Part shown: piece after piece, positions 1-64,000 of the stretch
How the letters are laid out: each line of letters opens with the position of its first letter
How positions within the stretch are numbered: the stretch's first letter is position 1
Source: an uncultured Bacillota bacterium
GTDB taxonomy: Bacteria > Bacillota > Clostridia > Oscillospirales > Oscillospiraceae
Direction: 5' to 3'
Assembly: GCA_947645675.1 (NCBI GenBank)
Contig: CANSDP010000008.1
Location: forward strand, 1 to 64,000
Length of the DNA stretch: 64,000 bases
The notes under the pieces: model-generated
The model's database searches: none
The model's input: the letters and a program-made list of their open reading frames with translations, nothing else
What the model was told of the DNA's origin: nothing
Position numbers and translations under genes: made by a program

Positions 1-88
1 TGGCACGGCGAAGCCGTGTCGGAGGGAGTCCGGAAAACTCCCTCAGTCAGCCTGCGGCTGACAGCTCCCTCAGAGAGGGAGCCTTTTC
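1..88. repeat. CTCCCTC-family composite hairpin repeat, left-truncated copy
   Basis: This stretch contains the blocks GGCACGGCGAAGCCGTGTCGG, a GGGAGTC/ACTCCC stem, TCAGTCAGCCTGCGGCTGACAGC and a terminal CTCCCTC/GAGGGAG hairpin followed by CTTTT. The same blocks in the same order recur at 17289-17421 and 32919-33029. The window starts inside the element, so its outer left hairpin is missing. The terminal hairpin plus T-run could work as a rho-independent terminator for whatever lies upstream. No gene is visible in the first 106 bases. Confidence 0.8.
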
Positions 89-130
89 CCTGGGTGAGAT
101 GAAAGATTGAAATCAAAGGATGTTGACGAT

Positions 131-2662
131 ATGTTAGACCACCAACAAGAAACACGCTTCTGCAAGGCCCGCCGGGGGGCCATCGCCCGGGAGTTTGGCC
201 GGCTGAACGCGGAGCAGCGCAAGGCCGCTCTGGCCACTGAGGGGCCGCTGCTGCTTCTGGCGGGGGCGGGGAGCGGCAAGACCACCGTTCTCATCCACCG
301 CATTGCCAACCTGATGAAGTACGGCCGGGGCTCCGACGGCGAGGAGGTCCCGGAGTTCGTCACCGAGGACGACCTGAACTTTCTGGAGGAGTACGCCAAA
401 AGCGGCGAGGGGGACAAGGCCCGTCAGGAGCGGCTGTGCCGCCTGGACCCCGCCGCCCCCTGGACCATCCTGGCCATCACCTTCACCAACAAGGCCGCCG
501 GGGAGCTGAAGGACCGGCTGGCCGCCATGCTGGGCCCCTCCGCCAACGACATCTGGGCCAGCACCTTCCACTCCGCCTGCGTGCGCATCCTCCGCCGGGA
601 CATCGACAAGCTGGGCTTTGCCAGCTCCTTCACCATCTACGACACCGACGACTCCCTCCGGGTCATCAAGGATATCTTGAAGGCGCTGAACATGGACGAC
701 AAGCAGTTCGCGCCCCGGTCGGTGCTGGGGTATATCTCCCGGGCCAAGGACGCCATGAAGCTGGCCCCGGACTATCTGGCGGAGTGCAAGGCGGCGGAGG
801 ATTTTAGGCTGACCAAAATCGCCAACGTGTATATGGAGTACCAGCGCCGGCTGTGGGAGGCCAACGCCCTGGACTTTGACGACATCATCCTCCACACCGT
901 CCGGCTGCTGAAGGGCTTTGACGACGTACGGGAATATTACCAGCGGAAATTCCGCTATGTACTCATCGACGAGTATCAGGACACCAACAATCTGCAATAC
1001 TTACTGGCCTCCACCCTGGCGGGGGGGTATGAGAACTTCTGCGTGGTGGGCGACGACGACCAGTCCATCTACCGCTTCCGGGGGGCCACCATCGAGAATA
1101 TTCTGTCCTTTGAGAAGCAGTACAAGGGGGCCCGAGTGATTCGTCTGGAGGAGAACTACCGCTCCACCGGCCACATCCTGGACGCGGCCAACGCCGTCAT
1201 CCGCAACAACCAGGGCCGGAAGGGCAAGGAGCTGTGGACCCGCGCCGGGCCGGGGGACACCCTCCACCTGTACACCGCCATGAACGAGAGCGACGAGGCC
1301 CAGTATGTGGCCAACAAAATTTTGGAGAACTTCGGCCAGGGCCGGAGGTGGAGGGACCACGCCGTCCTCTATCGGATGAACGCCCAGTCCAACCAGATAG
1401 AGCAGGCCTTTAAGCGGAACGGTGTGCCCTACCGGATCATCGGGGGCACCCGGTTCTTCGACCGGGCGGAGGTGAAGGACGTGCTGGCCTATCTGGCCGT
1501 GCTGGACAACCCGGAGGACGACCTGCGCCTCACCCGGATCATCAACAATCCCCCCCGGGGCATCGGGGCACGGACGGTGGAGATCGCCCAGGAGCTGGCC
1601 CGCCGGGACGACTCCTCCTTCTACGCCGTCATTGACAACGCCGCCCTCTACCCGGAGCTGCAAAAGGCGGCTAAGCGGCTGGGGGAGTTTACCAGGCTGA
1701 TTCAGGAGCTCTATCAGCTGCTGGCGGAAAACCGCCTTACCCTGCCGGAGTTTTATGAGGAGCTGCTGGTCCGCACCGGCTACGCCGCCATGCTGGAGAC
1801 CAGAAACACCGTGGAGGACCGCGCCCGTCTGGAAAACGTGCGGGAGCTGCTCACCTCCATCAACAGCTATCTGGAGAACCGGGCCGACCCGGAGGAGAGC
1901 CTCCTGGACGCCCTCCACAGCTTCCTGGACGAGATCGCCCTGTACACCGACATCGACAGCCACGACCCCTCCCAGGACTGCGTGGTGATGATGACCATGC
2001 ACGCCGCCAAGGGGCTGGAGTTCCCGGTGGTCTTTGTGGTGGGGGCGGAGGAGGGACTCTTCCCCGGCATCCGTGCCATCGGCGAGGCGGAGGAGATGGA
2101 GGAGGAGCGGCGGCTGTGCTATGTGGCCATGACCCGAGCCCGGGAACAGCTCCACCTCACCTGCGCCAACCAGCGGATGCTCTTCGGACGCACCAGCTCC
2201 AACCGGCCCTCCCGGTTCGTGGAGGAGATCCCCCCGGAGCACCTGGAGCGGTCGGGCAAAACCTTCCTGTCTGACCTGGGGGAGAGCTGGGGCGGTATGC
2301 CCAGCCGGGCCTCCGGCTATGGGGGGTACGGCGAGCGGCCCTCCTACGGGGCGGGCCGGCAGAGCTATGGCGGAGGACGGGCTCCCGCGGGGCGGGACGA
2401 CTCCAGCCCGCCGTCCTCCGCGCGCCGGACAACAGGAACCGGGGCTCCGGGCTACCGTCCCCCACAGCCGCCGGCACCGGCGGCGTCGGGGTCCCTCCGG
2501 CTGTCCAAGGGCGACGCGGTCAGCCACAAGGCCTTCGGGGCGGGGGTGGTCCTCTCCGTCCAGTCCATGGGGGGCGACGCCCTGGTGGAGATCGCTTTCG
2601 ACAGCGTGGGCACCAAGCGGCTGATGCTGAAAGCCGCCTCGGCCCATATGACAAAGGAATAA
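131..2662 (+). CDS. pcrA: ATP-dependent DNA helicase PcrA/UvrD (SF1)
   Basis: This is a 3'-5' superfamily 1 helicase of about 843 residues, acting in nucleotide-excision repair and rolling-circle replication. All the expected motifs are present in order: Walker A GAGSGKTT near the N-terminus, DEYQDTN (Walker B), QSIYRFRGA, and TMHAAKGLEF near the C-terminus. A Gly/Pro/Ser-rich linker then leads to the PcrA-type C-terminal module that begins LRLSKGDAVSHKAFGAG. I chose ATG 131 because AAAGGA lies about 10 bases upstream; a TTG at 107 in the same frame would add eight residues. One oddity is an acidic insertion of about 45 residues between motif I and motif Ia (ITFTNKAAGE), where PcrA of Bacillus has only a few residues. 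A hairpin terminator follows directly. Confidence 0.95.
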   Translation: MLDHQQETRFCKARRGAIAREFGRLNAEQRKAALATEGPLLLLAGAGSGKTTVLIHRIANLMKYGRGSDGEEVPEFVTEDDLNFLEEYAKSGEGDKARQERLCRLDPAAPWTILAITFTNKAAGELKDRLAAMLGPSANDIWASTFHSACVRILRRDIDKLGFASSFTIYDTDDSLRVIKDILKALNMDDKQFAPRSVLGYISRAKDAMKLAPDYLAECKAAEDFRLTKIANVYMEYQRRLWEANALDFDDIILHTVRLLKGFDDVREYYQRKFRYVLIDEYQDTNNLQYLLASTLAGGYENFCVVGDDDQSIYRFRGATIENILSFEKQYKGARVIRLEENYRSTGHILDAANAVIRNNQGRKGKELWTRAGPGDTLHLYTAMNESDEAQYVANKILENFGQGRRWRDHAVLYRMNAQSNQIEQAFKRNGVPYRIIGGTRFFDRAEVKDVLAYLAVLDNPEDDLRLTRIINNPPRGIGARTVEIAQELARRDDSSFYAVIDNAALYPELQKAAKRLGEFTRLIQELYQLLAENRLTLPEFYEELLVRTGYAAMLETRNTVEDRARLENVRELLTSINSYLENRADPEESLLDALHSFLDEIALYTDIDSHDPSQDCVVMMTMHAAKGLEFPVVFVVGAEEGLFPGIRAIGEAEEMEEERRLCYVAMTRAREQLHLTCANQRMLFGRTSSNRPSRFVEEIPPEHLERSGKTFLSDLGESWGGMPSRASGYGGYGERPSYGAGRQSYGGGRAPAGRDDSSPPSSARRTTGTGAPGYRPPQPPAPAASGSLRLSKGDAVSHKAFGAGVVLSVQSMGGDALVEIAFDSVGTKRLMLKAASAHMTKE

Positions 2663-2691
2663 AAAAAGCTCCCTCAGAGGGAGCTTTTTTT
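2661..2691. terminator. bidirectional intrinsic terminator between pcrA and the LysR gene
   Basis: The 8-bp stem AGCTCCCT/AGGGAGCT (2667-2674 with 2678-2685) has a 3-base loop. It is flanked by an A-run on the left and seven T on the right, so it can stop transcription from both convergent genes. Confidence 0.9.
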
Positions 2692-3622
2692 ATTCCATAT
2701 CCCGGTCATACCGGCTGTAGAAGTCCTGGATCAGGCGGATAAAAGCCCGGGCGGCGGGGGAGAGAAAGCCATTTTTCTTGTAGACCACCGCCAGGGGGCA
2801 GGTCAGCGGGGGCTCGCCCAGGGTAAAGCAGGCCAGCCGGTCCAGATAGGAGGCGCGGGAGATGCCGCTCTCCTGGAGAAAGGCCAGGCCCATCCGCTCC
2901 GCCGCCAGGTTGATTGCGGTGGTGGTGTTGGTGGTCACCAGAATGTTCTGGGGCTCCACGCTGTGGACGGAGAACAGGTTGTACAGCTGCTTGGACAGCC
3001 GCCAGTTCTCTGGCAGCATGATGAGCCGTACCCGCTCCAGCAGCCGCAGGTCGGGAAAGGGCCTGGGGTCGTCCCAGCTGGTTTCCAGCCCCTGGAGCGT
3101 GGGGTGGTCCCGATGCCCTACCAGGAACACGCGCTCCCGCATAACGGGCTCATAGGTCAGCTCCTCCAGGCTGTCAGGGATCTGCATGATGCAGAAGTCG
3201 ATGACGTTGGCCTCGGCCAGCTTCCCCAGCTCAGGCACCGAGGCCTCATGAAGGACCACCTGAACGCCGGGGAACTGCTCCTCAAACCGGGGCAGGAGGT
3301 CGGGCATAAGGATGGAGCCCCGCCAGGGGGACACCCCGATGTGGAGCAGGGGCCGCTTTTTGTCCTGGAGGTCCCGCAGGTCGCTGAGCAGCTGCCGGTC
3401 CAGATAACCCTGCCGCTCCAGATAGGCGTGGAACACCTCCCCCGCCGGGGTGAGCCTGAGCGGGGAGTGGGACCGGTCCAGCAGAACCGCCCCCAGCCCC
3501 CCCTCCAGCTTGGACAGATACTGGCTCAGATAGGGCTGGGAGAGATACAGCCGCTCCGCCGCCTTGGAGATGCTGCGCTCCTTGACGATGGTGAGAAAGT
3601 ACTCCGGGTTTTTGACGAACAT
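2690..3622 (-). CDS. LysR-family transcriptional regulator
   Basis: This 310-residue protein has the LysR plan. Residues 1-60 form the winged HTH (the pattern ...SISKAAERLYLSQPYLSQYLSKLE... is seen), followed by a linker helix and a two-lobed periplasmic-binding-protein-like effector domain. It starts 7 bp after the stop of the HIT gene on the same strand, so the two are probably co-transcribed from the promoter at 4002-4029. There is no divergent target gene next to it, so neither effector nor regulon can be inferred. It ends in the shared terminator with pcrA. Confidence 0.9.
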   Translation of the reverse strand: MFVKNPEYFLTIVKERSISKAAERLYLSQPYLSQYLSKLEGGLGAVLLDRSHSPLRLTPAGEVFHAYLERQGYLDRQLLSDLRDLQDKKRPLLHIGVSPWRGSILMPDLLPRFEEQFPGVQVVLHEASVPELGKLAEANVIDFCIMQIPDSLEELTYEPVMRERVFLVGHRDHPTLQGLETSWDDPRPFPDLRLLERVRLIMLPENWRLSKQLYNLFSVHSVEPQNILVTTNTTTAINLAAERMGLAFLQESGISRASYLDRLACFTLGEPPLTCPLAVVYKKNGFLSPAARAFIRLIQDFYSRYDRDME

Positions 3623-3629
3623 GGCCCGC

Positions 3630-3968
3630 TCAGCCCGGAGGCCAGGTCATGTCCCGGCCCGCCAGCACGTGGAAGTGGAGATGGGGCACGCTCTGTCCCG
3701 CCTGCTCCCCGATGTTGGACACCACCCGGTAGCTCTCCAGCCCCAGCCGCTTGGCCTCTTGGGCGATGACGGTGAAGATGTGGGCTACCACGGCGGCGTT
3801 GTCTCCATCCACCCCGGCCACTGAGGGGATGTGGACCTTGGGAATCACCAGAAAGTGGGTGGGAGCCTGGGGGTCGATGTCGTAAAAGGCCAGACACTGG
3901 CCGTCCTCATAGACCTTGCTGGACGGGATCTCCCCGGCGGCGATTTTGCAGAATAAACAGTCAGACAC
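3630..3968 (-). CDS. HIT-family protein (histidine triad nucleotide-binding)
   Basis: This is a small HIT hydrolase or nucleotide-binding protein of 112 residues, the usual length for the HINT-type subfamily. It begins SDCLFCKIAAGEIPS, typical of bacterial HIT proteins, and has the catalytic triad motif HLHFHVLAG near the C-terminus. The start is the GTG at 3968, preceded by GAGGAGG at a spacing of 7. An upstream in-frame ATG would lengthen it to 182 residues but would run through the promoter and the rpmB terminator region. Family members hydrolyse AMP-amine or dinucleotide substrates; the exact substrate is unknown. Confidence 0.93.
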   Translation of the reverse strand: MSDCLFCKIAAGEIPSSKVYEDGQCLAFYDIDPQAPTHFLVIPKVHIPSVAGVDGDNAAVVAHIFTVIAQEAKRLGLESYRVVSNIGEQAGQSVPHLHFHVLAGRDMTWPPG

Positions 3969-4001
3969 GGTAAAGCCTCCTCGCTTCATAAAGGTATCTC
4001 C

Positions 4002-4029
4002 ATTGTACCGCATTTTGAGGAGATTGCAA
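4002..4029 (-). promoter_or_regulatory. sigma-A promoter for HIT-LysR
   Basis: On the minus strand TTGCAA (4024-4029) and TACAAT (4002-4007) are separated by 16 bases, upstream of the HIT start. Confidence 0.7.
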
Positions 4030-4057
4030 GAAAATTCTTTTTTTGTGGGACAAAATA

Positions 4058-4094
4058 AAAAACCTCTCGCGCTTTCACACGGGAGATTTTTTAT
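4058..4094 (-). terminator. probable terminator of rpmB
   Basis: Reading the minus strand, an imperfect stem (TCTC...GAGA core with G/C pairs) lies between an A-rich stretch and the T-run TTTTTTATTTT. It sits just downstream of the rpmB stop. Confidence 0.55.
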
Positions 4095-4107
4095 CAGCCA
4101 TATTCCA

Positions 4108-4296
4108 TTACACAGCGCGGGTGACCTTACCGGAACGGAGGCATCTGGTGCAGACGTAGACGTGAGTGGGGGCGCCATTCACGATTGCCTTAACCCGCTT
4201 CACGTTGGGCTTCCAGGTGCGGTTGGAGCGGCGGTGGGAGTGGGAAACCTTGATGCCGAAGGTCACGCCCTTGTCGCAAAATTCGCATTTGGCCAT
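4108..4296 (-). CDS. rpmB: 50S ribosomal protein L28
   Basis: This 62-residue protein is the standard length for L28, starting MAKCEFCDKG. It carries the zinc-binding variant: CxxC pairs are seen near residues 4-7 and again near residues 49-52 (CTRC). It is a structural component of the large ribosomal subunit. The RBS GAGGAGG lies at a good distance upstream of the ATG, with a clear promoter at 4369-4397. It is monocistronic and divergent from hprK. Confidence 0.97.
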   Translation of the reverse strand: MAKCEFCDKGVTFGIKVSHSHRRSNRTWKPNVKRVKAIVNGAPTHVYVCTRCLRSGKVTRAV

Positions 4297-4368
4297 GTTG
4301 CTTACCTCCTCGCTATGAGAAATCTATGAGAATCTTTGGAAATTACATTCAAAAAAGCCTCGACAGAT

Positions 4369-4397
4369 ATAATACCAGATATTCCGGCGAAATGCAA
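4369..4397 (-). promoter_or_regulatory. sigma-A promoter for rpmB
   Basis: Minus-strand TTGCAT (4392-4397) and TATTAT (4369-4374) have a 17-base spacer. It lies about 70 bases upstream of rpmB. Confidence 0.75.
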
Positions 4398-4421
4398 GAA
4401 CTTTTTTTACCATCCTTTTTC

Positions 4422-4450
4422 TTGCCAGAACGGGATTTTTCGTTTATACT
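4422..4450 (+). promoter_or_regulatory. sigma-A promoter for hprK
   Basis: TTGCCA (4422-4427) and TATACT (4445-4450) have a 17-base spacer, about 32 bases upstream of the preferred hprK start. Confidence 0.75.
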
Positions 4451-4482
4451 AGATACCACAAACTAAAGTGAGGTGGCCAGAG

Positions 4483-5433
4483 TTGTCAGAACAGAAAAAA
4501 AGCGTAAGACTTGGCGATATCGTCAGAGAATTTGACCTGGAGATTCTCCAGGCGGGGCAGGATTACGAAAACGTCCCTTTGCGGGCGCTGGATATCAACC
4601 GGCCTGGCCTGCCCCTGACCGGTTTCTTTGAGCATTTCGACACGGAGCGGCTTCTGCTGATCGGCCTGACCGAGAACACCTACCTGGGGGGGCTGACCTC
4701 CCAGCAGCGCCGGGAGAGCTTTGAGCGCCTGTTGTCCTATCCTGTGCCCGCCCTCATCCTCACCCGGGGGCTGGAGCCCTTCCCCGAGTGCATGGAGCTG
4801 GCGAAAAAATATGACCGGACGGTGCTGCGCTCCACCCTACAGACCTCCATCTTTATGAGCTCGCTGATCAGCAGCCTCTATAACCACCTGGCCCCTCAGA
4901 TCACCCGGTCGGGGGTCATGATGGAGGTCTACGGCGAGGGCGTGCTCATCCAGGGGGAGTCCGGCGTGGGCAAGAGCGAGGTGGCCATCGAGCTTTTGAA
5001 GCGGGGACACCGGCTGGTGGCCGACGACGCGGTGGAGATCAAGGAGACCAGCCGCCACACCCTGATCGCCACCGCTCCTGAGCTGATCCGGGGCTATATG
5101 GAGCTGCGGGGCATCGGCGTCATCGACATCAGCCGCCTGCTGGGCATGGGGGCCATCAAGCTCTTTCAGGAGATCGACCTGGTGATCAACCTGGAGCCCT
5201 GGGACGACAAGGCGGTGTATGACCGCTTCGGCCTGGAGTCCCATTTTACCGAGATTCTCAGCGTCAAGGTCCCCGCCACAACCATCCCGGTGAAGCCAGG
5301 GCGGAATCTGGCCAGCATCGTGGAGGTGGCCGCGATGAACAACCGCAACCGCAAGATGGGCCACAACGCGGCCCAGGAGCTGACCAACCGCATGGATAAG
5401 CTGTTTCAGGAGCAGCTGGAAGGAGGAAACTGA
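4483..5433 (+). CDS. hprK: HPr kinase/phosphorylase
   Basis: HPr(Ser) kinase/phosphorylase phosphorylates and dephosphorylates Ser46 of HPr and is the sensor step of carbon catabolite repression in Bacillota. The protein is about 316 residues. It has an N-terminal DRTGG-like domain and a C-terminal kinase domain with P-loop GESGVGKSE near residues 157-166, followed by RLVADDAVEI and the HPrK/P signature around IRGYMELRGIG. I prefer the TTG start at 4483 because GAGGTGG ends six bases before it; a GTG at 4468 would add five residues and overlap that RBS. The stop lies 3 bp before the glucokinase start, so the two form one unit. Confidence 0.95.
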   Translation: MSEQKKSVRLGDIVREFDLEILQAGQDYENVPLRALDINRPGLPLTGFFEHFDTERLLLIGLTENTYLGGLTSQQRRESFERLLSYPVPALILTRGLEPFPECMELAKKYDRTVLRSTLQTSIFMSSLISSLYNHLAPQITRSGVMMEVYGEGVLIQGESGVGKSEVAIELLKRGHRLVADDAVEIKETSRHTLIATAPELIRGYMELRGIGVIDISRLLGMGAIKLFQEIDLVINLEPWDDKAVYDRFGLESHFTEILSVKVPATTIPVKPGRNLASIVEVAAMNNRNRKMGHNAAQELTNRMDKLFQEQLEGGN

Positions 5434-5436
5434 GTC

Positions 5437-6393
5437 ATGTACTATATCGGTATTGACGTGGGGGGCACCAATCTGGTGGCCGGACTGGTGGAGGAGAACG
5501 GGCACATTATCAACAAGGTGAGCACCCCGGTGGCCCGGGACATGACGGCGGAGCAGTTCGGGGCGGAGCTGGTCCGTATGGCCCGGCGGCTTTGCGAGGT
5601 GGGCGAAATCGCCCCTGACCAGGTGGAGGCGGTGGGTATCGGCCTGCCCGGCGTGGTGGACAACCGGGCGGGGCTCTTCGTCCAGAACCCCAACATGCCC
5701 TTCCGGGACAAAAACGTGCCCCTGCGGGAGATGTTCCATCGGGAGTGGGACGCGCCCGTCTTTCTGGGCAACGACGCCAACTGCGCCGCCGTGGGCGAGT
5801 ACTGGGCCGGCGCGGCCAAGGGCTGCGACCCGGCGGTGATGGTCACCCTGGGCACCGGCATCGGCGGCGGCATGGTGGTGGGCGGCAGGCTGTTCACCGG
5901 CTTCGCCAACTCCGGCATGGAGATCGGCCACATGATTATTCAGCCCAACGGCATCCTGTGCGGCTGCGGAGGCCGGGGCTGCTGGGAGCGGTACGGCTCG
6001 GCCACCGCCCTGATTCAGCTCACCCAGCTGGAGATGGAGCGGGACCGGAGCAGCAAGCTGTGGGAGCTGGTTGAGGGGGACAGCTTCAAGGTCCAGGGCC
6101 GCACCCCCTTCCAGGCCGCCCGCCTGGGGGACGCCGCCGCCAAGCGGGTGCTGGCCAACTATCTCCAGGGGCTGTCAGTGGGGATGATTAACCTAGTGAA
6201 CATCCTCCAGCCCGAGATCATCTGTCTGGGCGGCGGCGTGAGCAACGCTGAGGACGACCTGCTCCTCAACCCCCTGCGGGAGCTGGTCTGGCGGGGCAGC
6301 TTTGACAAGAGCAACCACACCCGTATTGAAAAGGCCTCCCTGGGCAATGACGCGGGGGTGGTGGGCGCGGCCCTGCTGTGCAATTTGGTATGA
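5437..6393 (+). CDS. ROK-family glucokinase
   Basis: This 318-residue ROK kinase phosphorylates glucose, or a related hexose, at C6. The N-terminal phosphate-binding loop DVGGTNLVAG, the second loop LGTGIGGGMVVGG, the metal-site sequence around GMEIGHM and the ROK zinc motif CGCGGRGCWE are all visible. The RBS GGAAGGAGG lies inside the 3' end of hprK, so the genes are translationally close. Pairing a glucose kinase with HPr kinase fits co-control of glycolytic entry and catabolite repression (inference). Confidence 0.93.
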   Translation: MYYIGIDVGGTNLVAGLVEENGHIINKVSTPVARDMTAEQFGAELVRMARRLCEVGEIAPDQVEAVGIGLPGVVDNRAGLFVQNPNMPFRDKNVPLREMFHREWDAPVFLGNDANCAAVGEYWAGAAKGCDPAVMVTLGTGIGGGMVVGGRLFTGFANSGMEIGHMIIQPNGILCGCGGRGCWERYGSATALIQLTQLEMERDRSSKLWELVEGDSFKVQGRTPFQAARLGDAAAKRVLANYLQGLSVGMINLVNILQPEIICLGGGVSNAEDDLLLNPLRELVWRGSFDKSNHTRIEKASLGNDAGVVGAALLCNLV

Positions 6394-6440
6394 CCCCGTC
6401 CGCTGAGAGAGACAGAAACAACACGCTGAAAGGAGCAACG

Positions 6441-7679
6441 ATGAAAGAATTTAAATACGCCGCGGTAAAAGAGGAGTTTGAAAAGTGGAAGGAGCTGGGG
6501 CTGTCGCTGAACATCGCCCGGGGCAAGCCAAGCCTGGAGCAGCTGGAGCTGTCCCGGGACCTGTTCACCGCCCTGGACTTTGACGACTGTATCGACAACG
6601 GTGTGGACGCCCGGAACTACGGCGAGCTGGCCGGAATGCCCAGCGCCCGGGCCTACTGGGCCGAGCTGCTGGACGTGACGCCGGAGCAGTGCTTCGTGGG
6701 GGGCAGCTCCAGCCTGAACATGATGTACGACTTGATTGCCAAAGCGTGGAGCAACGGACTGCTCCACAGCGAAGCGCCCTGGTCCCAGCAAAAGGGCATT
6801 CAATTCCTCTGCCCCGTCCCCGGCTATGACCGGCACTTCCGCATTACAGAATCCTTCGGCATCGAGATGATCCCGGTTCGGATGCTGGACAGCGGCCCGG
6901 ATATGGACGAGGTGGAGCGGCTGGCCGCCGGCCCCAAGGTAAAGGGTATCTGGTGCGTGCCCAAATACTCCAACCCGGACGGCCATATCTATTCTGACGA
7001 GACTATCCGCCGCTTCGCCGCCCTGAAGCCGGCGGCCCCCGACTTCGTGGTGGTGTGGGACAACGCCTACTGCGTCCATGAGATCCGGGGGGACTATGTG
7101 CCCTTCCCCGACATTTTGAAGCTGTGCGCCCAGGCGGGAAGCCCGGACATGGTGGTGGAGTTTGCCTCCAGCTCCAAGATCACCTTCCCCGGGGCGGGCA
7201 TGTCGGTGCTGGCGGCCAGCAAGGCCAACATCGACTATCTCTGCGGCCTGGCCGACGCGCAGATGATCAGCGGCGACAAGGTGAACCAGCTGCGTCAGGT
7301 ACGCTTCCTGAAGGACAAGGCCCACACCCTGAACATGATGAAGCGGCACGCCGACGCCCTGCGCCCCCGGTTCGACGCCTTCCTCACAGAGCTGGACGAG
7401 GAGATCAAGCCCCTGGGCATCGCCAGCTGGACCAACCCCAGCGGCGGCTACTTCATCAGTATGTACACCCAGCCCGGCTGTGCCCGGCGGACGGTGGAGC
7501 TGTGCAGGGAGGCCGGACTGGTCCTCACCGGCGCCGGAGCCGCCTACCCCTACGGAAAGGACCCCCAGGACAGCCACATCCGTATCGCCCCCTCCTTCCC
7601 CCCGCTGAAGGACGTGGAGCTGGCCGCCAAGGTGTTCTGCACCTGCCTGAAGCTGGCCACCCTGGAGAAAGAAGGATAA
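6441..7679 (+). CDS. aspartate aminotransferase, type Ic (MocR-like fold)
   Basis: This is a fold-type I, PLP-dependent aminotransferase of 412 residues. It begins with the subgroup Ic signature LNIARGKPSLEQLELS. The PLP lysine lies in the segment EFASSSKITFPGAG, and the earlier VWDNAYCVHE corresponds to the Asp/Tyr cofactor contacts. It probably converts aspartate plus 2-oxoglutarate to oxaloacetate plus glutamate. I used ATG 6441 because AAAGGAGC precedes it; the in-frame ATG 63 bases upstream has no RBS. It lies 47 bp after the glucokinase gene and may be in the same operon. Confidence 0.88.
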   Translation: MKEFKYAAVKEEFEKWKELGLSLNIARGKPSLEQLELSRDLFTALDFDDCIDNGVDARNYGELAGMPSARAYWAELLDVTPEQCFVGGSSSLNMMYDLIAKAWSNGLLHSEAPWSQQKGIQFLCPVPGYDRHFRITESFGIEMIPVRMLDSGPDMDEVERLAAGPKVKGIWCVPKYSNPDGHIYSDETIRRFAALKPAAPDFVVVWDNAYCVHEIRGDYVPFPDILKLCAQAGSPDMVVEFASSSKITFPGAGMSVLAASKANIDYLCGLADAQMISGDKVNQLRQVRFLKDKAHTLNMMKRHADALRPRFDAFLTELDEEIKPLGIASWTNPSGGYFISMYTQPGCARRTVELCREAGLVLTGAGAAYPYGKDPQDSHIRIAPSFPPLKDVELAAKVFCTCLKLATLEKEG

Positions 7680-7693
7680 TTTTTTCGAAACGG

Positions 7694-7721
7694 TTGACAA
7701 TCCGGGAAAATGTGATACAAT
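7694..7721 (+). promoter_or_regulatory. sigma-A promoter of the T-box/alaS unit
   Basis: TTGACA (7694-7699) and TACAAT (7716-7721) have a 16-base spacer and an extended -10 TGA. It begins only 14 bases after the aminotransferase stop. Confidence 0.85.
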
Positions 7722-7729
7722 ATCCCGGT

Positions 7730-7954
7730 AAAATGCGACGACGGAGCCAAGCGCGCTTCCAGCGGCCCAAAGCGAGGGGGGAGGGTGAAAGCCCCCGGCT
7801 GAGACGGAGCGCGCGGGCCACTCCTGAGCGGCCCGGGACGACCGGGACGGCCTGTCCCCGTGACCGGACTGCTTGAGACGCCCCGTCCGCGGGGATAATC
7901 AGGGTGGTACCGTGGAGTCTTCCGCCCCTGACATGGTGTCAGGGGCGGTTTTTT
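7730..7954 (+). promoter_or_regulatory. T-box leader (tRNA-Ala sensing) with terminator/antiterminator
   Basis: The core T-box sequence AGGGTGGTACCGTG is at 7901-7914. It is followed by a perfect 12-bp terminator stem, CCGCCCCTGACA with TGTCAGGGGCGG (7922-7948), and six T. Upstream, an AGCGAGG...GGGTGAAAGCC segment (7771-7792) matches the stem I distal region. A GCT alanine codon at 7798-7800 is a candidate specifier (tentative, not modelled). The TGGT bulge would pair with an ACCA 3' end, consistent with the A discriminator of tRNA-Ala. Uncharged tRNA-Ala should favour the antiterminator and switch on the downstream lipoprotein and alaS genes. Confidence 0.92.
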
Positions 7955-7973
7955 GACGGAAGGAGGAAGTGTG

Positions 7974-8396
7974 ATGAGAAAAATTGCCCTTATGCTGGCC
8001 GTTCTGGGGGCGCTTCTCCTGCTGAGCGGCTGCAAGGTCTCCGGCAACCCCCTGCCCGAGGGAATGGAGGAGGAGACCGTGCTGGAACAGGGCCGGGAGG
8101 TGGTCGCTATGCTCAACGGCGGGGAGTGGCAGGAGGTCTACGACCTGCTCCGGTCCGACGCCCGGGAGACCTCCAGCCCCGAGACCATCCAGTCCTATAT
8201 GGAGGAACGGCTGGAAAAGGCCAAGGCCTACGTCAAAGAAACCGAGGCCATGGCCACCGGCCAGAAGCTCAAGGACACCGGCGAGGAGTACGGCACGGCG
8301 GTGATCTACTGCAAGCATGAGAAGAAGAGCGTCATGTACCGGGTGGCCTACAGCGTTGATATGGAGCTGATGGGCATCGAGGTCAAGGTACAGTAG
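7974..8396 (+). CDS. DUF3887-like lipoprotein in the alaS T-box unit
   Basis: This 140-residue exported lipoprotein has an N-terminus MRKIALMLAVLGALLLLSGC that is a signal peptide ending in lipobox LSGC, so Cys20 would be lipidated. The mature part is acidic and helical at first (MEEETVLEQGREVVAMLNGGEWQEVYDLL), like DUF3887 domains that measure or bind an unknown ligand; the family assignment is moderate. ATG 7974 has GGAGGAAG upstream, immediately after the T-box terminator. Its TAG stop lies at the start of a TAGGGGCGG repeat remnant. Its position makes it controlled by tRNA-Ala charging. Confidence 0.8.
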   Translation: MRKIALMLAVLGALLLLSGCKVSGNPLPEGMEEETVLEQGREVVAMLNGGEWQEVYDLLRSDARETSSPETIQSYMEERLEKAKAYVKETEAMATGQKLKDTGEEYGTAVIYCKHEKKSVMYRVAYSVDMELMGIEVKVQ

Positions 8397-8422
8397 GGGC
8401 GGCCTCCAGCCGCCCGCCCAAC
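8394..8422. repeat. short TAGGGGCGG palindrome remnant
   Basis: The sequence TAGGGGCGGCCTCCAGCCGCCC is a miniature form of the element at 16313-16384. Its first three bases are the stop codon of the lipoprotein gene. Confidence 0.6.
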
Positions 8423-8457
8423 CAACAATATAACAATATAAAACGGAGGTAATCAAC

Positions 8458-11142
<2,685 letters not shown>

Positions 11143-11145
11143 ACC

Positions 11146-11685
11146 ATGACACGGGACGATTTGAAGCGTTTTCAGGCGCTGGACATTGATTTTTCCGCCA
11201 TTGGCCTGGAGTGGGGCGGCCAGTTCTGCGATTACTTCTGTACTCCTATAGAAGCCGAGCCGGTGGGGGCCATCGGCTGTGACGGGGTCCACTTCATTCT
11301 TCTGCCTGGGGACGAGCGGGTGTTCTGTGTGGACCCGGCCATGGGGGAGGAGGGAAAGTTTGTCCTTCCTGTGGCCGGGGACTTCCGAGAATTTCTCTCC
11401 TTTGTCGTCTTCTGCCGGGACGCCAACCCCCTCTCCCAAATCTGGTGGATGGACGAGGCGAGGTTTCGTCAGCTGCTCCGGGAAGATGCTGAGCGAACCT
11501 GGCCCGGCTGTGAGGAGTGTTTCACCCGAAATAATGCTGCCCTGTCTGCCATTACCCGGGAGTTTGACCTGGCCCCCGCCGATCCCTTTGAGAAAGTAAA
11601 GGCCCTTCAGGCCAGCTTCGACCCGTCGGTGCTGCATTTTTCCGACGAGTACTACGATGTGCTGGGCCTGGAGCGGCCGGAATAA
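11146..11685 (+). CDS. uncharacterised protein downstream of alaS
   Basis: This 179-residue soluble protein has no signal peptide or membrane segment. It starts 3 bp after the alaS stop and so is likely translationally coupled. I do not recognise the family. Its overall pattern (aromatic-rich N-terminal half with WGGQFCDYF, a strand-like HFILLPGDERVFCVDP, then helices) is loosely reminiscent of SMI1/KNR4 (SUKH) proteins, but no decisive motif is visible. It may be expressed under T-box control by read-through from alaS. Confidence 0.7.
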   Translation: MTRDDLKRFQALDIDFSAIGLEWGGQFCDYFCTPIEAEPVGAIGCDGVHFILLPGDERVFCVDPAMGEEGKFVLPVAGDFREFLSFVVFCRDANPLSQIWWMDEARFRQLLREDAERTWPGCEECFTRNNAALSAITREFDLAPADPFEKVKALQASFDPSVLHFSDEYYDVLGLERPE

Positions 11686-11698
11686 GGAGGTTTTGTCC

Positions 11699-11872
11699 AT
11701 GCTTCCCCAGGACCCGATTATTTTACTCAGCTACGTCAACACCAAGCTCCGGGACGAGTACTCCAGCCTGGACGAGCTGTGCGCCGCCCTGGACGCCGGC
11801 CGGGAGGAGCTTGTCCGCAAGCTGGGAGCCGTGGGCTATGCCTACGACGAGGAGAAAAACCGCTTTTTGTAA
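11699..11872 (+). CDS. DUF4250 domain protein
   Basis: This 57-residue protein reads LPQDPIILLSYVNTKLRDEY at the N-terminus and VGYAYDEEKN near the C-terminus, the DUF4250 pattern common in Clostridia. It looks like a small helical protein with an HTH-like arrangement; its function is unknown. The strong RBS AAGGAGG lies 8 bases upstream of ATG 11699. It sits between the alaS-linked gene and the DUF4272 gene with short gaps, so it is probably in one operon with them. Confidence 0.88.
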   Translation: MLPQDPIILLSYVNTKLRDEYSSLDELCAALDAGREELVRKLGAVGYAYDEEKNRFL

Positions 11873-11884
11873 GGAGGAAACGCC

Positions 11885-13132
11885 ATGGGACTGTTCGACA
11901 AAAATAAGAAGCCCAAGGAGCCGCCCAGGCAGCAGCGCTCCGGGGTGATGGAGCTGATCTTCTGCCCCGCTGAGAGCTTGGAGCATATCATGGGCCGGAT
12001 TGAGTCTGCCCTGGGAGTGCACAGCCCCGGCACAGGCAACCGGATCAGCATTTACCAGGATGACATGCACATCGACTTCACCGGCTTTGTCGCGGACAAG
12101 GAGACGGAGAATGGAAAAAAGGCCCAGGAGCAGCTCCAGGGGGTGTGGGCCTACTTCCGGCAGGTGGAGACGGAACACATCGACATCCAGCGCAACCTGC
12201 TCTATCACCTGCGCCAGTGCCAGGGGATGGTGTCGGTGAACGCCGTCTACGACGGCCCCCAGAACGCGGACAAGGAGGGGGCCATCTCCGAGCGGATGGG
12301 GGTGGTGACAGCGGCGCTCCAGGGGGTGCTGACCTGGGGGATGGACGCCCTGGTGGATCCGGCGGGGAAAATCATTCTGAGCAAGGACGGGAAAAGCGAT
12401 CTGGAGTACTACATGCCCTCTGAGGTCCCCATCCCGGCGGACTGGGCCAAGGACGCGCCCCCGGAGGCGGTGGAGCGGCGAAACAAGTCGATGGCCCTGC
12501 TGCGGGACCGGCACATCTACGTCACCCCCTGGCTGCCCCTGCTGTGGGAGCGTGCGGAGGAGCCGGGCCGTACCGTGGAGGAGGTCTGCGGCAGGGCGGC
12601 GGCCCTGCTTATCGTGTCTCTCTACTCCGAGTGCCGGGTGGGGGAGCACATGTCCTATGAGAAGGCCCGGGAGTTTGTGGCCCCCATCATCGAAAGCTAT
12701 GGGGCGGAGAAGTTTTTCTCTCCGGACGAAAAGGCGTATCTGGACGACCCCGATTCTACCGAGCAGACCCAGATCCAGTACGCCTGGCAGTATGAAAACC
12801 TGTGGGTGATGGAGTGGGCCCTGGGCCTCACCGACGACCTGTTCTGGCCCACCCGTATCTGCGACGTGCCCGGCACGGTGCGGCTGCTGAAGGACTGCCA
12901 GACTATGGAGGATCTGCTGGCGGCGGCCAAGCTGCGCCCCCGGAAGGAGCTGCTGGACCAGGCCGACCTGATCTACCGCCTGCACTGGGCCTGCGTGGAC
13001 GCCCGGGTGATGAACATGCCCGCCCCCCAGGGGCTGGAGGAGGGCGTGGTCATGGAGCGCCACCGGGCTCTGTTCTGGCTGGCAGGCTGCGACGAGATGT
13101 GTCCATGGGACGAAGTGGATCTGTCTACTTAG
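11885..13132 (+). CDS. DUF4272 domain protein
   Basis: This cytoplasmic protein of 415 residues has the DUF4272 core in its middle: RRNKSMALLRDRHIYVTPWLPLL near residues 197-220, followed by a run of helices. The first 60 residues are charged and may be disordered. Function is unknown; family members are scattered in bacteria and sometimes sit near surface or toxin-immunity loci, which is not the case here. The RBS AAGGAGGAAACGCC precedes ATG 11885. A hairpin terminator follows. Confidence 0.85.
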   Translation: MGLFDKNKKPKEPPRQQRSGVMELIFCPAESLEHIMGRIESALGVHSPGTGNRISIYQDDMHIDFTGFVADKETENGKKAQEQLQGVWAYFRQVETEHIDIQRNLLYHLRQCQGMVSVNAVYDGPQNADKEGAISERMGVVTAALQGVLTWGMDALVDPAGKIILSKDGKSDLEYYMPSEVPIPADWAKDAPPEAVERRNKSMALLRDRHIYVTPWLPLLWERAEEPGRTVEEVCGRAAALLIVSLYSECRVGEHMSYEKAREFVAPIIESYGAEKFFSPDEKAYLDDPDSTEQTQIQYAWQYENLWVMEWALGLTDDLFWPTRICDVPGTVRLLKDCQTMEDLLAAAKLRPRKELLDQADLIYRLHWACVDARVMNMPAPQGLEEGVVMERHRALFWLAGCDEMCPWDEVDLST

Positions 13133-13136
13133 CTGA

Positions 13137-13178
13137 AAACCGGCTGGCCAGTTGGCCAGCCGGTTAAAATTTTTTTAA
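13137..13178 (+). terminator. intrinsic terminator after the alaS operon
   Basis: AACCGGCTGGCC pairs with GGCCAGCCGGTT (13138-13165), followed by an A4-T7 stretch. This gives a strong stem and U-run. Confidence 0.88.
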
Positions 13179-13246
13179 AGATTCTCAACAATTTCCCTTC
13201 CCCAATCGTGTAACAGACAGAAGGGACAGAAAGGAGGCGGAGACGG

Positions 13247-13738
13247 ATGGCCTCATACAGCCGGGAGGAAATCGAAACAATTTACCGGCGGAATTTCAAG
13301 CTGGTGTATCAAATCTGCCTGGTGCTGATGAAAAACGTGCCCGACGCCGAGGACGCCGCCCAGACTGTCTTTCACAAGGTGATGGAGCGGGGCGAGGCCT
13401 TTCATGATCCGGAGCATGAGCGGGCCTGGCTCATCGTCACCGCCCGGAACGAGTGCCGGGACCAGCTGAAGCACTGGTGGCGCAGGTGCCGGGAGGACGC
13501 TTCCGCCCTGGAGACCCTGACCTGGGAGGAGCCGTCGGACGGCCTGGTCTGGGAGCAGGTGGCCGCTCTGCCGGAGAAGCACCGGCTGGTGCTGTTCCTC
13601 CACTACTACCAGGGCTACACCACCGATGAGATCGCCGGTCTTCTGAAGGAAAATCCCTCCACGGTGCGCTCCCGGCTGGTCCAGGCGCGGAAAAAGCTAA
13701 AATTGCGATTGGAGGCGGAAGGCTATGGAACCCCGTGA
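13247..13738 (+). CDS. ECF-type RNA polymerase sigma factor
   Basis: This 163-residue sigma-70 family ECF factor has region 2 (YRRNFKLVYQICLVLMKNVPDAEDAAQTVFHKV) in the first half. Region 4 with HTH (LVLFLHYYQGYTTDEIAGLLKENPSTVRSRLVQARKKL) is in the second. The RBS AAGGAGG lies just before ATG 13247. Its 3' end overlaps the next gene by 14 bp, so the two are coupled. The upstream segment 13185-13215 (CAACAATTTCCC...TCGTGTAA) could be an autoregulated ECF promoter, but this is only a suggestion. Confidence 0.93.
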   Translation: MASYSREEIETIYRRNFKLVYQICLVLMKNVPDAEDAAQTVFHKVMERGEAFHDPEHERAWLIVTARNECRDQLKHWWRRCREDASALETLTWEEPSDGLVWEQVAALPEKHRLVLFLHYYQGYTTDEIAGLLKENPSTVRSRLVQARKKLKLRLEAEGYGTP

Positions 13739-14867
13739 CTTGAACCGTATGTTTGACCGGCTGGCTCCCACAGCGGACCAGGAACAGGCCGTGCTGGACC
13801 GCCTTCTCCAGACGGAAAGGAAGGACAGACCGATGAAAAAATTGAAAAAGCTGACTGTGATCGGCGTCGCCGCCGCCCTGATGGTCATCTCCTGCGCCGC
13901 CGCCGTGGTGACGGGCATCGACCAGCGGCTGCTGGACTACTTCGGCGGCGGAACGCAGGTGGAAGAGCTGCTTCTGCCCGGCGCTATGGCGGTGGATGTC
14001 TCCACCGAGGACAACGGAGCCGTGCTCCATATCACCCAGGTGCTGCGGGACCGGTACAATATCACGGTGCTGGGCGACTTCACCGCCCCCGAGGGGACGG
14101 TGCTGGACGCAGAAGGGACGGAGCGCTCCTTCGCCGGGTTCTCGCTCGACGATGAGGGTGTGCTGTTTTTTAACTCGGATGGAATGCCGGTAGGCGGAGA
14201 AATTGCGGACGGCTATGCCTACACCTGCCGTTGGCGGCTTCTGGATGATGGAAACCCGAAGGACAACCACCTGTCATTGCTGTTTCATCTGACGGTACCG
14301 GAGGGACTGAAGGGAGAACTGGATATCGCTTCGTTCCGCATAGCGGCGGAGGACCCATGGATGGTTGAACGGTACACGGGGGCGGTCGATCTTCTGTATG
14401 CCGGAAACTGGTCCTTGGAGGTCCCCCTGCCCCAGAAGGACATGGGCTATACCCAGAAGTTCGACCAGAACGTGGGCGAGCTGGACGGTTCGGCGATCCG
14501 GCTGAAGGAGGTCTACCTCTCCCCGGTTACCCTGATGGTTACCCTGGAGCGGGAGAGCGACCTGACGGGCGCGGATGCGAAGACGTCCATGCGCTGGTTT
14601 TTCGCTCTGGACGGCGAACACTTTGCCGCGGCCAACGGATATGAGCCGGCCATTGACCGAACGATTCTCACTGACCGGGACGGGAATGAAATTCCGCTGG
14701 AATGTATTGGCGGTTCCGCCAATTTGGCAAACCTGAAACAGCAATACTACCCCTTCCGGTTAGCCGAAGCCGCCAGCGTGGAGCGGCTCCAGGGCGGGAC
14801 CCTCACGCTGAAAATCGAGGACGGGAGCGTGGATATCCCCTTGGACGGGCTGGTTCCGGTGGGATAA
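13725..14867 (+). CDS. DUF4179-type membrane-anchored anti-sigma partner
   Basis: This protein has 380 residues. A cytoplasmic N-terminus of about 38 residues is followed by one membrane segment (VIGVAAALMVISCAAAVV, near residues 45-62), then a large extracytoplasmic part rich in beta strands. This is the architecture of DUF4179 proteins found beside ECF sigma factors, which are thought to be anti-sigma factors or surface sensors. The first 38 residues would contact the sigma factor (inference). It overlaps the sigma gene and is followed by a terminator. Confidence 0.85.
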   Translation: MEPRDLNRMFDRLAPTADQEQAVLDRLLQTERKDRPMKKLKKLTVIGVAAALMVISCAAAVVTGIDQRLLDYFGGGTQVEELLLPGAMAVDVSTEDNGAVLHITQVLRDRYNITVLGDFTAPEGTVLDAEGTERSFAGFSLDDEGVLFFNSDGMPVGGEIADGYAYTCRWRLLDDGNPKDNHLSLLFHLTVPEGLKGELDIASFRIAAEDPWMVERYTGAVDLLYAGNWSLEVPLPQKDMGYTQKFDQNVGELDGSAIRLKEVYLSPVTLMVTLERESDLTGADAKTSMRWFFALDGEHFAAANGYEPAIDRTILTDRDGNEIPLECIGGSANLANLKQQYYPFRLAEAASVERLQGGTLTLKIEDGSVDIPLDGLVPVG

Positions 14868-14907
14868 GCGCCTCCCTCCTCAAGGGAGTCTTACCGGCTG
14901 AGCTCAT

Positions 14908-14946
14908 AAAAAATGACGCCTTCCTCAGAGGGGGCGTCATTTTTTT
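14908..14946 (+). terminator. intrinsic terminator after the ECF sigma operon
   Basis: ATGACGCC (14913-14920) pairs with GGCGTCAT (14933-14940), flanked by an A-run and seven T. Confidence 0.88.
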
Positions 14947-14959
14947 GGAAAAATCAAGC

Positions 14960-14988
14960 TTTACCGGGTTGGGTATTTGTGATATACT
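14960..14988 (+). promoter_or_regulatory. sigma-A promoter for the Nudix-walR unit
   Basis: TTTACC (14960-14965) and TATACT (14983-14988) have a 17-base spacer, with TGA forming an extended -10. Confidence 0.7.
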
Positions 14989-15028
14989 AACTGTAACTGA
15001 GCCCAAAATTCTCAAGGAGGAGCGCGTT

Positions 15029-15571
15029 ATGGACCTGACAGAGCGGATGGTAAGCAGTGAGACGATTTTCGAGGGCAAGATCATCAAGGTGACCCTGGAC
15101 CAGGCGCGGCTGCCCAACGGCAGTCTGGCGGCCCGGGAGGTGGTCTACCATCCCGGCGGGGTGGCGGTGCTGGCCCTGGACGGGGACAACACCGTATATC
15201 TGGTCAAGCAGTTCCGCTATCCGATCCAGGAGCTGCTTTTGGAGCTGCCCGCGGGCAAGCTGGACCACGGGTCGGAGGAGGACGCCCTGCTGGGGGCTCA
15301 GCGGGAGCTGAGCGAGGAGACCGGCCTGGAGGCGGCGAAATGGACCTATCTGGGCTACACCCTGGCCTCCCCCGGTTTCTGCACGGAGGCCCTTCATATG
15401 TATCTGGCTCAGGACCTGACCCGGAAGGGACAGCACCTGGACGAGGACGAATTTCTGGACGTGGTGACCATGCCCTTTGACCAGCTGGTCGGGCAGGTGA
15501 TGGACGGAACCATCACCGACGGCAAAACGGTGTCCGCCACGCTGAAGGTAAAGGTCCTGCTGGGCCTGTAA
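15029..15571 (+). CDS. Nudix hydrolase, ADP-ribose pyrophosphatase type
   Basis: This 180-residue Nudix enzyme is of the ADP-ribose diphosphatase group, splitting ADP-ribose into AMP and ribose 5-phosphate. LVKQFRYPIQELLLELPAGKLD precedes the Nudix box, whose acidic helix is RELSEETG. Compared with the consensus GX5EX7REUXEEXGU, there appear to be two extra residues between the first Gly and first Glu (GKLDHGSEED). ATG 15029 has AAGGAGGAGCG upstream; the frame stays open further upstream, through a terminator, which I reject as coding. It lies 22 bp before walR and is likely co-transcribed. Confidence 0.9.
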   Translation: MDLTERMVSSETIFEGKIIKVTLDQARLPNGSLAAREVVYHPGGVAVLALDGDNTVYLVKQFRYPIQELLLELPAGKLDHGSEEDALLGAQRELSEETGLEAAKWTYLGYTLASPGFCTEALHMYLAQDLTRKGQHLDEDEFLDVVTMPFDQLVGQVMDGTITDGKTVSATLKVKVLLGL

Positions 15572-15593
15572 GACTGAAAAAGGAGATCGCGCA

Positions 15594-16298
15594 ATGGGAA
15601 AGACCGTCTTAATTGTAGAGGACGAGCAGAGCATTGTGGACATTCTGTCCTATATTCTGACCAAGGAGGGCTACGACACCCTGGAGGCCCTGGACGGCCC
15701 CACCGGCCTTCAGCTGGCCCTGGAGCAGAACCCGGACCTGGTTCTGCTGGACCTGATGCTGCCCAAAATGGACGGCTTTGAGGTCTGCGAAAAAATCCGG
15801 GCGGCGGGGTCCATGGTGCCCATCGTCATGCTCACCGCCCGGGAGGAGGAGGACGACAAGGTCCGGGGCCTGGAGCTGGGGGCGGACGACTATATCATCA
15901 AGCCCTTTAAAAACCGGGAACTAGTCGCCCGGGTGAAGGCCAACATCCGCCGGATGGCAATGACCGCCCCCATCCCCCCGGCCCAGCCCGCCCCGGGGCT
16001 GACTCTGGGCGAGCGCCTGCGGGTGGACGAGGACCGGGCCGCCGTGTTCAAGGACGGCGCGCCCCTGGACCTGACCCAGCGGGAGTACGACCTGATCCGC
16101 TTCCTGGCCGCCCGGCCGGGGAAGGTGTTCTCCCGGGAGGCTCTGATGGAGCACGTGTGGAATTACGAGGGCTATGTGGGCGACGTCCGGGCGGTGGACG
16201 TGGCCGTCCGCCGCCTGCGGGAGAAAATCGAGGACGACCCGGGGGCCCCCGTGTTCATCAAGACCAAGCGGGGGATGGGGTATTATTTCGGGGAGTGA
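15594..16298 (+). CDS. walR: WalR-like response regulator (OmpR/PhoB family)
   Basis: This 234-residue regulator has a receiver domain with the acidic pocket VEDE, phospho-acceptor Asp53 (LVLLDLML), the Thr/Ala switch at MLTARE and the Lys in IIKPF. A winged-helix DNA-binding domain follows (LTQREYDLIRFLAARPGKVFSRE...DVAVRRLREKIE). The assignment to WalR (YycF, master regulator of cell-wall metabolism) rests on the walK-yycH-yycI genes that resume at 17458. Unusually, 1.16 kb of other sequence separates the regulator from its kinase. Confidence 0.9.
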   Translation: MGKTVLIVEDEQSIVDILSYILTKEGYDTLEALDGPTGLQLALEQNPDLVLLDLMLPKMDGFEVCEKIRAAGSMVPIVMLTAREEEDDKVRGLELGADDYIIKPFKNRELVARVKANIRRMAMTAPIPPAQPAPGLTLGERLRVDEDRAAVFKDGAPLDLTQREYDLIRFLAARPGKVFSREALMEHVWNYEGYVGDVRAVDVAVRRLREKIEDDPGAPVFIKTKRGMGYYFGE

Positions 16299-16312
16299 CG
16301 GGAGACACCGTG

Positions 16313-16384
16313 TGTAGGGGCAGATATCATCCGCCCGCCTGCGGTGCGTCCGTTTCCTGCGGGCGGATGATATCCGCCCCTACA
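16313..16384. repeat. TGTAGGGGCGG palindromic element, near-perfect copy
   Basis: Inverted arms of 26 bases, 16313-16338 and 16359-16384, differ at one position. The left arm starts TGTAGGGGCAGATATC and the right arm ends GATATCCGCCCCTACA. The 20-base centre is unrelated. It lies 15 bp after walR and could fold into a long hairpin. The right end supplies the TAG stop of the minus-strand gene at 16380. No transposase is nearby; it looks like a non-autonomous MITE or REP-like element. Confidence 0.85.
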
Positions 16385-16643
16385 GACCAAGCGCCCGGGC
16401 CATCTCCCCGCGCAGGCCGAGGCCCAGGGAGTAATAGGACTGGACCTCATATTCGCTGTAGCGCATGAGCTGGGTGAAATATTGGTCGTACAGCTCAGGC
16501 CCGGCGGCGGCCCGGACCTGCTTCGCCAGGTCGCTGTATGCGTGCTCGGCCTCGGAAAATCCAGGCAGGGTCTTCCGCAGACGGTCCGCCGCCTCGTCTA
16601 TCTCAACGTTTTTCCAAAGCAGTTCGGTAAGAAGCTCTTGCAT
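16380..16643 (-). CDS. small helical protein, DUF6809-like, next to an XRE regulator
   Basis: This 87-residue all-helical protein begins QELLTELLWKNVEIDEAADRLRK and ends EVQSYYSLGLGLRGEMARAL. The C-terminal part, with an aromatic/glycine GLGLR stretch, resembles the DUF6809 family of small clostridial proteins (moderate recognition). It is divergent from the XRE gene. A perfect-spacing promoter on the minus strand (16683-16711) lies upstream and the RBS GAGGTGA is appropriate. Its TAG stop comes from the end of the palindromic repeat, so the true ancestral C-terminus may have differed. Confidence 0.75.
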   Translation of the reverse strand: MQELLTELLWKNVEIDEAADRLRKTLPGFSEAEHAYSDLAKQVRAAAGPELYDQYFTQLMRYSEYEVQSYYSLGLGLRGEMARALGL

Positions 16644-16664
16644 TTTGGAGTCACCTCATTTATA

Positions 16665-16711
16665 TTTCTTTAAGCAAGTAATAGTATATGCTTTCTTTAA
16701 GTAGCTGTCAA
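16665..16711 (-). promoter_or_regulatory. sigma-A promoter with two candidate XRE operator sites
   Basis: On the minus strand TTGACA (16706-16711) and TATACT (16683-16688) have a 17-base spacer, reading into the 87-residue gene. A 10-base direct repeat, TTTCTTTAAG, occurs at 16665-16674 and 16692-16701. Each copy holds the semi-palindrome CTTTAAG; one lies in the promoter spacer and one just past the -10. This arrangement suits repression by the adjacent XRE protein (inference). Confidence 0.7.
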
Positions 16712-16729
16712 GGCCCTGGAGGTAAAATT

Positions 16730-16948
16730 ATGGCAAAGTTTTGTGAACGTATCAAGGCGCTTCGTATTGAACGAGGGCTGAAACAGCGTGAGATGGCAAA
16801 ACAGTTCGGTCTAGCGCTGAGTTCCTACCAGGCTTATGAATATGCGACCAGATATCCAGAGTTCCCCGGCCTGATTGCCATTGCTGATTTTTTCGACGTC
16901 AGCCTGGATTACCTGGTCGGGCGCTCAGACGTGAGAGAGCGCCAATAA
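16730..16948 (+). CDS. XRE-family HTH transcriptional regulator
   Basis: This 72-residue protein is essentially a single lambda-repressor-like HTH. It runs IKALRIERGLKQREMAKQFGLALSSYQAYE, then the YPEFPGLIAIADFFDVSLDYLVGRSD ending typical of small clostridial Cro/CI proteins. ATG 16730 has GGAGGTAAAATT upstream; the frame extends 42 bases further upstream without an RBS. The gene is visibly more AT-rich than its neighbours, which suggests transfer together with the 87-residue gene into the space between walR and walK. Confidence 0.9.
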   Translation: MAKFCERIKALRIERGLKQREMAKQFGLALSSYQAYEYATRYPEFPGLIAIADFFDVSLDYLVGRSDVRERQ

Positions 16949-16973
16949 CCCCCGTCCCGCCCGCAGGCGGCCT

Positions 16974-17151
16974 GGCTCCTTTTGAAAGGAGCTGTCAGCG
17001 GAGCTGACTGAGGATTGCGTTTTGCGAAGCAAAACATACGAAGTAAACAAGATTTGCACAACCCTCGTTTGCTTCGCACATTTCGCCTGCGGCGAAATCA
17101 ATCCTCCGCCCCAGTTTGCGAACTGGGGCACCTCCTTTCAAAAGGAGGCTG
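16974..17151. repeat. long variant of the CTCC-type composite hairpin repeat (reverse orientation)
   Basis: Read on the minus strand this begins GCCTCCTTTTGAAAGGAGG. It continues with a GCCCCAGTTCGCAAACTGGGGC hairpin and GGAGGATT, then an AT-rich centre containing two GCGAAGCAAA-type hairpins. It ends with CAATCCTCAGTCAGCTCCGCTGACAGCTCC and a CTTTCAAAAGGAGCC hairpin. The CAGTCAGC...GCTGACAGCTCC block is shared with the elements at 1-88, 17289-17421 and 32919-33029. No coding frame is convincing in it. Confidence 0.75.
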
Positions 17152-17173
17152 GCCCGCTGCGGCGGGGACGTAG

Positions 17174-17260
17174 GATGTAGGGCGCGACGACCTCGGCGCG
17201 CCGTCCCCCGAGGGCACCCTGCTCTCCGTGGACGGCGGGCCGAGTCGTCCCGCCCTACGG
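17174..17260. repeat. GTAGGGCG palindromic element, diverged copy
   Basis: A left arm starting TGTAGGGCGCGACGACCTCG (17176 on) faces a right arm ending CGAGTCGTCCCGCCCTAC (to 17258). The arms are about 26 bases and imperfectly complementary. The right arm is almost identical to a lone half-element at 46400-46423. The whole interval 16949-17457 between the XRE gene and walK (509 bases) consists of this copy and the two composite repeats either side, with no gene. Confidence 0.7.
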
Positions 17261-17288
17261 AGAGCCCCCGTCCCGCCCGCAGGCGGCA

Positions 17289-17421
17289 AGGCCTCCCTCT
17301 CTGAGGGAGGTGGCACGGCGAAGCCGTGACGGAAGGAGTCCCCAGAGGGCAGCGGCCTTCGAGAGGACTCCCTCAGTCACCGCCTGCGGCGGCGACAGCT
17401 CCCTCGGAGAGGGAGCCTTTT
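17289..17421. repeat. CTCCCTC-family composite hairpin repeat, complete copy
   Basis: A CCTCCCTCTCTGAGGGAGG hairpin is followed by GGCACGGCGAAGCCGTGACGG, a GGAGTC...GACTCC stem, CTCAGTCACCGCCTGCGGCGGCGACAGC and a CTCCCTCGGAGAGGGAG hairpin with CTTTTT. It ends 37 bp before walK. The final hairpin resembles a terminator facing walK, which would matter for read-through from walR. Confidence 0.85.
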
Positions 17422-17457
17422 TAGACGTAAGAAGATAGCTGAGAGGAGGTCCCGCCA

Positions 17458-19233
17458 ATGCTGCGCAGTCTGCATATGAAGCTGGTAATGATCCTGGTAC
17501 TGCTGATCCTGTCGCTGATGATGGTGGTGGGGGCGTTCCTCATTAACTCGGTGACGGCCTTTTATCAGGAGGACTTTTACGGCCAGATGGCTGATGTCTT
17601 TCAGGACCCTCTGCTCTACCACGACCTGACCACTCCCTCGGAGGAGGAGGAGAACGGGGCGGAGCGGCTGTCCCTGGTGCTGGACGCCTACGCCGGTGAG
17701 CTGGGGGTGGACAACCGCAACCGGAAGCTGTACATTCTGGACAGCGGCGGCGTGTGCCTCATCTCCCCCGACGGGGAAAACGAGAAGCTGGAGTACACCG
17801 AAAACCTGGTCTTTGCCCTGAGCACCGGCCTGGAGACCAACGAGGCCGGGGACGAGAGCAACCTGGCCCTGGACTATATGGACGTGGCCATCCCCATCCA
17901 CCGGGGGGGCGAGGGGTATGTAATCTATATCCTGGACAACAAGGCCACCGCCAATGACCTCACCGACCAGATGCTGGTATTGATTATCGAGGCGCTGGTC
18001 TTCGGCCTGGTCATCTCCATTCTGCTGTCCTTCCTGCTGTCCAAGACCATGGTCACCCCCATCCAGAAGCTGACCGAGGGGGCCATGCGGGTGGCGGAGG
18101 GAGATTTTTCCCGAAAGATTGAGGTGCTGTCACAGGACGAGATCGGCGTGCTCACCGACACCTTCAACGACATGGCCGGACAGCTTCAGGACACCCTGCG
18201 CCAGGTGGAGAATGAGCGCAACAAGCTGGACACCCTCTTCCTCCACATGACAGACGGAGTTGTGGCCTTCTCCCGGGAGGGGCGGGTGATCCACTCCAAC
18301 CCCGCCGCCGCCCGGATGCTGCGCCAGGCCATCGGGCCGGACAGCACCTATGAGTCCCTCTTTGCCGGGGGGGCCTCCCTGGCCCAGGTGCTGGAGGCCG
18401 AGGACCACCTGGAGGAGGAGCGGCAGGTCCGGGAGCGGTACCTCCAGCTGCTGATGGCCCCCTTCGACCGGGGACGGGCGGGGGGCGGCGCCCTGGTGGT
18501 CCTCCACGACGTTACCGAGCAGCGGAAAAACGAGGAGATGCGCCGGGAGTTCGTAGCCAACGTCTCCCACGAACTGCGCACCCCCCTGACCAACATCCGC
18601 TCCTACGCCGAGACCCTCACCGAGAACGCCGGGGAGATGCCCCCGGAGATGGAAAAGAAATTCTTGGGGGTCATCCTCAACGAGAGCGACCGGATGACCC
18701 ATATCGTCCAGGACCTGCTCACCCTGTCCCGCTTCGACTCCGACCGGGACGCGCTGAAGCTGAGCCTCTTCCCCTTCGCCGGGGCGGTGAAGGACATCTA
18801 CAACGCCGTCTATATGGACGCCCAGAAGCACGACCACACCCTCACCCTGGACCTGGAGCCCGGACTGCCCCAGGTGCTGGCCGACCGGGAGCGGGTCATC
18901 CAGGTGATGATGAACATCGTGTCCAACTCCATCAAATACACCCCCGACGGGGGGAATATCGCCATCCGGGCCGGCCGGGAGCGGAACCGGGTCTGGATGG
19001 TGGTGGACGACGACGGCATCGGCATCCCCGAGGAGGACCGCCCCCGTATCTTTGAGCGGTTCTACCGGGTGGACAAAGCCCGGTCCCGCCAGTCGGGGGG
19101 GACCGGCCTGGGCCTGTCCATCGCCAAGGAGATCGTAGACCGCCACCGGGGCCGCCTGGCTATCCTGGACAAGGACGGGCCGGGACTGGCCGTCCGGCTG
19201 GATCTGTATATCGAGGGACCAGAGCATGGATAA
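17458..19233 (+). CDS. walK: WalK-like sensor histidine kinase
   Basis: This 591-residue membrane kinase controls cell-wall metabolism with WalR. The order is: TM1 (about residues 9-32), an extracytoplasmic sensor of about 140 residues, TM2 (about 172-194), HAMP, a PAS-like domain (TLFLHMTDGVVAFSREGRVIHSN), HisKA with phospho-acceptor His371 (ANVSHELRTPLTNIRSY), and HATPase boxes (NIVSNSIKYTPDGG, DDDGIGIPEEDRPRIFERFYR, GGTGLGLSIAKEI). The RBS GAGGAGG precedes ATG 17458. It overlaps yycH by 8 bp. It is separated from walR by a repeat and XRE island, so it may need its own promoter, which I did not find. Confidence 0.93.
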   Translation: MLRSLHMKLVMILVLLILSLMMVVGAFLINSVTAFYQEDFYGQMADVFQDPLLYHDLTTPSEEEENGAERLSLVLDAYAGELGVDNRNRKLYILDSGGVCLISPDGENEKLEYTENLVFALSTGLETNEAGDESNLALDYMDVAIPIHRGGEGYVIYILDNKATANDLTDQMLVLIIEALVFGLVISILLSFLLSKTMVTPIQKLTEGAMRVAEGDFSRKIEVLSQDEIGVLTDTFNDMAGQLQDTLRQVENERNKLDTLFLHMTDGVVAFSREGRVIHSNPAAARMLRQAIGPDSTYESLFAGGASLAQVLEAEDHLEEERQVRERYLQLLMAPFDRGRAGGGALVVLHDVTEQRKNEEMRREFVANVSHELRTPLTNIRSYAETLTENAGEMPPEMEKKFLGVILNESDRMTHIVQDLLTLSRFDSDRDALKLSLFPFAGAVKDIYNAVYMDAQKHDHTLTLDLEPGLPQVLADRERVIQVMMNIVSNSIKYTPDGGNIAIRAGRERNRVWMVVDDDGIGIPEEDRPRIFERFYRVDKARSRQSGGTGLGLSIAKEIVDRHRGRLAILDKDGPGLAVRLDLYIEGPEHG

Positions 19234-20566
19234 TTCAAAAATTCGCAGGATCGTCGAGGGGGTCAAGACCATACTCATCGTCCTGCTCAGCTGCTCCGCC
19301 CTGTGGCTGGCGGCCCAGACCCCGCTGGCCGCCCCCATGTGGGGGCTTCTGCGGGAGGAGGGACCCCAGGTCCAGCCCGGCCAGAGCCAGGGGGAGGAGC
19401 ACGGCCCCGGAGGGGTGCCTATGGCTATGGCGGTCAACCTGTTCGGCGCGCCGGACGGCCTCAGCCTGCCCGAGGGGACCGAGGGGGCCCGCCGGGGCAT
19501 CCGCTATGACCATGCGGCCTGTCAGGAGCTGTTTGAACTGGTGGCCGGTCCCCTGCTGGAGGCCCTGTCCAGCGCCGGGGAGCCGGAGGAAGTGGGCCGG
19601 TCGGAGTGGGAGCGGGCGCTCACCGAGCGCCTGGGGGTCTATCTGGACTTCCAGGGTCAGGTACCCCTGCCCGTCCTGGCGGGCTGGCTGTCCGGGGAGG
19701 AGACCGGGCTCACCGCCTCGGTCCGCCTGATGGCCCTGTCTGCCTGGGAGGACGGCCTGGACGTCTACTACCGGGACGAGGGGGACGGGCGGTTTTACCG
19801 CTGCCGCTCCCATGTGGCCGACCCCTATTCCCTCAGTCAGGCCCTGTCCGGCCTGACGGGAAACGGGGCCTTTTACGCCTTTGAGCGGGAGGACTACGCC
19901 GGGCTGGACCCGGACACCCTGCTGCTGCCCGAGGCCCCGTCCCCGGCGGTCTACACCGCCGCCAACCCCATGAGCGCCGGTCAGACCGCCCTGGAGTCCC
20001 TGGTGCGGGACCTGGGCTTCTCCCTCAACTCCACCAGCTTCTACTTCACCGACGAGCAGGTGGCCCGCAGCGGAGACGACAGCGTCCGCCTGTCCGACGG
20101 GGGGACGGCCCAGTACCTCTATGAGGGGAAGGCCGGGGGAGGCCTGTTTCCCGTTCCCAGCCTGGGGAGGTCCGGGCCCCTCTTCGACAGCGTGGAGACC
20201 TGCCGCCGGATTGCCCTGTCCGCCATCAGCCCCCGGTGTGGGGAGGCCCGGCTGTATCTCATGTCCGTCCAGGAGCGGCCCGAGGGGCTGGAGATCGACT
20301 TCGGCTACAGCCTCGACGGCGTGCCCGTCCTGCTGGACCGGGGGTACGCCGCCCGCTTCCTGGTAAGCGGAGGCCAGGTGGTGCAGTTCTCCATTCATCT
20401 GCGGGGCTATACCGCCAACGGCTCCGCCTCCCTGACCCTGCCCCCCCGTCAGGCCGCCGCCGCCCTTCTGGCCCGGGGCCTGGAGGGGGAGGAGCTTCTG
20501 CTCACCTACACCGACAGCGGCGGTGACACCCTGACCGCCAGCTGGTCGGCCAGAGAGGGGGAATGA
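19226..20566 (+). CDS. yycH: YycH-like two-component system regulatory protein
   Basis: This 446-residue protein has a single N-terminal membrane anchor (TILIVLLSCSALWLAAQTPLA, about residues 16-36) and a long extracytoplasmic domain. Sequence conservation in YycH is low; the call rests on the anchor topology, size and position between walK and yycI. In Bacillus, YycH and YycI bind WalK and dampen it. It is translationally coupled to walK by an 8-bp overlap and lies 3 bp before the next gene. Confidence 0.8.
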   Translation: MDNSKIRRIVEGVKTILIVLLSCSALWLAAQTPLAAPMWGLLREEGPQVQPGQSQGEEHGPGGVPMAMAVNLFGAPDGLSLPEGTEGARRGIRYDHAACQELFELVAGPLLEALSSAGEPEEVGRSEWERALTERLGVYLDFQGQVPLPVLAGWLSGEETGLTASVRLMALSAWEDGLDVYYRDEGDGRFYRCRSHVADPYSLSQALSGLTGNGAFYAFEREDYAGLDPDTLLLPEAPSPAVYTAANPMSAGQTALESLVRDLGFSLNSTSFYFTDEQVARSGDDSVRLSDGGTAQYLYEGKAGGGLFPVPSLGRSGPLFDSVETCRRIALSAISPRCGEARLYLMSVQERPEGLEIDFGYSLDGVPVLLDRGYAARFLVSGGQVVQFSIHLRGYTANGSASLTLPPRQAAAALLARGLEGEELLLTYTDSGGDTLTASWSAREGE

Positions 20567-20569
20567 GGG

Positions 20570-21385
20570 ATGCCCTGGACAAAGCTGAAAAATGTCATTC
20601 TGGTCATTCTGGCCGCGGCCAACCTCTTTTTGCTTATCCTGGTGGCGGGCCCCGCCCTTCAGAGCCGCCGCATCGCCGGCGAGGCCCGGGCGGAAGCCCT
20701 GCGCTTCCTCCAGGGCCGGGGGGTCCAGGTGACGGAGGACGCCGTCCCCCAGGCCATGGACCTGCCCCCCCAGCGCTTGGAGCGGGACCTGGAAGGGGAA
20801 CAGCGGGCCGCCGCCGCCCTCCTGGGCAGTCCGGTGACCGCCGAGGCCCGGGGCGGCGAGGTGTACCGCTATTATAACGAAAAGGGCTCCGTCCAGTTCC
20901 ACAGCGACGGCGCCATCTCCGCCCAGCTGGAGCCCGACGCCTTCCCCCTGGGGGAGGACCGGCGGGAGGGCTGTCTGGACCTGATGGCCCGGATGGGCCT
21001 GGAGGGGGATATTTTGGCGGAGAGCGGCCAGGAGCTGACCTTCCGCCAGACCCTGGCCGGCCGGCCCCTGTTCACCCAGCAGGTGACTCTGGTCTGTGAG
21101 GACGGCGGCCTGTCCGCCATCACCGCGGGCCGGCAGATGGTGGGCAAGCCCCAGGAGGACCCCGCCCGGACTACCATCACGGTGAGCACCGCCCTGATCA
21201 GCTTTCTCAACGGCGTCAGCGCCCTGGGGGACGTGTGCAACCGCATCGACGCCATTGAGCCGGGCTATATCACCGCCGCCTCCCTCTCCGGACCCACCGC
21301 CCTCACCCCGGTCTGGCGGGTCACCACCGACACCGGGGCCTATCAGCTGGACACGGTCACCGGGGCGGTGACCAGGGTGTCCTAA
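20570..21385 (+). CDS. yycI: YycI-like two-component system regulatory protein
   Basis: This 271-residue protein starts MPWTKLKNVILVILAAANLFLLIL, one membrane helix typical of YycI. An extracytoplasmic domain with YycH/YycI-like repeats follows: a YYNEKGSVQFHSDGAI strand, and a C-terminal PVWRVTTDTGAYQLDTVTG. In family members it acts with YycH on WalK. It follows the previous gene with only 3 bases between. Confidence 0.85.
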   Translation: MPWTKLKNVILVILAAANLFLLILVAGPALQSRRIAGEARAEALRFLQGRGVQVTEDAVPQAMDLPPQRLERDLEGEQRAAAALLGSPVTAEARGGEVYRYYNEKGSVQFHSDGAISAQLEPDAFPLGEDRREGCLDLMARMGLEGDILAESGQELTFRQTLAGRPLFTQQVTLVCEDGGLSAITAGRQMVGKPQEDPARTTITVSTALISFLNGVSALGDVCNRIDAIEPGYITAASLSGPTALTPVWRVTTDTGAYQLDTVTGAVTRVS

Positions 21386-21460
21386 GAGGGGGCTTACGGG
21401 CATATGCTCGGTAGAGGCGGGGGATACCCGCCCCGACACGCCCATGTTTGGAGGCATTTC

Positions 21461-22279
21461 ATGTCAGATCAACACAGTCCCATCGGTATTCTGGACTCCG
21501 GCATAGGGGGGTTCAGCGTGGTGAGGCAGGTGCAGCGGCTGCTGCCCCGGGAGGAGCTGCTCTACTTCGGGGACGGGGCCCACATCCCCTACGGCAACCA
21601 CACTCAACAGGCCATTGTGGAGATGGCCCGGTATATGTTCCGGTTTATGGAGGACCGGGGGGTGAAGGCCCTCCTGGTGGCCTGCAACACCATCTCCTGC
21701 GTCCTGGACCGCTGCGGGGGCGAGGTCTCCTGCCCGGTGTTCAGCGCCGTCCAGGCGGGCGCGGAGGCGGCGGCCCGGCTGGAGGCGGACAAGGTGGGGG
21801 TGATCTCCACCGTCTTTACCCACAATTCCCGCGTCTACCCCCGGAGCATACAGGCCCTGAGCCCCCGGAAGCTGGTGGTGCTCAGCTGCGGCTGTCCCGA
21901 CCTGGCCCGGCTGGTGGAGCACAGCCTGGGGGACCCGGAGGGCATGGCTCAGGTGGAGGAAAACCTCCGCCTGGAGCTGGACCACATGGTTCTGGAGGAC
22001 CGGGTGGACTGCTGTGTCCTGGGCTGCACCCACTACCCCCTGGTGTCGGACCGCATCCGGAGGCTGTACCCCGGCCTGCCCCTCATCGACCCGGCGGAGG
22101 AGATGGCCCAGGCGCTGAGGGCCCGCCTGAACGGCGAGGGTTTGGGCAATCCCCGACAGTCCCCCGGTCCGCTGGCCGTCTATACCACCGGCGACGTGGC
22201 CGAATACGCCCTCCGAGCCCAACAGGTGGGTCTGGAGCGGGTCAGTCATGTGGAATACTACCCGCCGATGGAGCTGTAG
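21461..22279 (+). CDS. murI: glutamate racemase
   Basis: This 272-residue enzyme interconverts L- and D-glutamate for peptidoglycan. It starts SPIGILDSGIGGFSVVR. The two catalytic cysteines are in VACNTISC and GCTHYPL, and the dimetal-free aspartate/glutamate racemase fold is clear. ATG 21461 has TTTGGAGGCATTTC upstream; the frame runs 57 bases further upstream without an RBS. Its position after walK-yycHI makes a cell-wall cluster. Its TAG stop is the start of a TGTAGGGGCGG palindrome. Short degenerate GTAGAGGCGGGG...CCCGCCCC sequence lies just upstream (21411-21436). Confidence 0.95.
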   Translation: MSDQHSPIGILDSGIGGFSVVRQVQRLLPREELLYFGDGAHIPYGNHTQQAIVEMARYMFRFMEDRGVKALLVACNTISCVLDRCGGEVSCPVFSAVQAGAEAAARLEADKVGVISTVFTHNSRVYPRSIQALSPRKLVVLSCGCPDLARLVEHSLGDPEGMAQVEENLRLELDHMVLEDRVDCCVLGCTHYPLVSDRIRRLYPGLPLIDPAEEMAQALRARLNGEGLGNPRQSPGPLAVYTTGDVAEYALRAQQVGLERVSHVEYYPPMEL

Positions 22280-22345
22280 GGGCGGCCTGTGGCCGTCCGT
22301 GCGGAACCAAACCCTGACAGCGGGCGGCCACAGGCTGCCCCTACA
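22275..22345. repeat. TGTAGGGGCGG palindromic element after murI
   Basis: The left arm TGTAGGGGCGGCCTGTGG and the right arm CCACAGGCTGCCCCTACA continue inward to about 25 bases with two mismatches. The element exactly fills the space between murI and the next gene's RBS. The TAG of the left end is the murI stop codon. Confidence 0.85.
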
Positions 22346-22363
22346 TAAGAAACGAGGGATCCC

Positions 22364-23479
22364 ATGTCAGAATTACGATTTTCCATCCCCACCCTCTTCG
22401 GGCTGGAGGGCATCTGCGCCGGCGAGGCCCGGCACCTGGGTCTGCCGGAGGTGAGGGCGGAGAACGGCCGGGTGCTGTGTACCGGGACGGAGGCCGACCT
22501 GCCCCGGCTGAATCTGAACCTGCGCACCGGGGAGCGGGTGCTTCTCCTGCTGGGGACCTTCCCGGCCCGGGACTTCGACGCCCTCTTCGAGGGAACCAGG
22601 GCTCTGCCCTGGGAGCGCTTTATCCCCCGGGACGGACAGTTTCCGGTGAAGGGACACAGCCTCAACTCCGCCCTGCGGTCGGTACCCGCCTGCCAGTCCA
22701 TTGTGAAAAAGGCCATCGCCGCCCGGCTGGGGGCCGAATACGGCCTGAACACCCTTCCCGAGACGGGGGCGCTGCATCAGGTGCAGTTTGCCATCATGGG
22801 GGACGAGGCGGCGCTGATGCTGGACACCTCCGGCCCCGGCCTCCACAAGCGGGGCTACCGGGCCCAGGGGGTGGCCGCCCCCCTGCGGGAGACCCTGGCG
22901 GCGGGGCTGGTCCTCCTGTCTCGGTACAAGGGCCGGGACCCCCTGTGCGACCCCTTCTGCGGCTCGGGCACCATCCCCATCGAAGCCGCCCTCATCGCCA
23001 AAAACCGGGCCCCCGGCCTGAGCCGGTCCTTCCCCGCCCAACGGTGGGCCTGGCTGGAAAAAAAGCACTGGATGTCCGCCGCCGATGAGGCCATGGACAA
23101 GGAATTTGACGGCGGTTATGAGATCTGGGGCGGGGACATCGACCCCGAGGCCGTGTCCCTGGCGAGGCACAACGCCCATCTGGCCGAGGTGGAGGATATC
23201 GTCCGCTTCGATGTGGACGACGCCACCCGCTTCCACTGGGGCGGGCTCTATGGCCGGGTGGTCACCAACCCGCCCTACGGCGAGCGGGTGATGGAGCGCA
23301 GAGAGGCCGAGGATCTGTACCGGGCCTTCGGAAAGGCCTGGAACAAGCTCCCCGAGGGGTGGAAGCTCTACCTGCTGTCCTCCCACACCGAGTTCGAGCG
23401 CACTTTTGGCAAAAGGGCGGACAAGAAGCGCAAGCTGTACAACGGGATGCTGAAATGTGATTTGTTTATGTATTTGTGA
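22364..23479 (+). CDS. THUMP-domain class I SAM-dependent RNA methyltransferase (RlmL/YpsC type)
   Basis: This 371-residue protein has an N-terminal ferredoxin-like/THUMP region (about 1-160) and a C-terminal Rossmann methyltransferase. SAM-binding CDPFCGSGTIPIEAALIAKN (about 205-224) and the catalytic NPPYGER motif (about 304-310) are visible. The family modifies 23S rRNA, forming N2-methylguanosine. The RBS GAGGGATCCC precedes ATG 22364. It may be read with murI through the palindrome, or from an unseen promoter. Confidence 0.9.
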   Translation: MSELRFSIPTLFGLEGICAGEARHLGLPEVRAENGRVLCTGTEADLPRLNLNLRTGERVLLLLGTFPARDFDALFEGTRALPWERFIPRDGQFPVKGHSLNSALRSVPACQSIVKKAIAARLGAEYGLNTLPETGALHQVQFAIMGDEAALMLDTSGPGLHKRGYRAQGVAAPLRETLAAGLVLLSRYKGRDPLCDPFCGSGTIPIEAALIAKNRAPGLSRSFPAQRWAWLEKKHWMSAADEAMDKEFDGGYEIWGGDIDPEAVSLARHNAHLAEVEDIVRFDVDDATRFHWGGLYGRVVTNPPYGERVMERREAEDLYRAFGKAWNKLPEGWKLYLLSSHTEFERTFGKRADKKRKLYNGMLKCDLFMYL

Positions 23480-23511
23480 GGAGCTGCTGTAAAGGTGGCT
23501 GAAGGCTGCCC

Positions 23512-23600
23512 CCAAAACGGAGCGCAGCGGGTCCGTTTTGGAGAGGACGAGCAACGAAATGGAGCGGATTTCCGCCGGAAGGCGGATGGAGCGGAGTGGA
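23512..23600. repeat. palindromic/repetitive spacer before the lipid kinase gene
   Basis: CCAAAACGGAGCG faces GGTCCGTTTTGG (23513-23541). It is followed by several GGAGCGGA/GGCGGA units around an ATTTCCGCCGGAAGGCGGAT palindrome. This has no relation to the other repeat families in the window. Confidence 0.5.
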
Positions 23601-23615
23601 GTTTGCGAGGACGAT

Positions 23616-24524
23616 ATGCGCCATTTATTCATCATCAACCCCGCCGCCGGAAAGCGGGGGACCACGGCCCAGCTGGAGCGGCTGTTGGACAAGCTGTCCT
23701 TTCCCCATGAGGTGGCCTACACCCAGAGGGAGGGGGACGCCCGGCGGCTCACCGAGGAGGCGGCCCGGACGGGGGAGCCCCTGCGGGTCTACGCCTGCGG
23801 CGGAGACGGCACGCTCAACGAGGTGGTCAACGGGGCGGCGGGGCTGGACCATGTGGCCGTCACCAATGTCCCCAAGGGGACGGGGAACGATTTCCTCAAA
23901 ATTTTCGGCCCGGACTACCGGACCCTCTTCTATGACCTGGAGGCCCTGGCCGTTGGTCCGGAGGCCCAATTCGACCTGATGGACTGCAACGGCCACCTGG
24001 GCATAGACGTGGTGTGCGCCGGGGTGGACGCCCGCATTGCCGCCGACGTCCACCGCTACAAGGACTGGTGGTTTGTCTCCGGCATCGGGGCCTACATTCT
24101 GTCCCTGATCGAAAACATATTTTTCAAGGGCATCGCCCGGCCCATCACGGTACATATGGGCGAGACGCAGTGGAAGGACAGCCCCGCCTCTCTGCTCTGC
24201 ATCTGCAACGGACGGCACTATGGCGGAGGCTTCATGCCCGTGGGGGAGGCCATGCCCGACGACGGGGTGCTGGACATGCTCCTGGTGCGTAGAATCAGCC
24301 TGCTGACCTTCCTGCGCCTGGTGGGGAAATACGCCAAGGGGCTGTACAAGCAGTACCCGGAGCTGATCCTGGACTATCACGGGGACCGGGCGTCCTTCTC
24401 CGCCAGCGAACCCATCACGGTGGTGGTGGACGGGGAGGTCCTGCGGGACACGGCGTTCACCGTCCGCCTGTCGGAGAGGCGGGTGAATTTCTTCTACCCC
24501 GCCGGGGCGTCCTACCAGCCATAG
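23616..24524 (+). CDS. YegS/BmrU-type lipid (diacylglycerol-like) kinase
   Basis: This 302-residue kinase has a DAGK catalytic domain: FIINPAAGKRG at the N-terminus, CGGDGTLNEVVNG (nucleotide loop) and PKGTGNDFLKIFG. The C-terminal beta domain has VVVDGEVL. It would phosphorylate a membrane lipid such as diacylglycerol. I chose ATG 23616, with GCGAGG five bases upstream. The frame extends 78 bases further into repetitive sequence (23513-23600) containing a CCAAAACGG...CCGTTTTGG palindrome and GAGCGGA repeats, which I reject as coding. Confidence 0.9.
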   Translation: MRHLFIINPAAGKRGTTAQLERLLDKLSFPHEVAYTQREGDARRLTEEAARTGEPLRVYACGGDGTLNEVVNGAAGLDHVAVTNVPKGTGNDFLKIFGPDYRTLFYDLEALAVGPEAQFDLMDCNGHLGIDVVCAGVDARIAADVHRYKDWWFVSGIGAYILSLIENIFFKGIARPITVHMGETQWKDSPASLLCICNGRHYGGGFMPVGEAMPDDGVLDMLLVRRISLLTFLRLVGKYAKGLYKQYPELILDYHGDRASFSASEPITVVVDGEVLRDTAFTVRLSERRVNFFYPAGASYQP

Positions 24525-24543
24525 CCATTCGCGCGCGTCCGGG

Positions 24544-24572
24544 TTGACAAGCCCTCTGGACTGTGCTAAGCT
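24544..24572 (+). promoter_or_regulatory. sigma-A promoter of the WG/stalk protein gene
   Basis: TTGACA (24544-24549) and TAAGCT (24567-24572) have a 17-base spacer and an extended -10 TGC. Confidence 0.7.
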
Positions 24573-24604
24573 TGCGTTACTGTTAAATTTAGGAGGCATA
24601 CCCG

Positions 24605-25972
24605 ATGAAGCAAATGAAAAAACGCATCTCCCTGGTCCTGGCGGCGGTGATGACGCTGTCCCTGGTCCCCGCGTCGGTGCTGAGCGCCGCCGCCGCGGAC
24701 GCCTATCAGGTCCTGTTCGAGCCCCAGATGAACGCCCCGGTGGGCATCTCCTTCGGTACGGACATGGCCGCCTATGGCGACACAGCCGCAATCTACTCCG
24801 TAACGGAGAAGGTTTATCAGTTTGTCCGCTTTACCGGAAACAACCTGGAGGGTATCCCCGGCAAATACCACGGGGAGGAATACCCCCTGTATATCGGTAA
24901 GGATTACATCTCGGTCCCCAACGCCAGCTGTATGTACGGCGTGATCGACAAGACGGGCCGGACCGTGGTAGACTTCAACTTCGACTGGATCTACCGCCCG
25001 GATGACAGCGGAGTCGCCAAGGCGGGCCAGTGGAATCAGAATACCTATGGCTATTATCTGCTGAACCTCAATACGAAGGAGACCAGCCTGGTCACAGAGG
25101 ACACCTATGAGCGCTATGGCATGAACGGCTATTCCTTCAACTGGGCCAACGATGAGTGGCAGGTGGTTGACGCCAACGGGGCGGTGATCCTCTCCGGCGC
25201 GGGCAAGAATTACAAAATCAGCGGCAGCTACAAAGAGAGCATCAAGGACGGTCTGGTTGCCATCTACGACCCTGGAACCTATCAAAACGGCTTCGTCAAC
25301 CTGAGCGGCGAGGTGGTCATCCCCACTCAGTATGATAGAGTCGGCGGCTTCCACAACGGCTATGTGCTGGTCTATGACGAGCAGAACAACGCCGCGCTTC
25401 TGGATAAAAAAGGCGGCGTGGTGATTCCCTTCGGGGCCTATAAGGTCCTCTCCGACGTCTCCCCTGACGGCTTGGTCTGGGCCTCCAACGCCGAGGGCAC
25501 CAAGGTCTCCATTCTGAAGGTGGGCTCCGCCCCCGAGGTCCCCGTGACCCCCGCGACCGCCGAGGCCATGCCCACCAACGACACCCTCAAGGTGAATGGA
25601 GAGATCAAGGACGCGACCGTTTACAAAATCGGCGACAGCAACTACTTCAAGATCCGCGACCTGGCCGCCGTCCTCAACGGTACCAGCAAGCAGTTCGCCG
25701 TGGGCTATGACGCCGCCTCCAGCTCGGTGACCGCCACCACCGGACAGCCCTATGAGCTGGCAGGCGGTGAGCTGGCAGGCCCGGCCGCCGCGAACCAGAC
25801 GGCCGCCGTCAGCAACGACACCATCCTTGTCAACGGCTCCAAGGCGGAGAACGTCACCGTCTATAAGATTGATGGCAGCAACTACTTCAAGCTCCGCGAC
25901 CTGGGCGCCGCCCTGGGCTTCGACGTGGGCTGGTCCGCCGAGGAGGGCATGTTCATCAACACCGAGGGCTGA
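24605..25972 (+). CDS. secreted WG-repeat protein with C-terminal stalk domains
   Basis: This 455-residue exported protein has a signal peptide MKQMKKRISLVLAAVMTLSLVPASVLSAAAA, cleaved near residue 31. The middle part contains WG-like repeats (YGVIDKTGRTVVDFNFDWIY, GFVNLSGEVVIPTQYDRVGGF, AALLDKKGGVVIPFGAY). The C-terminus has two copies of a stalk module (VNGEIKDATVYKIGDSNYFKIRDLAAVL and NGSKAENVTVYKIDGSNYFKLRDLGAAL), common in clostridial surface proteins. It has no obvious anchor, so it may be secreted. RBS TAGGAGGCATACCC; own promoter upstream. Function unknown. Confidence 0.9.
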   Translation: MKQMKKRISLVLAAVMTLSLVPASVLSAAAADAYQVLFEPQMNAPVGISFGTDMAAYGDTAAIYSVTEKVYQFVRFTGNNLEGIPGKYHGEEYPLYIGKDYISVPNASCMYGVIDKTGRTVVDFNFDWIYRPDDSGVAKAGQWNQNTYGYYLLNLNTKETSLVTEDTYERYGMNGYSFNWANDEWQVVDANGAVILSGAGKNYKISGSYKESIKDGLVAIYDPGTYQNGFVNLSGEVVIPTQYDRVGGFHNGYVLVYDEQNNAALLDKKGGVVIPFGAYKVLSDVSPDGLVWASNAEGTKVSILKVGSAPEVPVTPATAEAMPTNDTLKVNGEIKDATVYKIGDSNYFKIRDLAAVLNGTSKQFAVGYDAASSSVTATTGQPYELAGGELAGPAAANQTAAVSNDTILVNGSKAENVTVYKIDGSNYFKLRDLGAALGFDVGWSAEEGMFINTEG

Positions 25973-25990
25973 GCCCTGAGCCAGACACAA

Positions 25991-26022
25991 GCCCGCCGCT
26001 CCCGGTCAAGGGAGCGGCGGGC
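25991..26022 (+). terminator. strong GC hairpin after the WG/stalk gene
   Basis: A perfect 13-bp stem, GCCCGCCGCTCCC with GGGAGCGGCGGGC, has a 6-base loop but no T-run. It may slow or partly terminate transcription before the next gene, 32 bp further on. Confidence 0.6.
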
Positions 26023-26053
26023 AGAGTTCTATCTGTGAAAGGAGGCCCGCGAC

Positions 26054-27760
26054 ATGGTATACGGTCTGGCCGCGGCCATTTTGCTCCCCGTCCTGATTCA
26101 GGGCGGCTTTTACCCCACCGCCTTTCTCATTCCCGGGGCCGCCCTGGCGGGGGCGGGGGCTCTGAGAAAGGGGCGGGCGCTGGAGCGGGGGGAGCGGGCC
26201 CTATGGGCCCTGGCGCTGCTGTATCTGCTGGCCTCCCTGGCCCGGGGGTACAGCGCCTCCTCCCTGGCTCAGGCCTGCCTCCCGGCCTGCTGCGGGGCCT
26301 TTCTGTACCTGTATCTCTCCCTGTCCCAGAGGGAGAAGGGCCGTCTGCTGGACTGGGTGGCGCTGGCCAGCGGGCTCTTCGCAGGGATAGCCATTTTGGC
26401 CTTCTGCGGCGTGGTACCGCTGACGGGGGCGGTGTCCGCCCGGCGGCTGCAATTCACCTTTCAATACGCCAACGCGGCGGGCAGCTGGTTCGCCGCCGCC
26501 GCCCTGCTGGCCCAGGACCGGGAGGAGGTCCGGGTCCGGCGGGCGGCTCTGCCCTGTGTGACGGCCCTCCTTCTCACCCGGTCCATGGGGGCGCTGGCCC
26601 TCTACGGAATACTCCAGCTGGTCCGCCTCTGGCGGCGGCGGGCGCTGTGGGGGGAGCTTGTGTTGACCCACGCCGCCGCTGTCCTGCTGGCCGGGGCCTT
26701 CTTCCTCGGAAGGGGCTGGCTCTGCCTGCTGGGGCTGGCGCTGCTGTACGGGCTGAGCTGGTATCAGGACAGGCTGATCCCCGCCGCCCTGGGGTGGAAG
26801 CTCCACTGGCTGGGTCTGGCCGCCGGCGGAGCGGGGGCGGCGGTCATTGCGGCCAGCCGCTGGCGCGGCGCGCTGACCTTTGTGGAGCGGCTGGTCCAGA
26901 TCATAGACGGCCTGGGGGCCGTCGCCCGCAATCCCCTCCTAGGGGTGGGGGCGGGGAACTGGTCCCGGTACTGCCCCCTGTTCCAGTCCGCGCAGTACTC
27001 CAGCACCCTGATCCACAGCGGTCCGGTGCAGATGGGGGTGGACGCGGGGGTGCTGGCGGCGGCGCTGGCGGCGGCGGTGCTGGTCCTGGGCTGGAAGCGG
27101 GGGGGACGGAGCCGGGCGGAGTCGTTGGCCTGCCTCCTGCTGGCGGGGCACAGCCTCCTGGACTTCACCCTGCAGTTTCTTCCCATCGACCTGCTCCTGC
27201 TGGCCCTCCTCTTCGCGGGGGAGGGACAGGAGAGGAGGGACCGGAGGCTGGTCCCCCGAGCTGCCCTTCTGGGGGCGGCGGTGCTGTGCGCCGGGATGCT
27301 CTATGGGCAGATGCAGTATAAGGGCCTGGTCTACGCCTGCCGGGCCGGGGACTGGGAGGACGCCTCCGCCCGCTATGAGCGGGGCCCCTTCGGGGCCTCC
27401 GGGGAGGCCCGGGAGCTCTATCTCCAGGCCTGCTACGGCCTGGGCCGTCTGGACCGGATTCTGGAGGAGACCGGCCCCCTGGAGCCCCTGAGCACCCAGG
27501 AGCTGCTCTACCGGGCCCAGGCCCTGTGGGGGCTGGGCCGTGAGGACGAGGCCTGCCGTCTGCTCCTCTCCCGGCTGGGGGAACAGCTGTACAATGTGGC
27601 CCTCTTTACGGAGACCAAAAGCTTCTTCACCAGCTGGGACGTCAGTCCGGAATACCGGGCGGAATACGACCGCCTTGCCGCCCAGGCCAACAAGAGCTGG
27701 ACGGCGCTGGGGACGCTGAAGGGCGACCAGGCAGAGATCGGGCCCATGGGGGAAGGCTGA
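26054..27760 (+). CDS. O-antigen ligase/polymerase-like membrane protein with tetratricopeptide-like tail
   Basis: This 568-residue polytopic protein has about ten or more hydrophobic segments in residues 1-430. The Wzy/WaaL-type core GAVARNPLLGVGAGNWSRYCPLF and HSGPVQMGVDAGVLA corresponds to the conserved large loop of the family. Residues about 440-568 are soluble and helical (AGDWEDASARYERGPFG..., LGREDEACRLLL), resembling degenerate TPR units. It may ligate or polymerise a surface glycan. RBS GAAAGGAGG. A long ORF in another frame over the same DNA is a high-GC shadow. Confidence 0.82.
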   Translation: MVYGLAAAILLPVLIQGGFYPTAFLIPGAALAGAGALRKGRALERGERALWALALLYLLASLARGYSASSLAQACLPACCGAFLYLYLSLSQREKGRLLDWVALASGLFAGIAILAFCGVVPLTGAVSARRLQFTFQYANAAGSWFAAAALLAQDREEVRVRRAALPCVTALLLTRSMGALALYGILQLVRLWRRRALWGELVLTHAAAVLLAGAFFLGRGWLCLLGLALLYGLSWYQDRLIPAALGWKLHWLGLAAGGAGAAVIAASRWRGALTFVERLVQIIDGLGAVARNPLLGVGAGNWSRYCPLFQSAQYSSTLIHSGPVQMGVDAGVLAAALAAAVLVLGWKRGGRSRAESLACLLLAGHSLLDFTLQFLPIDLLLLALLFAGEGQERRDRRLVPRAALLGAAVLCAGMLYGQMQYKGLVYACRAGDWEDASARYERGPFGASGEARELYLQACYGLGRLDRILEETGPLEPLSTQELLYRAQALWGLGREDEACRLLLSRLGEQLYNVALFTETKSFFTSWDVSPEYRAEYDRLAAQANKSWTALGTLKGDQAEIGPMGEG

Positions 27761-27772
27761 ACGCCCCCAAAT

Positions 27773-27805
27773 AAAAACGCGGCGGACCGAGGTGGTCCGC
27801 CGCGT
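27773..27805 (-). terminator. terminator for flotillin gene (also usable by the + gene)
   Basis: ACGCGGCGGACC (27777-27788) pairs perfectly with GGTCCGCCGCGT (27794-27805). On the minus strand the stem is followed by TTTTTAT. Confidence 0.88.
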
Positions 27806-27813
27806 CTGTTATA

Positions 27814-29301
27814 TTAGGGCTTCTTGGGGTCCGCGGGCGGGGTGGGAGGCGTTTGGATGACGATGGTTTTGTCCTCGCCTCCGGCCAGCTTGCTGCCCAG
27901 CATCCCGGCTACCAGGGCCTTCACGTCGATGCCCATGCTCTGGGAGATGCCCTCGGTGACCTGGGCGGTGCCGCTGACGATGTCCTCCAGCAGCTTGGCG
28001 CTGTTGCCCTCGCCGTACATGGTGATCTTGTCCACCCTGGACAGGGGCGCGGCCACGTTTTTGGCGATCTCGGGCAGGGCCTGCATGACCATCTCGATGA
28101 CGGCGGCCTCACCGTACTTCTTCATAGCCTCCGCCTTCTTGTCGATACCCTCGGCCTCAGCCAGGGCCTTGGCCCGGATGGCCTCCGCCTCCGCCTTACC
28201 GACGGCGGCGATACCCTCGGCCTCCTGCTCCTTGGTGTATTTCTGAGCCTCGGCGATTTTCATTTCGGCCTGGGCCTTCTGCTCCTGCTCATAGCGGGCG
28301 GCCTCGGCGTCCTTCTGGCGCTTGAACAGGGCGGCCTCCGCCTCCTGCTGCTGGCGGTAGCGCTCGGCGTCGGCCTGAGCCCGAATTTCTGCCTCCAGCT
28401 TCTGCTTCTGGACCTCGACCTCCACCTGCTTCAGCTCGGCCTGACGCTGGGTCTTGGCGATCTCCGCGTTGACGGTGGCGGTTTCGATGCTCTTGCGCTG
28501 CGCCTGGCTCTGGATTTCATAGGCGGCGTCGGCCTCGGCCTTTTTGCCGTCGGCCATGATTTTCAGCTCGGCCCGACGGATCTCCAGCTCGGTCTGCTTC
28601 TGAGCGATCTGGGTGTCCGCCTGGACCCGGGCCTCGTTGGACTCCCGCTCCGCCTCCGCCTGGGCGATGGCGATATCGCGGTCGGCCTGGGCCTTGGCGA
28701 TGGCGGCGTTCTTCTTGATGAGGCTGGTGTTGTCAGCGCCCAGGTCTTTGATGAGGCCGTTCTCGTCGGTGACGTTCTGGATGTTGCAGGAGAGGATCTC
28801 AATCCCCAGCTTATCCATGTCCTTGCTGGCCTTCTGCATCACCTGATCGGAGAAGGAATCCCGGTCGGTGTTGATCTCCTTGAGGGAGAGCGTGCCGATG
28901 ATCTCGCGCATATTACCCTGGAGGGAGTCCTGAAGGTCCCGGGTGATGTCCTCGGGCCGCTTGTTCAGGAAGTTCTTGGCCGCCAGCTTGATCCCCTCCG
29001 CCTGGGGGGAGATGCGGACCTTGGCCACGGCGTCTACGTTGACGTTGATAAAGTCGCTGGTGGGGACGGACTGCTCGGTTTTGATGTCCACCGTCATCTG
29101 GCCCAGGTAGAGCCGGTCCATGCGCTCCAGGAAGGGCACGCGGATGCCGGCCCGGCCGATGAGCACCTTACTCTCCTTCTTGAGGCCGGAGATGATGTAC
29201 GCCTGGTCGGGCGGAGCCTTGACATAGCCCAGCAGGAGAATAAAGAGTACCACTAAAACGATGGCAATTACAGGGATAAAGGGCATGATCGCGTCAAGCA
29301 T
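27814..29301 (-). CDS. flotillin-like SPFH domain membrane-scaffold protein
   Basis: This 495-residue protein has an N-terminal membrane segment (about residues 8-26), an SPFH/PHB domain (about 30-200) and a long Ala/Glu-rich coiled coil with repeated EAE units (about 200-430). It ends in a short tail with PPTPPADPKKP. This is the FloT/YuaG plan; such proteins organise lipid domains and membrane enzymes. ATG 29301 has GAAAGGAGGAATCCAA upstream. No NfeD/YuaF partner is next to it; instead a RelB-like fusion gene lies 81 bp upstream on the same strand. Confidence 0.93.
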   Translation of the reverse strand: MLDAIMPFIPVIAIVLVVLFILLLGYVKAPPDQAYIISGLKKESKVLIGRAGIRVPFLERMDRLYLGQMTVDIKTEQSVPTSDFINVNVDAVAKVRISPQAEGIKLAAKNFLNKRPEDITRDLQDSLQGNMREIIGTLSLKEINTDRDSFSDQVMQKASKDMDKLGIEILSCNIQNVTDENGLIKDLGADNTSLIKKNAAIAKAQADRDIAIAQAEAERESNEARVQADTQIAQKQTELEIRRAELKIMADGKKAEADAAYEIQSQAQRKSIETATVNAEIAKTQRQAELKQVEVEVQKQKLEAEIRAQADAERYRQQQEAEAALFKRQKDAEAARYEQEQKAQAEMKIAEAQKYTKEQEAEGIAAVGKAEAEAIRAKALAEAEGIDKKAEAMKKYGEAAVIEMVMQALPEIAKNVAAPLSRVDKITMYGEGNSAKLLEDIVSGTAQVTEGISQSMGIDVKALVAGMLGSKLAGGEDKTIVIQTPPTPPADPKKP

Positions 29302-29382
29302 TTGGATTCCTCCTTTCAAAATAAACACACGGGTATGTTTTATATAAACAAGCCGGGGTCTGTGTACCGGCTTGGGATATCC

Positions 29383-30423
29383 TCACGCCTCTCCCATACC
29401 TCCGATGTCTCCCCGCATGGCGGCCAGCCGCTCCAGGGCCTCCACCTCGGCCTCCAGGCTCCGCTGGCTCCACTCCCGCTGGAGCTGTCCGGCGTCGGAG
29501 ATCACCTGAGACAGCACGTTGACGGCCCGCAGGCAGAGGGCCGCCTTTTCGGCGGCGCCGCTCCCCTCCCGCTCCGCCTGGACCAGCTCCTCCAGGGTTC
29601 GCTCCAGCACATTGAGGTATTCGCCCTCCAGCCGGGAGGCGGTTTTCCCCTCCAGCGCCCCCTGGTGCCGGAGGACCAGGGCGTCCAGCCCCTCCAGCGC
29701 CGTGCGCACATAGGGGGTCTCCACCGGAGCCGCCGCCTGACGGATGCGGGTCCGCACCGCCCGCGCGCCGGTTCCGCAGGCGGCGGAGGCCCAAAACCGC
29801 CCCAGGATGGGGGCCAGGCCGTCCAGGCGCTGGGACACCTCGGCCAGCCGGCGCTCATAGGGCTCAAAGCCTCCGACCTCCCCCGCCGGACAGGCCCGCA
29901 TGGCAGGAATCAGGGAGCCCTCCAGGTCCCGCAGCTCCTCCGCGATGGAGGCCAGGCCGTCCCCGTACTCGTCCAGAATGGTGAGGTCCTTCCGCTCCAG
30001 CACCCCGGCGTTCCGGGGGGAAAACAGGTCCTTGCAGGCCCGGGACACCCCCGCCGCCTTGTCCTTCAGCTCGTCCTGACACAAAAGGCGGATGTGCTCC
30101 ATAGACAACCCCGTGATAGAGGCGGGGACCGCGGTGTGGAGGGCGGTCAGCGACTGCCGGACCTGGCCGCACAGCCCCTCCAGCCGGGCCTGACGGGGGG
30201 CCAGCCCGTCCGCCTCCTCCAGGAGCTCCCCGCTTCTCCGCCGGACGGGGCTCACCGGAGCGGGAGCCGCCGTAATCTCAAAGGGGATGCGCTTTTCCTT
30301 TCCCACCTTGGTGGCAAAGACGGTAAACGCGGCGGTCATACTCATCCCCATCTCCTTGCAGGCCTGCTCCATATTCTTTTTCACCTCTTCGTCGATGCGA
30401 AAGTTGACCATGACCGCCGCCAT
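29383..30423 (-). CDS. RelB/DinJ-type ribbon-helix-helix protein fused to a long helical domain
   Basis: This protein has 346 residues. Residues 1-50 (MVNFRIDEEVKKNMEQACKEMGMSMTAAFTVFATKVGKEKRIPFEI) match the DNA-binding domain of RelB/DinJ antitoxins. The remaining ~290 residues are helical and rich in Leu, Glu and Arg, with coiled-coil-like stretches, and I recognise no family in them. No toxin gene follows. The next gene on the strand is flotillin. ATG 30423 has AGGGGG upstream; a GTG nine bases earlier is possible. It is driven by a clear promoter at 30454-30481. It could be a regulator or a structural partner of the flotillin. Confidence 0.8.
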   Translation of the reverse strand: MAAVMVNFRIDEEVKKNMEQACKEMGMSMTAAFTVFATKVGKEKRIPFEITAAPAPVSPVRRRSGELLEEADGLAPRQARLEGLCGQVRQSLTALHTAVPASITGLSMEHIRLLCQDELKDKAAGVSRACKDLFSPRNAGVLERKDLTILDEYGDGLASIAEELRDLEGSLIPAMRACPAGEVGGFEPYERRLAEVSQRLDGLAPILGRFWASAACGTGARAVRTRIRQAAAPVETPYVRTALEGLDALVLRHQGALEGKTASRLEGEYLNVLERTLEELVQAEREGSGAAEKAALCLRAVNVLSQVISDAGQLQREWSQRSLEAEVEALERLAAMRGDIGGMGEA

Positions 30424-30453
30424 GTGTGACACCCCCTGATTCTTCTTGACTCT

Positions 30454-30481
30454 ATTATATCATATGTAAAGCGAAATGCAA
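30454..30481 (-). promoter_or_regulatory. sigma-A promoter for the RelB-like/flotillin unit
   Basis: Minus-strand TTGCAT (30476-30481) and TATAAT (30454-30459) have a 16-base spacer. Confidence 0.8.
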
Positions 30482-30579
30482 TATCTTTCTTTACATCTGA
30501 CGCGTAAAATTTTTGAGCTGTATACCAAAGGCGCCCTCGCTGAGGGAGCCTTTGAGGGCGGCGGCGTATTCAAGCAAAC

Positions 30580-30607
30580 GGAGGGACAGCCCAACGGGCC
30601 GTCCCTC
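30580..30607 (-). terminator. hairpin after the GNAT gene
   Basis: GAGGGACAGCCC pairs with GGGCCGTCCCTC, with one mismatch. It lacks a good U-run on the minus strand. A nearby GCCCTCGCTGAGGGAGCCTTT (30531-30551) looks like the end piece of the CTCCCTC repeat. Confidence 0.5.
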
Positions 30608-30613
30608 CTCGAT

Positions 30614-31144
30614 TTAGAGAGTGTATTCCAGCTGACAGTCAAAAGGCGCCGCCTCCATGTGGCGGGGGTCGGGGAGCTGGGCGTCCACACAGCCCAGCCC
30701 ACGGTAGAAGGCCTGGGTCTCAACGGCGGAGTGGGCGGAAATATACAGCTTTTTCGCCCCTCTGGCCCGGGCCCAGCCCGCGGCGGCGGAGAAGAGGGCC
30801 CTGCCGGTACCGCGGCCCCGCAGTTCCTGGGACACATGGATGCTGGACAGGTCCAGATACCGGTGCTCGCCGCCGAAGAGGGCGGGCTCCACCGAGACGA
30901 AGCCCTTCAGCGCCCCGTCGAGAAAGGCGGCCCGAACCAGACCCCCTGTGTCCAGGGTGTTGCTCAGGCAGGAGACCAGAACCTGAATGTCCTCCGCCGA
31001 CCAGTCGTCAATAAACGGGACCCTCCGGATGACCCATTCGCTCCCCTCCCTGCGCCAGCATTCGGTGACCACCTGACGGCGGACAAAGGAGGCGAAGAGC
31101 TCCGGGCGCAGCTCGCCGGGGGACAGCTCGCGGTATTGGATCAT
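30614..31144 (-). CDS. GNAT-family N-acetyltransferase
   Basis: This 176-residue protein has the acetyl-CoA-binding motif A (LDLSSIHVSQELRGRGTGRALFSAAAGWARARGAKKLYISA) and a C-terminal AFYRGLGCVDA. The N-terminal half (FASFVRRQVVTECWRRE) is the variable acceptor-binding part, so the substrate is unknown. Its start overlaps the stop of the SLH gene by 4 bp (ATGA), so the two are translationally coupled. Confidence 0.9.
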   Translation of the reverse strand: MIQYRELSPGELRPELFASFVRRQVVTECWRREGSEWVIRRVPFIDDWSAEDIQVLVSCLSNTLDTGGLVRAAFLDGALKGFVSVEPALFGGEHRYLDLSSIHVSQELRGRGTGRALFSAAAGWARARGAKKLYISAHSAVETQAFYRGLGCVDAQLPDPRHMEAAPFDCQLEYTL

Positions 31145-31683
31145 TGGGCCTCCCGCAGGGCGGCAAGCATGGCCTCCGCCTCCTCCGGAGCCACCGGATC
31201 ATGGGGGCCTAGAGTGCCCTCCTGAGGAAGCAGGCCCCTCTGGTGGGCCCAGGCCAGGGCCGGCTGGGCGTAGAGGGAGATGTCCGCCGCGTCGGTGTAA
31301 TTGCCCAGGCCGGGGTAGTCCATCAGCATGGGACTGCCCGCCCAGCGCCAGAGGATGGACACCATCTGCTCCCGGGTGACGGCGTTTTCCGGGCCGAAGG
31401 AGCCGTCGCCGTAGCCGCTGACAAGCTGCTCACTGGCGGCCCAGCGGACGGCCTCCCCATAGGGGGCGGACTGGTCCACGTCGCTGTAGTCCATCAGGTA
31501 GTTGACCACGGGGCCGCCCTCGGCGGTGTGGAGCAGGCTGACCAGTTCGGCGCGGGTCAGGGGCTCCGTATCCCCGGCCTCCGGCCCGGGGGAGATGAGC
31601 ATGTCCCCAGCCGCCAGGGCGGGAGCGGCCACAGAGCAGAGCAGCACGCCGCTCAGAGCAAGAGAAAAGAATTTCTTTTTCAT
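31141..31683 (-). CDS. exported SLH-domain protein
   Basis: This 180-residue protein has a signal peptide (MKKKFFSLALSGVLLCSVAAPALAAG, cleavage near residue 25) followed by two SLH-like units: ...LTRAELVSLLHTAEGGP...YSDVDQSAPYGEAVRWAASEQLVSGYGDGSFGPENAVTREQMVSILWRWAG and a weaker ...DAADISLYAQPALAWAHQRGLL. SLH modules bind pyruvylated secondary cell-wall polymers. There is no further catalytic domain, so it may be a small surface adaptor. It is coupled with the GNAT gene. Confidence 0.9.
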   Translation of the reverse strand: MKKKFFSLALSGVLLCSVAAPALAAGDMLISPGPEAGDTEPLTRAELVSLLHTAEGGPVVNYLMDYSDVDQSAPYGEAVRWAASEQLVSGYGDGSFGPENAVTREQMVSILWRWAGSPMLMDYPGLGNYTDAADISLYAQPALAWAHQRGLLPQEGTLGPHDPVAPEEAEAMLAALREAQ

Positions 31684-31771
31684 GTGGTTTGTCTCCTTTT
31701 CCTGTTATTTTGTAATAGAGATGGCCTCTTACTCCTATAGACGCATCCAAAAAGAAAAGGTTCCCAAAAAC

Positions 31772-31800
31772 GGGAAAAAGCCCCGCGTTTCTGCGGGGCC
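31772..31800 (-). terminator. intrinsic terminator of the 137-residue gene
   Basis: On the minus strand the stem GCCCCGC/GCGGGGC (31780-31799) with a 6-base loop is followed by five T. Confidence 0.88.
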
Positions 31801-31804
31801 CCGG

Positions 31805-32218
31805 TCAGTCCTCGATGTCCACCAGGATATTGTCGGTGCCGTGCTCCTCAAACTCGGCGATATAGGCGTCGATGCGGCTGGTGAGCTCGGCGTAGTTGTC
31901 CTCGTCGATGGGTGCGTCGTCCATGTCGCGGCGGGCCAGGTCCTCGGCCAGGATCTCGAAAAAGACGTTGTTCTCATACTCCACGATGGCCTCGTGAATG
32001 CCTCCCTCCACGAAGGCCCGGGAGGGGACGATCTCCCCCTGATACAGTTCGGCCAGCTGGGGCATGCCCTCCACGGCGGCCCGGCCGAAGAGGAGGCTTT
32101 CCACCTCGTCATAGTCGGCGAACCGGTCGTTCCCCCGGGTAGAATTTAAGATCCAGTTTCCGATATAGGCCAGGTCCAGCAGGCGGCGAAACTGCTTTTT
32201 GCTCAATTCCAAATTCAT
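31805..32218 (-). CDS. uncharacterised 137-residue acidic protein
   Basis: This soluble, acidic and helical protein has no signal peptide. It starts MNLELSKKQFRRLLDLAYIGNWILNSTRG, has EYENNVFFEILAEDLARRD in its second half and ends FEEHGTDNILVDIED. I do not recognise a family. It is monocistronic, with a textbook promoter (32258-32285), an RBS (GGAAAGGAGG) and a terminator, so it is certainly a gene and probably well expressed. Confidence 0.85.
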   Translation of the reverse strand: MNLELSKKQFRRLLDLAYIGNWILNSTRGNDRFADYDEVESLLFGRAAVEGMPQLAELYQGEIVPSRAFVEGGIHEAIVEYENNVFFEILAEDLARRDMDDAPIDEDNYAELTSRIDAYIAEFEEHGTDNILVDIED

Positions 32219-32257
32219 GGGGGAGCCTCCTTTCCGGGAATCGAATGTTCATATAGC

Positions 32258-32285
32258 ATTATAGCCTCCATTTTCAATTTGTCAA
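32258..32285 (-). promoter_or_regulatory. sigma-A promoter of the 137-residue gene
   Basis: Minus-strand TTGACA (32280-32285) and TATAAT (32258-32263) have a 16-base spacer; both are perfect hexamers. Confidence 0.9.
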
Positions 32286-32348
32286 ATGGAGAAACACGGC
32301 AAAATCCCTTGTTTTTTCAGGCAAAATGACATACAATGCTCTTGCCCC

Positions 32349-32377
32349 TTTACAGCCGCCCCCAAACTGTGTATAAT
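32349..32377 (+). promoter_or_regulatory. sigma-A promoter of the DUF1934-argS unit
   Basis: TTTACA (32349-32354) and TATAAT (32372-32377) have a 17-base spacer. Confidence 0.85.
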
Positions 32378-32442
32378 ACCTCCGACTACCGGCCATTCCG
32401 CCGCCGGAGCCAAAAAATGACACAGCGAATGGAGGGTCCCCC

Positions 32443-32892
32443 ATGGAAAAGGAAGTGGTCATCTCCATCAAGGGGATGCAGCAATATGAGGGCGCTCTGC
32501 CCGACGCGGTGGAGCTGGTCACCGCCGGCCGGCTGGCCCGGGACGGGACGGGCTACACCCTGTCCTACCAGGAGAGCGAGCTCACCGGCCTGGACGGCAC
32601 CCTGACCACCATCCAGGTGGACGGGGAGCAGGTAACCCTGATGCGGGTGGGGGAGTTCAACTCCCAGCTGGTGTTCCAGGAGGGACGCCGCCACCTGTCG
32701 GTGTACAATACACCTTATGGCGCGATGTCGGTGGGCGTGAATACCCGGCATCTCCTGGCTGAGCTCAGCGACCGGGGGGGCGACATCGAGGTGGACTATT
32801 TTATTGAGATCGACCACGCCCTGGCCGGCCGGAACGTCTTCCGCATCAGCGTGAAGGAGGCCGAGAAGGGTTTGGGGAGCTTGAAGCAGTAA
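32443..32892 (+). CDS. DUF1934 (YwiB-like) beta-barrel protein
   Basis: This 149-residue protein has the DUF1934 pattern: an N-terminal VVISIKGMQQYEG strand, then YQESELTGLDGTLTTIQVDGEQVTLMRVGEFNSQLVFQEG, and a C-terminal VDYFIEIDHALAGRNVFRISVKE. Members adopt a calycin-like barrel of unknown function and often precede argS, as in Bacillus ywiB-argS and as here. Its TAA stop abuts GGGCGGATCATCCGCC, a half-element of the TGTAGGGGCGG family. Confidence 0.9.
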   Translation: MEKEVVISIKGMQQYEGALPDAVELVTAGRLARDGTGYTLSYQESELTGLDGTLTTIQVDGEQVTLMRVGEFNSQLVFQEGRRHLSVYNTPYGAMSVGVNTRHLLAELSDRGGDIEVDYFIEIDHALAGRNVFRISVKEAEKGLGSLKQ

Positions 32893-32910
32893 GGGCGGAT
32901 CATCCGCCTG
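32889..32910. repeat. half-copy of the GGGCGGATNATCCGCC palindrome
   Basis: AGTAAGGGCGGATCATCCGCC resembles an inner arm of the element at 16313-16384. Its TAA is the stop codon of the DUF1934 gene. Confidence 0.55.
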
Positions 32911-32918
32911 CTTGATCG

Positions 32919-33029
32919 AAAAGCCTCCCTCTGAGAGGGAGGCGGCGCGGCGAAGCCGTGTCGGAGGGAGTCCTGCGGGAAACTCCCTCAGTCGGCCTGC
33001 GGCTGACAGCTCCCTCGGGGAGGGAGCCT
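32919..33029. repeat. CTCCCTC-family composite hairpin repeat, complete copy
   Basis: It has the same block order as 17289-17421: CCTCCCTCTGAGAGGGAGG, GCGCGGCGAAGCCGTGTCGG, a GGGAGTC/ACTCCC stem, TCAGTCGGCCTGCGGCTGACAGC, then CTCCCTCGGGGAGGGAGCCTT. It lies between DUF1934 and argS and ends 35 bp before argS. Confidence 0.85.
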
Positions 33030-33064
33030 TGAGCGGCTTTATTATAAAGAAAAGGTGATATAAA

Positions 33065-34816
33065 ATGACAAACATGATCCAGACCGCCAGGGAGCAGGTG
33101 GCCGCGCTGACTCAGGCGGCCTATCAGGCCGCCGCCGCTTCGGGGGCCCTGCCCGCCGGGGGGGAGGCGGTGAGGGCCACCATTGAGATCCCCAAGGACA
33201 CCTCCCACGGGGACTACGCCTCCTCCTTTGCCATGGCTGGAGCCAAGGCCCTCCATATGGCCCCCCGGGCCATCGCCCAGGCCATTGTGGACCACCTGGA
33301 GCTGGAGGGCAGCTATTTCAGCAAGGCGGAGATCGCCGGTCCCGGCTTTTTAAACTTCACCCTGGGCCCCAAGTGGTACGGCGAGGTGCTGTCCGCTGTG
33401 GAGGCCGAGGGGCCCGCCTACGGCTCCGGCAGCGAGGGGGCGGGCAAAAAGGTGATGGTGGAGTTTGTCTCCGCCAACCCCACCGGCCCCATGCACATGG
33501 GCAACGCCCGGGGAGGCGTGCTGGGCGACACCCTGGCCAACGTCCTGGCCCGGGACGGCTGGGACGTGTGGAAGGAGTTCTACGTCAACGACGCGGGCAA
33601 CCAGATTGACAAGTTCGCCCGGTCCATCCTGGCGCGCTATAAGCAGCTCATTCTGGGGGAGGAGGCGGTCCCCTTCCCTGAGGACGGCTACCACGGGGAG
33701 GATATCAAGGAGCTGGCCCAGGCATACTATGAGGCGTACGGCGACGCCGGCCTCAACGAGCCGGAGCAGGATGAGCTGTTCGCCATCGCCCAGTTCGGCC
33801 TGGAGCGCAACATTCCCAAGATGGAGGCCGACCTGAAAAAATACGGCATCCAGTACGACCAGTGGTTTCTGGAGTCCTCCCTCCACAACAGCGGCTATGT
33901 GGCTGAGACGGTGGATCTGCTCACCGAGAAGGGCTGGACCTATGAGAGGGACGGAGCCCTGTGGCTGAATACCACCGAGCTGCTGAAGAAGAAATTTATG
34001 GCCGAGGGCAAGACTCCGGAGCAGGCGGACAAGCTGGACCTGAAGGACGACGTGCTCCGCCGGGCCAACGGCTTTTACACCTACTTCGCCGCCGACATCG
34101 CCTATCACCGGAACAAGCTGGAGGTCCGGGGCTTTGATAAGGCCGTCAACATCTGGGGGGCCGACCACCACGGCCACGTGGCCCGGCTCCAGGCCGCCCT
34201 GGACGCTCTGGACCTGGATGGCTCCCACCGGCTGGTGATTGTGCTGATGCAGCTGGTCAACCTCCTCCAGGACGGCAAGCCGGTGCGCATGTCCAAGCGG
34301 ACGGGCAAGGCCATCGCTCTCCACGACCTTCTGGACGAGATCAGCGTGGACGCTGCCCGGTACTATTTCAACAACCGCGCCTTCTCCAGCCCCCTGGACT
34401 TCGACCTGGACCTGGCTGTCCGTCAGGACAGCGAGAACCCGGTGTACTATGTCCAGTACGCCCACGCCCGCATCTGCTCCCTGCTGGCCCGCATGAAGGA
34501 GAGCGGCGCTCAGATGTGCGGCGCCGGGCAGATTGACGCCCGCGTCCTCACCCAGCCCGAGGAGCTGGCCCTGATAAAATCCCTGGCCCAGTACCCCGAG
34601 GAGATCCATCTGGCCGCCCGGGACTACGACCCCAGCCGCGTCAACCGCTATCTCACCGCCCTGGCCGGCGACTTCCACCGCTTTTACAACGCCTGCCGCT
34701 GTATGGTGGACGACCCCTGCCTCCAGGCCGCCCGGCTCAAGCTGGCCGACGCCGCCCGGGCCGTGCTGGCCAACGGCCTGAACCTGCTTGGGGTCACCGC
34801 CCCGGAGAGGATGTAA
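33065..34816 (+). CDS. argS: arginine--tRNA ligase
   Basis: This class I synthetase of 583 residues has an N-terminal Add-1 domain that recognises the tRNA D-loop. It has [24 protein letters not shown] holding the HIGH-like motif (HMGN), RMSKRTG as the KMSKS equivalent, and a C-terminal anticodon-binding helical domain with [32 protein letters not shown] precedes ATG 33065. It is followed two bases later by the CAT-like gene. Confidence 0.97.
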
Positions 34817-34818
34817 GC

Positions 34819-35445
34819 ATGGAGATCATCGACCGCGGAGCCTGGCCCAGAGAGGGGCATTACCGCTTTTTCGCCCCCATGTCCCAGCCCTTCTACTCCC
34901 TCACCTTCCCGGTGGACGTGACCGCCCTGCGGGTCTATGTGAAGGAGCGCCGGCTGTCCTTCTACCCCGCGATGGTCTATCAGGTCACCCGGGCGATGGA
35001 CGACGTGGAGGCCTTCCGCCTCCGGGACCGGAACGGGACCATCGTCCGCCACGACCGGCTGGTGCCCAGCTTCACCGACCTGAAGCCGGGCAGCGAGCTG
35101 TTTCACATTGTGACTCTCCCCGCCGGGGAGGATATGGCGGACTTCTGCGCCCGGGCCAAGGAGGCGTCCGCCCAACAGACCGAGTTTATCACCGCCGGGG
35201 ACTGGGACGCGGACCAGGAGGTTTATTTCACCTGCCTGCCCTGGTTTCCCATCACCGGCCTGACCAACGAGCGGAATGCGGACCCCTCCGACACCATCCC
35301 CCGGGTCTCCTGGGGCCGCTGGGAGGAGCGGGACGGCCGGACCACACTCAGCCTCAGCCTGGAGCTGAACCACCGCCTGCTGGACGGCTTTCACGTGGGG
35401 CAGTTCTACGCCGCCCTGAACGCGCGGCTGGCGGAGCTGTTATGA
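34819..35445 (+). CDS. chloramphenicol acetyltransferase-like protein
   Basis: This 208-residue protein has the CAT fold: an N-terminal [36 protein letters not shown] segment, and the catalytic HxxxDG motif near the C-terminus ([17 protein letters not shown]). It is typical of chromosomal CAT-like acyltransferases of unknown acceptor; resistance cannot be concluded from sequence. Its start is two bases after argS, and its stop overlaps the next start (ATGA), so it belongs to the argS operon. Confidence 0.85.
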
Positions 35446-36089
35446 GCTTTGACCTGAACGCCCTGGCGCGTGCCCTGTGGGCCCGCGCCCCCGGCCTGAT
35501 GGATTCCCGCCGGACCTACGCGGTGCTGGTACCGCTGGTGGAGCGGGACGGGGCGCTCCATCTGCTCTATGAGGTCCGGGCCAGGATGCTGCGCCGTCAG
35601 CCGGGGGAGGTCTGCTTCCCCGGGGGCCGGATGGAGGCGGGGGAGACCCCGGAGGAGTGCGCCCTGCGTGAGACCTATGAGGAGCTGTCCATTCCGCCGG
35701 AGAAAATCCAGCTGCTGGGCCGGCTGGACTTCATCGCCCACCGGGCCAGCTTCCTGATGCAGCCCGTCCTGGGCCTGGTGGACGCCGCCGCCCTGGCGGA
35801 TATGCGCCCCAGCCCCGCCGAGGTGGAGCAGGTGTTTTTCGTCCCCCTGTCCCATCTGCTGGAGACGGAGCCCATCGTCTATGAATACGACCTGATCCCC
35901 GCCCCGGCGGAGGACTTCCCCTATGAGCTCATCGGTATCCCCCGGGACTACCAGTGGCAGCTGGGACATGAGAACGTCCCCGTCTACCCCTGGCAGGGAC
36001 GGGCCATCTGGGGGCTCACCGGGCGGATCACCCGAAATTTTATCCAGCTCGCCCGAAGCGGGGGCCTTCCGCCGCCCGCCCTTGACTGA
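35442..36089 (+). CDS. CoA-pyrophosphatase-type Nudix hydrolase
   Basis: This 215-residue protein has the UPF0035/NudL-type motif [20 protein letters not shown] directly before the Nudix helix ([11 protein letters not shown]). Family members split CoA into 3',5'-ADP and phosphopantetheine. The Gly of the usual REUXEEXGU end is Ser here (EELSI). ATG 35442 overlaps the CAT-like stop by 4 bp. A longer open frame starting at 34788 runs through the CAT-like gene and is not coding. Confidence 0.88.
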
Positions 36090-36099
36090 CAGATTACAG

Positions 36100-36132
36100 C
36101 AGCGTCCCGCCGGTCATGCCGTCGGGACGCTG
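36100..36132. terminator. hairpin between convergent Nudix and YtxH-like genes
   Basis: CAGCGTCCCG (36100-36109) pairs with CGGGACGCTG (36123-36132). No U-run follows on either strand. Confidence 0.6.
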
Positions 36133-36139
36133 TGTCTGT

Positions 36140-36334
36140 CTACATATCCATGGCGTCGGCCAGGTGGTCCACGGCCTCGTTGACCCGCTTGGCGGCCTTG
36201 TGAGCGGCCCGCTTGATCTGACGGGTGGAGGACGGCGTCATAGCGGCGTTCAGGGCCGCGCCGGCGGCCATACCGGCCACCGCGCCCATGAGAAACACGC
36301 CGGTCCCGTGGCAGCTGTAGGAGCTATCGCACAT
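36140..36334 (-). CDS. small YtxH-like membrane-associated protein
   Basis: This 64-residue protein has a short polar N-terminus with two Cys, a glycine/alanine-rich hydrophobic helix (VFLMGAVAGMAAGAALNAAM, about residues 13-32) and a basic amphipathic C-terminus (RQIKRAAHKAAKRVNEAVDHLADAMDM). This resembles YtxH-type stress proteins, though the match is only by overall plan. RBS AAAGGAGGG. It is convergent with the argS operon. Confidence 0.75.
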   Translation of the reverse strand: MCDSSYSCHGTGVFLMGAVAGMAAGAALNAAMTPSSTRQIKRAAHKAAKRVNEAVDHLADAMDM

Positions 36335-36412
36335 ATTTTTCCCTCCTTTTTCCCGGAGAAGGAAGCTTCCTCTCCGCTGCGGATAGCTTGCCCCGAAAAT
36401 TCGAAAAAAACG

Positions 36413-36441
36413 TTGCTAAATCCTGCATCTTCCGCTATAAT
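36413..36441 (+). promoter_or_regulatory. sigma-A promoter of the pyr cluster
   Basis: TTGCTA (36413-36418) and TATAAT (36436-36441) have a 17-base spacer. The short leader contains a CGCCGGCGCCGCCGGCG hairpin (36461-36479). I see no PyrR-type terminator/antiterminator pair before pyrC. Confidence 0.8.
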
Positions 36442-36520
36442 TTAATATAAGGTGACTATGCGCCGGCGCCGCCGGCGCGTTGGAGAGAAGAGGAGATAAA
36501 TAACTTTCCGGAGGAAGCGT

Positions 36521-37801
36521 ATGAGACTTTTGATTCTAAACGGCAGAGTGGTCCATCCGGTGACGGGAACGGTCCTGATGCAGGACGTTCTGGTGGAAAA
36601 CGGACGGATCAGTCTGATGGAGCACGGGCTGGACTGTGAGGCGGACCAGGTGATTGACGCTGCGGGGCTGTTTGTGTCCCCGGGACTGGTGGATATGCAC
36701 GTCCATCTCCGGGACCCGGGCCTGACCTATAAGGAGGACATCCTCACCGGCTGCGCCGCCGCCGCCCGGGGGGGCGTCACCTCGGTGGCCTGCATGGCAA
36801 ACACCAGCCCCGCCATCGACTGCCCGGAGCTGGTATCCTATGTCTATAACCGGGCCAAGGAGGCCAACGGGGTGGGGGTGTATCCCATCGCCGCTCTCTC
36901 CCGGGGCCTGCGGGGGGAGGAGCCCACCGACGCCGAGGCCCTGAAGCAGGCGGGGGCCGTCGCCCTGTCCGACGACGGGAGCAACGTGGACAACGCCAAC
37001 CTGATGCGGGACACCCTCATCCGGGCCCGGCAGCTGGAGCTGCCCGTGCTGTGCCACTGCGAGGACACCTCCATGGTGGCCGGGCGGGCGGTGAACGAGG
37101 GCAGTGTCTCCCGCCAGCTGTGGCTGGAGGGCAGGCCCGCCATCGCCGAGGAGATTATGGTCATGCGGGACGCCATGCTGGCCGAGGAGACCGGCGGGCG
37201 GGTCCATATCTGCCATGTCTCCACCGCCAAGAGCGTGGATATCATCCGCAGGATGAAGAAAAAGGGGGTGCTCATCACCTGCGAGACCTGCCCCCAGTAC
37301 TTCACCCTCACCGAGGACGAGGTTTTGAATATGGGGGCTATGGCCCGGGTCAACCCGCCCCTGCGCACCCAGAAGGATGTTCAGGGCATCATCGCCGGCT
37401 TGAAGGACGGTACCATCGACGTGATCGCCACCGACCACGCCCCCCATTCGGTGGACGAGAAGTCCCGCCCCCTCAGCCGGGCCCCCAGCGGGATGATTGG
37501 CCTGGAGACCGGTCTGGCCGTGACCCTCACGCAGCTGTACCACACCGGGAAAATGGAGCTTCCCGCTATCATTCAGCGGATGTCCACCAACCCCGCCGAT
37601 CTGCTCCGCCTGGCCCGAGGACATATGTCCTTGGGCGCTACCGCCGACCTGGTTATCTTCGACGCGGACGAGGAGTGGACCGTAGACCCCCTCCTCTTCG
37701 CCTCCAAGGCCCGCAACACCCCCTTCGCTGGCCGCAGGGTCAAGGGCCGGGTGAAATACACCATCGTCAAGGGCGAGGTCATTTATCGGGACGGGGTATA
37801 A
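36521..37801 (+). CDS. pyrC: dihydroorotase
   Basis: This 426-residue type I dihydroorotase is a zinc amidohydrolase that closes carbamoyl-aspartate to dihydroorotate in UMP synthesis. The metal motif MHVHLRDPG (residues about 59-67), the tunnel region MANTSPAID, the histidines in CHCED and ICHVSTAKS, and the catalytic Asp in IATDHAPHS are all present. The RBS CGGAGGAAGCG is strong. It is first in a pyrimidine cluster continuing with pyrF, pyrK and pyrD. Confidence 0.96.
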   Translation: MRLLILNGRVVHPVTGTVLMQDVLVENGRISLMEHGLDCEADQVIDAAGLFVSPGLVDMHVHLRDPGLTYKEDILTGCAAAARGGVTSVACMANTSPAIDCPELVSYVYNRAKEANGVGVYPIAALSRGLRGEEPTDAEALKQAGAVALSDDGSNVDNANLMRDTLIRARQLELPVLCHCEDTSMVAGRAVNEGSVSRQLWLEGRPAIAEEIMVMRDAMLAEETGGRVHICHVSTAKSVDIIRRMKKKGVLITCETCPQYFTLTEDEVLNMGAMARVNPPLRTQKDVQGIIAGLKDGTIDVIATDHAPHSVDEKSRPLSRAPSGMIGLETGLAVTLTQLYHTGKMELPAIIQRMSTNPADLLRLARGHMSLGATADLVIFDADEEWTVDPLLFASKARNTPFAGRRVKGRVKYTIVKGEVIYRDGV

Positions 37802-37808
37802 CGCCAGA

Positions 37809-37882
37809 TTGTGGGGCGCGCCGTATCGGGAGGACCTACATACCCTGAAAAACGGCGTGCCCGGTGGTCACGCCCTACACAG
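37809..37882. repeat. diverged GTGGGGCG/CGCCCTACAC palindromic element
   Basis: The left end TTGTGGGGCGCGCCG and right end GGTCACGCCCTACACA are partly complementary, with a second inner GGCGTGCCC copy. It fills most of the pyrC-pyrF gap. Confidence 0.5.
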
Positions 37883-37915
37883 AAGAGAGCATAAATTCGG
37901 AAGGGAATGAGACAA

Positions 37916-38839
37916 ATGTCATTTGACGTTTTACAGGATAAAATCCGGGCGATGAAGAATCCCACCGTGGCGGGGCTGGACGCCCGCATTGAGTATGTGC
38001 CGGAGCACATCCGCGCAGCCGCCTTTGAGGAGCACGGCGTGGGCCTCAAGGGGGCGGCGGAGGCCATCTGGCGGTTCAACACAGGGCTGATCGACGCCCT
38101 GTGCGACATTGTCCCGGCGGTAAAGCCCCAGGCGGCTTATTATGAGAACCTGGGCTGGCAGGGGATGGAGGTGCTGGAGCGCACCATAAAATACGCCAAG
38201 GAGAAGGGCCTCTTCGTCATCGCCGACATCAAGCGGGGGGACATCGGCTCCACCGCCTCCGCCTACGCCGAGGGCTGGCTGTCCGGGGCGAAGATTGAGG
38301 GGGAGCAGTACAAGAGCTTCGACGCCGACTGCGTCACCCTCAACGGCTACATGGGGTCCGACTCCATCAAGCCCTTCCTGGAGGCGGCCAGGGCCGAGGA
38401 CAAGTGCGTCTTTGTGCTGGTGAAAACCTCCAACCCGGGGTCCGGGGAGCTCCAGGATATCCTCGCCGGGGACCGGCAGGTGTATGAGGTGATGGGCGAC
38501 CTCAACGAGCGCATCGCCGCCGGGACTGAGGGAAAATACGGCTACACCATGGCCGGGGCGGTCACCGGGGCCACCTACCCCTCCGACATCCGGGCCCTGC
38601 GCAAGCGGCTGGAAAAGACCTTCTTCCTGGTCCCCGGCTACGGCGCCCAGGGGGGCACGGCGGAGGATGTGAAGTTCGCCTTTGACAAATACGGCCACGG
38701 GGCTATCGTGAATTCCTCCCGGGGCATCATGTGCGCCTGGCAGAAGACCGGCGGCGACGGCCGCGACTTCGCCCAGGCCGCCCGGAACACCGCCCTCAAA
38801 ATGCGGGACGACATCAAGCAGTTCGTGACCATTGTGTAA
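37916..38839 (+). CDS. pyrF: orotidine 5'-phosphate decarboxylase (class 2)
   Basis: This 307-residue enzyme decarboxylates OMP to UMP. The length and motifs are those of the long PyrF subtype: PTVAGLDARIEYVPEHI at the N-terminus, the catalytic Lys/Asp in FVIADIKRGDIGSTA, and the phosphate loop FLVPGYGAQGGT. I used ATG 37916 because GGAAGGG is ten bases upstream; the ATG at 37907 is too close to that RBS. It precedes the zinc-ribbon gene by 19 bp. Confidence 0.95.
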   Translation: MSFDVLQDKIRAMKNPTVAGLDARIEYVPEHIRAAAFEEHGVGLKGAAEAIWRFNTGLIDALCDIVPAVKPQAAYYENLGWQGMEVLERTIKYAKEKGLFVIADIKRGDIGSTASAYAEGWLSGAKIEGEQYKSFDADCVTLNGYMGSDSIKPFLEAARAEDKCVFVLVKTSNPGSGELQDILAGDRQVYEVMGDLNERIAAGTEGKYGYTMAGAVTGATYPSDIRALRKRLEKTFFLVPGYGAQGGTAEDVKFAFDKYGHGAIVNSSRGIMCAWQKTGGDGRDFAQAARNTALKMRDDIKQFVTIV

Positions 38840-38858
38840 CGGCGAAAGGAGTTTACCT

Positions 38859-39320
38859 ATGGCGGAGCAATGTGCGTTTTGCGGCAAGAAATTGGGGCTG
38901 TTCAACGACAGCCTTGTGTGCGGAAACATCAGCCAGCCGGTGTGTCAGGACTGCCGGAAGAAGTATCAGGACGCGCCGCAGGCGCTGCGATGCCGGGACC
39001 TGCTGGAGAAGGGCAGTCCCGTTGAGCCGGAGCTCCTCCGGGCCTTTCTGGAGCGGGAACAGAAGGAGCTGGACGAGATAAACGCTGAGCAGGAACGCCT
39101 GGGAAAGCTGATGAGCTGCTGCGGCCAGCCCATGACGCCGGTGAGCGTATCCGAGTTCCAGCTGGGCCGCCAGGGTTTCTTTACTGGCGATTGGCCCAAC
39201 ATCATCGCCGGGGCCATGGAGCTGGCGGTGTTCCAGTGCGAGCAGTGCGGACAGGTGAAATTTATGAACCCCAAGTTTATTGACCCCAGGGCCATCAAAC
39301 AAAACTTACGCGGAGGGTGA
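38859..39320 (+). CDS. zinc-ribbon protein between pyrF and pyrK
   Basis: This 153-residue protein has several cysteine pairs: CAFC at residues 5-8, then VC...VCQDC, CCG in the middle (residues ~88-89) and CEQC near the C-terminus. This suggests two zinc sites, one at each end, joined by a charged helical stretch (LERLGKLM region). The C-terminal VFQCEQCGQVKFMNP looks like a zinc-ribbon of unknown partner. RBS AAAGGAG, and it is 6 bp from pyrK, so it is co-transcribed with pyrimidine genes. Its function is not known. Confidence 0.85.
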   Translation: MAEQCAFCGKKLGLFNDSLVCGNISQPVCQDCRKKYQDAPQALRCRDLLEKGSPVEPELLRAFLEREQKELDEINAEQERLGKLMSCCGQPMTPVSVSEFQLGRQGFFTGDWPNIIAGAMELAVFQCEQCGQVKFMNPKFIDPRAIKQNLRGG

Positions 39321-39326
39321 TCCCCC

Positions 39327-40112
39327 ATGAACATAGAGAGCAAGTGCAGAATTGTTGAAATGACCCGGCTGGACGCCGTCACCTTCTGGATGGTGTTGGA
39401 GGTCGGTAAAATGGTGGAGAAGCGCGGCCTGCGGGGCGGGCAGTTCCTGCACATCAAATGCGGCGACGGTCAGCTGCTCCGCCGGCCCATTTCGGTGGCC
39501 TGCGCCGTGCCGGACGAGCCGGAGGACCTGGCCACCCTGATCTTCGAGGTCCGGGGGGAGGGCACCGAATGGCTGTCCCGGCGGAAGGTTGGGGACGAGC
39601 TGGATGTGATGGGCCCCCTGGGCAACGGCTTTGACGCGGCTCAGCCGGGGCGCTACCTCCTGGTGGGGGGCGGTATCGGCGTCCCGCCGCTGATGCAGTA
39701 CGGGGAATGCCTGCAATGGCCCCGGACGGCGGTGCTGGGCTTCCGCACAGGGGCCAAGGCCTTTCCCGCCATCACCAGCCGGTTCCAGGACCACTGTGAG
39801 CAGACCTGTATCTGTACCGACGACGGCACGCTGGGCCGTCACGGCTTTGTGGACGCTCAGGTCCGGGATATCTTGGAGCGGGACCGGAGCTACACCGCCG
39901 TCCTGGCCTGCGGGCCCAAGCCCATGCTGAAAAGCGTGGCCAAGGCGGCGGCGGAATTTGGGGTGCCCTGCCAGGTGTCCATGGAGGAACGGATGGGCTG
40001 CGGCGTGGGGGCGTGCCTGGTGTGCTCCTGCGGCATGAAGGACGGGAGCGTCAGGCACGTGTGCAAGGACGGCCCGGTGTTCAACGCGGAGGAGGTGGAC
40101 TGGGATGCCTGA
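39327..40112 (+). CDS. pyrK: dihydroorotate dehydrogenase B, electron-transfer subunit
   Basis: This 261-residue protein is a ferredoxin-reductase-like flavoprotein. It binds FAD (LLRRPISVACA), NAD (LLVGGGIGVPPLMQYG) and a [2Fe-2S] cluster through CGVGACLVCSCG plus a later Cys. It passes electrons from PyrD to NAD+. The 3' end overlaps pyrD by 8 bp, so the two subunits are translationally coupled. Confidence 0.96.
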   Translation: MNIESKCRIVEMTRLDAVTFWMVLEVGKMVEKRGLRGGQFLHIKCGDGQLLRRPISVACAVPDEPEDLATLIFEVRGEGTEWLSRRKVGDELDVMGPLGNGFDAAQPGRYLLVGGGIGVPPLMQYGECLQWPRTAVLGFRTGAKAFPAITSRFQDHCEQTCICTDDGTLGRHGFVDAQVRDILERDRSYTAVLACGPKPMLKSVAKAAAEFGVPCQVSMEERMGCGVGACLVCSCGMKDGSVRHVCKDGPVFNAEEVDWDA

Positions 40113-41019
40113 TATGTCCGTCAAGCTGGCCGGTGTGACGCTGAAAAACCCGGTGGTGGTGGCCTCGGGTACCTTCGGCTTCGGCCGGGAGTACAGCCGG
40201 TTCTATGACCTGGGGGAGCTGGGCGGCATCTGCGCCAAGGGCCTCACCCTCCACCCCCGCACGGGCAACCCCGCCCCCCGCATCGCCGAGACCCCCATGG
40301 GCATCCTCAACTCGGTGGGGCTGGAAAACCCCGGGGTGGATGTTTTCATTGCGGAGGAGCTGCCCTTCCTGCGGCAGTTTGACACGAAAGTAATTGCCAA
40401 CATCTCCGGGAATACCCCGGAGGAGTACGGCGTTATGTGCGAGAAGCTGTCTGCCGCCGGGGTGGACATGATCGAGGTGAATATCTCCTGCCCCAACGTG
40501 AAGGCGGGGGGGCTGGCCTACGGCACCCGGCCCGAGCTGGCCGCCGAGGTCACCGAGGAAGCAAAAAAGCACGCCAACGGTGTGCCTGTGATGGTGAAGC
40601 TGTCCCCCAACGTCACCGATATTACGGAAATCGCCAAAGCGGTGGAGGGGGCCGGGGCGGACGCCCTGTCCCTCATCAACACCATCCGGGGGATGCGCAT
40701 TGACGTGAACACCCGCCGCCCCATTCTGCGGATGAACACCGGGGGACTGTCCGGCCCCGCCGTGCTGCCTGTGGCGGTGCGGATGGTGTGGGAGGTGTCC
40801 CAGGCGGTCTCCCTGCCCATTCTGGGCATGGGGGGCGTGTCCAAGGGGGAGGACGGGGCCCAGCTGATGCTGGCCGGGGCCTCCGCTGTGGCGGTGGGCA
40901 CCGCCCTGTTCGCCGACCCCTTCGCCCCCCTGAAGGTCCGGGACGGCCTGGCCGACATTGCCGCCCGTCAGGGGCTGTCCGCCGTATCGGAGCTCACCGG
41001 AGGGGTGAAGCCCTGGTGA
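40105..41019 (+). CDS. pyrD: dihydroorotate dehydrogenase B, catalytic subunit
   Basis: This 304-residue FMN TIM-barrel is of the class 1B type, oxidising dihydroorotate to orotate. NPVVVASGTFGFG at the N-terminus, the substrate loop NISCPNVKAGG, the MVKLSPNVTD strand, and the C-terminal GMGGVSKGEDGAQLMLAGASAVAVGTALF are all typical. The catalytic Cys of class 1B enzymes is in the SCPNVK segment. It is coupled with pyrK. Confidence 0.97.
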   Translation: MPDMSVKLAGVTLKNPVVVASGTFGFGREYSRFYDLGELGGICAKGLTLHPRTGNPAPRIAETPMGILNSVGLENPGVDVFIAEELPFLRQFDTKVIANISGNTPEEYGVMCEKLSAAGVDMIEVNISCPNVKAGGLAYGTRPELAAEVTEEAKKHANGVPVMVKLSPNVTDITEIAKAVEGAGADALSLINTIRGMRIDVNTRRPILRMNTGGLSGPAVLPVAVRMVWEVSQAVSLPILGMGGVSKGEDGAQLMLAGASAVAVGTALFADPFAPLKVRDGLADIAARQGLSAVSELTGGVKPW

Positions 41020-41061
41020 CAAAACGCGGCGGGCTGTGAAAAAGGAAGGAAGGGTATCCCT

Positions 41062-41376
41062 GTGCTGGAACACATCATTGAGCAGTGTCTGCCCACCATC
41101 ATCTCCGCCTGCGAGCTGATGGGCATTTTCGTGGTGGCCGTCACCGCGGTCCACGCCTTCTGGCTGTACTGTGTGGGGATGGTCACCCGCACCCCCAAAA
41201 ATATCAAATTCCAGCTGGCCGAGGGACTTGCCACCAGTCTGGAATTTAAAATGGCCGCCGAGATTTTAAAGACCGTGCTGGTCCGGGACCTGAACGAGCT
41301 GATGGTCCTGGGGGCGGTGATCCTCCTGCGGGCGCTGCTGTCTCTGCTGATTCACTTTGAAATGAAAAAGGACTGA
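41062..41376 (+). CDS. DUF1622 membrane protein
   Basis: This 104-residue protein has two or three hydrophobic helices (ISACELMGIFVVAVTAVHAFWLYC; LNELMVLGAVILLRALLSLLIHF) joined by a soluble segment with the DUF1622 pattern FQLAEGLATSLEFKMAAEILKTVLVRD. It starts with GTG after AAGGAAGGAAGGG. It lies 42 bp after pyrD and 4 bp before the phosphatase-GNAT gene, so it is probably in the same transcript. Function unknown. Confidence 0.88.
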   Translation: MLEHIIEQCLPTIISACELMGIFVVAVTAVHAFWLYCVGMVTRTPKNIKFQLAEGLATSLEFKMAAEILKTVLVRDLNELMVLGAVILLRALLSLLIHFEMKKD

Positions 41377-41380
41377 TCCC

Positions 41381-42535
41381 ATGACAACTATCTATCTCAT
41401 CCGCCACGCCGAGGCCGAGGGCAACCTGTACCGCCGGATTCACGGCTGGTACAACGCGCTCATCACAGACAACGGCTTTGCCCAGATCAAGGCGCTGGAA
41501 AAGCGGTTCCAGGACATCCAGATTGACGCGGTCTGGTCCAGCGACCTGTACCGCACTATGACCACCGCCCGGGCCGTTTACATACCGAAGAATCTGCCTC
41601 TGAACACCGACCCCGGCCTGCGGGAGATCAATCTGGGGGACTGGGAGGATGTGACCTGGGGTCAGGCCCGGCACGACTTTCTGGAGGAGCTGACCCGCTT
41701 CGACACCGACGACCCCACCTGGCAGGCCCCCAACGGGGAGGGCTTCCGTCAGCTGGGGGACCGGCTGGAGGGGACGGTGCGCCGCATCGCGGCCCAGTAC
41801 CCCGATCAGACCATCGCCCTGTTCAGCCACGGTATGGCCATCCGGCAGCTGCTCTCCCGAATCAAGGGGCTGCCCGAGGCGGACTGGCCCTCTGTCCCCC
41901 ACGGGGACAACACGGCGGTGACCAAGCTGGCCTTTGACGGGGAGCGGCTGACCATCGACTATGAGCTGGACAACTCCCACCTGCCCGAGGAGATCTCCAC
42001 CCTGGCCCGGCAGGCCTGGTGGCGCAGGGACGGGAGCAAGAAGGTGGATATCAACCTCTGGTACCGGCCCATCGACTGGGAGAAGGAGCGGGAGGTCTAT
42101 CTGGAGGCCCGCCGGGACGCCTGGACCTGCACCCACGGGACGGAGGTCCCCTTCGACGGGGACGCTTTCCTCCGGGGGGCGGAGGACTGCCTGTCCCAGA
42201 CCCCTTGGGGTGTGACCGTGGCTATGGCCGGGGACCAGACCGCCGGCGTCCTCCAGCTGGACGGGGAGCGGTATCAGGCGGACAACGCCGGGTATATTCC
42301 CTTCTGCTACATCGTCCCCCAGCGCCGGGGGTACGGCCTGGGCGTCCAGCTTATCGGTCAGGCGGTGGCCATCTTCCGGCCCATGGGCCGGGACAAGCTC
42401 CGCCTGCGGTGCGCCCCCTATAACCAGCGGGCCCAGCGGTTCTATCAAAAGTACGGCTTCGTCAAGATCGGCGAGGAGGAAAACAGCGCCGTCCCCCTGG
42501 ATATTTTGGAGAAGTACACCGGCTATGACCGGTGA
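41381..42535 (+). CDS. histidine phosphatase - GNAT acetyltransferase fusion
   Basis: This protein has 384 residues in two parts. Residues 1-200 are a phosphoglycerate-mutase-like histidine phosphatase, with the RHG motif as LIRHAEAEGN (His9), a second His in LFSHGMA and the catalytic Glu in LREINLGDWE. Residues about 210-384 are a GNAT domain with the acetyl-CoA motif YIVPQRRGYGLGVQLIGQAVAIF and the ending YNQRAQRFYQKYGFVKIGEE. The junction is continuous, with no stop or frameshift. Substrates of both domains are unknown. It ends the pyr-linked cluster. Confidence 0.9.
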   Translation: MTTIYLIRHAEAEGNLYRRIHGWYNALITDNGFAQIKALEKRFQDIQIDAVWSSDLYRTMTTARAVYIPKNLPLNTDPGLREINLGDWEDVTWGQARHDFLEELTRFDTDDPTWQAPNGEGFRQLGDRLEGTVRRIAAQYPDQTIALFSHGMAIRQLLSRIKGLPEADWPSVPHGDNTAVTKLAFDGERLTIDYELDNSHLPEEISTLARQAWWRRDGSKKVDINLWYRPIDWEKEREVYLEARRDAWTCTHGTEVPFDGDAFLRGAEDCLSQTPWGVTVAMAGDQTAGVLQLDGERYQADNAGYIPFCYIVPQRRGYGLGVQLIGQAVAIFRPMGRDKLRLRCAPYNQRAQRFYQKYGFVKIGEEENSAVPLDILEKYTGYDR

Positions 42536-42785
42536 GCGCTGCATACAGAGCTCCCGGACAAAGGCCTCCGCAGACCGAGCCCCAGGGCGTCATAGCCGGG
42601 CAGACTCCAATCCGACAGCCTCCCCAAGCGCCGAAGCAGGAGGAAAGGGCGTGTCCAAGCAAATATAAGAAGTGCGGCATATATTGCACAACAGACCTAA
42701 ACGACTTGCGTATCCGGAAGAAACCAGCTTCCCTCTTTGACTTTCATGAACTCCGCGTTGGACACTGCTCTATTTTTGCAAGCCC
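42536..42785. other. intergenic region with no supported gene
   Basis: The 312-base gap between the phosphatase-GNAT gene and the lysozyme gene has one 94-codon open frame, but with no RBS and poor composition I see no gene in it. No hairpin terminator is evident after 42535. The only supported feature is the promoter at 42786-42814. Confidence 0.5.
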
Positions 42786-42814
42786 TTGCGGCGGAGGCGT
42801 TTTTGTGGTAAGAT
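42786..42814 (+). promoter_or_regulatory. sigma-A promoter of the GH25 lysozyme gene
   Basis: TTGCGG (42786-42791) and TAAGAT (42809-42814) have a 17-base spacer and an extended -10 TGG. Confidence 0.65.
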
Positions 42815-42847
42815 AAGAAAAAACGTCGAAGCATGGAGGAGAGCGCT

Positions 42848-43831
42848 ATGAAGGAACAGCCCACCCAGCGGGAAGAACTGGAAGAGCGGGGGGAAATATC
42901 GGAGCGCCGTGAGACGCGGGGAAGACGGGAAGCGCCCCGGCGGCGGAGAGAGCGCCAGAGCTCCCAGGCGCGGATCGATCTCCCTCTGATCCTCTCAGCC
43001 CTGGCTTTGATTGTGTCCGTCGCCGCGCTGTTTTTCGCGCTGCGGCCAGAGCGGGCGGAGGAGCCGCCCGCTTCCTCCTCGTCCACAGGGGAGCCCGTCA
43101 CCTTCCGCTTCGGAGACCGGACCCTGACCGCCCTGGAGGGGATGCCCCTCAACCCCTACGACCGCTCCGCCTTTACCGTGGACGGCCGGGGCCGCCTGAC
43201 CTATGAGAAGGACGGCAAACGGGCCAAGACCGGGGTGGATGTGTCCATCTATCAGGGGGAGGTGGACTGGCCCGCCGTGGCGGCGGACGGCATCGACTTT
43301 GCCATTCTCCGGGTGGGCTACCGGGGGTACACCGAGGGCGGGCTGTTCCCCGACCAGACCTTTGCCCAAAACCTCCAGGGGGCGCTGGACGCCGGTCTGG
43401 AGGTAGGGGTCTATTTCTTCTCCCAGGCCATCACCCCCGAGGAGGCCGAGGAGGAGGCCGAATACATCCTGGAGGCTCTGGGGGGCGAGAAGATCACCTA
43501 CCCTGTGGCCTTTGACTGGGAGCCTATTACCCCCGGTGAAAACGCCCGCACCGACGGGCTGGACGGGGCCGCCCTGACCCGCTGCGCCGCCGCCTTCTGC
43601 AAGCGGGTGGAGAAGGCCGGCCTGCGTCCGGCGGTCTACTTCAATCAAACCCAGGCCTATCTCCACTATGACCTGCGGGAGCTCGCCGACTTCGACCTGT
43701 GGCTGGCGGAATATGGAGTCAGGCCGGATTTCTACTACCGCTTCGACCTGTGGCAGTATACCCACACCGGAACGGCGGCGGGGATCGAGGGCGATGTGGA
43801 CCTGAATTTGGACCTGCGGGGGATGGAATAG
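42848..43831 (+). CDS. membrane-anchored GH25 lysozyme (muramidase)
   Basis: This 327-residue protein has a highly charged Arg/Glu-rich cytoplasmic N-terminus (about 45 residues) and one membrane helix (LPLILSALALIVSVAALFFAL). A Ser-rich linker and a C-terminal GH25 domain follow. The catalytic residues are in GVDVSIYQGEVDW and VAFDWEP; WQYTHTGTAAGIEGDVDLN is the typical end. It would cut the MurNAc-GlcNAc bond of peptidoglycan on the outside of the cell. ATG 42848 has GGAGGAGAGCGC before it; ATG 42833 sits in that RBS. A bidirectional terminator follows. Confidence 0.92.
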   Translation: MKEQPTQREELEERGEISERRETRGRREAPRRRRERQSSQARIDLPLILSALALIVSVAALFFALRPERAEEPPASSSSTGEPVTFRFGDRTLTALEGMPLNPYDRSAFTVDGRGRLTYEKDGKRAKTGVDVSIYQGEVDWPAVAADGIDFAILRVGYRGYTEGGLFPDQTFAQNLQGALDAGLEVGVYFFSQAITPEEAEEEAEYILEALGGEKITYPVAFDWEPITPGENARTDGLDGAALTRCAAAFCKRVEKAGLRPAVYFNQTQAYLHYDLRELADFDLWLAEYGVRPDFYYRFDLWQYTHTGTAAGIEGDVDLNLDLRGME

Positions 43832-43834
43832 CAT

Positions 43835-43872
43835 AAAAAACTGAGGCGGGCCAAGCCCTGCCTCAGTTTTTT
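43835..43872. terminator. bidirectional terminator between lysozyme and ferredoxin genes
   Basis: AAAAAACTGAGGC (43835-43847) pairs with GCCTCAGTTTTTT (43860-43872) around a GGGCCAAGCCCT loop region. Confidence 0.92.
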
Positions 43873-43896
43873 GCAGTACTCCGTTTTGAGGGCCGG

Positions 43897-44082
43897 TCAG
43901 CCCGCCTCAATGGCGCTCACCGGGCAGCTGCCGGCGGCCTCCTGGACCTGGGCCTCCAGCTCGGGGGCCACCTCCTGGCTGTAGACGCCGGCGGTACCGC
44001 CCTCGGTGATGTGAAAGACGTTGGGACACAGGCTGACGCACAGCCCGCAGCTGATACAGTTGGCGTTGACATGGACCTTCAT
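43897..44082 (-). CDS. small [4Fe-4S] ferredoxin
   Basis: This 61-residue ferredoxin has CISCGLCVSLCP at residues 9-20 and a distal SCP at about residue 53, the ligand set of a single-cluster [4Fe-4S] ferredoxin such as that of Thermotoga. It is a low-potential electron carrier in the cytoplasm. RBS GGAGGTATCCC. It lies downstream of the serpin gene on the same strand with a gap of about 50 bp; the functional link is unclear. Confidence 0.92.
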   Translation of the reverse strand: MKVHVNANCISCGLCVSLCPNVFHITEGGTAGVYSQEVAPELEAQVQEAAGSCPVSAIEAG

Positions 44083-44133
44083 GGGATACCTCCTTATATT
44101 GAGTACAGGAGAGTATGCCCGGAACGGCGGATA

Positions 44134-45420
44134 TCATTCATAGGTCCCCAGGAACAGGGGTACGCCGGTGTGAAGGTCTACGATGCCGTAGAGGAAGGGG
44201 CGGTCCAGAATCAGGGTGATCCCCTCCTGGGGGGGCGCCGCTGCCCCAGATTCTGCTGCCACCACCGTGGCGGCAGCGGCCTCGGTGCCCTTCTCGTTGA
44301 CCTCAATTTTTGTGGCGTGAATCACCTGGGAGATGTAGTAGCCCTCCGGGCTGTCCCCCAGGCTGGAGAAATCGGCGGCGCCGGGAACAAAGGCGTCCTC
44401 CAGTCCCAGCAGGGGCAGGGTGTCCTCCAGATTGCCCTTCCACTCCGCTGAGAATTTCGGCATGGCAAAGCTCAAAAAGATAGCGTCCTCTCTGTTGTTA
44501 ATAAGCTGGGATAAGCTGTTTCCCTCCAGATTGTTCAGCCACTGACCAAAATCTGGGGAGTCCGGGTACAAATCGGGCAAAATTGCCACGAAGGCCAACC
44601 GCCCGTCGTCGTAGGGCAGGACCACACCCTGGGCCCCCTTGCCCTGAAGATAGGACAGCTGAGTGTCAAACTTCCGCAGGTATTCCACCTGGCTGTCGGG
44701 TCCGCCGGCGTGGTGGAAGTCCATCGTATGGGTGGACAGGGGGTCGAACTCGCTGAGCCAGCTGTTTTTCAGATAGAGGGCGTTCACCAGCAGGCAGGCG
44801 GTCTCCTCCGGGAAGGGCTGGTCGATGATCTCGGGAATCATCTTGTTGGTGTGTTGGGACACCCAGCTGTTCAGGTCCTTAACGATGCCCGGCTCAGACA
44901 GCTGGGCGGAAAAGACCTGGGCGTCAAAAATCCCCCGGCACTGGCCGATGAAGTCGTCTTTGATCTGGCCCTCCGGGTCCACCCACAGGCTGTTGGCGAT
45001 GGCGCATTTGGTGGAGCCGCCCAGCCCCTGATAGTCCGCCATCAGCTGGGCGCAGGCGGTGTTCAGCTCCACCAGGTCCACGCCTCCCCCCAGCACGTCC
45101 TGGAATTGGGCCAGGGTATTGCCGGCCGCTCCGTTGGCGGTCATGGACAGAGCCAGGGCCACGGAGAGTGGGGAGACCAGGGTGGAGAAGGGCATGTGGT
45201 CCATGTCGCTGTTCATAGCAGTTTCGCCGTTGGAGTCCCGGGACTTTTTCAGCAGCTCCAGGCCAAAGCCGGCCAGGGCCCCGTTGACCTCCTCGCTGTT
45301 GGAGGGGGTTACGGACAGTTTGGGGGCGGTGAGCTCCTTGGCGGCGGAGGCCTGGGCGCAGCCGGACAGCAGGCCGAGGCCCAGGGCGCAGGCCAGGAGA
45401 AGGGAAAGGGTTCGTTTCAT
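44134..45420 (-). CDS. serpin-family lipoprotein (serine protease inhibitor)
   Basis: This 428-residue serpin has a lipoprotein signal (MKRTLSLLLACALGLGLLSGC, lipobox LSGC). Conserved parts include FSTLVSPLSVALALSMTANGAAGNTLAQ, VNALYLKNSWL, the hinge VNEKGTEAAAAT (about 374-385) and the signature DRPFLYGIVDLHTGVPLFLG at the C-terminus. The small-residue hinge is what inhibitory serpins have. The predicted scissile bond, counting 17 residues from the hinge Glu376, falls near Ser391-Gly392. It would sit on the outer face of the membrane and block host or microbial serine proteases (inference). Confidence 0.93.
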   Translation of the reverse strand: MKRTLSLLLACALGLGLLSGCAQASAAKELTAPKLSVTPSNSEEVNGALAGFGLELLKKSRDSNGETAMNSDMDHMPFSTLVSPLSVALALSMTANGAAGNTLAQFQDVLGGGVDLVELNTACAQLMADYQGLGGSTKCAIANSLWVDPEGQIKDDFIGQCRGIFDAQVFSAQLSEPGIVKDLNSWVSQHTNKMIPEIIDQPFPEETACLLVNALYLKNSWLSEFDPLSTHTMDFHHAGGPDSQVEYLRKFDTQLSYLQGKGAQGVVLPYDDGRLAFVAILPDLYPDSPDFGQWLNNLEGNSLSQLINNREDAIFLSFAMPKFSAEWKGNLEDTLPLLGLEDAFVPGAADFSSLGDSPEGYYISQVIHATKIEVNEKGTEAAAATVVAAESGAAAPPQEGITLILDRPFLYGIVDLHTGVPLFLGTYE

Positions 45421-45524
45421 AAAAATTCCTCCTATTTTTGTGGTTCTGCCTATATAGACGAAAACAGCCGGGACGGGTTGCGCTTTTTTGAAGATTTTTT
45501 TGGGAATTTTCCGTGGAAATGTCC

Positions 45525-45553
45525 TTGACGTGAGGACAGCGAAATGGTATAAT
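45525..45553 (+). promoter_or_regulatory. sigma-A promoter of the str operon
   Basis: TTGACG (45525-45530) and TATAAT (45548-45553) have a 17-base spacer and an extended -10 TGG. A GTAGGGGCATTGCGCCC remnant of the palindrome family lies in the leader (45567-45583). Confidence 0.88.
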
Positions 45554-45630
45554 ACCGTTTCGTGGCGGTAGGGGCATTGCGCCCTTTTACCCGATGAAAT
45601 TCCCCAAAAGGGGAGGGAGGGAGCGCCGAA

Positions 45631-45879
45631 ATGATTCAGGAATTATCCGGCCCCAACAAGGTTGTGGGGGCCAAGCAGGCCAAACGGGCCCTGCGGGACG
45701 GCCGGGCCGCCCGGCTGTATATCGCCGTGGACGCCGACCCCCGTCTGCTCCAGCCCCTGGTGCAGGAGGCAGTGAACCGGCAGGTGCCGGTGGTCCAGGT
45801 CCCCTCCATGAAGGAGCTGGGCGTCTCCTGTGGCATCGCCGTGGGGGCCGCAGTTGCGGTTTTAACAAAAGAGGGATAA
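45631..45879 (+). CDS. L7Ae-family RNA-binding protein (YbxF-like)
   Basis: This 82-residue protein has the L7Ae/L30e fold: NKVVGAKQAKRALRDGRAARLYIAVDADP at the N-terminus and VPVVQVPSMKELGVSCGIAVGAAVAVL at the C-terminus. These proteins bind kink-turn RNA. The gene lies before rpsL as in Bacillus ybxF-rpsL. RBS GGAGGGAGGG. Both its position and size match the family. Confidence 0.93.
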   Translation: MIQELSGPNKVVGAKQAKRALRDGRAARLYIAVDADPRLLQPLVQEAVNRQVPVVQVPSMKELGVSCGIAVGAAVAVLTKEG

Positions 45880-45953
45880 AAATTCCCAAATTTGTTAAAA
45901 TATAGATTACGCCCCAAAACGGGGCAGAATTGAGGAAAGGAGGAAACCCACTC

Positions 45954-46379
45954 ATGCCTACTTTTAACCAGCTGGTGCGCAAGGGCCGCACGATGGCGGC
46001 GTACAAGTCCACCTCCCCCGCTCTTCAGCACGGTCTGAACACCCTGAAGAACCGGAGCACCGACCTGCCCTCTCCCCAGAAGAGAGGCGTCTGCACCGCC
46101 GTGCGTACTTCCACCCCCAAGAAGCCCAACTCGGCGCTTCGTAAGATCGCCCGTGTGAAGCTGACCAACGGGATGGAGGTCACCGCCTATATCCCCGGCG
46201 TGGGCCACAATCTTCAGGAGCACAGCGTCGTGATGATCCGCGGCGGCCGTGTCAAGGACCTGCCCGGCGTGCGCTACCACATCATCCGCGGCACTCTGGA
46301 CACCCAGGGCGTCAACGGCCGTATGCAGGCCCGCTCCAAGTACGGCGCCAAGCGGCCCAAGGGAGCCAAGAAGAAGTAA
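45954..46379 (+). CDS. rpsL: 30S ribosomal protein S12
   Basis: S12 of 141 residues starts [11 protein letters not shown]. The decoding-centre loops [11 protein letters not shown] and [26 protein letters not shown] are intact and wild type in appearance. It sits in the decoding site of the small subunit. ATG 45954 has AAAGGAGGAAACC upstream. Confidence 0.98.
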
Positions 46380-46601
46380 TTTTTCTCCGAAAAATTACGG
46401 CAGGGCGGGACGACTCGGCCCGCTGTCTCACAGGTTCTGTATCTGCTGAGAAAACCAAACTTGCATTGTGCGTACGCGCAAGGCAAAAGCCTTGCCGGGC
46501 GTTTAACCATATATATGGGGAAACCTCGGACAGGCATTACACGCCATGAATTTCATGACGAGTACCTATGATTTCAATTTTATATGAAGGAGGGAAGCAA
46601 A
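46380..46601. other. 222-base spacer inside the str operon with half-repeat and hairpin
   Basis: The rpsL-rpsG gap is unusually long. At 46400-46423, CAGGGCGGGACGACTCGG... is almost the same as the right arm of the repeat at 17174-17260. At 46478-46495 GCAAGGC-AAAA-GCCTTGC forms a hairpin without a U-run. No gene or promoter with good spacing is seen. Confidence 0.6.
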
Positions 46602-47072
46602 GTGCCCAGAAGAGGAAATGTACCCAAGCGGGAGATTTTACCCGACCCGCTTTACAACTCCGTCCTGGTTACTAAGCTTGTCAACAGCATCATGCTGGAT
46701 GGCAAAAAGGGCGTGGCGCAGAAGGTCGTCTACGGAGCCTTTGACATCATCAAGGACAAGACCGACAAGGAGCCCATGGAGGTCTATACCCAGGCGCTCG
46801 AGAACATCATGCCTTCCCTGGAGGTCAAGGCCCGCCGTGTGGGCGGCGCCACCTACCAGGTGCCCATCGAGGTCCGGCCCGAGCGTCGGCAGACCCTGGG
46901 TCTGCGCTGGCTGACCACCTACGCCCGCAACCGGGGCGAGAAGACCATGAAGGAGCGGCTGGCCGGCGAGATCATGGACGCGGCCAACAACACCGGCTCC
47001 GCGGTGAAGAAGCGCGAGGACACCCACAAGATGGCAGAGTCCAACAAGGCGTTCGCTCACTACCGCTGGTAA
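46602..47072 (+). CDS. rpsG: 30S ribosomal protein S7
   Basis: S7 of 156 residues ([19 protein letters not shown]... to ...[13 protein letters not shown]) is the exact family length. It nucleates assembly of the 30S head. GTG 46602 has AAGGAGGGAAGCAAA upstream; an ATG 18 bases earlier lies before that RBS and is rejected. It lies 18 bp before fusA. Confidence 0.97.
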
Positions 47073-47090
47073 CGAAGGAGCAAAAACAGT

Positions 47091-49196
47091 ATGCCTAGAA
47101 AAGTTTCTCTGAAGAATACGCGCAACATCGGCATCATGGCCCACATTGACGCGGGCAAGACGACCACCACCGAGCGTATTCTTTACTACACCGGCGTCAA
47201 CTACAAGATCGGCGAGACCCATGAGGGTACCGCCACCATGGACTGGATGGCCCAGGAGCAGGAGCGCGGCATTACCATCACCTCCGCCGCCACCACCTGC
47301 TATTGGACGGGCACCAAGACCCAGTTCCCCCAGACCCGGATCAACATCATCGACACCCCGGGCCATGTGGACTTCACCGTAGAGGTGGAGCGCTCCCTGC
47401 GCGTGCTGGACGGCTCTGTTACCGTCATGTGCGCCAAGGGCGGCGTGGAGCCCCAATCCGAGACCGTTTGGCGTCAGGCCGACCACTACAAGGTCCCCCG
47501 GATGATCTATGTCAACAAAATGGACATCATGGGCGCCGACTTCTACCACGTGCTGGACATGATCCATGACCGGCTCAAGTGCAATGCCGTCCCCATCCAG
47601 CTGCCCATCGGCGCGGAGGAGACCTTCAAGGGCATCATCGACCTGGTGGAGATGAAGGCCGACATCTACTACGACGACCTGGGCAAGGATATGCGGGTGG
47701 AGGAGATCCCCGCCGACATGCTGGACAAGGCCCAGGAGTACCGCACCAAGCTGCTGGACGCCGTGTCTGATATCGACGAGGAGATCATGATGCTGGTGCT
47801 GGACGAGCAGCCGGTCCCCGAGGAGATGATCCGCAAGGCCCTGCGCCAAGGCACCATCGACAATGCCCTGGTCCCCGTGGTCTGCGGCACCTCCTACAAG
47901 AACAAGGGGGTCCAGAAGCTGCTGGACGCCATTGTGGACTATATGCCCTCCCCCGTGGACATCCCTGCCATCCAGGGTGTCAACCCCGATACCGACGAGG
48001 AGGACTCCCGTCCCGCCGACGACAACGCCCCCTTCTCCGCCCTGGCCTTTAAGATCGCCACCGACCCCTATGTGGGACGGCTGTCCTTCGTCCGGGTCTA
48101 CTCCGGTATGCTGAACACCGGCACCTCGGTGCTCAACTCCACCAAGAAGCAGAAGGAGCGCATCGGCCGCATCCTCCAGATGCACGCCAACCACCGGGAG
48201 GACATCGAGACGGTCTATTCCGGCGACATCGCCGCCGTCATCGGCCTGAAAAACTCCACCACCGGCGACACCCTGTGCGACGAGAAGCACCCCATTATCC
48301 TGGAGTCCATGGAGTTCCCCGAGCCCGTCATCCGGGTGGCCATCGAGCCCAAGACCAAGGCCGGCCAGGAGAAGATGGGCATCGCCCTGATGAAGCTGGC
48401 CGAGGAGGACCCCACCTTCAAGACCTACACCGACGAGGAGACCGGCCAGACCATCATCGCCGGCATGGGCGAGCTCCATCTGGAGATTATTGTGGACCGC
48501 CTGCTCCGCGAGTACAAGGTGGAGGCCAACGTAGGCGCCCCCCAGGTGGCCTACAAGGAGACCATCACCAAGAGCACCGAGCAGGACACCAAGTACGCCC
48601 GCCAGTCGGGCGGCAAGGGCCAGTACGGCCACGTCAAGATCCGTGTGGAGCCCAACGAGCCCGGCGCGGGCTACGTCTTCGAGAACGCCATTGTGGGCGG
48701 CGCCATCCCCAAGGAGTATATCCCCGCCGTGGACGCGGGCATCCAGGGTGCCATGCAGGCCGGCGTGCTGGCCGGCTACCCCGTGGTGGACGTGAAGGTC
48801 ACCCTGTACGACGGCTCCTTCCACGAGGTGGACTCCTCGGAAATGGCCTTTAAGATTGCCGGCTCCATGGCCTTTAAAGAGGCCTGCCGCAAGGCCGGAC
48901 CCGTGCTGCTGGAGCCCCTGATGAAGGTGGACGTCATCGTCCCCGACGACTACCTGGGCAACGTCATCGGCGACCTGAACAGCCGCCGGGGCCAGATCCA
49001 GGGTCAGGAGAACCGCACCGGCGCCGTCCAGGTGGACAGCCTGGTCCCGCTGGCCAACATGTTTGGCTACGCCACCGACCTGCGCTCCTCCACCCAGGGC
49101 CGCGGCCAGTACTCCATGGAGCCCCACAGCTACGTGCAGATCCCCAAGAACATCGCCGAGAAGATCGTGGCCGAGCGCGGCCGCAACCAGGATTAA
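47091..49196 (+). CDS. fusA: translation elongation factor G
   Basis: EF-G of 701 residues, the GTPase that drives translocation. The G motifs are [17 protein letters not shown] and NKMD. Domains II-V follow with [12 protein letters not shown] and [11 protein letters not shown], and the C-terminus ends in [13 protein letters not shown]. It is in the classical order after rpsG with an 18-bp gap and before tuf. Confidence 0.98.
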
Positions 49197-49205
49197 AAAA
49201 TAGGG

Positions 49206-49234
49206 TTGCATTTCTGGACGAAATAGGATAAAAT
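49206..49234 (+). promoter_or_regulatory. sigma-A promoter of tuf
   Basis: TTGCAT (49206-49211) and TAAAAT (49229-49234) have a 17-base spacer in the fusA-tuf gap. It gives tuf its own transcription start. Confidence 0.7.
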
Positions 49235-49267
49235 ATCCACAACTGTAATATAAGGAGGAAACATCCA

Positions 49268-50470
<1,203 letters not shown>

Positions 50471-50483
50471 GATATAACGCCAT

Positions 50484-50513
50484 AAAAGGACAGGTTTCGG
50501 CCTGTCCTTTTTT
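50484..50513 (+). terminator. intrinsic terminator of tuf
   Basis: AAAAGGACAGG pairs with CCTGTCCTTTT (50484-50511) around a TTTCGG loop and is followed by more T. Confidence 0.95.
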
Positions 50514-50542
50514 AAATTTCTGAAATGAGGGAGGAAATTACT

Positions 50543-51103
50543 GTGGGAAATACGACAAAAATCAGCGAGGGCCTGCACCTGATGTATATAGGCAGTATCA
50601 TTACCATTGTTGCCGCGCTGTGTACGCTGCTTGCCCTGCTGGTACCCTTGCTGGCGATCATAACGGGGATTGCCGTTCTTGTTGGGGGCGTTGTCTGTCT
50701 GGTGGGGCTGGTGAAGCTGCGCAATGAGCATGAGGATTATATGAGCGCTCTGATGGCGTGCATCCTTGGAATCGTGTTCGGTCTGCTGTCCAATAATGAG
50801 AGCACGTTCGGAAGCCTGATGGACCTGGCCAATTCAATTTGCAGTCTGCTCCGGATCTACTTTGTCATTCGCGGAACCAACAGTTTCCTGCGGGACCGTG
50901 GATGCCTGACGGAGATGTCCATGGGCGACAAGGCCTGGAGGTGGCAGCTGATTTCCATTGTTGTCAGCGTGGCCGCTGTGGTACTGGCCCTTGTGCTGCT
51001 GCCGCTGGCGTTCATATTGGTGATCGTCAATCTGGTCGTGTCCATTGTTGCGCTGGTTTTTTATCTGTCCTATTTAAAGGCCAGCGCCGGGGCGCTGGGG
51101 TGA
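50543..51103 (+). CDS. polytopic membrane protein of unknown function
   Basis: This protein of about 186 residues has five or six hydrophobic helices: an N-terminal pair with LTLLALLVPLLAIITGIAVLVGGVVCLVGLV, a middle hydrophobic run, and a C-terminal pair with ISIVVSVAAVVLALVLLPLAFILVIVNLVVSIVALVFYL. I recognise no family. GTG 50543 is preferred because GGGAGGAAATTACT precedes it; an ATG at 50525 overlaps that RBS. The gene begins about 30 bases after the tuf terminator with no promoter seen, so it may depend on read-through from tuf. Confidence 0.78.
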   Translation: MGNTTKISEGLHLMYIGSIITIVAALCTLLALLVPLLAIITGIAVLVGGVVCLVGLVKLRNEHEDYMSALMACILGIVFGLLSNNESTFGSLMDLANSICSLLRIYFVIRGTNSFLRDRGCLTEMSMGDKAWRWQLISIVVSVAAVVLALVLLPLAFILVIVNLVVSIVALVFYLSYLKASAGALG

Positions 51104-51160
51104 AGATTGGCGGCTCCTTTTCGCTGAAAAATGGGTTTGTAGAATTCTACTAAAATACTC

Positions 51161-51189
51161 TGGACAAGTGAACAAAAATATGGTATATT
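51161..51189 (+). promoter_or_regulatory. sigma-A promoter of the phosphoribosyltransferase-like gene
   Basis: TGGACA (51161-51166) and TATATT (51184-51189) have a 17-base spacer. Confidence 0.65.
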
Positions 51190-51235
51190 TAAGCAGTAAC
51201 CACAACATATAAACCAGCGAAAAGGAGGAACAGCG

Positions 51236-51877
51236 ATGGAACCCAGGTTTTTTAAGATTCCGACCAGCGTCGGCGACGTATCCCTTCGGGTGGCCCAGGG
51301 GCATTTTGCTACCCGGAACAGCCACACCAACTACTTCATCGACGTGACCAGCCAGCAATCCTGCATCCGGGACGCCGACGCGGTGGCCCAACAGCTGTCC
51401 CAGCGCAATTTGGCCCAGCACCTGATGATTGACACCATTCTCTGTATGGACGGCACCCGGGTGATCGGTACCTGTCTGGCCCAGAAGCTGACCGGCGGCG
51501 GATTCCGTTCCATGAACGCGGGCCGGGAGATTTATGTCCTCCGGGAGAACGTGGGCACCAGCGGCAAGCTGATCTTCCGGGACAACGCCCGCCCCATGCT
51601 GGAGGGGAAAAACGTGCTGTTGCTGCTGGCGTCGGTGACAACAGGCGGCACGGTGCGCAAGGGCATTGAGTGTGTGGAGTACTATAAGGGCAACGTGGCG
51701 GGCATTGCCGCCATCTACAGCCACCTGAAGGAGATCGACGGCATCCCGGTGGTATCCCTCTTCGACACCAACGACCTGCACGGCTACGCCAGCTATCTGC
51801 CGGAGGAGTGCCCCATGTGCCGGGAGAAGCAGGAGCTGGACGCCGTCGTGGACAAATATGGTTATTCCGCCCTGTAA
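51236..51877 (+). CDS. phosphoribosyltransferase-like protein (orotate PRTase-related)
   Basis: This 213-residue protein has the type I PRTase fold. The PRPP loop is NVLLLLASVTTGGTVRKGIE (about residues 126-145): the Thr-Thr-Gly-Gly part is kept, but the two acidic residues normally just before it are replaced by Ala-Ser. An ILCMDGTRVIGT segment and a C-terminal CPMC pair near residue 200 are also seen. It may be a regulatory or divergent PRTase rather than a true PyrE. RBS AAAGGAGG. It has its own promoter and terminator. Confidence 0.78.
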   Translation: MEPRFFKIPTSVGDVSLRVAQGHFATRNSHTNYFIDVTSQQSCIRDADAVAQQLSQRNLAQHLMIDTILCMDGTRVIGTCLAQKLTGGGFRSMNAGREIYVLRENVGTSGKLIFRDNARPMLEGKNVLLLLASVTTGGTVRKGIECVEYYKGNVAGIAAIYSHLKEIDGIPVVSLFDTNDLHGYASYLPEECPMCREKQELDAVVDKYGYSAL

Positions 51878-51887
51878 AACGGGCAGA

Positions 51888-51910
51888 GGGGCACGCCAAA
51901 AGCGTGCCCC
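51888..51910 (+). terminator. hairpin after the PRTase-like gene
   Basis: GGGGCACGC pairs with GCGTGCCCC around CAAAA; a short T-rich stretch (CATCTTTTAAA) follows. Confidence 0.75.
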
Positions 51911-52028
51911 GATTCATCTTTTAAATCACAGGAAATCCAGACGAGCAATCACAGGTAGAAAATACGTTGGATCAGGTCGTAGCTGCTTTTTCGGAAGAAT
52001 TTAGCCAAAGAATATGAAATAACGGAGA

Positions 52029-52376
52029 GTGAGTTCAATTTACACGCTATTCTTTTATGGCTGGACTATCATAACGGTATTTTTCTATGCGTGGGCAGAT
52101 TTCAGTAAAGGCGCCGTCACGCAGTGTTACAGCGTCGCGTTATTGCTGTTCGTGTTTATGATGGGGAAGCTGACAGATGTTGAAGATGAAAAGGTCCGAA
52201 AAGTTACGGCAGTGATATTCTCCATATTTATTTTATTTCCCGGCTTTTATTGGATTCATTATAATCACGGCCATTTTTCATTTTTGGGACATGTGTTCCT
52301 GATTACTCTCATCGGTTTTTTGTGGCACGGTATCCTTGCCCTGGCGATTTTATGGAGAGGCTTCTGCAAGCGTTAG
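52029..52376 (+). CDS. small AT-rich membrane protein, unknown function
   Basis: This protein of about 115 residues has four hydrophobic helices (YTLFFYGWTIITVFFYAW; YSVALLLFVFMMG; VTAVIFSIFILFPGFYW; FLGHVFLITLIGFLWHGILALAIL). It is clearly more AT-rich than its neighbours, which suggests recent acquisition. The GTG start at 52029 is uncertain: GGAGA is directly adjacent with almost no spacing, and no internal Met lies early in the protein. A terminator follows at once. Confidence 0.6.
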   Translation: MSSIYTLFFYGWTIITVFFYAWADFSKGAVTQCYSVALLLFVFMMGKLTDVEDEKVRKVTAVIFSIFILFPGFYWIHYNHGHFSFLGHVFLITLIGFLWHGILALAILWRGFCKR

Positions 52377-52385
52377 CCGGAAGAA

Positions 52386-52416
52386 GGGCCCGCTTTTGGC
52401 GGGCCCTCAATTTTTT
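52386..52416. terminator. terminator between the small membrane gene and rpoN
   Basis: GGGCCCGC (52386-52393) pairs with GCGGGCCC (52399-52406); TCAATTTTTT follows on the plus strand. The T-run overlaps the rpoN stop. Confidence 0.85.
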
Positions 52417-53767
52417 ACTGCTTTCGTCCGGGCATATCCGGTATGTTCATCTCTCCCCGGTATTTGGCTACAGTCCGCCGGGAGATGGGACAGCCGGCCT
52501 GGGTCATGAGACCGGACAGCTTCTGGTCGGACAGGGGGCTGCGGGGGTCCTCCTGGTCGATGAGCTGTTTCAGCATCAGCCGGGCGGCGGTCCCTCCCAC
52601 CTGTGAGCCGTCCTTCTTCGCGGTGGCGCTGCGGGAGAAGAAGTAGCTCAGGGGATAGGTGCCCTGGGGGCACTGGATGTACTTGTCCCGCACCGCCCGG
52701 CTGACGGTGGACTCATGGAGCTCCAGCCGCTCCGCCGTTTCGGCCATAGTCATGGGCCGCAGGGCCTGGGGACCCTGGCGGAGAAATCCGGTCTGGGCGT
52801 CCACAATGGCCTGGGCGCACCGGAGCAGAGTGCTCTCCCGCTGGGTCACCGCCCGGAGGACGCCCTCCGCCTGATGGAGCTTGTCCCGGAGATAGTCCGC
52901 CACCTGGGGGTCCTGGGACTGAGCCAGGAGGCTGCGGTAATAGCCGTTGATCTGAAAGGGAGGCCGGCCCGGCCTCCGGAGGCGGGCCGCGTACCGCCCG
53001 CCCTTCTCCTCCACGAAGAGGTCGGGGAGGATATAGGGGGTCTGCTCCGCCCGGTCAAAGACAGCACCTGGCCGGGGGTCCAGCTCCCGGATGAGGGCGG
53101 CGGCGGCCTTGACCTCCTCAATGGGGAGGCTCAGCCGGGAGGCGATGGCGGCGTAGTGCCGCCGGGCCAGCGCCTCCAGGTGATGGCGCACGATGTCCAG
53201 TGCGGGACCCTCCTCATGGATGCGCTTCAGCTGAAGCTCCAGGCATTGGGACAGGTTCTCCGCCCCTACTCCGGCGGGCTCCAGCCCCCGGAGGATGTCC
53301 AGTGCCCGCTCCAGCCGGGAGAGGGGGATGCGGCCGCTTTGAGCCAGCTCGTCCAGGGAGACGGTGAGATAGCCCCGCTCGTCCAGGCAGGAGGCCAGAT
53401 ACCGCACCGTCTCGGCGGTCTCCTCCTCCAGGTCCATGGAGTAGAGCTGCCGTGAGAGAAAGCGGAACAGGGTCTCCTCCAGACCGCCGTCGGTCCCCAC
53501 CCGGGACAGGGGGTCCAGCTCCTCCTCGCTGAGCTGGTTGCAGTAGAAATTCTGGTGGTCGTTGTCCTCCAGCCACTGGAGATACCGAAGCAGCTCGTCC
53601 TCCTTCTCCGGGGCGGGGGCCTCCGGCTCCAGGTCCACCAGGGGGTTCTCCTGGGTCAGCTCGCGGAGATACTGCTCCAGCTCCATAGTACCCATCTGGA
53701 GTACCTTTAAGCCCATCAGCTGCTGGTGATTCAGCTGTTGGGTCTGTACCTGGGATAATTCCATCAT
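52415..53767 (-). CDS. rpoN: RNA polymerase sigma-54 factor
   Basis: This 450-residue sigma-54 has a Gln/Leu-rich region I (SQVQTQQLNHQQLMGLKVLQMGTMELEQYL) that blocks open-complex formation until an activator acts. A core-binding domain follows, then an HTH around MTMAETAERLELHESTVSRAVRDKYIQCP. The RpoN box is RRTVAKYRG, with the conserved Arg-Arg-Thr-Val-Ala-Lys-Tyr-Arg core intact. The RBS CAGGAGG is 5 bases from ATG. It starts 16 bp after the sigma-54 activator gene on the same strand, so the pair forms one transcript. Confidence 0.96.
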   Translation of the reverse strand: MMELSQVQTQQLNHQQLMGLKVLQMGTMELEQYLRELTQENPLVDLEPEAPAPEKEDELLRYLQWLEDNDHQNFYCNQLSEEELDPLSRVGTDGGLEETLFRFLSRQLYSMDLEEETAETVRYLASCLDERGYLTVSLDELAQSGRIPLSRLERALDILRGLEPAGVGAENLSQCLELQLKRIHEEGPALDIVRHHLEALARRHYAAIASRLSLPIEEVKAAAALIRELDPRPGAVFDRAEQTPYILPDLFVEEKGGRYAARLRRPGRPPFQINGYYRSLLAQSQDPQVADYLRDKLHQAEGVLRAVTQRESTLLRCAQAIVDAQTGFLRQGPQALRPMTMAETAERLELHESTVSRAVRDKYIQCPQGTYPLSYFFSRSATAKKDGSQVGGTAARLMLKQLIDQEDPRSPLSDQKLSGLMTQAGCPISRRTVAKYRGEMNIPDMPGRKQ

Positions 53768-53783
53768 AAACGCCTCCTGGCCG

Positions 53784-55436
53784 TCAAAAGATTATTCCGT
53801 ATTTTCTGATGCGGTATTGCAGGCTCTGCCGCAGAATGCCCAGCGTCTGGGCGGTTTGAGAGATGTTGTAGCCGCAGTGCTCCAGGGCCTGGGCGATGAT
53901 CTGCCTCTCATAGTCGTCCATCAGCCCTTGCAGGGTCTTTTGGGAGAAATCCACCGGCTGAATAGGGGGGGCGGGCTCAGCGCGGTGCTTGAGGAGGTAG
54001 GGGGGCAGGTGCCGCGGCCCGATGAATTCGGAATCGGTGACGTTCTGGGCGTAGTCCAGCACGTGGAACAGCTCCCGCACGTTGCCCGGCCAGTGGTAAG
54101 AACGCAGGAGGGCGTAGACCTCCGGCTCGATCCGGGTGACCGCCCGGACAAACTGATAGGCGGTGGCGTCCAGGCGGTAGCGGATCAGCTCCTCCAGGTC
54201 CTCCATGTGGTCCCGGAGGGGGGGCAGCTCGATCATCACCGTGGACAGCCGGTAGAACAGGTCCCGGCGGAAGGTGTTTTCCGAAATGGCCTTGAAGGGG
54301 TCCTCGTTGCAGGAGGAGATCACCCGCACGTCCAGCCGCAGGTCCTGACTGCCCCCCACCCGGCGGAAGGTCTTCTCCTGGAGGACCCGCAGAATTTTGG
54401 ACTGCATGGCCAGGCTCATGGAGTTCAGCTCGTCCAGAAAGAGGGTGCCCCCGGCGGCCTCCTCCAGATAGCCCGCCTTGTCCTCACTGCCGGTGAAGCT
54501 GCCCTTTTTGGTACCGAAGAGGAGGCTTTCAATCAGCGTTTCCGGGACGGCGGCGCAGTTGATCGCCAGAAACTTGCCTCCCCGGCGGCGGCTGGCCCGG
54601 TGGATGCTCTGGGCGAATATCTCCTTACCCGTCCCCGTCTCCCCCACCAGGAGGATGGGGCTGTCCTGGGGGGCCACCCGCTGTGCCAGGGCCACCGCCT
54701 CCCGCAGCTTGGGGCAGCTGCCGATCACGTTGTCAAAGGTATAGCCGGAAAAGCTGATGTTCGGCGGCTTGTTCTGAAAGGAGCTGAGGGCCCGCCGGGT
54801 GGCCTCCAGCTTCTTGATGTTGGAGCCCACGATGTCCGCCGTCTGCTCAAAGACCACCGCCCCTAGCAGCTCCCCCTCCCGGAAGATGGGGTAGGAGGTG
54901 TTGGCCGAGGCGATGGGGGCGGCGCTGAAGTCATTGGTCCGGAAGCTGTCCACCCGGTCGATCACCGGAGCCTGGGTCTGGAGGGCGGTCATGGTGGTGC
55001 TGACGCTCTCGTCCAGGTTATACAGGTCCAGGAGGTGCCGTCCCTCTATATTGACCCCGCTGGGGATGCGGGAGATGCCCCGGCTGGCCCGGTTGAAAAA
55101 GACGGCGCAGGCGTTTTTGTCATAGATCTGCACCCCGTCGGAGATCTGGTCCAGAGCCCGGGCCAGGAGATAAGGCCGCTGGTCCACCCGCTTGAGCAGC
55201 AGCCAGCGGGTGTTCTCCGGGGCGGGGAGGATTTGAAAGGAAAAGGCGCTCTCCTCCCAGATAAACTGTCCGCTGGACGCGCCCTCGGGGAGGTCGAAAG
55301 CGGTGTTGGCCATCCGGCCGCTGCCGGCCCAGCTCTCAAAGAGGTCCCGATACAGGTCCTCAGCCTCCCGGTTCCCCCAGGAGACGCCGCAAAAGCGCCC
55401 CTGGGCGTCCAGGGTGAACAGAATGTCGTAGAGCAT
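53784..55436 (-). CDS. sigma-54-dependent transcriptional activator (PAS-AAA+-Fis)
   Basis: This 550-residue regulator has an N-terminal sensor half with PAS-like regions (ALDQISDGVQIYDKNACAVFFNRASRGISRI, about 95-125). A sigma-54 AAA+ domain follows, with Walker A GETGTGKE (265-272), Walker B GTLFLDELNSM, and a C-terminal Fis-type HTH (NISQTAQTLGILRQSLQYRIRKYG). The sigma-54 contact loop reads GSFTGS (312-317) instead of the usual GAFTGA. ATG 55436 has GGAGGGGAGAGGG upstream. It lies divergent from the BCCT/lyase genes, whose promoter is a -24/-12 type; it is the obvious activator. Confidence 0.93.
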   Translation of the reverse strand: MLYDILFTLDAQGRFCGVSWGNREAEDLYRDLFESWAGSGRMANTAFDLPEGASSGQFIWEESAFSFQILPAPENTRWLLLKRVDQRPYLLARALDQISDGVQIYDKNACAVFFNRASRGISRIPSGVNIEGRHLLDLYNLDESVSTTMTALQTQAPVIDRVDSFRTNDFSAAPIASANTSYPIFREGELLGAVVFEQTADIVGSNIKKLEATRRALSSFQNKPPNISFSGYTFDNVIGSCPKLREAVALAQRVAPQDSPILLVGETGTGKEIFAQSIHRASRRRGGKFLAINCAAVPETLIESLLFGTKKGSFTGSEDKAGYLEEAAGGTLFLDELNSMSLAMQSKILRVLQEKTFRRVGGSQDLRLDVRVISSCNEDPFKAISENTFRRDLFYRLSTVMIELPPLRDHMEDLEELIRYRLDATAYQFVRAVTRIEPEVYALLRSYHWPGNVRELFHVLDYAQNVTDSEFIGPRHLPPYLLKHRAEPAPPIQPVDFSQKTLQGLMDDYERQIIAQALEHCGYNISQTAQTLGILRQSLQYRIRKYGIIF

Positions 55437-55520
55437 AGCGCGCCCTCTCCCCTCCAAACACTTGGGGCCAAGGGCCCCGTAAGATTCAGTTTACCGGAAG
55501 GCGGGGCGGTTGTCAAGCTT

Positions 55521-55559
55521 GTGCAGTGCTTTTTTGCAATGTGCAAATAAATTTTGCAC
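55521..55559. promoter_or_regulatory. tandem dyads, probable upstream activator sites
   Basis: Two 19-base dyad-like sites, GTGCAGTGCTTTTTTGCAA (55521-55539) and GTGCAAATAAATTTTGCAC (55541-55559), repeat at a 20-base period; the second is a perfect 7-bp dyad with a 5-base spacer. A related half-site, TGTGCAAAT, is at 55642-55650. They lie 130-170 bases upstream of the -24/-12 promoter, the usual place for enhancer-like sites of sigma-54 activators. The 333-base divergent region 55437-55769 holds no gene. Confidence 0.7.
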
Positions 55560-55687
55560 CGAAATCAAAATATCTCCGGGGATAGCCTGAAGCTGTCCGC
55601 ACATTCCTTGGATGATTTCTACAATTTAAACGGACTAAATCTGTGCAAATGCAATAATTTTCTCTTGATCTCTCCTATTTCGACCGA

Positions 55688-55706
55688 GTTGGCCTGAAGC
55701 TTGCTT
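55688..55706 (+). promoter_or_regulatory. sigma-54 (-24/-12) promoter of the BCCT-lyase operon
   Basis: TTGGCCTGAAGCTTGCTT has GG at 55691-55692, exactly 10 bases, then GC at 55703-55704, matching TTGGC-N-TTGC(T). It lies about 65 bases upstream of the transporter start. Confidence 0.8.
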
Positions 55707-55769
55707 TATAAATATGGCAGAATAACAGGAAAGGAGAGTATGCGGCTTCCGCCGCATACGGAGAGAAAC

Positions 55770-57347
55770 ATGAAACATGAGAACAAACCGATCCGATGGA
55801 ACGTATTCATCCCCTGCTTTGTGGTCATCGGCGGCGCGGCCCTGCTTGGCATCGTCAACAACGCCTGGCTGACCGAGGTCACCTACGCCATGTTCGACTG
55901 GTCGCTGAGCACCTTCGGCTGGCTGTACCAGATCGTGGCGATGGTCACCCTGCTGCTGGCCTGTCTGCTGATGTTCACCAAGGTGGGCAAGATCCGCTTC
56001 GGCGGTCCGGAGGCCAAGGCCAAGCACTCCTTCGGCTCCTGGTTCGCCATGACCCTCACCGGCGGCATCGCCACCGGCCTGATTACTTACGGCGTCAACG
56101 AGGTGCTGATCTACTACGGCAACATCTATGGCGAGCTGGACGGCTACGGCATCACCCCTCTGACCCAGGACGCGGAGCTGTTCGCCATGGGCCGATGCTT
56201 CTATAACTGGACCTTCATCCCCTACGCTATGTACGCCCTGTCCGGCGTGCTTATCGCCTATATGTATTTCAACCGCAAAAAGCAACTCTCCGTAGCGGCT
56301 TCCCTCACCCCCATCTTTGGGGAGAAGGTGACCCAGGGCTTCTGGGTGGTGCTGGTGGACGTGCTGTCCGTGCTGGCCATCGCGCTGGGCCTGGCCTCCT
56401 CTCTGGGCGCCGGTCTGGCCCTCATCGGCTCCGGCCTCTACTCCGCATACGGCGTGGAGCAGGGCCCCATCGTTTGGATTGCCCTCACCGCCATTATCAC
56501 CATCACCTTTACCATCGCCTCGGTCACCGGCATCGACAAGGGCATCAAGTGGCTGGCCGGCCTGACCTCCAAGATCTTCTATGTGCTGCTGGTTCTGCTG
56601 TTTGTGATTGGCCCCACCATCTACATTTTGAATATGGCCAACGTGGGCCTGGGCTACTGGCTGGACCGGTTCTGGATGTGGGGCTTCGACCCCTACACCG
56701 TGGGCGGCTCCGCCCTGGTCACCTGGTGGACCATGTATGACTGGGCTATCTGGATCGCCTACGCCCCCCTGATGGGCATCTTCTTCGCCATCATCGCCTA
56801 CGGCCGCACCGTGCGGCAGTTCCTCATCGTCAACTGGATTCTGCCCGCCTCCTTCGGCTTTGTGTGGTTCTCCGTTTGGGGCTCCACCGCTCTGGAGTGG
56901 CAGAAGAGCGGCAGCGCCGACATCATTGCCGCCATCAAGGACGGCGGCGCTACCGCCGGTCTGTGGGAGTTCCTCAAGAACGTCCCCCTGGGCATGATTA
57001 TCATTCCCGTTATCATCCTGGCGCTCATCGCCGCCTTCTCCACCACGGCGGACACCATGTCCACCACCATCGCCGCCCTGTGCACCAAGGGTGCCCGCCA
57101 CGATGAGGAACCCGCCATTTGGCAGAAGATCGTCTGGGGCGTGTCCATCGGCGTGATCGCCTGCATTATGGTGGCCTTCGGCGGCGGCGCTCAGGGCGTG
57201 GACGGCGTGAAGTACCTGGCGGCCTGCGGCGGCTTCGTGGTGCTGGTGGTGTTTATCTTCCAGGTGGCCGCAGCCTTTAAGGTGTTCTTCTTCGACCCTG
57301 AGACCAAAAAGGATATCGTGGACAGTGTGGACCAGATTGAAGTATAA
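55770..57347 (+). CDS. BCCT-family transporter (quaternary ammonium / betaine type)
   Basis: This 525-residue protein has about 12 membrane helices. The BCCT signature segment is TWWTMYDWAIWIAYAPLMGIFFAIIAYGRTVRQF (about residues 310-345). Compared with BetP (YWGWWISWSPF), one Trp of the aromatic box is Ile and one is Tyr, so the substrate may not be glycine betaine. The glycine-rich GIATGLITYGVNE matches the substrate/ion region of TM3. It imports carnitine, betaine or similar trimethylammonium compounds in known members. ATG 55770 has GGAGAGAAAC upstream. It is followed 15 bp later by the lyase. Confidence 0.92.
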   Translation: MKHENKPIRWNVFIPCFVVIGGAALLGIVNNAWLTEVTYAMFDWSLSTFGWLYQIVAMVTLLLACLLMFTKVGKIRFGGPEAKAKHSFGSWFAMTLTGGIATGLITYGVNEVLIYYGNIYGELDGYGITPLTQDAELFAMGRCFYNWTFIPYAMYALSGVLIAYMYFNRKKQLSVAASLTPIFGEKVTQGFWVVLVDVLSVLAIALGLASSLGAGLALIGSGLYSAYGVEQGPIVWIALTAIITITFTIASVTGIDKGIKWLAGLTSKIFYVLLVLLFVIGPTIYILNMANVGLGYWLDRFWMWGFDPYTVGGSALVTWWTMYDWAIWIAYAPLMGIFFAIIAYGRTVRQFLIVNWILPASFGFVWFSVWGSTALEWQKSGSADIIAAIKDGGATAGLWEFLKNVPLGMIIIPVIILALIAAFSTTADTMSTTIAALCTKGARHDEEPAIWQKIVWGVSIGVIACIMVAFGGGAQGVDGVKYLAACGGFVVLVVFIFQVAAAFKVFFFDPETKKDIVDSVDQIEV

Positions 57348-57362
57348 ACGAGGTGTTTTGAG

Positions 57363-58895
57363 ATGGAAGAGATGAAAACGCTTGTACTGGGCGAGCCCAT
57401 CACCCTGGAGGACTTCGTCTCCGTGGCCCGGTTCGGGCGGAAGGTGGAGTTTTCTCCCGCGTACACGGAGCGGGTGGCCCGCTCCCGGGCTCTGGTGGAG
57501 CAGTGGGTGGAGGAGGAACGGGTGATGTACGGCGTCACCACCGGCTTCGGTGCTCTGTGTACCAAGGCCATCGACAAGGAGGCCACCGCCCAGCTCCAGG
57601 AGAACATCATTCTGTCCCACTCCGTCTCGGTGGGCGAGCCCCTGAGCGTGGAGCGGGTACGGGGCATCATGCTCATGGTACTGCAAAACATCGGCCAGGG
57701 ATACAGCGGCGTGCGGATGTGCGTGCTGGAGCGGTACCGGGATTTCCTCAACGCCGGTCTGACTCCCTATGCCCCGGGCAGCGGCAGCGTGGGCTACCTC
57801 TCCCCCGAGGCCCATATGGCCCTGGTCCTGCTGGGCCGGGGGAAGGCCTACTACAAAGGCGAGCTGCTGGAGGGGGCCGAGGCGTTGGCCCGGGCCGGGC
57901 TGGAGCCCATGGAGCTCAGCTCCAAGGAGGGCCTGGCCCTGGTGTCCGGCACCACCTCCGCCACCGCGATGGCCGCCCTGGCCCTCTACGACATGCTCAA
58001 CGCCGCCAAGTCCGCCGACATCGTGGGGGCAATGTCCCTGGAGGCTATGAAGGGGGTCATCAACGCCTTTGACCCCCGGGTGATGGCCGTCCGTCCCCAC
58101 CCCGATCAGCTCAACGCCTCGGAGAATGTCCGCCGGATGCTGAAGGGGTCGGGCATCATGGAGAAGTACCGGGGCAGCCGGGTCCAGGACGCCCTGTCCC
58201 TGCGGTGCATCCCCCAGCTCCACGGCGCGGCCCGGAAGACCCTGGAGGACGCGAAAAAGACCATCGAGATCGAGATGAACTCCTGCTGCGACAACCCCAT
58301 TATCTGGCCAGAGAAGGGCAACGAGGACGTGATCTCCGCCTGCAACGCCGACTCGGCCTATGTGGGCATGGAGATGGACAGCGCCTGCATCGCCGCCGTG
58401 GGCTTGGCGAAGATGTCCGAGCGGCGGAACAACCGCATTGTGGACGGCTCTCTGTCGGGCTACCCCTTCTTCTGCATCAAGGAGCCGGGGCTGAACTCCG
58501 GGCTGATGATCCCCCAGTACGTCCAGGCCGGCCTGCTGAACGAGATGCGGATGCTTGCTACCCCCTCCACCATCGACAACACCCCCACCTGCGGCAACCA
58601 GGAGGACTATGTGGCCATGGGCTACAACGCCTGCAAGAAGTCGGGGCCCATGGCGGAGAAGCTGGAGTACATGCTGGCCATTGAGCTGCTCAGCGTGTAT
58701 CAGGTGCAGCAGTTCGTGGACCCGGACGTGAGCCGGGCCCCCGCCACGGCGGCGGTGCTGGCCGAAATCGGCAAGACCGTTCCGGTGATGGAGAAGGACA
58801 TGCTGCTCCATCCCTACATTGAGTACCTGAAGGACTTTATCCACTCGGGCGGCTTGATCCGGGTGGCCGAGCAAGTGACAGGAGCGCTGAGCTGA
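57363..58895 (+). CDS. HAL/PAL-fold lyase lacking the MIO triad; candidate ergothionase-like enzyme
   Basis: This 510-residue member of the histidine/phenylalanine ammonia-lyase superfamily has YGVTTGFGAL (Tyr56), His86 (LSHSVSVGEP) and VQDALSLRC with Arg281. The Ala-Ser-Gly that cyclises into the MIO cofactor is missing: GSVG at 141-144 runs straight into YLSPEAHMAL, where histidase has GSVG-ASG-DLAPLAHMAL. The Asn of the LxNGT motif is Ser195 and the Tyr of QDPYSLR is Leu278. Enzymes of this fold known to work without MIO include ergothionase, which eliminates trimethylamine from ergothioneine. With a BCCT transporter in the same operon, a betaine-eliminating role is the best inference. It is not a normal histidase. 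Confidence 0.82.
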   Translation: MEEMKTLVLGEPITLEDFVSVARFGRKVEFSPAYTERVARSRALVEQWVEEERVMYGVTTGFGALCTKAIDKEATAQLQENIILSHSVSVGEPLSVERVRGIMLMVLQNIGQGYSGVRMCVLERYRDFLNAGLTPYAPGSGSVGYLSPEAHMALVLLGRGKAYYKGELLEGAEALARAGLEPMELSSKEGLALVSGTTSATAMAALALYDMLNAAKSADIVGAMSLEAMKGVINAFDPRVMAVRPHPDQLNASENVRRMLKGSGIMEKYRGSRVQDALSLRCIPQLHGAARKTLEDAKKTIEIEMNSCCDNPIIWPEKGNEDVISACNADSAYVGMEMDSACIAAVGLAKMSERRNNRIVDGSLSGYPFFCIKEPGLNSGLMIPQYVQAGLLNEMRMLATPSTIDNTPTCGNQEDYVAMGYNACKKSGPMAEKLEYMLAIELLSVYQVQQFVDPDVSRAPATAAVLAEIGKTVPVMEKDMLLHPYIEYLKDFIHSGGLIRVAEQVTGALS

Positions 58896-58896
58896 T

Positions 58897-59151
58897 ATGA
58901 AAAAGGAAGTCACCAGAGTGGAGATCGACCTGAAAAAGATTTTTTTAACGCCCCCCAACACCCGCCGGGAGCAGATTACCCTTTTGGCGATGATGGTGGT
59001 GCTGTTCGTCATGTTCTTTGGCCCCATCTGCTTTACCGAGATCCATCCGGTGAAGGCCATCCTGCTGGCCAGCCTGCCAGCTCTGTCCGTCTCCTGGGGC
59101 TGGATCGTGCTGCTGCGGTCCCTGTTCCATAAATCTGAGTTTTGCCGCTGA
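58897..59151 (+). CDS. small two-helix membrane protein of the BCCT-lyase operon
   Basis: This 84-residue protein has two hydrophobic helices (ITLLAMMVVLFVMFFGPICFTEI and AILLASLPALSVSWGWIVLL) and a charged N-terminus (MKKEVTRVEIDLKKIFLTPPNTRREQ). It starts one base after the lyase stop, so it is translationally coupled. I recognise no family. It may be an accessory of the transporter. A terminator follows. Confidence 0.75.
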   Translation: MKKEVTRVEIDLKKIFLTPPNTRREQITLLAMMVVLFVMFFGPICFTEIHPVKAILLASLPALSVSWGWIVLLRSLFHKSEFCR

Positions 59152-59190
59152 GACAAGACCTCATCGGGAGAAGCGGCGTGTCTTTCCGAA

Positions 59191-59223
59191 AAACAGGACC
59201 ATCCATTTGGGTGGTCCTGTTTT
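59191..59223 (+). terminator. terminator of the BCCT-lyase operon
   Basis: AAACAGGACCA pairs with TGGTCCTGTTT (59191-59223), followed by TGTTAT. Confidence 0.85.
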
Positions 59224-59233
59224 GTTATATAAA

Positions 59234-59260
59234 GAAAACGTCCCGAAGCGGGACGTTTTC
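59234..59260 (-). terminator. terminator of the leftward sugar operon
   Basis: GAAAACGTCCCG pairs perfectly with CGGGACGTTTTC around AAG; on the minus strand TTTTC and T-rich DNA follow. Confidence 0.85.
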
Positions 59261-59281
59261 ATATGTTTGTTGGAAATGCAG

Positions 59282-60301
59282 TTATTTCAGGGGCAGATGG
59301 ATCACCTCGCCGGTGGCGGCGGACAGGTCGGCGGCAAAGACGATCTCCTGGGTCTTGACCGCGTCGGACATGGGGCAGTCGGTCTCCTTGTCGTGGATGA
59401 TGCAGTCCAGGAAGTGGGCGGCCTCCTCCGGGAAGGGGTGGTGCTTTACGTCGCCGCTGTTCGGTGTGAGGACGGGGAGGGTCATGTAATCGCGCTGGCC
59501 GCTGATCTGGCCGGGCGACCACAGCTTATCGTTCCACAGAGTGCCCTTTGTGCCGCAGAGATGGAGGTTGAATACGTAGGGGCTGATAAAATCGTAACTG
59601 CTTCCCACCTTGCCCACCGCGCCGTTTTTGAACTTGAGCAGGATGGAGATGGTGCCGTCAAATTCCAGGTCCGTGCGCATTTTGCTGGATTGGGCGTATA
59701 CGGATACCACCTCGTCCCGCATAAACCAGCGCATGGCGTCCACCGCGTGGCAGCCGCCGGCCAGCAGCGAGCTTCCGCCCACGCTTTTCTTGCAGGTCCA
59801 CTCATAACAGGGGATGTCGCTCATAACTCGGTGGAAATAGTCGGTCTCGGCATATTTCAGCTCGCCGATGAAATCCCTTTGCAGCTGCTTCGCCGTCATG
59901 AACAGGGGGTTATAGTGGAGCACATAGCCCACCAGCGTCTTGACGCCCGCCTTTCTCACCGCCTCATCCATGCGCTTGGTGTCCTCCCAGGACAGCGCCA
60001 CCGGCTTTTCAATCAGGATGTGCTTTCCCGCTTCGGCGGCCATAATGGTCTGTTCACAGTGCATGTCATTGGGGGTGCAGATAACCACGATGTCCACACT
60101 GGGGTCCCTCAGGCCCTCCTGGTAGTCGGTGTACACAGTGCAGCGGCCCTCCAGGCCGTATTCCCGCACTTTGGCCTCGCCCCGCTCCTTAGACCGGGAG
60201 ACAATGGCTGTCACCTGGGACTGCTCCGTCATTTCGAACGCGCGGATATGCTCTCCAGACACCCATCCGGTTCCGACGACCATAACGCCATATTTTTTCA
60301 T
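59282..60301 (-). CDS. Gfo/Idh/MocA-family oxidoreductase
   Basis: This NAD(P)-dependent sugar or polyol oxidoreductase of about 339 residues has an N-terminal Rossmann fold (GVMVVGTGWVSGEHIRAF), the conserved EKPVALS (catalytic Lys of the EKP motif) near residue 98, and the substrate-binding second domain with GGCHAVDAMRW. I chose the ATG at 60301 (a GTG one codon earlier is possible), with AAAGGA upstream. It is last in an ABC-transporter operon, so it probably acts on the imported sugar or inositol-like compound. Confidence 0.92.
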   Translation of the reverse strand: MKKYGVMVVGTGWVSGEHIRAFEMTEQSQVTAIVSRSKERGEAKVREYGLEGRCTVYTDYQEGLRDPSVDIVVICTPNDMHCEQTIMAAEAGKHILIEKPVALSWEDTKRMDEAVRKAGVKTLVGYVLHYNPLFMTAKQLQRDFIGELKYAETDYFHRVMSDIPCYEWTCKKSVGGSSLLAGGCHAVDAMRWFMRDEVVSVYAQSSKMRTDLEFDGTISILLKFKNGAVGKVGSSYDFISPYVFNLHLCGTKGTLWNDKLWSPGQISGQRDYMTLPVLTPNSGDVKHHPFPEEAAHFLDCIIHDKETDCPMSDAVKTQEIVFAADLSAATGEVIHLPLK

Positions 60302-60323
60302 CACTGCATCGTTTCCTTTCCTG

Positions 60324-61211
60324 TTAATTGATTTCATCCGCTTCCAGTGCCCTCAAAGCCTCCAGCGCGTGCCGGAGGGTGCGGTCAACCATGTAATGGG
60401 CGGGCGGAATCAGTTCTACTACCCAGTTTCCGTCAAATCCGATCTCCCGGGCCGCGGCGAACACCGCTGGATAATTTACGTCTCCGTCCAAAATGTTGGT
60501 AAAACCATTGATGTTGTCGATGGACATGCGGTAGTCCTTGCAGTGGAGCTCCCGAACGCGCTTTCCCAGGGTGCGGATCCACTGCTCCGGACTGCCAAAG
60601 CGCCGGGCGTTGGCAATGTCAAAGCAGATCCCTACATTGTCCTTCCCCATCTCATCCACAAACCGGGCCATCTCCAGAGGGCTGTAGAGCATGTTGTTCC
60701 ACACGTTCTCAATCATCAGCTGAATACCGGGGGCGTAATCCGCCAGCTGTGCCACGCGCGTCTGAGCGGTCTCATAGGCCTGCTCATAGCGCAGATCCTC
60801 CGTGGCGATGCCGGGGATGACCAGAATGGAGCCGGCTCCCAGCGTCTGGGCGGCGTCCAGCATCCGCCGCACCGCGTCCATGGACCTCTGGGCGATGGAC
60901 GGGTCCTGGGCCGTCAGTGGGTAGATGGAAAAGCTGACAATGCCGCCCACACTGCAAACGGGCAGGCCCACATCCTCCGAAACGCGGCGCAGCTCCAGCA
61001 GCTCCCGTTCCCCCACATGCTCATGGAGCAGACGGTTGTAATAGCCGCTGATATCCAGGGCGTCCGTAACGCCCCCGGCCGTTTTCTCCGGGCTCTGGTC
61101 CGCTGTCAGGCACAGCTCAACGCAGTCAAAGCCAATCGCCTTGGCCCGCCGCAAAGCCTGCACCACGTCGCATCCCGCCGGAAAGCAAAATTGGTTCACG
61201 CCGATACGCAT
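60324..61211 (-). CDS. sugar phosphate isomerase/epimerase (xylose isomerase-like TIM barrel)
   Basis: This 295-residue AP-endonuclease-2/IolE-like TIM barrel has conserved metal ligands: Glu in LMIENVWNNM, an Asp in ICFDIANARRFG, His in ELHCKDYR, and Glu in WVVELIPP. Such enzymes isomerise or epimerise sugars and inositols. The ATG at 61211 has CAGGAGGTAAGCAC upstream; the frame runs further upstream into the permease gene and is not coding. It starts 17 bp after the permease stop. Confidence 0.9.
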   Translation of the reverse strand: MRIGVNQFCFPAGCDVVQALRRAKAIGFDCVELCLTADQSPEKTAGGVTDALDISGYYNRLLHEHVGERELLELRRVSEDVGLPVCSVGGIVSFSIYPLTAQDPSIAQRSMDAVRRMLDAAQTLGAGSILVIPGIATEDLRYEQAYETAQTRVAQLADYAPGIQLMIENVWNNMLYSPLEMARFVDEMGKDNVGICFDIANARRFGSPEQWIRTLGKRVRELHCKDYRMSIDNINGFTNILDGDVNYPAVFAAAREIGFDGNWVVELIPPAHYMVDRTLRHALEALRALEADEIN

Positions 61212-61228
61212 GTGCTTACCTCCTGTTC

Positions 61229-62188
61229 TCAGTCCCGCTTCAGCAGCTGCTGGACAGCCACCACCGCCAGAATAATGCAGCCCTGGGTGATCAGCTTCCC
61301 CACCTGGCTGATGCCCAGCATGGTCAGCATCGCCATCAGCAGCATCATGAAAAAGGAACCCAGTACCACGCCCCACACCCCGCCGCGGCCCCCCTCAATC
61401 GCGTTGCCGCCAATCAGGGCCGCCGCCAGGGAGTTCATTGCGTAGTCCCCCTCCAACGTGAGAGAGGCGATGTTGTGGTAGCCGGTGAGGATCAGTCCCG
61501 CGGCTGTCGCCATCAGCGCGGAAAAAATATATGCCCCCGCAATAAGCTTCCGGTTTGATATGCCGCTCAGCCGGGCCGCCTTGGGATTCCCGCCTACCGC
61601 GTACAGCTTGCGTCCCAAGGTTGTGAACCGCAGAACAGCCCATAAAAGCGCCGCCAGCCCCAGCCAGATCACGGTGGAGTAGGGGACCCCAAGCAGCCGG
61701 CCGGTCCCCACGGCCCGGATGAAGGGGGCCGCGCTGCCGGTGGGAGCCCCTTGGGTATAGACATAGCAGATGCCCTGACAGATCGTTGTGGTGCACAGGG
61801 TCATCACAAAGGGGGCGATGTTCAAAAACAGCACGCCCACCGCGTTGGCCGCCCCGATCATCAGGCCGATTCCCAGGCACAGCAGCAATCCCGCTGGCAC
61901 CCGGCTGTTGGAGGCCTGCATCCCGGTGATGCAAAAAATATTAACCATCATCACGGTGGTCCCTACCGACAGATCAATGCCCCCCACCAGGATCACCACC
62001 GCCTGTCCCAGCGCGATAATGCCCAGCGCCGAGGCCTGCCGTGAAATAATCAGCAGCTGATCCAAGGTCAGAGACCCGGGGACTAAAATGCTTTGGGCCA
62101 AAATCATCACCAGGATAATGGCCAGCAGGATCAGGGGCTGGAGAGAATGAAGCCGTCCTGCCCGCTGCAGTAAAGAATTATGACGCAC
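61229..62188 (-). CDS. sugar ABC transporter permease, RbsC-type (second subunit)
   Basis: This 319-residue permease has about eight to ten hydrophobic helices. ALGIIALGQAVVILVGGIDLSVGTTVMMVN (about residues 53-80) is the RbsC/MglC signature, and LYAVGGNPKAARLSGISNRKLIAGAYI contains the coupling helix with the EAA-like loop. The start is GTG 62188, overlapping the upstream permease by 11 bp, with GGAGGTG upstream. Two distinct permeases in tandem indicate a heterodimeric channel. Confidence 0.93.
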   Translation of the reverse strand: MRHNSLLQRAGRLHSLQPLILLAIILVMILAQSILVPGSLTLDQLLIISRQASALGIIALGQAVVILVGGIDLSVGTTVMMVNIFCITGMQASNSRVPAGLLLCLGIGLMIGAANAVGVLFLNIAPFVMTLCTTTICQGICYVYTQGAPTGSAAPFIRAVGTGRLLGVPYSTVIWLGLAALLWAVLRFTTLGRKLYAVGGNPKAARLSGISNRKLIAGAYIFSALMATAAGLILTGYHNIASLTLEGDYAMNSLAAALIGGNAIEGGRGGVWGVVLGSFFMMLLMAMLTMLGISQVGKLITQGCIILAVVAVQQLLKRD

Positions 62189-63164
62189 GGCGGCGCACCT
62201 CCAGACGACCGGAAATGGAATAAATAACCATTGCCGCGATCAGCAGTGAACCCTTCATCACATACTGGTAAAATTGATTGATCTCCAAAATGTTCATGAC
62301 GTTGGACAGCATCCCGATCAGGAACGCTCCGGCCACGGTGCCCGACAGAAGGCCGGAGCCTCCGGCCAGGGAGGTTCCGCCGATGACAGCGGAGGCGATG
62401 GAATCCATCCCATAGGAGCTGCCGCAGGTGGGGTCCCCCACCCGCATCCGGCAGGCCAGCAGCAGGCCCGTTACCCCGGCGCACAGCCCGGCCAGGACAT
62501 ACGCCCGGACGCTGACCGCGCGGGTTTTGACCCCCATGGACTGGGCAATGGGACGGCTCCGGCCAATCGCGTACAGGCCGGTCCCGGTTCGGGTGTGGTA
62601 GAGCAGGTGGCGGGTCGCGAGAAACAGCAGCACCAGCAGGACCAGGGGCATACTGATGATATCCCACTTCTTGTAGATAAACCGGGCGAAGCCGGCGTTG
62701 ATTTTCCCTCCCGCCACCGGGAGAATCCACAGGGCCACGCCGTTTAGAATCGTGCTGGTGCACAGGGTTGTGATCATGGGCGGAACCTTCAGATAGTTGA
62801 CGCCCAGCCCGTTGACCAGGCCTACCCCGGCGGCGAAGAGAAATACCACCGCCACGCCAAGGGCCACTTGAGCAGGGCTGTCCCCACCCATCAGCCTGGC
62901 CGCAATCGCTGTGCATACGCTGATGGTGGAGCCCACAGACAGGTCTATGCCCCCGCTGATAATAACCAGTGTCTGCCCCAGGCTGACACAGGCGAGAGGG
63001 GCGCACTGGGCCAGCACATTGGTAATATTGTAGGTTGAGCGGTAGCTCTCAGAATAGCCGCACATGGACAGGAATACCAATATCAGCAGCCCGCAGATGG
63101 TCAATACGCTGCTCAGCTGAGGAGCGGCGGCAAATTTCCGACGGATTTGTTCAATCTGTTTCAT
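62178..63164 (-). CDS. sugar ABC transporter permease, RbsC-type (first subunit)
   Basis: This 328-residue permease is of the same family as the previous one but clearly diverged in sequence. CAPLACVSLGQTLVIISGGIDLSVGSTISV (about residues 51-80) is the signature, and LYAIGRSRPIAQSMGVKTRAVSVRAYVLAG the coupling loop. It starts 3 bases after the ATPase stop and overlaps the second permease by 11 bp. With the ATPase it resembles ribose, rhamnose or autoinducer-2 importers that use two permeases; no substrate-binding protein gene is in the window. Confidence 0.93.
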   Translation of the reverse strand: MKQIEQIRRKFAAAPQLSSVLTICGLLILVFLSMCGYSESYRSTYNITNVLAQCAPLACVSLGQTLVIISGGIDLSVGSTISVCTAIAARLMGGDSPAQVALGVAVVFLFAAGVGLVNGLGVNYLKVPPMITTLCTSTILNGVALWILPVAGGKINAGFARFIYKKWDIISMPLVLLVLLFLATRHLLYHTRTGTGLYAIGRSRPIAQSMGVKTRAVSVRAYVLAGLCAGVTGLLLACRMRVGDPTCGSSYGMDSIASAVIGGTSLAGGSGLLSGTVAGAFLIGMLSNVMNILEINQFYQYVMKGSLLIAAMVIYSISGRLEVRRRAS

Positions 63165-63167
63165 CTC

Positions 63168-64000
63168 TCACCCCTCCGTTATGCCGCTGGCGGCCTTCAT
63201 AATCCGCTCCTCTGTGACCTCGTCTCGCGCCAGCTCCCGAACAATCCGCCCCTCATAAAAGATCAGGGTCCGGTCGGACAGGCCAATCAGCTCCACCATA
63301 TCGCTGGTGAGCATTAAGATGCCGATCCCGGCCTGGGTAAGCTGGTGGATGATCTGGTAGATGGACATACGCGCGCCGATGTCAATCCCCTTGGTGGGCT
63401 CGTCAATGATGAGCACCTTGGGATGGATCATCAGCCACCGGGTCAGCATCACCTTTTGCTGATTGCCGCCGGAGAGATGGGACGCCAGCTGTTCCATAGA
63501 GGAGGCCTTGATTTGCAGGCTGTCCATATGCTCCTGAATCTCCCGCCGTTCCCGGCCCTCCCGCATCCATCCGATGGAATTGGACAGGCGCTCCAAGGTG
63601 GCCAGGGAGCCATTTTTCCGGATGGACTGGTGCGGAACCAGCCCCTCCCCGCGCCGGTCGTGGGTGACATAGGCCACGCCGCCGCGAATCCGTTCGGCGA
63701 TGCCCCCGCTTTTCAGCACGGCATTCTCCACTGTGATCTGGCCCTGGGTGAAGCGCAGGTCTCCAAAAACAGCCCGGGCCACGGTCCGCTGTCCCTGTCC
63801 CTCCAGGCCTCCCAGGCCCACGATCTCCCCCGCCCGAAGGGTAAAGCTCACCTGATCCAGCCTGCCGGGGATGGTCAGCTGGTCCACCTTGAGCAGCTCC
63901 CTGCCCGGCTGAACCTGGCTTCGGTCAGGATAAATGTCCTGAATTACCCGGCCCACCATCATACGAACCAGCTTGTCCTTGTCCAGCTCCTCCCGCTCCA
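63168..64000 (-). CDS. sugar ABC transporter ATP-binding protein, RbsA-type (partial, runs off window)
   Basis: This is the C-terminal part of a two-domain sugar-transport ATPase; the 5' end lies beyond base 64000. The last bases still read in frame (EREELDKDKLVRMMVGR), typical of the linker between the two ATPase halves. The second half has the degenerate Walker A LGGLEGQGQRTVARA, the signature LSGGNQQKVMLTRWL, Walker B VLIIDEPTKGIDIG and the H-loop region LTSDMVELIGL. It powers import through the two permeases that follow. Confidence 0.93.
   Translation of the reverse strand, partial: EREELDKDKLVRMMVGRVIQDIYPDRSQVQPGRELLKVDQLTIPGRLDQVSFTLRAGEIVGLGGLEGQGQRTVARAVFGDLRFTQGQITVENAVLKSGGIAERIRGGVAYVTHDRRGEGLVPHQSIRKNGSLATLERLSNSIGWMREGRERREIQEHMDSLQIKASSMEQLASHLSGGNQQKVMLTRWLMIHPKVLIIDEPTKGIDIGARMSIYQIIHQLTQAGIGILMLTSDMVELIGLSDRTLIFYEGRIVRELARDEVTEERIMKAASGITEG

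Follow-up and report, generated by a model that had tools for sequence, protein, structure and literature searches.

What reaction is carried out by an enzyme that has the fold of a histidine ammonia-lyase (HAL), lacks the residues that form the MIO cofactor, and is encoded directly behind a BCCT-family transporter? The question arises from a window of 64,000 nucleotides, the whole stretch of DNA analysed here (contig CANSDP010000008.1, positions 1 to 64,000, from an uncultured bacterium of the Oscillospiraceae). Its gene at 57363..58895 on the forward strand, with an ATG start, encodes a MIO-less HAL-fold lyase of 510 amino acids, which we propose to act as a hercynine trimethylamine-lyase. 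The protein matches Pfam Lyase_aromatic (PF00221) at 548 bits, above the gathering score and with the fold of that family. When aligned with the HALs of P. putida (HutH, 1eb4/1b8f) and T. acidophilum (7tqr), it reads GSVG-YLSPEAHM where these enzymes read GSVG-ASG-DLAPLAHM, so that three residues are gone, including the Ser-Gly of the MIO triad; the codons for Gly144-Tyr145-Leu146-Ser147 (57792..57803, forward strand) mark the site of the Ala-Ser-Gly deletion. Tyr56, His86 and Arg281 are retained, and Ser195 and Leu278 stand in place of Asn195 and Tyr280 of P. putida HutH. A sequence-only reading of this DNA had claimed both the missing triad and the identity of these five residues, and the alignment bears it out on both.

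We extended the active-site alignment, in P. putida numbering, to 71 related rows with 60% identity or more, together with 12 HAL rows and two ergothionases. The HAL-like residues Tyr53, Gln277, Arg283 and Glu414 are present in all 71 related rows and His83 in 70; Ala142 is replaced by Tyr, and Ser143-Gly144-Asp145 by a gap, in 71 of 71. Further substitutions are Asn195 to Ser (69 rows), Tyr280 to Leu (69), His330 to Asp (71) and Pro333 to Tyr (70). As the deletion and these substitutions recur in 71 rows, the loss of the triad in the window lyase is no sequencing slip; the rows are related, some of them nearly identical, and thus do not amount to 71 independent events. The window lyase itself has all four of the residues taken as a test for HALs (P. 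putida Tyr53, His83, Arg283 and Glu414). In HutH, His83 and Glu414 hold the imidazole, and Tyr53 and Arg283 likewise belong to the residues for imidazole, carboxylate and base. The pattern in window-type lyases fits a pocket whose histidine end would have been kept and whose amine end would have been rebuilt. Paralogs at 58% and 43% identity (L014 and L016) also lack the triad and keep Asn195; the second of them has Tyr280 and Phe329 as well.

That such a protein would be mislabelled as a HAL, as the sequence-only reading also supposed, is partly right: the window lyase falls just short of both NCBIfam HAL models (520.2 against a cut-off of 524, and 504 against 539 for TIGR01225), but relatives of it do not. 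One window-type lyase (L117) passes one of the cut-offs (524.4 of 524), and a MIO-less paralog, GSVGYLQPGAHMAL (L122, 5666-7240), passes both (565 of 524, and 544 of 539 on the HutH equivalog) and would therefore be named histidine ammonia-lyase.

Ergothionase is the nearest known reaction type (PMC13405746 and PMC7653990), and the window lyase could be an ergothionase that converts ergothioneine to trimethylamine and thiourocanate. Like ergothionase, the window lyase is without MIO, has Ser195 and Leu280 and is acidic at position 330; it also has a BCCT partner. However, the window genome (82% complete) contains four PF00221 genes, on contigs C39, C8, C2 and C1: that on C8 is the window gene, that on C39 encodes a HAL with the cofactor triad, that on C2 a shortened MIO-less paralog, and the product of that on C1 matches the T. 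denticola ergothionase 6s7j at 662 bits. The window lyase scores 186 bits against that ergothionase and 299 bits against a HAL, and is about 31% identical to the C1 ergothionase ortholog of its own genome. This ortholog has its own BCCT gene beside it (L020, 7755-13785), so that a BCCT partner by itself does not distinguish ergothioneine from further betaines; a molybdopterin-hydroxylase gene of divergent sequence (MoCoBD domains) and a small ORF also begin beside it. Further, at positions 57 and 413 the window lyase agrees with HAL (Thr and Gln), whereas the two ergothionases carry Arg and Ile there. No NCBIfam ergothionase model matched the ortholog or its relatives, their best matches being HAL models below cut-off.

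The partner transporter is itself not constant within the family. Pseudoflavonifractor phocaeensis An858 carries an 83% ortholog of the window lyase beside a different BCCT protein, which is 33% identical to that of the window and 55% identical to the BCCT beside the true ergothionase, a similarity that would speak for ergothioneine; in strain An901 of this species the BCCT is of the window type (89%). With just 33% identity between the An858 and window transporters, the BCCT partner has evidently been swapped within the family.

In the tree, the window lyase lies in a well supported MIO-less clade of 36 rows, apart from the ergothionase clade: seven ergothionase-like rows fall on one side of a branch supported at 99/97 and the window's group on another, and the window lyase, which has a different deletion, does not group with T. 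denticola ergothionase. A union of both MIO-less groups stands in the AU test (p 0.48, not rejected), which can be counted for an ergothionase and leaves room for a deeper common MIO-less ancestor of the two groups. The HAL rows form no single clade, and the deep forks are unsure because an L105 row, P. putida HutH and the TAM outgroup sit on long branches. We have dropped ergothionase as the leading identity, given the true ortholog elsewhere in the genome and the opposition of the tree and neighbour tests, and we now regard it as unlikely.

If urocanate were the product instead, the window genome can, to judge from its gene content, carry it on. Its HutU (439 bits, cut-off 375), HutI (471, cut-off 298) and FtcD (376, cut-off 221) are over their cut-offs and lie on C2, together with a HutD-like gene and an FchA-like gene that is below cut-off (197 of 275). 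HutU is rare in the family of this genome, being found in nine of 150 genomes (over cut-off in eight); the same nine are all those with any match to the window protein, and two of the nine hold window-type genes. On C2 there is also a MIO-less paralog of 44% identity with its sigma-54 activator (L021, 9791-10777 and 11021-11911), both of which look internally shortened, and this locus may be decaying; in its counterpart in An858 (L025 of G039) both are full length.

The hydratases linked to window-type lyases bear on the choice between urocanate and thiourocanate. The NCBIfam cut-offs are 375 for hutU, 930 for thiourocanate hydratase and 880 for S-methyl-thiourocanate hydratase, and the hutU model alone cannot separate these enzymes, because a thiourocanate hydratase also scores 708 bits on it. 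Hydratases were tested from eight of the 14 loci with HutU; all eight pass hutU (433-1000 bits) and lie below both thiourocanate cut-offs. The separation is sharp for five of them (L117, L100, L102, L123 and L091, with 982-1000 bits on hutU and 703-718 on thiourocanate hydratase) and weaker for the divergent long form (L120, L071 and L069, with 433-451 and 288-313), while the HutU of the window genome scores 439 and 307. No hydratase in the window genome is over the thiourocanate cut-off. Paenibacillus sp. Root444D2 provides a positive control: in one of its operons an ergothionase-like lyase (GSVGAGDI) occurs with a thiourocanate hydratase (1023 of 930), followed by ErtE (583 of 520) and ErtD (784 of 650); its window-type lyase, by contrast, is accompanied by HutU, HutI and a HutG that narrowly misses its cut-off (229.0 of 229.15). 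Among 17 carrier genomes searched, only Root444D2 encodes a hydratase that passes the thiourocanate hydratase model. In Domibacillus (G514) HutU is encoded twice, once near a HAL that retains the cofactor residues and once in the operon of the BCCT and window-type lyase genes. On the other side, the L102 operon encodes an amidohydrolase resembling ErtE, which scores below that model's cut-off (446 of 520).

We compared neighbours across 80 related loci, clustering ORFs at 28% identity over 60% of length. BCCT proteins occur in 52 loci, sigma-54 activators in 42, HutI in 15 and HutU in 14; rarer clusters are FtcD (11), FchA-like (11), HutD-like (9) and HutG-like (5). All 53 BCCT ORFs lie on the strand of the lyase and 49 are within 400 bases of it. 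HutU and/or HutI are found in 15 loci, where we estimate that about 0.4 of 80 loci would have one gene within 10 kb by chance, and in 13 of these 15 there is no MIO-type HAL within the fetched stretch; the remaining two (L069 and L082) are from Acidaminococcus. Neither HutU nor HutI occurs within the stretch covered in the other 65 loci, among which are the window's own and those most closely related to it.

The linkage can be very close. Bacillus sp. V3-13 (L117) has BCCT, 22 nt, lyase, 35 nt, HutU, HutI and a HutG-like gene in that order; Domibacillus indicus (L091) and Bacillus sp. 03113 (L102) have BCCT, lyase, an unnamed ORF, HutU and HutI, and in these three operons the lyase is 61-62% identical to that of the window. 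Locus L123 has an MFS transporter, the lyase, a regulator-like ORF, HutU, HutI and a HutG-like gene. The window BCCT is identical at 77% to that of L082, 75% to L069, 61% to L091, 60% to L102 and 59% to L117, and by these identities belongs to the same subfamily; the lyases of these five loci match the window lyase at 61-73%. HutI is over cut-off in L117 and L102, and FtcD in L071. The names HutG-like (229.0, 228.1 and 170.8 against 229.15), FchA-like (192 and 197 against 275) and HutD-like (named by eye, with no NCBIfam match for the two tested) are tentative, as these proteins are below cut-off or without a match. The 36-row clade divides into two main branches (97/94 and 91/97), each of which includes hut-linked lyases, and the linkage label requires nine changes on the thinned tree. 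Among 29 carrier genomes searched for HutU, two have no match and one has a fragment only, and urocanate is therefore not degradable by the HutU route in all carriers.

The hut link could in part be a relic of descent from HutH, and it also fits a MIO-independent HAL, or a mono- or dimethylhistidine lyase, that would yield urocanate and ammonia or a lower methylamine. The window lyase is most similar to a HAL and has retained the imidazole and carboxylate residues; two of 20 carrier genomes (G515 of L102 and G523 of L061) have no other PF00221 gene, and there a histidine-lyase role for the MIO-less gene is conceivable. The remaining 18 have a further PF00221 gene of more than 600 bits, and those inspected (G514, G516, G530 and L069) have the MIO triad. 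Ammonia is a poor leaving group in the absence of MIO, and BCCT proteins carry quaternary ammonium compounds. We consider this reading decidedly unlikely.

Alternatively, the substrate could be the betaine of a different aromatic amino acid (tyrosine, phenylalanine or tryptophan), which would be split into trimethylamine and an acrylate, and substrates may vary in this family since diverged paralogs have other transporters, such as the sodium:neurotransmitter-type symporter beside the 58% paralog. However, the window-type lyases have retained the HAL residues His83 (70 of 71) and Glu414 (71 of 71), and HutU and HutI act on imidazole compounds, making such a substrate very improbable.

We consider it probable, from sequence comparison, that the window gene encodes a MIO-independent hercynine (trimethylhistidine) trimethylamine-lyase, which would produce trimethylamine and urocanate. 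Of the sequence-only reading, a trimethylamine lyase acting on a histidine-derived betaine is what survives as most likely; ergothioneine as the specific substrate, and with it the ergothionase headline, give way to hercynine, which was already among the assay substrates that it suggested. The missing triad, the pattern of kept and altered residues, the order of the genes, the distinct ergothionase and clade, and the recurrent linkage to urocanate hydratase in relatives are observed; what the transporter carries, what the lyase cleaves and forms, how the operon is controlled and why the cofactor could be lost are what we infer. We propose that the BCCT protein imports hercynine (N-alpha-trimethyl-L-histidine), a compound that occurs in mushrooms. 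In the lyase, which would have retained the HAL machinery of Tyr56, His86, Gln275, Arg281 and Glu414, Arg281 would bind the carboxylate, His86 and Glu414 the imidazole, and Tyr56 would take the beta-proton; the trimethylammonium group may be held by Tyr145, Asp330 and Tyr333. The electrophilic MIO and its surrounding residues may have been lost because this quaternary group is already a good leaving group, and elimination without an electrophile would then release trimethylamine and urocanate. Urocanate would enter the ordinary histidine route through HutU, HutI, FtcD and probably FchA, encoded elsewhere in the genome. As to the use of trimethylamine by MttB, there is no MTTB match in G000 or G039, and one of eight genomes searched has any match.

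How is this system likely to be expressed? The BCCT gene (55770..57347, forward strand; PF02028 at 361 bits against a gathering score of 27) stops 15 bases upstream of the lyase start on the same strand, in agreement with the betaine-type transporter partner of the sequence-only reading; it is below the glycine betaine transporter equivalog NF047988 (300 bits, cut-off 650). Just upstream of its ATG is a sigma-54 -24/-12-like site, TGGCCTGAAGCTTGCT (55690..55705, forward strand), and this position makes ATG 55770 a likelier start than TTG 55701 of the longest frame. Among relatives, 26 of 52 BCCT genes are preceded by a site with no more than one mismatch, which random stretches drawn from the same loci gave in 21 of 1040 cases; the site of the window, having two mismatches, falls short of this threshold. 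Upstream, on the reverse strand, lie a PrdR-like sigma-54-dependent transcriptional activator (53784..55457; 343 bits, below the model cut-off of 795) and RpoN, sigma-54 itself (52415..53767; 383 bits, over the cut-off of 277), to which ORFs in 11 of 80 loci are related. The BCCT-lyase operon is probably switched on by a sigma-54 activator. An858 has the same set of regulator, BCCT, lyase and RpoN genes as the window (L054, 7881-9500).

One base past the lyase stop begins a small protein of 84 amino acids (58897..59151, forward strand), hydrophobic by eye and with no match in Pfam or NCBIfam. It occurs in 34 of the 80 loci and is tied to the transporter: 33 of 47 loci with a window-type BCCT have it, as against none of five with the other type and one of 28 whose stretch contains no BCCT. 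It is a possible transporter subunit.

Several related loci differ from this arrangement. In five (L104, L112, L116, L125 and L056) two MIO-less lyases are encoded in tandem, the first about 69-77% and the second about 54-59% identical to the window lyase; the second could act on a different substrate or enter mixed oligomers. In An858 the 58% paralog adjoins a sodium:neurotransmitter-type symporter (PF00209) and no BCCT gene (L024 of G039, 6906-10108), hinting at another substrate, and HutP (PF09021, 116 bits) is encoded downstream of the 43% MIO-less paralog (L025 of G039, 11620-12048), a further hint that the family handles histidine-like compounds. In a goat-gut Lachnospiraceae a molybdopterin-hydroxylase gene (MoCoBD domains) lies 13 bases after the window-type lyase (L071, 11187-13481).

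On balance we lean towards a separate hercynine-degrading pathway, comprising a BCCT, sodium:solute or MFS importer, the MIO-free lyase, HutU and HutI, which would extend across Bacillota, including the gut genera Pseudoflavonifractor, Acidaminococcus and Blautia, and would release trimethylamine from an uncounted betaine; HAL-fold lyases without MIO would then form at least two branches. Hercynine is described in PMC7653990 as a main human metabolite of ergothioneine. In passages of PMC13405746 ergothionase was judged rare by BLAST with one sequence, with a warning of divergent homologues; such a search would probably miss the window clade or call it HAL. In passages of PMC4595634 histidine betaine was lost from biocrust soil water, but none of the tested isolates, which included two Bacillus, took it up; this is no direct support for a hercynine lyase. 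Word searches of open-licence PubMed Central gave no hercynine lyase, degradation, catabolism or hercynase among the matches listed, and a description in a subscription journal is possible.

If our proposal is true, it adds a trimethylamine-forming reaction and an entry into histidine degradation from hercynine, and surveys of trimethylamine genes could separate hercynine lyases from ergothionases and from the HALs that they resemble most. It would also be a natural test of the need for MIO: the fold and the ring are the same, the leaving group has changed and the cofactor is gone.

Compared with known systems, the window lyase would work like ergothionase and yet fails as a member of that group. 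Ergothionase of T. denticola (PDB 6s7j/6s7q) likewise has the HAL fold without MIO, keeps Tyr53, His83, Arg283 and Glu414, and has Ser195 and Leu280, with Glu at HAL position 330 where the window family has Asp, both being acidic; the ergothionase ortholog of the window genome, too, has a BCCT neighbour. In contrast, the window lyase is 28% identical to the T. denticola enzyme in structural alignment and reads GSVGYL where that reads GSIGEGDI, and the linked hydratases of its family are of the urocanate type where tested, whereas that of the ergothionase-like lyase of Root444D2 is of the thiourocanate type. From HutH (TIGR01225) it differs in lacking Ala-Ser-Gly and in the replacement of Asn195, Tyr280, Phe329 and His330. 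Its hut-linked relatives resemble the Ert operon in the modular combination of a MIO-less lyase with a hydratase and amidohydrolases, but the genes that accompany window-type lyases are those for HutU and HutI, where the Ert operon has thiourocanate hydratase.
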